In this document: positions 1 to 13,200 of the stretch, piece after piece
Numbering within the stretch: position 1 is the first letter of the stretch
Layout of the letters: each line of letters starts with the position of its first letter
Origin: a bacterium
GTDB lineage: Bacteria > Ratteibacteria > UBA8468 > B48-G9 > JAFGKM01
DNA length: 13,200 nucleotides
Reading direction: 5' to 3'
Assembly: GCA_021160565.1 (NCBI GenBank)
Contig: JAGHCG010000224.1
Coordinates: 1-13,200, forward strand
The notes under the pieces: generated by a model
What the model was told of the DNA's origin: nothing
Seen by the model: the letters and a program-made list of their open reading frames with translations, nothing else
Database searches by the model: none
Program-made: the position numbers and the translations under genes

Positions 1-170
1 CCTCTTTCCTTTTCCTGCTCCATCCAATCCATTACTGCTGTACCTTCATCAACTTCTCCTATTTTATATGTCTTCCCTGTATAATACAAAAACCTCTCTG
101 TAGTAGTTGTTTTCCCTGCATCAATATGGGCTATAATACCAATATTTCTTGTTTTTTCTATATTATCCAT
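1..170 (-). CDS. fusA: Elongation factor G, N-terminal fragment (runs off left edge)
   Basis: EF-G is the GTPase that drives ribosomal translocation and, with RRF, ribosome recycling in the cytoplasm. Only the first 56 codons are inside the window. The start is the ATG at 170-168, giving [20 protein letters not shown], with the P-loop (G1) AHIDAGKTT at about residues 14-22, followed by TERFLYYTG and a [13 protein letters not shown] segment typical of EF-G. The next part of the family pattern (the switch I region after QEKERG) falls at the edge. An AAAGG motif lies about 8 nt upstream. The gene follows rpsG after a 38-nt gap, the normal str-operon order rpsL-rpsG-fusA. The identity is firm; whether the rest of the gene is intact, and whether a second tuf follows, cannot be seen. 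Confidence 0.97.
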
Positions 171-208
171 GGGAAAAACCTTTTGGGGTTTATTTTTTTA
201 TTCAGGAA

Positions 209-679
209 TTACCAGCGATAATGAGCAAATGCTCTATTTGCTTCAGCCATTTTGTGAGTATCTTCCTTCTTCTTCACACTTGGACCTTCACCTCTTGACG
301 CTTCAAGAAGTTCATCAACCAGCCTTTCTGCCATGGGTTTTCCTTTTCTGTTTCTTGCTGATTCAACAATCCATCTTATAGCAAGAGATAAACTTCTATG
401 GGGAGGAACTTCAATTGGTATCTGATAAGTGGCTCCTCCCACTCTTCTTGGTCTTACTTCAAGTTTTGGTTTAACATTGTTGAGTGCTTTTTTAAAAACA
501 GTAAGAGGGTCCTGATTTGTTTTTTCTTTTATAATATCCATTGCAGTATAAAAAATCCTGTAAGCAAGTGTCTTTTTACCATCCCACATCAATTTATTTA
601 CGAATTTCGCCACCTCATAGTCGTTATATCTCGGGTCTCCTTTTATTTTTCTTCTTTCAGCCCTTTTTCTTCTCGGCAT
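209..679 (-). CDS. rpsG: 30S ribosomal protein S7
   Basis: S7 nucleates assembly of the 30S head by binding the 3' major domain of 16S rRNA, and it contacts the E-site tRNA. The protein is 156 residues, the usual length. It starts [10 protein letters not shown], and the conserved segments are in order: DPRYND (about 15-20), [12 protein letters not shown], the [13 protein letters not shown] beta-hairpin region (about 76-88), [10 protein letters not shown], and [13 protein letters not shown], ending near AFAHYRW. The rpsL stop lies only 3 nt upstream. The likely Shine-Dalgarno is the G run in the last rpsL codons (GGGGGT), so translation is probably coupled to rpsL. In E. coli S7 represses its own operon through the rpsL-rpsG intergenic region; with a 3-nt gap that structure cannot exist in the same form here. 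Confidence 0.98.
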
Positions 680-682
680 TTT

Positions 683-1075
683 TTAACCCCCTGCTTTCTT
701 TTCTTCTTTCTGTTTTTTGGTTCCATATTTTGAACGGGATTTTTTCCTTCCCTCAACACCACCTGCGTCAAGTGTCCCTCTCACAATATGATATTTCACC
801 CCAGGTAAATCTTTAACTCTTCCTCCTCTCACCAGAACTATTGAGTGTTCCTGTAAATTATGGCCAATTCCAGGAATATATGCTATTACTTCTTTTCCAT
901 TTGTTAATCTCACTTTTGCTATCTTTCTTAAAGCAGAATTTGGTTTTTTTGGTGTCATTGTCTTAACATAAAGACATACCCCCCTCTTTTGAGGATTTCT
1001 CTCAAGAGCAGTTGATTTTGATTTTTTAACTTTTGGCCTTCTCTTTTTCCTTACCAACTGATTAATTGTAGGCAT
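683..1075 (-). CDS. rpsL: 30S ribosomal protein S12
   Basis: S12 sits at the decoding centre of the 30S subunit and controls tRNA selection accuracy. The protein is 130 residues: [10 protein letters not shown], then PQKRGVC (about 28-34), [11 protein letters not shown] (about 41-51), GHNLQEHS (about 71-78), [14 protein letters not shown] (about 83-96) and a basic C-terminal tail. The lysines whose mutation gives streptomycin resistance (in PKKPNS and RVKDLPG) are both wild type. Asp89, the residue methylthiolated by RimO in E. coli, is present. The start ATG has a near-perfect AAGGAGGT Shine-Dalgarno (1079-1086). The gene begins 16 nt after the rpoBC stop, so it is probably co-transcribed with RNA polymerase. 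The L7Ae-like gene often found here in Firmicutes is absent. Confidence 0.98.
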
Positions 1076-1078
1076 TTT

Positions 1079-1086
1079 ACCTCCTT
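1079..1086 (-). promoter_or_regulatory. Strong Shine-Dalgarno of rpsL
   Basis: On the minus strand AAGGAGGT lies 3 nt before the rpsL ATG, in the 16-nt gap after the rpoBC stop. It is the closest match to the anti-SD consensus in the window and fixes the rpsL start. Confidence 0.8.
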
Positions 1087-1091
1087 TTTAT

Positions 1092-4000
1092 TTAACTCCT
1101 TTCAGTTGCTGTATATTCATAACTCTCTTCTTCCTTTTCCTTTTCAACTGATACAAAAAATCCTGTTCCTGCTGGTATTAATCTACCCAGAATTACATTT
1201 TCTTTCAACCCTTCAAGATAATCCTCCTGTCCTAAAATTGCAGCATTTGTGAGAACCTTCATTGTCTCCTGGAATGAGGCAGCAGAGATAAAGCTTTCAC
1301 TTGAAAGAGCAACTCTTGTAATTCCAAGTACAAGAGGTTTGTATGTTGCTGGTTTCTTCCCCTTTGGCAATGATTCATTTATCTTCTGAATTTTTACCCT
1401 GCTTATTTCCTCTCCTTCAAGTAAATATGTATCTCCAGGGTCTTCAACTCTTACCTTTGATAGCATCTGTCTTATTATAATCTCAATATGCTTATCATTT
1501 ATGGTAACTCCTTCAACTCTGTAAACTTTTTGAATCTCATTCAGAAGATATTCCTGAACTTTCTTTTCTCCCTGAATTCTCAGTATATCTTTAAGAACAA
1601 CTGGACCATCAGTAAGTTTTGTTCCTGCTATAACATAATCTCCTGTAGAAACATTGAGATGTTTTCCATAAGGAATTGTATACTCTTTCACTGTTTGAGT
1701 TTCTTTATTGGTTATTCTTACCTTTCTTCCGCCTTTCTCAAATGGTAAAACTTCAACTTCACCATCAATTTCACTCAAAATTGCTGGATTTTTGGGAGTC
1801 CTTGCTTCAAACAATTCTGAAACTCTTGGCAATCCACCTGTGATATCCTGAACCCTTCCCACGGTTCTTGGTGTTTTAGCAAGAATATCTCCCGGATACA
1901 CTTTATCTCCTATTTCCACCATTATATGAGCACCTTCTGGAATATGGTAATCCCCTACTATTTCACCTTTTTCATTTTTCAACACTATCTGAGGATCCAT
2001 CTCCTCTTTATGAGGAATTATAACTTTTCTCTTTATTCCTGTAGTTGTATCAACCTCTTCTTTTGCGGTTTTTCCAACCTCTATATCTTTATATTCAACA
2101 ACACCTTCTGCATCAGCAATTATTGGTGTGGAATAAGGATCCCAGTGGGCAATAACCTGACCAGGTTTTACCTCCTCTCCATCTTCAACTTCAACAATTG
2201 CTCCTACTCTCAATGTATATTTTTCAATCTCTCTTCCTCTTTCATCAAGAAGAGCAATATTTCCTTCTCTCTGAATTACAACATTCTTTCCTTCTTTATT
2301 TTTTGTAACTTTGAGGTTTTCAAGATATTTTATTTTTCCAGTATTTCTGACTTTAAGTGAAGAAGGACCTATACTTCTTGATGCTGTTCCCCCTGTATGG
2401 AATGTTCTCAATGTAAGCTGTGTTCCTGGTTCTCCTATTGACTGTGCTGCTATAACCCCAACCGCTTCCCCAACGTTCACTATTTTCTTCTTTGAAAGGT
2501 CCCATCCATAACATTTTGCACATACACCTTTTTCTGATTTACAGGTAAGAACTGAACGAATTCTTATTCTATTTATTCCCGCATCAACTATTTCCTGTGC
2601 TTTCTTTTCATCTATAACTTCTCCCGCTTTAACAATAATTTTATCTGTTACAATATCCACAACATTATCCAGAGCAACTCTTCCAATAATTCTTTCTTTA
2701 AATGGGATAATTTCTTCATCTCCTTCAACAAGTGCACTTACAAAAACTCCTTCAAGAGTTCCACAATCTTCCTCTGTGACAATTACTGAATGAGCAACAT
2801 CAACAAGTCTTCTGCTCAAATATCCCGCATCAGATGTCTTCAAAGCTGTATCAACAAGTCCTTTTCTTCCACCGTGGACAGAAATGAAGTATTCAAGAAG
2901 CGATAGCCCCTCTCTGAAATTTGAAATAACAGGTGTTTCAATTATTTCTCCTATTCCACCTGTAACTTTCTTTGTTGGCCTTATCATTAAACCTCTCATT
3001 CCCATCAACTGATTTGCCTGTGTTTTATTCCCTCTTGCTCCCGACCTCACCATAAGGAAAATTGGATTTATTCTGAATGGATTGTATGAAGTATCTTTTT
3101 CTATTGTTTCCATCACTATATCAGCAAGTTCATTTGTAGTGGATGTCCAGATGTCAATTATTCTGTTATATCTTTCTCCATCAGAGATAATTCCCTTTTC
3201 ATAATTTTTCTCTATTCTTTCAACTTCTTTCTTTGCCTGTGCTATCAGTTTTTCTTTTATTTCAGGAACTTTAAGGTCATCTATTCCTATAGTTATTCCA
3301 CCAATTGTTGAATAATAAAATCCAAGGTCTTTTATAGCATCAAGGAATTTCACTGTCTCTCCATAACTCCATCTATCAAATATTTCTTTTATCAGAGTCT
3401 CAAATCCAGAAGTATCATAGAACTCATTTTTATAAGGGATACCAGGTGGAATTACTTCATTGAATATAATTCTTCCAACAGTGGTTGTTATAATCTGCCC
3501 TATTTCATTCTTAACCTTTATGGGCCTATGAAGTTCCAGTTCTCCCATATAGTGGAGATATTTCGCCTCATCAAAACTTGAAAGTATTTTTGGATATTCC
3601 TCTTCTTCACTCATATATGTCAGATAAGAACATCCCATAACTATATCTCTGGTGGGTGTGACTATTGGTTTCCCACTTGCAGGAGATAAAATATGAGTTG
3701 TTGCCTGCATCAAAAGTTCCGCTTCAAGACGGGCTTCAGGAGTAAGGGGTAAGTGAATACTCATTGTATCACCATCAAAATCAGCATTGTAAGCAGGACA
3801 GACAAGAGGATGTATTTTAATTACATTTCCTTCAATCAATCTCGGATGGAATGCCTGAATACTCAATCTATGTAAAGTTGGTTGCCTGTTGAGAAATACA
3901 GGATAATTTTTACTCACTTCTTCAAGAATTTCCCATACTTCAGGTCTATTTTCTCTGATAGCCCGTTTAGCACTTCCTAAGGTATGGAAATATTCTCTCT

Positions 4001-7000
4001 TTCTCAACTCTCTCAAAACAAATGGACCAAAAAGTTCAAGAGCCATTTCTTTTGGAATTCCACACTCATGGAGTCTCAGTTCAGGACCAACAACTATAAC
4101 TGCTCTCCCTGAATAATCAACTCTCTTTCCAAGGAGATTCTGTCTGAACCTTCCCTGTTTTCCTCTCAATGCATCAGCAAGTGACTTAAGAGGTCTTCTT
4201 CCTTTTCCAAGAACAGGTGCTCCATGTCTACCATTATCCATCAAAGCATCAACTGCCTCCTGAAGCATTCTCTTTTCATTTCTCACAATTATATCTGGAG
4301 CCTGAAGTTTTATAAGTTTCTTCAATCTGTTATTTCTATTGATAACTCTCTGATAAAGGTCATTCAAATCAGAAGCAACAAATCTTCCACCATCAAGTGG
4401 AAGAAGAGGTCTTAAATCTGGAGGTATAACAGGAATTATGTTTGTAACCATATACTCGGGTTTAACCTGTGTTTTTATCAATCCCTGAACCATTCTCAAT
4501 TTTTTAATTAAATTCCTTCTCGCTCCATAATCTTTTCCTTTCTTCCTTCTCAATGCCTGTTTTATCTCCTCTTCCATTTTATGAAGGTCTATTCTCTTTA
4601 AAAGCTCCTGAATTGCCTCTGCTCCAATTCCTGCTTTAAACTTATTTCCATATTTTTCAAGGTTTTCATGATACTCTTTTTCAGAAAGGAGCATTTTGGG
4701 TTTTAAAGGAGTATTTCCTGGGTCAATAACTATATATCTTTCATAATAAAGAACCATTTCAAGTTCACTCTGAGACATATCAAGTAACAATCCCATCCAG
4801 TTGGCAGTACTTTTGAAAAGCCATACATAAGAGACAGGGGTGGCAAGTTCAATATGTCCCATTCTCTCTCTTCTAACCCTTGATGTTGTAACTTCAACTC
4901 CACATCTATCACATATAATTCCTTTATATCTTAATTTTTTGTATTTTCCGCAGGAACACTCAAAATCTCTTGTCGGTCCAAATATCTTTTCACAGAAAAG
5001 ACCATCTCTTTCTGGCTTTAAGGTTCTGTAATTCAAAGTTTCTGCTTTTTTAACTTCTCCATGGCTCCAGGATCTCATTACCATTGGAGATGCTATTTTT
5101 ATTGTTACAACATCCCTTACTTTTCCATTTTCCCTTTTCTTTTCAACTCTTAAATCAAAACCAAGCCCCTGCAATTCCTTCTTCAAAACTTTAAACGATT
5201 CTGGAATATTATCTGGTCTGTAATCTATTCCCTTTGCTATACTTTCATACATCTTCTTTCTACCTTCAGTATCATCACTCTTCACTGTAAGCATTTCTCT
5301 TAAAGTATGAGCCGCTCCATATCCTTCAAGAGCCCAAACTTCCATTTCTCCAAATCTCTGTCCACCAAACTGTGCCTTTCCACCAAGAGGTTGCTGGGTA
5401 ATGAGAGAATAGGAACCTGTACATCTGGCATGAATTTTATCATCAGCAAGGTGAATGAGTTTCATCATATAAATATATCCAACAGTAACTGGCTGAGCAA
5501 AAGGGAGACCTGTTTGACCATCATAAACAATTGTTTTTCCACTTTCAGGGAGTCCTGCCTGTTTTAAAAGATTTTTGATTTCAAGTTCCTTTATACTTTC
5601 AAAAATTGGTGTTTCCATCTTATATCCGAGAACTTTCAATGCCCAGCCAAGATGAGTTTCAAGAATCTGTCCAATATTCATTCTGGATGGAACACCAAGA
5701 GGATTTAAAACTATATCAACAGGGGTACCATCTTCAAGATATGGCATATCTTCTTCTGGTAAAATTTTTGAAACAACTCCTTTATTCCCATGACGACCAC
5801 TCATTTTATCACCAACGGAGATTTTCTTTTTAATAGCAACTTCCACCACAACCTTGCATATAACATCCATATCAAGTTCAGGTCCTTTTTTAATTTTCAA
5901 TTCTTCATCTTTAAGTTGTTTTTCAAGTTTCTTCAATTCATTTTTTCCTATCTCCACAGTCTTTGATATCACTTCTTTCCATTCATCAGGAACCTTATTG
6001 ATAAATTTATCCCATGTATCAGGATTTGAAGTAATTCTGGCTTTTATTCTGTGTTTGCTGGCAAATTCTTTCAACTGTTCACTTATAACTTTCTTGACAA
6101 TTTTCTCCTTCTGTGCATAGTTATTTCTCAACTCTTTAATCTGCTTATCTATTTCTTCCTGAGGAATATCTTCTCTTCTAACATATTTCCTCACATTTAC
6201 AACCACTCCTCTTATTCCCGGTGGGACTTTAAGGGAAGTATTCTGTACATCTTTTGCTTTTTCTCCAAATATCACTCTCAAAAGTTTTTCTTCAGGTGTA
6301 AGTTCTGACTCTCCTCTTGGAGTAACTTTTCCAACAAGTATGTCATCAGGCTGAACTTCTGCTCCAATTCTCACAATACCATCATCTCCAAGATTTCTCA
6401 TTCTCTCTTCAGGGACATTTGGAAGGTCACTGGTTATTTCTTCTTTTCCAAGTTCGGTCTCTCTTGCTTCCACTTCAAATTCTTTTATGTGTATGGAAGT
6501 GAAAACATCATCTTTAACAAGTCTTTCACTTATAAGAACAGCGTCTTCGTAGTTATATCCGTGCCAGGGCATAAAAGCAACCAGAAGATTCTTTCCAAGA
6601 GCAATTTCTCCTTCTTTTGAAACACACGGACCATCTGTGATTATCTGTCCTTTCTTTACTTTATCTCCAACATCCACAACTGGTCTTTGATGGAAACATG
6701 TATCCTGATTGGTTCTGTTAAATCTCTTAAGGTAATACACATCTTTTTCTTCCCATGGGAAAAGACCGGGATTATCTCTCTTAACAACTATTTTTTCTCC
6801 ATCAACATATTCAACAACTCCGTCATTTTTTGCCTTTATAACAACTCCACTATCTCTTACAACATATTTTTCCATACCGGTTTTGACAAGTGGAGATTCT
6901 GATTTTACAAGAGGAACAGATTGCCTCTGCATATTTGAACCCATAAGGGCTCTATTGGAATCATCATGTTCAAGGAATGGAATGAGAGAAGTACTTACAC

Positions 7001-8624
7001 TTACTATCTGGGTTGGAGAAACACCCACATAATCAACTTCTTCTGGAGGAACTTCTTTAAACAATCCTCCTTTAACTCTCACAGTGACCGGGTTGGCAAG
7101 AATCTTTCCTGTTTTTTCATCAACTGGAATACCTGGTGGAGCAATATTATAATTTTCTTCTTTATCTGCTGATAGATATTCTATTTTATCTGTTACTTTC
7201 CCATTTTCAACTTTATAGTACGGGGTGATTAAAAAGCCAAGATTATCAATTCTGGAATGAACCGCAAGTGAATTTATAAGTCCAATATTTGCTCCTTCAG
7301 GAGTTTCAATAGGACATATCTTTCCAAAATGAGTATAGTGAACATCTCTTACTTCAAACCCAGCCCTTTTTCTTTCTTTTACTCCTCCTTCTCCAACAGC
7401 AGTTAGTCTTCTTTTATGAGTTATTTCAGCAAGTGGGTTTGTTTTATCAAGGAATTGAGATAACTGGTTTCTGGCAAAAAATTCATTAACAACTGTCATA
7501 AAAACTTTTCCATTTATAAATTCCTGCACACTCAATGTTGCAGTGGCGCTTTTATCCACAAGAGCCATTCTTTCTTTACTGTATCTGGCAAGTCGCAAAA
7601 GCCCTTCATAAACGTGTTCTTTTATAATTTCTGCTGAAACTCTCACTCTTTTATTTCCAAGATGGTCAATATCTTCTGTTGTTCCTTCTCCCTTTTCAAT
7701 TAAATTGATAAGATATCTGATTGTTTCCACTATATCCTGTTTCGTTAAATGTCTCTCTTTTATGTCAAGCCCAAGTTTTTTATTAATCTGAGCTCTTCCC
7801 GCTTCAGAAAGGTCATAAGTTTCAGAAGTGAAAAACATAGCATTGAAAAATCTTGCAGCTTCTCTGATTATAACTGGATATCCAGGTCTCAATTCAGCAT
7901 ATATTGTTTTTAAAGCTTCCTCTCTATCCTTTACACTATCTCTGGCAAGAGTTGCTCTTATAATTGAATCAGGGGGTATTTCTTCAGGATTTTTGTAAAA
8001 CAGAGATATTATATCCTCTTCTTTATAACCAAGTGCTTTCAGAAATACTGTACCAAGAATTTTTCTTTTCCCAAGATAAATATGGAGAACATTATGGGGG
8101 TCAACATGAAATTCCATCCATAATCCACGGTAAGGATATATTTTTGCTGAATAAAGTGTTTTCTGACCAATTGTTTCTTCTTCTTTGAAATATACTCCAG
8201 GACATCTCAATAACTGATTAACAACAACTCTTTCAACTCCATTTATTATAAAAGAACCATTTTCTGTCATGAGGGGAATACTTCCTATATAAACATCCTG
8301 TTCTTTCACAGATTTTATTTTGAATTCTCCTGTTTTTTCGTTCTTTTCTCTTACAACAAGGCGAAGTTTAACTTTCAACCTTGCTTCATATGTTGCTTTC
8401 TTCTCTATACATTCTTCAACTGTATTAACAGGATCTTCAAGAGTATAATGAACATATTCAAGTCTCAGTATTCCATCATCACTTTCCACAGGAAAAACTT
8501 TTCTAAAAACTCCTTCAAGTCCCTGTACTTTTCTCTTTTCCGGCGGTATATCCTTTTGAAGGAACTCCTTATAAGGTTCCTTCTGGATATAAAGCAAATC
8601 CGGAACTTCAATTTTTTTAACCAT
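1092..8624 (-). CDS. rpoBC: Fused RNA polymerase beta-beta' subunit
   Basis: This single 2510-residue frame encodes both large catalytic subunits of RNA polymerase. Beta spans about 1-1168. It contains the rifampicin region (NQLSQFLDKTNP, H403), CPIETPEG, and GDKMSGRHGNKG with K940 and K948 (E. coli K1065/K1073), and ends with the FGGQRFGEMEVWALE region. Beta' starts at about 1169 with KIASPMVMRSWSHGEVKK. Zinc site 1 is C1223/C1225/C1238/C1241. It continues with the LRGKQGRFRQNLLGKRVDYS switch region, catalytic NADFDGD at 1613-1619, and the bridge helix around 1912-1945. Zinc site 2 is formed by DCGT plus the CKSEKGVCAKC cluster, and the trigger loop GTQLTLRTFHTGG contains H2076. It ends after GLKENVILGRLIPAGTG. 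No stop or credible restart separates the halves. The start has GAGGGG 8 nt upstream; the beta N terminus is about 18 residues shorter than in E. coli. Sigma, alpha and omega are not in the window. Confidence 0.97.
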   Translation of the reverse strand: MVKKIEVPDLLYIQKEPYKEFLQKDIPPEKRKVQGLEGVFRKVFPVESDDGILRLEYVHYTLEDPVNTVEECIEKKATYEARLKVKLRLVVREKNEKTGEFKIKSVKEQDVYIGSIPLMTENGSFIINGVERVVVNQLLRCPGVYFKEEETIGQKTLYSAKIYPYRGLWMEFHVDPHNVLHIYLGKRKILGTVFLKALGYKEEDIISLFYKNPEEIPPDSIIRATLARDSVKDREEALKTIYAELRPGYPVIIREAARFFNAMFFTSETYDLSEAGRAQINKKLGLDIKERHLTKQDIVETIRYLINLIEKGEGTTEDIDHLGNKRVRVSAEIIKEHVYEGLLRLARYSKERMALVDKSATATLSVQEFINGKVFMTVVNEFFARNQLSQFLDKTNPLAEITHKRRLTAVGEGGVKERKRAGFEVRDVHYTHFGKICPIETPEGANIGLINSLAVHSRIDNLGFLITPYYKVENGKVTDKIEYLSADKEENYNIAPPGIPVDEKTGKILANPVTVRVKGGLFKEVPPEEVDYVGVSPTQIVSVSTSLIPFLEHDDSNRALMGSNMQRQSVPLVKSESPLVKTGMEKYVVRDSGVVIKAKNDGVVEYVDGEKIVVKRDNPGLFPWEEKDVYYLKRFNRTNQDTCFHQRPVVDVGDKVKKGQIITDGPCVSKEGEIALGKNLLVAFMPWHGYNYEDAVLISERLVKDDVFTSIHIKEFEVEARETELGKEEITSDLPNVPEERMRNLGDDGIVRIGAEVQPDDILVGKVTPRGESELTPEEKLLRVIFGEKAKDVQNTSLKVPPGIRGVVVNVRKYVRREDIPQEEIDKQIKELRNNYAQKEKIVKKVISEQLKEFASKHRIKARITSNPDTWDKFINKVPDEWKEVISKTVEIGKNELKKLEKQLKDEELKIKKGPELDMDVICKVVVEVAIKKKISVGDKMSGRHGNKGVVSKILPEEDMPYLEDGTPVDIVLNPLGVPSRMNIGQILETHLGWALKVLGYKMETPIFESIKELEIKNLLKQAGLPESGKTIVYDGQTGLPFAQPVTVGYIYMMKLIHLADDKIHARCTGSYSLITQQPLGGKAQFGGQRFGEMEVWALEGYGAAHTLREMLTVKSDDTEGRKKMYESIAKGIDYRPDNIPESFKVLKKELQGLGFDLRVEKKRENGKVRDVVTIKIASPMVMRSWSHGEVKKAETLNYRTLKPERDGLFCEKIFGPTRDFECSCGKYKKLRYKGIICDRCGVEVTTSRVRRERMGHIELATPVSYVWLFKSTANWMGLLLDMSQSELEMVLYYERYIVIDPGNTPLKPKMLLSEKEYHENLEKYGNKFKAGIGAEAIQELLKRIDLHKMEEEIKQALRRKKGKDYGARRNLIKKLRMVQGLIKTQVKPEYMVTNIIPVIPPDLRPLLPLDGGRFVASDLNDLYQRVINRNNRLKKLIKLQAPDIIVRNEKRMLQEAVDALMDNGRHGAPVLGKGRRPLKSLADALRGKQGRFRQNLLGKRVDYSGRAVIVVGPELRLHECGIPKEMALELFGPFVLRELRKREYFHTLGSAKRAIRENRPEVWEILEEVSKNYPVFLNRQPTLHRLSIQAFHPRLIEGNVIKIHPLVCPAYNADFDGDTMSIHLPLTPEARLEAELLMQATTHILSPASGKPIVTPTRDIVMGCSYLTYMSEEEEYPKILSSFDEAKYLHYMGELELHRPIKVKNEIGQIITTTVGRIIFNEVIPPGIPYKNEFYDTSGFETLIKEIFDRWSYGETVKFLDAIKDLGFYYSTIGGITIGIDDLKVPEIKEKLIAQAKKEVERIEKNYEKGIISDGERYNRIIDIWTSTTNELADIVMETIEKDTSYNPFRINPIFLMVRSGARGNKTQANQLMGMRGLMIRPTKKVTGGIGEIIETPVISNFREGLSLLEYFISVHGGRKGLVDTALKTSDAGYLSRRLVDVAHSVIVTEEDCGTLEGVFVSALVEGDEEIIPFKERIIGRVALDNVVDIVTDKIIVKAGEVIDEKKAQEIVDAGINRIRIRSVLTCKSEKGVCAKCYGWDLSKKKIVNVGEAVGVIAAQSIGEPGTQLTLRTFHTGGTASRSIGPSSLKVRNTGKIKYLENLKVTKNKEGKNVVIQREGNIALLDERGREIEKYTLRVGAIVEVEDGEEVKPGQVIAHWDPYSTPIIADAEGVVEYKDIEVGKTAKEEVDTTTGIKRKVIIPHKEEMDPQIVLKNEKGEIVGDYHIPEGAHIMVEIGDKVYPGDILAKTPRTVGRVQDITGGLPRVSELFEARTPKNPAILSEIDGEVEVLPFEKGGRKVRITNKETQTVKEYTIPYGKHLNVSTGDYVIAGTKLTDGPVVLKDILRIQGEKKVQEYLLNEIQKVYRVEGVTINDKHIEIIIRQMLSKVRVEDPGDTYLLEGEEISRVKIQKINESLPKGKKPATYKPLVLGITRVALSSESFISAASFQETMKVLTNAAILGQEDYLEGLKENVILGRLIPAGTGFFVSVEKEKEEESYEYTATERS
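5105..5140 (-). other. Beta/beta' fusion junction with out-of-frame ATG behind an SD-like motif
   Basis: Beta ends around GLGFDLRVEKKRENGK and beta' begins at about Val1169 (VRDVVTIKIASP), so there is essentially no linker. In another frame the junction contains AAAAGGG followed by AAA and ATG (ATG at 5128-5126). That ATG reads Met-Glu-Lys-stop. If one base were added after AAAAG it would instead run into the beta' frame as MEK-x-RDVVTIKIASP, a plausible start for a free beta'. This suggests, but does not prove, that the fusion arose by loss of one base at a former rpoB/rpoC overlap. Confidence 0.5.
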
Positions 8625-8629
8625 TTTTT

Positions 8630-8722
8630 CTACCCCTCTATTAATTTTATTTTCAGGAAGTGAACGTAATTAAACCAATCTTTCTTTGCTTTTGGTTGAA
8701 AAATGGGATTTGAAATTTTCAT
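8630..8722 (-). CDS. Possible 30-residue small ORF between rplL and rpoBC
   Basis: An ATG overlaps the rplL stop as TAATG and opens a 30-codon frame (begins [11 protein letters not shown], ends LKIKLIEG) that stops with TAG inside the space between the rpoBC Shine-Dalgarno and its ATG. It fills the whole rplL-rpoBC gap and would suit termination-reinitiation from rplL. Against it: there is no clear SD, it is short, no family is recognised, and in AT-rich DNA such a frame can occur by chance. It could be a leader peptide, or noise in a regulatory spacer. Confidence 0.2.
   Translation of the reverse strand: MKISNPIFQPKAKKDWFNYVHFLKIKLIEG
8673..8697 (-). promoter_or_regulatory. Weak hairpin in the rplL-rpoBC spacer
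   Basis: AACCAA (minus strand, 8697-8692) can pair with TTGGTT (8678-8673) across a 13-nt A/G-rich loop. In E. coli this spacer holds an attenuator and an RNase III site, so the position is suggestive. The 6-bp stem has few G:C pairs and lacks a clean U tract, so it is not a convincing terminator. Confidence 0.25.
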
Positions 8723-9120
8723 TATTTTATTTCAACTTCAGCACCAATCGCCTCAAGTTTCTTCTTAATTTCTTCTGCTTCTTCCCTACTGACTTTTTCC
8801 TTTATTGGCTTGGGTACAGATTCCACCAGTTCTTTTGCTTCTTTCAATCCAAGATTTGTAATTGCTCTTACTTCCTTAATTGCCTGAATTTTATTACTAC
8901 CATAACTCTTCAAAATAACATCAAAAGTAGTTTTTTCTTCTTTCTGTTCTTCTGTCGTACCTGTTGCTGGCGCTCCTGCAACCATACCTACAGGTGCCAT
9001 CATTCCTTCAACTCCAAACTTTTCCTCAAGTTTTTTTGCAAGTTCTGACAATTCAATAGCAGAAAGTTTTTCAATTTTTTCAACTATTTCATCAAGAACA
9101 TTTTTTTCAACCTTTTCCAT
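8722..9120 (-). CDS. rplL: 50S ribosomal protein L7/L12
   Basis: L7/L12 forms the flexible multi-copy stalk of the large subunit and recruits translational GTPases (EF-Tu, EF-G, IF2), both of which are encoded in this cluster. The protein has 132 residues: an N-terminal dimerisation helix domain (about 1-37, [20 protein letters not shown]), an Ala/Gly/Thr/Pro hinge (about 42-55, [15 protein letters not shown]), and the C-terminal factor-binding domain (about 65-132, [21 protein letters not shown] then [19 protein letters not shown]). The start is fixed by an AAGGAGA Shine-Dalgarno (9127-9133) lying inside rplJ, whose last 14 nt this gene overlaps. The stalk needs several copies of L12 per L10, so this SD is probably what lifts L12 output over L10. 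A 97-nt spacer separates it from rpoBC. Confidence 0.98.
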
Positions 9121-9652
9121 TTTCCCTCTCCTTTTTTTCTTTTATCTGATTTATCACATTTACCAACTTCATTGCTGGGAATTTTATTGAATTAACAACT
9201 CTCATAATTGGCATTTTTAAATAAGAAACCACACTTACTTTTATTTCATTTATTCCCGGAAGTTTTCCTATTTCTTCAATATAATCAGGTTGTATAATTT
9301 CTCCTCTTAAAATTCCACCTTTAATTTCAATTTTTCCGCTTTCTTTCCTGAAATCAATTAAACTTTTCACAAGAGATATTTCATCATCTTTTTTTGTCCA
9401 CGCTAAAATCATTGAGCCATCGAGAAATTTACATGCCTCATCCAGACTTAAATTTTTAAAAGCAATTTCCATAAGGGTATTTTTCACTACTTTCAAATTC
9501 CCTTCTTTTTTCTTTACTTCCTGTCTCAACTTCTGCATCTCTGGAACAGAAAGATTTCTGAAACTTGCTAAAATATTTATTTTACTACTTTTCATTTCTT
9601 CTGTCAAGGTCTTAACAACCTCCTCCTTTTTCTTTCTATCCATTCTTTTCAT
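9107..9652 (-). CDS. rplJ: 50S ribosomal protein L10
   Basis: L10 anchors the L7/L12 dimers to 23S rRNA and forms the base of the stalk. The protein is 181 residues. Its N-terminal rRNA-binding domain includes [22 protein letters not shown] (about 28-49) and [13 protein letters not shown] (about 53-65), followed by GSMILAW and [10 protein letters not shown]-terminal helix (about 160-178, rich in K/E) would bind L12 dimers. Two in-frame ATGs lie 9 nt apart (MKRMDRK). The first is preferred because GGAG sits 7 nt upstream of it (9660-9663). The rplA stop is only 13 nt away, leaving no room for the long L10-binding leader usual before rplJ. The 3' end overlaps rplL by 14 nt. Confidence 0.97.
9127..9133 (-). 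promoter_or_regulatory. Shine-Dalgarno of rplL inside the rplJ coding sequence
   Basis: AAGGAGA ends 6 nt before the rplL ATG and lies within the last codons of rplJ. Together with the 14-nt ORF overlap it implies coupled but independently initiated translation of L12. Confidence 0.7.
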
Positions 9653-9665
9653 TCTTTCACTCCAT

Positions 9666-10370
9666 TTATCTTAAATCCTGTAATAACTTTGCTGGATTAA
9701 GTTTCAAAGATGGAGACATCGTTAAGGAAATAGAAATTGTACGGATATATGTTCCTTTTGCTGCTGGTGGTTTTGCACTTACTATTGCTGAAAGAGCTGC
9801 AAGAATATTTTCTTTCAGTTGTTCTGATGAAAAAGAAACCTTTCCCACAGGAAGGTGAATATTTCCATCTCTATCCATTTTAAAATTAATTCTTCCTTTT
9901 TGAAGTTCTTTCACAACACTTTCAACATCATTTGTTACAGTACCTGTTTTTGGATTTGGCATCAATCCCCTTGGACCAAGAATTTTTCCAAGTGGAGCAA
10001 CAATTTTCATCATATCAGGAGTGGCAACAACACTGTCAAAATCCAGCCATCCATTTTTTATCTTTTCAGCAAGTTCTGCTCCTCCGACATAATCAGCACC
10101 TGCATTTTTTGCTTTCTCTACATTCTCACCACTCGCAAAAACAAGAATTTTGACCTTTTTCCCTGTCCCATGGGGAAGAATTACAGTTCCTCTCACCGGT
10201 TGCTGTAATTTTTTTGGGTCAATTCCAAGTTTAACAGAAAGTTCAACTGTTTCATCAAATTTTGTTGAATGAAGTCCTTTTAAAATTTCTATCGCCTCAT
10301 CCAGTTCATATATTCTGTTTCTTTCCACCTTTTCCAGAAGAGCAACATACCTTCTTGACCTTTTACTCAT
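9666..10370 (-). CDS. rplA: 50S ribosomal protein L1
   Basis: L1 forms the mobile L1 stalk on 23S rRNA, moves with the E-site tRNA, and in many bacteria represses the rplK-rplA mRNA. The protein is 234 residues, the normal length. It starts MSKRSRRYVALLEKV, with the domain I segment FDETVELSVKLGIDPKK (about 38-54), QPVRGTVILPHGTGK, then domain II with VFASGENVEKAKNAGADYVGG, DSVVATPDMM, and the LGKILGPRGLMPNPKTGTV signature (about 127-145). It returns to domain I with GRINFKMDRDGNIHLPVGKVSF. The Shine-Dalgarno TAAGGAGG overlaps the rplK stop, and the two genes are 9 nt apart, so translation is probably coupled. Confidence 0.98.
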   Translation of the reverse strand: MSKRSRRYVALLEKVERNRIYELDEAIEILKGLHSTKFDETVELSVKLGIDPKKLQQPVRGTVILPHGTGKKVKILVFASGENVEKAKNAGADYVGGAELAEKIKNGWLDFDSVVATPDMMKIVAPLGKILGPRGLMPNPKTGTVTNDVESVVKELQKGRINFKMDRDGNIHLPVGKVSFSSEQLKENILAALSAIVSAKPPAAKGTYIRTISISLTMSPSLKLNPAKLLQDLR

Positions 10371-10379
10371 TTTTCCTCC

Positions 10380-10805
10380 TTAATCCACTATTTCAACTCC
10401 CATACTCCTTGCAGAACCTTCCACTATTTTCATTGCCTTTTCCAAATCATCTGTATTCAAATCCGGCATTTTAATTTTTGCTATTTCTTCAAGTTGTTTT
10501 CTTGTAATTTTCCCAACCTTTTCTCTATTTGGAACAGATGAACCTTTTACAATATTTGCCGCCTTTTTTATAAGTTCAGAAGTTGGGGGTGTTTTTATAA
10601 TAAAATCAAAACTTCTATCCTCATAAATGGTAAGAACCACAGGAATAGTACCTTCTTTTCCTTTTGTTGCATCATTAAATGCTTTACAAAACTCCATTAT
10701 ATTAACTCCATGTTGTCCAAGGGCAGGTCCAACTGGTGGGGCAGGAGTTGCCTGTCCTGCTGGTATCTGCAACTTAACAACTGCTTTTACTGGTTTATCT
10801 CCCAT
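10380..10805 (-). CDS. rplK: 50S ribosomal protein L11
   Basis: L11 binds the GTPase-associated centre of 23S rRNA, where EF-G and EF-Tu act, and is the contact point for stringent factor and thiopeptide antibiotics. The protein is 141 residues. The N-terminal domain has [30 protein letters not shown] (about 10-39), including the Pro-rich segment that is the thiopeptide site. The C-terminal rRNA-binding domain has [12 protein letters not shown] (about 87-98) and [19 protein letters not shown], ending [10 protein letters not shown]. It begins 15 nt after the nusG stop, with CGGAG about 10 nt upstream of the ATG. Sequence and length are ordinary. Confidence 0.98.
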
Positions 10806-10845
10806 TTTTATTTCTCCGTTTTATATTTTTTCCACCTGCCAGTAA
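10787..10845 (-). promoter_or_regulatory. Inverted repeat enclosing the rplK start
   Basis: A perfect 7-bp inverted repeat (TTACTGG near the 3' end of nusG at 10845-10839, CCAGTAA in the fifth to seventh codons of rplK at 10793-10787) would place the rplK Shine-Dalgarno and ATG in a 45-nt loop. The location is where L1-dependent control of rplK-rplA would act, but the arms are coding sequence and I cannot see the L1-site signature, so chance is quite possible. Confidence 0.2.
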
Positions 10846-11351
10846 TCAAGTTCAAGTAAAGTTGCTCTTCCAAAAATAGAAACACTTACTTTCAATCTCT
10901 CTTTATCAGGATAAACTTCCTCCACCACCCCCGTGAAATTGACAAATGGACCATCTGTTATTTCCACCTTATCTCCTTTTAAAAATTCAACCTTAGGAGT
11001 AGGTTTACTCTTTCTTTCCTCAATTTCTTTAAGAATTTTGTCCACTTCTTCATCCTGCAATGGCACAGGTTTTTTACTGGCACCGAGAAAACCAAGTACT
11101 CCTGATGTAGTTCTGATAGCATGCCATACCACTTCATTATCAGCACTATCTTCAATTTCAATCAGCATATACCCTGGCCAGAATCTTCTACTTTTTATCT
11201 TTTTCTCCCCTTTACTGACTTCACTCACCTCTTCTTTTGGAATAATAACCTGCTTAATTTTCTCTCTACCCAGGGATGGATTATTTAAAAGTAATTGTTT
11301 TATTTTTTCTTCCTGCCCTGTTCTAACATGTAAAATATACCATTTACTCAT
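10821..11351 (-). CDS. nusG: Transcription elongation/antitermination factor NusG
   Basis: NusG binds the beta' clamp helices and beta gate loop of RNA polymerase, here both parts of one polypeptide, and links it to Rho, or to the ribosome through S10. The protein has 176 residues with the usual two domains. The N-terminal NGN domain (about 1-115) starts SKWYILHVRTGQEEKI and includes SRRFWPGYMLIEIE (about 54-67) and the TSGVLGFLG segment (about 86-94). The C-terminal KOW domain (about 122-176) has GDKVEITDGPFVNFTGVVEEV and ends LELDYWQVEKI. Its AGGTGA Shine-Dalgarno overlaps the secE stop, and the two genes are 3 nt apart. There are no insertions; this is an ordinary housekeeping NusG rather than an operon-specific RfaH-type paralogue. 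Confidence 0.98.
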   Translation of the reverse strand: MSKWYILHVRTGQEEKIKQLLLNNPSLGREKIKQVIIPKEEVSEVSKGEKKIKSRRFWPGYMLIEIEDSADNEVVWHAIRTTSGVLGFLGASKKPVPLQDEEVDKILKEIEERKSKPTPKVEFLKGDKVEITDGPFVNFTGVVEEVYPDKERLKVSVSIFGRATLLELDYWQVEKI

Positions 11352-11354
11352 TTT

Positions 11355-11540
11355 TCACCTTAGAAAGATACTAACCAGTTTTGAGAATATTATATCAATT
11401 ATTCCAATATAAAGAGCCATCAAAATCATAAAAAATACAACTACAAATGTAGTTATTTTCAAAACTCTCTTTTCAGGCCAAGTAACTTTCTCAAGTTCAG
11501 CCCTGACCTCATGGAGATAATTAACTATTTTCCTCTTCAT
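11355..11540 (-). CDS. secE: Preprotein translocase subunit SecE
   Basis: SecE is the small essential subunit that clamps SecY in the inner-membrane protein-conducting channel. The protein is 61 residues, the short single-helix form. An amphipathic N-terminal helix is followed by the family signature ELEKVTWPEK (about 15-24), then one hydrophobic transmembrane segment at about 29-52 (TTFVVVFFMILMALYIGI). The same frame is open for 14 more codons upstream to 11582, but that extension lies inside the tRNA-Trp gene. The ATG at 11540, with AGGAAA about 6 nt upstream, is therefore the start. It directly precedes nusG, the usual pairing. Only 15 nt separate it from the 3' end of tRNA-Trp, leaving no room for its own promoter. 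Confidence 0.95.
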   Translation of the reverse strand: MKRKIVNYLHEVRAELEKVTWPEKRVLKITTFVVVFFMILMALYIGIIDIIFSKLVSIFLR

Positions 11541-11555
11541 TATATTTCCTAATAA

Positions 11556-11629
11556 CAGGCCTGGGAGGACTCGAACCTCCAACCCACGGATTTGGAGTCC
11601 GTTGCTCTGCCAATTAGAGCTACAGGCCT
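11556..11629 (-). tRNA. tRNA-Trp (anticodon CCA)
   Basis: The minus strand folds into a full cloverleaf of 74 nt including the discriminator. The acceptor stem is AGGCCTG/CAGGCCT, the D arm GCTC...GAGC, and the anticodon stem ACGGA/TCCGT with loop CTCCAAA (anticodon CCA). The T arm is GGAGG-TTCGAGT-CCTCC. The discriminator base is G, as expected for tryptophan. The 3' CCA is not encoded (the next bases are TTA), so CCA must be added by nucleotidyltransferase. A tRNA-Trp between rpmG and secE is a common bacterial arrangement. It lies about 14 nt downstream of a strong promoter and 15 nt upstream of secE. Confidence 0.97.
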
Positions 11630-11643
11630 AATTGCAAAAAAAT

Positions 11644-11671
11644 ATTATACCTCTTTTTTATATCAAGTCAA
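11644..11671 (-). promoter_or_regulatory. Sigma70-type promoter for the tRNA-Trp-secE-...-rpoBC-fusA operon
   Basis: The minus strand reads TTGACT (11671-11666), a 16-bp spacer, then a perfect TATAAT (11649-11644). Transcription would start at about 11637, some 8 nt before the mature tRNA-Trp 5' end. It lies in the 57-nt gap between rpmG and tRNA-Trp. No other promoter of this quality is seen further down the cluster, so it is probably the main promoter for the secretion/NusG/ribosomal/RNAP/str genes, supplemented by read-through from tuf-rpmG. Confidence 0.85.
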
Positions 11672-11686
11672 CCAAACTGAAAAAAT

Positions 11687-11836
11687 TTATTTTCCTTCTT
11701 TATGAAGAGTATGTTTCCTGCAAGTTGGACAAAACTTATTCAATTCTATTTTCTTTTTACCTGTCTTTTTATTCTTAGTTGTATAGTAATTTTTATTCCC
11801 ACAATTTGAACACACCAGGGAAACAACTTCTCTCAT
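11687..11836 (-). CDS. rpmG: 50S ribosomal protein L33, zinc-binding form
   Basis: L33 is a small protein near the E site of the large subunit. Translating the minus strand from the ATG at 11836 gives 49 residues beginning [20 protein letters not shown] and ending [15 protein letters not shown]. Two CxxC pairs (C9/C12 and C36/C39) form the zinc ribbon of the C+ type of L33. The length (about 50) and the central basic [15 protein letters not shown] segment fit the family. Its AAGGAG Shine-Dalgarno (11847-11852) overlaps the tuf stop codon, which supports the start and co-transcription with tuf. The promoter for tRNA-Trp lies just downstream, and no convincing terminator separates them. Confidence 0.96.
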
Positions 11837-11850
11837 TTTTTAAAAACTCC

Positions 11851-13053
11851 TTATTCAATAATTTCAGTCACAGCTCCTGCTCCAACTGTCCTTCCTCCTT
11901 CTCTAATAGCAAATCTCTGTCCTTTTTCAAGAGCAACAGGATAAATAAGCTGCACTTCCATTTCAATATTATCTCCTGGCATCACCATTTCCACGCCCTC
12001 TGGAAGTTTTATCTCACCAGTAACATCTGTTGTTCTTATATAAAACTGAGGTCTGTATCCAGTAAAGAATGGGGTGTGTCTTCCGCCTTCTTCCTTTTTC
12101 AAAACGTAAACCTGTGCTTTAAAACGGGTATGTGGAGTAATACTTCCTGGAGCAGCGACTACCATTCCTCTCTCCACTTCATCCTTTTCAATTCCTCTTA
12201 AAAGAAGCCCAACATTATCTCCAGCAACACCTTCGTCAAGTTCTTTTCTGAACATTTCTACTCCTGTAACAACTGTCTTTTTAATATCATGGGAAAGCCC
12301 TATAATTTCCACATTATCTCCAACTTTAATTTTCCCTCTTTCAATTCTTCCAGTTGCCACTGTTCCTCTCCCTGTAATGGAAAATACATCTTCAACTGCC
12401 AAAAGAAATGGCTGGTCAACTGGTCTTGGTGGTGTTGGAATGTATTCATCTATAGCATCAAGTAACTGCCATATTGGACCACACTTATCACATTCTCTAC
12501 TTCCACATCCACACTCCAGAGCCTGTAGAGCACTACCTTTTATAATAGGAATTTCATCTCCGGGAAAATCATATTTACTCAACAATTCCCTAATTTCCAG
12601 TTCCACAAGTTCTACAAGTTCTTGGTCTTCCATCTGGTCCATTTTATTCATGAAAACAACTATAGCAGGAACTTCAACCTGTCTGGCAAGAAGAATATGC
12701 TCTCTTGTCTGAGGCATTGGACCATCTGGTGCACTCACAACAAGAATTGCTCCATCCATCTGAGCAGCACCTGTAATCATATTTTTGATATAGTCAGCAT
12801 GTCCAGGACAGTCAATATGAGCATAGTGTCTTTTATCTGTTTCATACTCTATATGAGCAATGTTTATTGTCAATCCTCTTTCTTTTTCCTCTGGTGCTTT
12901 ATCTATTTCTTCATATTTTGTAAATTTTGCTTTATTCTGCTTTTCAAGAACCATCGTTATCGCACTTGTAAGAGTTGTTTTCCCATGGTCCACATGGCCT
13001 ATGGTTCCCACATTCACATGTGGCTTAGTCCTCACAAACTTCTCTTTCGCCAT
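11851..13053 (-). CDS. tuf: Elongation factor Tu with a four-cysteine insertion
   Basis: EF-Tu is the GTPase that delivers aminoacyl-tRNA to the ribosomal A site. The protein is 400 residues, slightly longer than E. coli EF-Tu. GTPase motifs are in order: G1 GHVDHGKT (about 19-26), switch [16 protein letters not shown] (about 58-72), G3 DCPGHADY (about 81-88), G4 NKMD (about 136-139) and G5 SAL (about 174-176). Domains 2 and 3 follow, with [13 protein letters not shown], the [13 protein letters not shown] segment, and C-terminal [15 protein letters not shown]. Directly after SALQALE come four cysteines, C181, C183, C188 and C191 (CxCx4CxxC), in a region about 5 residues longer than in E. coli. 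An AAGGAGG Shine-Dalgarno (13060-13066) fixes the start. It sits downstream of tRNA-Thr, as tufB does in E. coli. Confidence 0.98.
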
Positions 13054-13059
13054 TTCTTT

Positions 13060-13066
13060 CCTCCTT
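13060..13066 (-). promoter_or_regulatory. Strong Shine-Dalgarno of tuf
   Basis: AAGGAGG lies 6 nt before the tuf ATG in the 56-nt tRNA-Thr-tuf spacer, consistent with very high expression of EF-Tu. Confidence 0.75.
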
Positions 13067-13109
13067 TTTGTTTTTTAAATAAAAAATTTCCTCTTTTCCT
13101 TTATTATAA

Positions 13110-13181
13110 AGCTGCTGATGGGAATCGAACCCATGACCCCGTCCTTACCAAGGACGTGCTCTACCCCTGAGCCACAGCAGC
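13110..13181 (-). tRNA. tRNA-Thr (anticodon GGU)
   Basis: The minus strand gives a complete cloverleaf. The acceptor stem is GCTGCTG/CAGCAGC, the D arm GCTC-AGGGGTA-GAGC, and the anticodon stem CGTCC/GGACG with loop TTGGTAA (anticodon GGT). The T arm is ATGGG-TTCGATT-CCCAT. The body is 71 nt plus a T discriminator, and CCA is not encoded. The position directly upstream of tuf matches thrT-tufB in E. coli. Other tRNAs may lie upstream of the window. Confidence 0.95.
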
Positions 13182-13191
13182 TTTATAGTTT

Positions 13192-13197
13192 ATTATA
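13192..13197 (-). promoter_or_regulatory. -10 box of the tRNA-Thr-tuf-rpmG promoter (partial promoter)
   Basis: A perfect TATAAT lies 10 nt upstream of the tRNA-Thr 5' end on the minus strand, mirroring the promoter before tRNA-Trp. The -35 element would fall outside the window, so the promoter cannot be fully verified. Confidence 0.6.
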
Positions 13198-13200
13198 TAC

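Follow-up and report, generated by a model that had tools for sequence, protein, structure and literature searches.

RNA polymerase β and β′ are encoded as one polypeptide in the window, the stretch of 13,200 nucleotides of DNA analysed here, where positions 1092 to 8624 hold complete RpoB and RpoC in a single frame, and this fusion is a trait of the whole candidate phylum Ratteibacteria and not of one odd genome. The division of the polymerase catalytic core into β and β′ is nearly universal in bacteria, and the kind of fusion itself is already known from Helicobacter and Wolinella. As far as the open-licence literature shows, what is new is its fixation across a phylum, the marked brevity of its junction, and how many other families have fused subunits; none of the matches listed from that literature addresses, judged by its title, the opening of its abstract, or its hit terms, the fusion of rpoB and rpoC in Ratteibacteria, Omnitrophota, or NPL-UPA2, and the searched terms do not occur in the body of the genome paper on NPL-UPA2 (PMC6305446). 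The best explanation of the whole, in which we have high confidence, is that the fusion would predate the divergence of the sampled phylum members, would have originated by loss of a stop codon, and would yield a single chain of approximately 280 kDa whose two moieties meet in a short hairpin. The fused gene comprises the following features:

1092..8624, minus strand: rpoBC, fused RNA polymerase β–β′ subunit, a single open reading frame of 2,510 amino acids identified with Pfam and NCBIfam.
5124..8624, minus strand: β (RpoB) moiety, approximately residues 1–1167, with TIGR02013 reaching residue 1160 and the domains Rpb2_1 to Rpb2_7.
1092..5123, minus strand: β′ (RpoC) moiety, approximately residues 1168–2510 and the stop codon, with TIGR02386 from residue 1173 and the domains Rpb1_1 to Rpb1_5.
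5094..5159, minus strand: junction, residues 1156–1177 (FDLRVEKKRE-NG-KVRDVVTIKI), a beta hairpin in two low-confidence AlphaFold2 models.
8633..8638, minus strand: Shine-Dalgarno-like GAGGGG, recognised in the sequence, 8 nt 5' of the rpoBC ATG.

In the list of open reading frames, the gene is a frame of 2,510 codons that opens with an ATG, and its Pfam domains run in the order Rpb2 1, 2, 3, 45, 6, and 7, followed by Rpb1 1–5, the final β domain (Rpb2_7) covering residues 1087–1162 and the first β′ domain (Rpb1_1) residues 1173–1497. The first-pass annotation had described one uninterrupted frame with the landmarks of β and β′, and indeed both RpoB and RpoC are complete and score above the curated cut-offs, with 1557.5 bits against 801.15 for the rpoB equivalog TIGR02013, whose best stretch ends at residue 1160, and 1649.4 bits against 963.5 for the rpoC equivalog TIGR02386, whose best stretch begins at residue 1173. 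These two ends bound the join within approximately residues 1161–1172, with which the position first proposed, 1168/1169, is consistent. A natural β–β′ fusion is recognised by one uninterrupted rpoB–rpoC frame conserved in relatives, and the window gene has both properties. In the window's genome, a draft of 265 contigs that is 78% complete, PF04997 has one match.

The gene is flanked by the usual rpoBC neighbours, which are tuf, rpmG, tRNA-Trp, secE, nusG, rplK, rplA, rplJ, and rplL upstream and rpsL and rpsG downstream; the ribosomal L proteins, secE, and rpmG were named by inspection:

209..679, minus strand: rpsG (S7), above the TIGR01029 cut-off.
683..1075, minus strand: rpsL (S12), the downstream neighbour, above the TIGR00981 cut-off.
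8722..9120, minus strand: rplL (ribosomal protein L7/L12), the upstream neighbour, an open reading frame named by inspection.
9107..9652, minus strand: rplJ (L10), an open reading frame named from inspection and gene order.
9666..10370, minus strand: rplA (L1), named in the same way.
10380..10805, minus strand: rplK (L11), named in the same way.
10821..11351, minus strand: nusG, above the TIGR00922 cut-off.
11687..11836, minus strand: rpmG (L33)-like frame of 49 amino acids with four cysteines, by inspection, between tuf and tRNA-Trp.

As a separate observation, EF-Tu (11851..13053, minus strand) carries a short cysteine-rich stretch of 11 residues, possibly a metal site, where the best match among solved structures (5w75_A) has no cysteine.

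Fused β–β′ is known from Wolbachia as well, and two curated models describe such proteins, NF007172, which we take to be the Helicobacter-type RpoBC, and NF011417/PRK14844, presumably the Wolbachia-type RpoBC. The window gene lies below the cut-offs of both, with 2556.3 against 5372 bits for NF007172 and 2429.9 against 4632 bits for NF011417. It shares with the RpoBC of Wolbachia the β–β′ order in a single chain, while differing in that NF011417 score, and with the RpoBC of Helicobacter/Wolinella the succession of β and β′ in one polypeptide from one gene. However, the Helicobacter/Wolinella proteins are larger (approximately 2,880–2,900 against 2,510 amino acids), as had been remarked from the outset, they have a longer junction (58–64 against 45–49 residues in Ratteibacteria), and they form a separate clade. 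In quick trees of β′ (104 rows, 20 of them Ratteibacteria), of both moieties jointly (95 rows, 18), and of β (95 rows, 18), Ratteibacteria appear as one clade with a support of 100, apart from Helicobacter, and the window gene does not group with Helicobacter in either the β or the β′ tree, the check that the first-pass annotation had recommended. Membership of the Helicobacter type is rejected by the NF007172 score together with the different clade in all three trees, and the initial impression of a poorly studied lineage outside Helicobacter is borne out. In the joint tree, which includes no named Wolbachia sequence, the fused protein P0073 pairs with the unfused Rickettsiales locus L074, distant from the window. 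The RpoBC of NPL-UPA2 bacterium Unc8 (P0086) is similar in size, with 2,461 amino acids, and is also fused in the DNA (L230 of G341, whose linker sequence is identical to that of P0086), but it belongs to another group in the joint tree and has a longer linker than that of Ratteibacteria.

On a tree of 53 rows, at least 10 changes between the fused and unfused states are required, and the Omnitrophota fusions, which are nested among lineages with separate genes, are most simply interpreted as gains. Since the trees are quick ones and the groups were named after tree inspection, the AU values, given for two of seven groupings on the 95 rows and for six groupings (two of them new) on the 53 rows, are indicative. 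On the 53 rows, they reject the union of the 28 fused supergroup rows in one clade (p 3e-116) and the joining of Ratteibacteria to the Omnitrophota fusions (p 8e-8) or to groups B–E together (p 0.009), but not their joining to C+D+E (p 0.089), to E (p 0.17), or to B (p 0.14). Thus, the proposal that the window carries an independent fusion is supported with respect to Helicobacter, by the trees, and to the Omnitrophota fusions, but not with respect to the NPL-UPA2-like and other deep groups (p 0.089–0.17). One old fusion could be common to Ratteibacteria, the NPL-UPA2-like lineage, and other deep fused families, with later re-splitting in some relatives, a scenario that we consider possible but on balance improbable. 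The three groupings left standing by the AU values and the poor resolution of the deep branches speak for it, as do the 95-row trees in which Ratteibacteria are constrained to group with the fused group C or D, which outscore the free quick search by 13.7 (p 0.68) and 13.2 (p 0.73) log units, respectively; because these constrained trees scored higher, the free 95-row tree must have been incompletely searched. Nevertheless, such a common ancestry has to accommodate the three rejected groupings, the 10 changes of state needed on the tree, and linker lengths that vary between groups.

A junction search for carriers of the same fusion, another of the checks initially advised, retrieved fused proteins, since 120 of the 120 listed homologues (the best 120 of 7,997, selected by similarity to the fused junction) carry β and β′ in one protein. 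Among 386 sampled genomes, of which 351 lie outside the phylum, at least 12 genomes from nine other families show a junction match without a stop, a count that is a lower bound and comes from a search model itself built on fusions. To be counted as fused, a genome needed either a stop-free match across the junction or a translation of its DNA. Open-frame length as the sole test of fusion was rejected, as frames can read through stops and both G413 and G275, which looked fused with open frames of 2780 and 2512 amino acids, respectively, have separate genes. The outside fusions checked in DNA lie in one frame in 11 of 11 cases, the contig of G351 being cut at both ends, and one of the outside fusions, G317, groups with Helicobacter in the joint tree, while another is that of G341, the genome with the linker of P0086. 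Beyond Ratteibacteria, fusions are present in NPL-UPA2 and in additional unnamed families, and only rarely among Omnitrophota. In the Omnitrophica-labelled phylum of L073, where 226 of the 237 sampled genomes matched, G257, checked in DNA, is the only fused genome among the matches listed, and in at least 39 other genomes a single frame that contains at least one stop runs across the junction. Among contigs of named genomes, four of the best 80 of at least 598 matches, a list dominated by separate rpoC, have the junction in the β frame, namely L051 (the same place as G034) and three Helicobacter. Some JGI records name such proteins β–β′ (P0012 among others), so automatic annotation has already met them.

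Several unusual loci were encountered in the same material. P0101 and P0106 are fused RpoBC proteins of only approximately 2,200 amino acids on a long branch, and P0106 is 50% identical to the rpoB–rpoC region of G476, whose genome measures 600 kb and whose frame contains a single TAA. L234 and L238 (G314 and G459) are a fused pair of families that branch outside the Omnitrophota–Ratteibacteria group and, therefore, likely represent another separate fusion. In L078 (5656–10014, labelled Omnitrophota), rpoC lies in two frames that meet near 7,560, which is a frameshift or an assembly error. Moreover, many TGA codons inside the rpoB/rpoC frames of G519 (contig 1, 740738–748246) suggest that TGA may be read as an amino acid there.

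The Ratteibacteria junction is the shortest measured. From the β motif PESF to the β′ motif GEV, it spans 45–49 residues in every one of the 29 phylum loci, including the window's own, against 58–64 residues in 27 of the 27 listed fused proteins of more than 2,850 amino acids and a median of 60 (48–83) for the sum of the two tails in Omnitrophota with separate genes (29 scored of 30 loci), in agreement with the early description of the two moieties as joined with essentially no linker. Both AlphaFold2 models place strands at residues 1156–1165 and 1168–1177 around a two-residue turn, N1166–G1167, with low confidence (mean pLDDT of 48.8 and 50.9, and approximately 55–66 in the junction blocks). 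If these models are right, the end strand of β would pair with the first strand of β′, and the fusion would only close the hairpin. In the 18 phylum loci whose linker has the window's length, third codon positions are the most frequent differences from the window and synonymous changes predominate in the flanks on both sides, whereas the linker itself shows 193 nonsynonymous against 92 synonymous changed codons. The linker thus evolves fast, and its exact sequence is under no strong constraint.

Two proteins might still be made from the fused gene, either by internal initiation near the junction or by proteolytic cleavage, and 10 of the 29 loci do have one or more in-frame junction start codons preceded by a short purine-rich match. 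The positions of these codons are not conserved, however, and no internal start is shared across the 29 loci, one of which (L032) has no ATG, GTG, or TTG at all from PESF to GEV. In the window, none of the four such codons between the two motifs has a Shine-Dalgarno match, and initiation at the ATGs of residues 1181 and 1183 would lose the N-terminal strand of β′. No promoter-like or terminator-like sites were found at 4800–5500, in a weak test in which shuffled sequences yield only 1.7 and 0.5. The production of two proteins is, thus, very unlikely, and a single β–β′ chain remains the preferred reading.

Of the 35 genomes that represent the window's phylum, the one containing the window among them, 31 have a match to the rpoC N-terminal domain, which was not found in four drafts (G001, G013, G014, and G026). 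In 30 of these 31 genomes the junction is open without a stop, and in the remaining one it is ended by a contig edge. Loci were obtained for 30 genomes, and direct translation is open across the junction in 29 of them, with no stop within the junction in any of the 29, the window's own included; the other locus, L033 (G019), runs off its contig 37 residues short of the motif, and in the 31st genome, G010, the match extends across the junction and meets no stop. Although the window belongs to a draft genome, a sequencing or assembly error near 5120 that deleted a stop or shifted the frame is refuted by these relatives, by 19 database proteins of the Ratteibacteria clade with the same open junction, and by linker lengths that differ among the 29 loci by whole codons only, and none of these loci carries the extra or missing base that, according to the first-pass annotation, might restore separate rpoB and rpoC. 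The fusion can be assigned to the phylum as a whole because P0053, labelled Candidatus Ratteibacteria bacterium, is 95–96% identical to the G029 and G033 loci of the window's class. The lineage takes its name here from this single label, Candidatus Ratteibacteria being listed at NCBI as a phylum; other proteins in the clade are labelled Candidatus Omnitrophica, Elusimicrobia, or simply bacterium.

As regards its origin, the fusion in Ratteibacteria likely arose, by analogy with related lineages, when rpoB and rpoC, lying close together, were joined in frame. In Omnitrophota with separate genes, the median spacing is -1 nt and 28 of 29 pairs lie within 60 nt (29 scored of 30 loci, which are the best-scoring ones and not a random draw). 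In L198 and L199, the rpoC ATG directly follows the rpoB stop, in frame. The fused P0051 is much like the sequence of G128/L242 minus the stop and groups with these loci in the joint tree, L199 and L242 being from the same genome (G128); loss of the stop in such an adjacent in-frame pair would give a fusion like P0051. The rpoB and rpoC genes of Campylobacter are said to overlap, as reportedly described by Zakharova et al. in 1999. The overlapping or adjacent genes of Campylobacter and Omnitrophota share the tight spacing but encode two separate proteins, and such spacing is the likely precursor state. In Ratteibacteria, two closely spaced genes would have lost the intervening stop and joined in phase, and the merger would have preceded the divergence of the sampled members of the phylum. 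The C-terminal strand of β and the N-terminal strand of β′ would have been retained as a short hairpin, approximately a dozen residues under the tail sum elsewhere.

From one start, a single β–β′ chain of approximately 280 kDa would then be made, which would assemble on the α dimer as core polymerase, with β and β′ always 1:1 and in cis. In the available parts of the source, the active site of the H. pylori polymerase is described as lying on one chain, and an engineered E. coli β–β′ fusion assembles into a working polymerase (PMC1750930, the latter citing others). The engineered protein is alike in its tethered large subunit, but it is artificial. The one-chain large subunit of Ratteibacteria would therefore be expected to assemble in the usual manner, with β and β′ in cis.

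A broader reading, to which we give a little less than an even chance, is that fusion of the two subunits is recurrent and sometimes fixed, with a hot spot centred on Omnitrophota, NPL-UPA2, and Ratteibacteria, that the close packing of the two genes leaves many genomes a single stop codon short of it, and that it may have become obligatory in Ratteibacteria because the chain ends were trimmed to a closed two-residue hairpin turn. The natural fusion of Helicobacter/Wolinella (PMC1557499 and PMC9696931, in the parts available) has served as a rare genetic event in classification (PMC1557499), a use that is weakened by a fusion fixed across a phylum and by the other fused families. Within its own lineage, the fusion cleanly marks a candidate phylum with conflicting public labels, and the comparison of fused and separate sister lineages makes the reason for the normal separation of the two chains testable.
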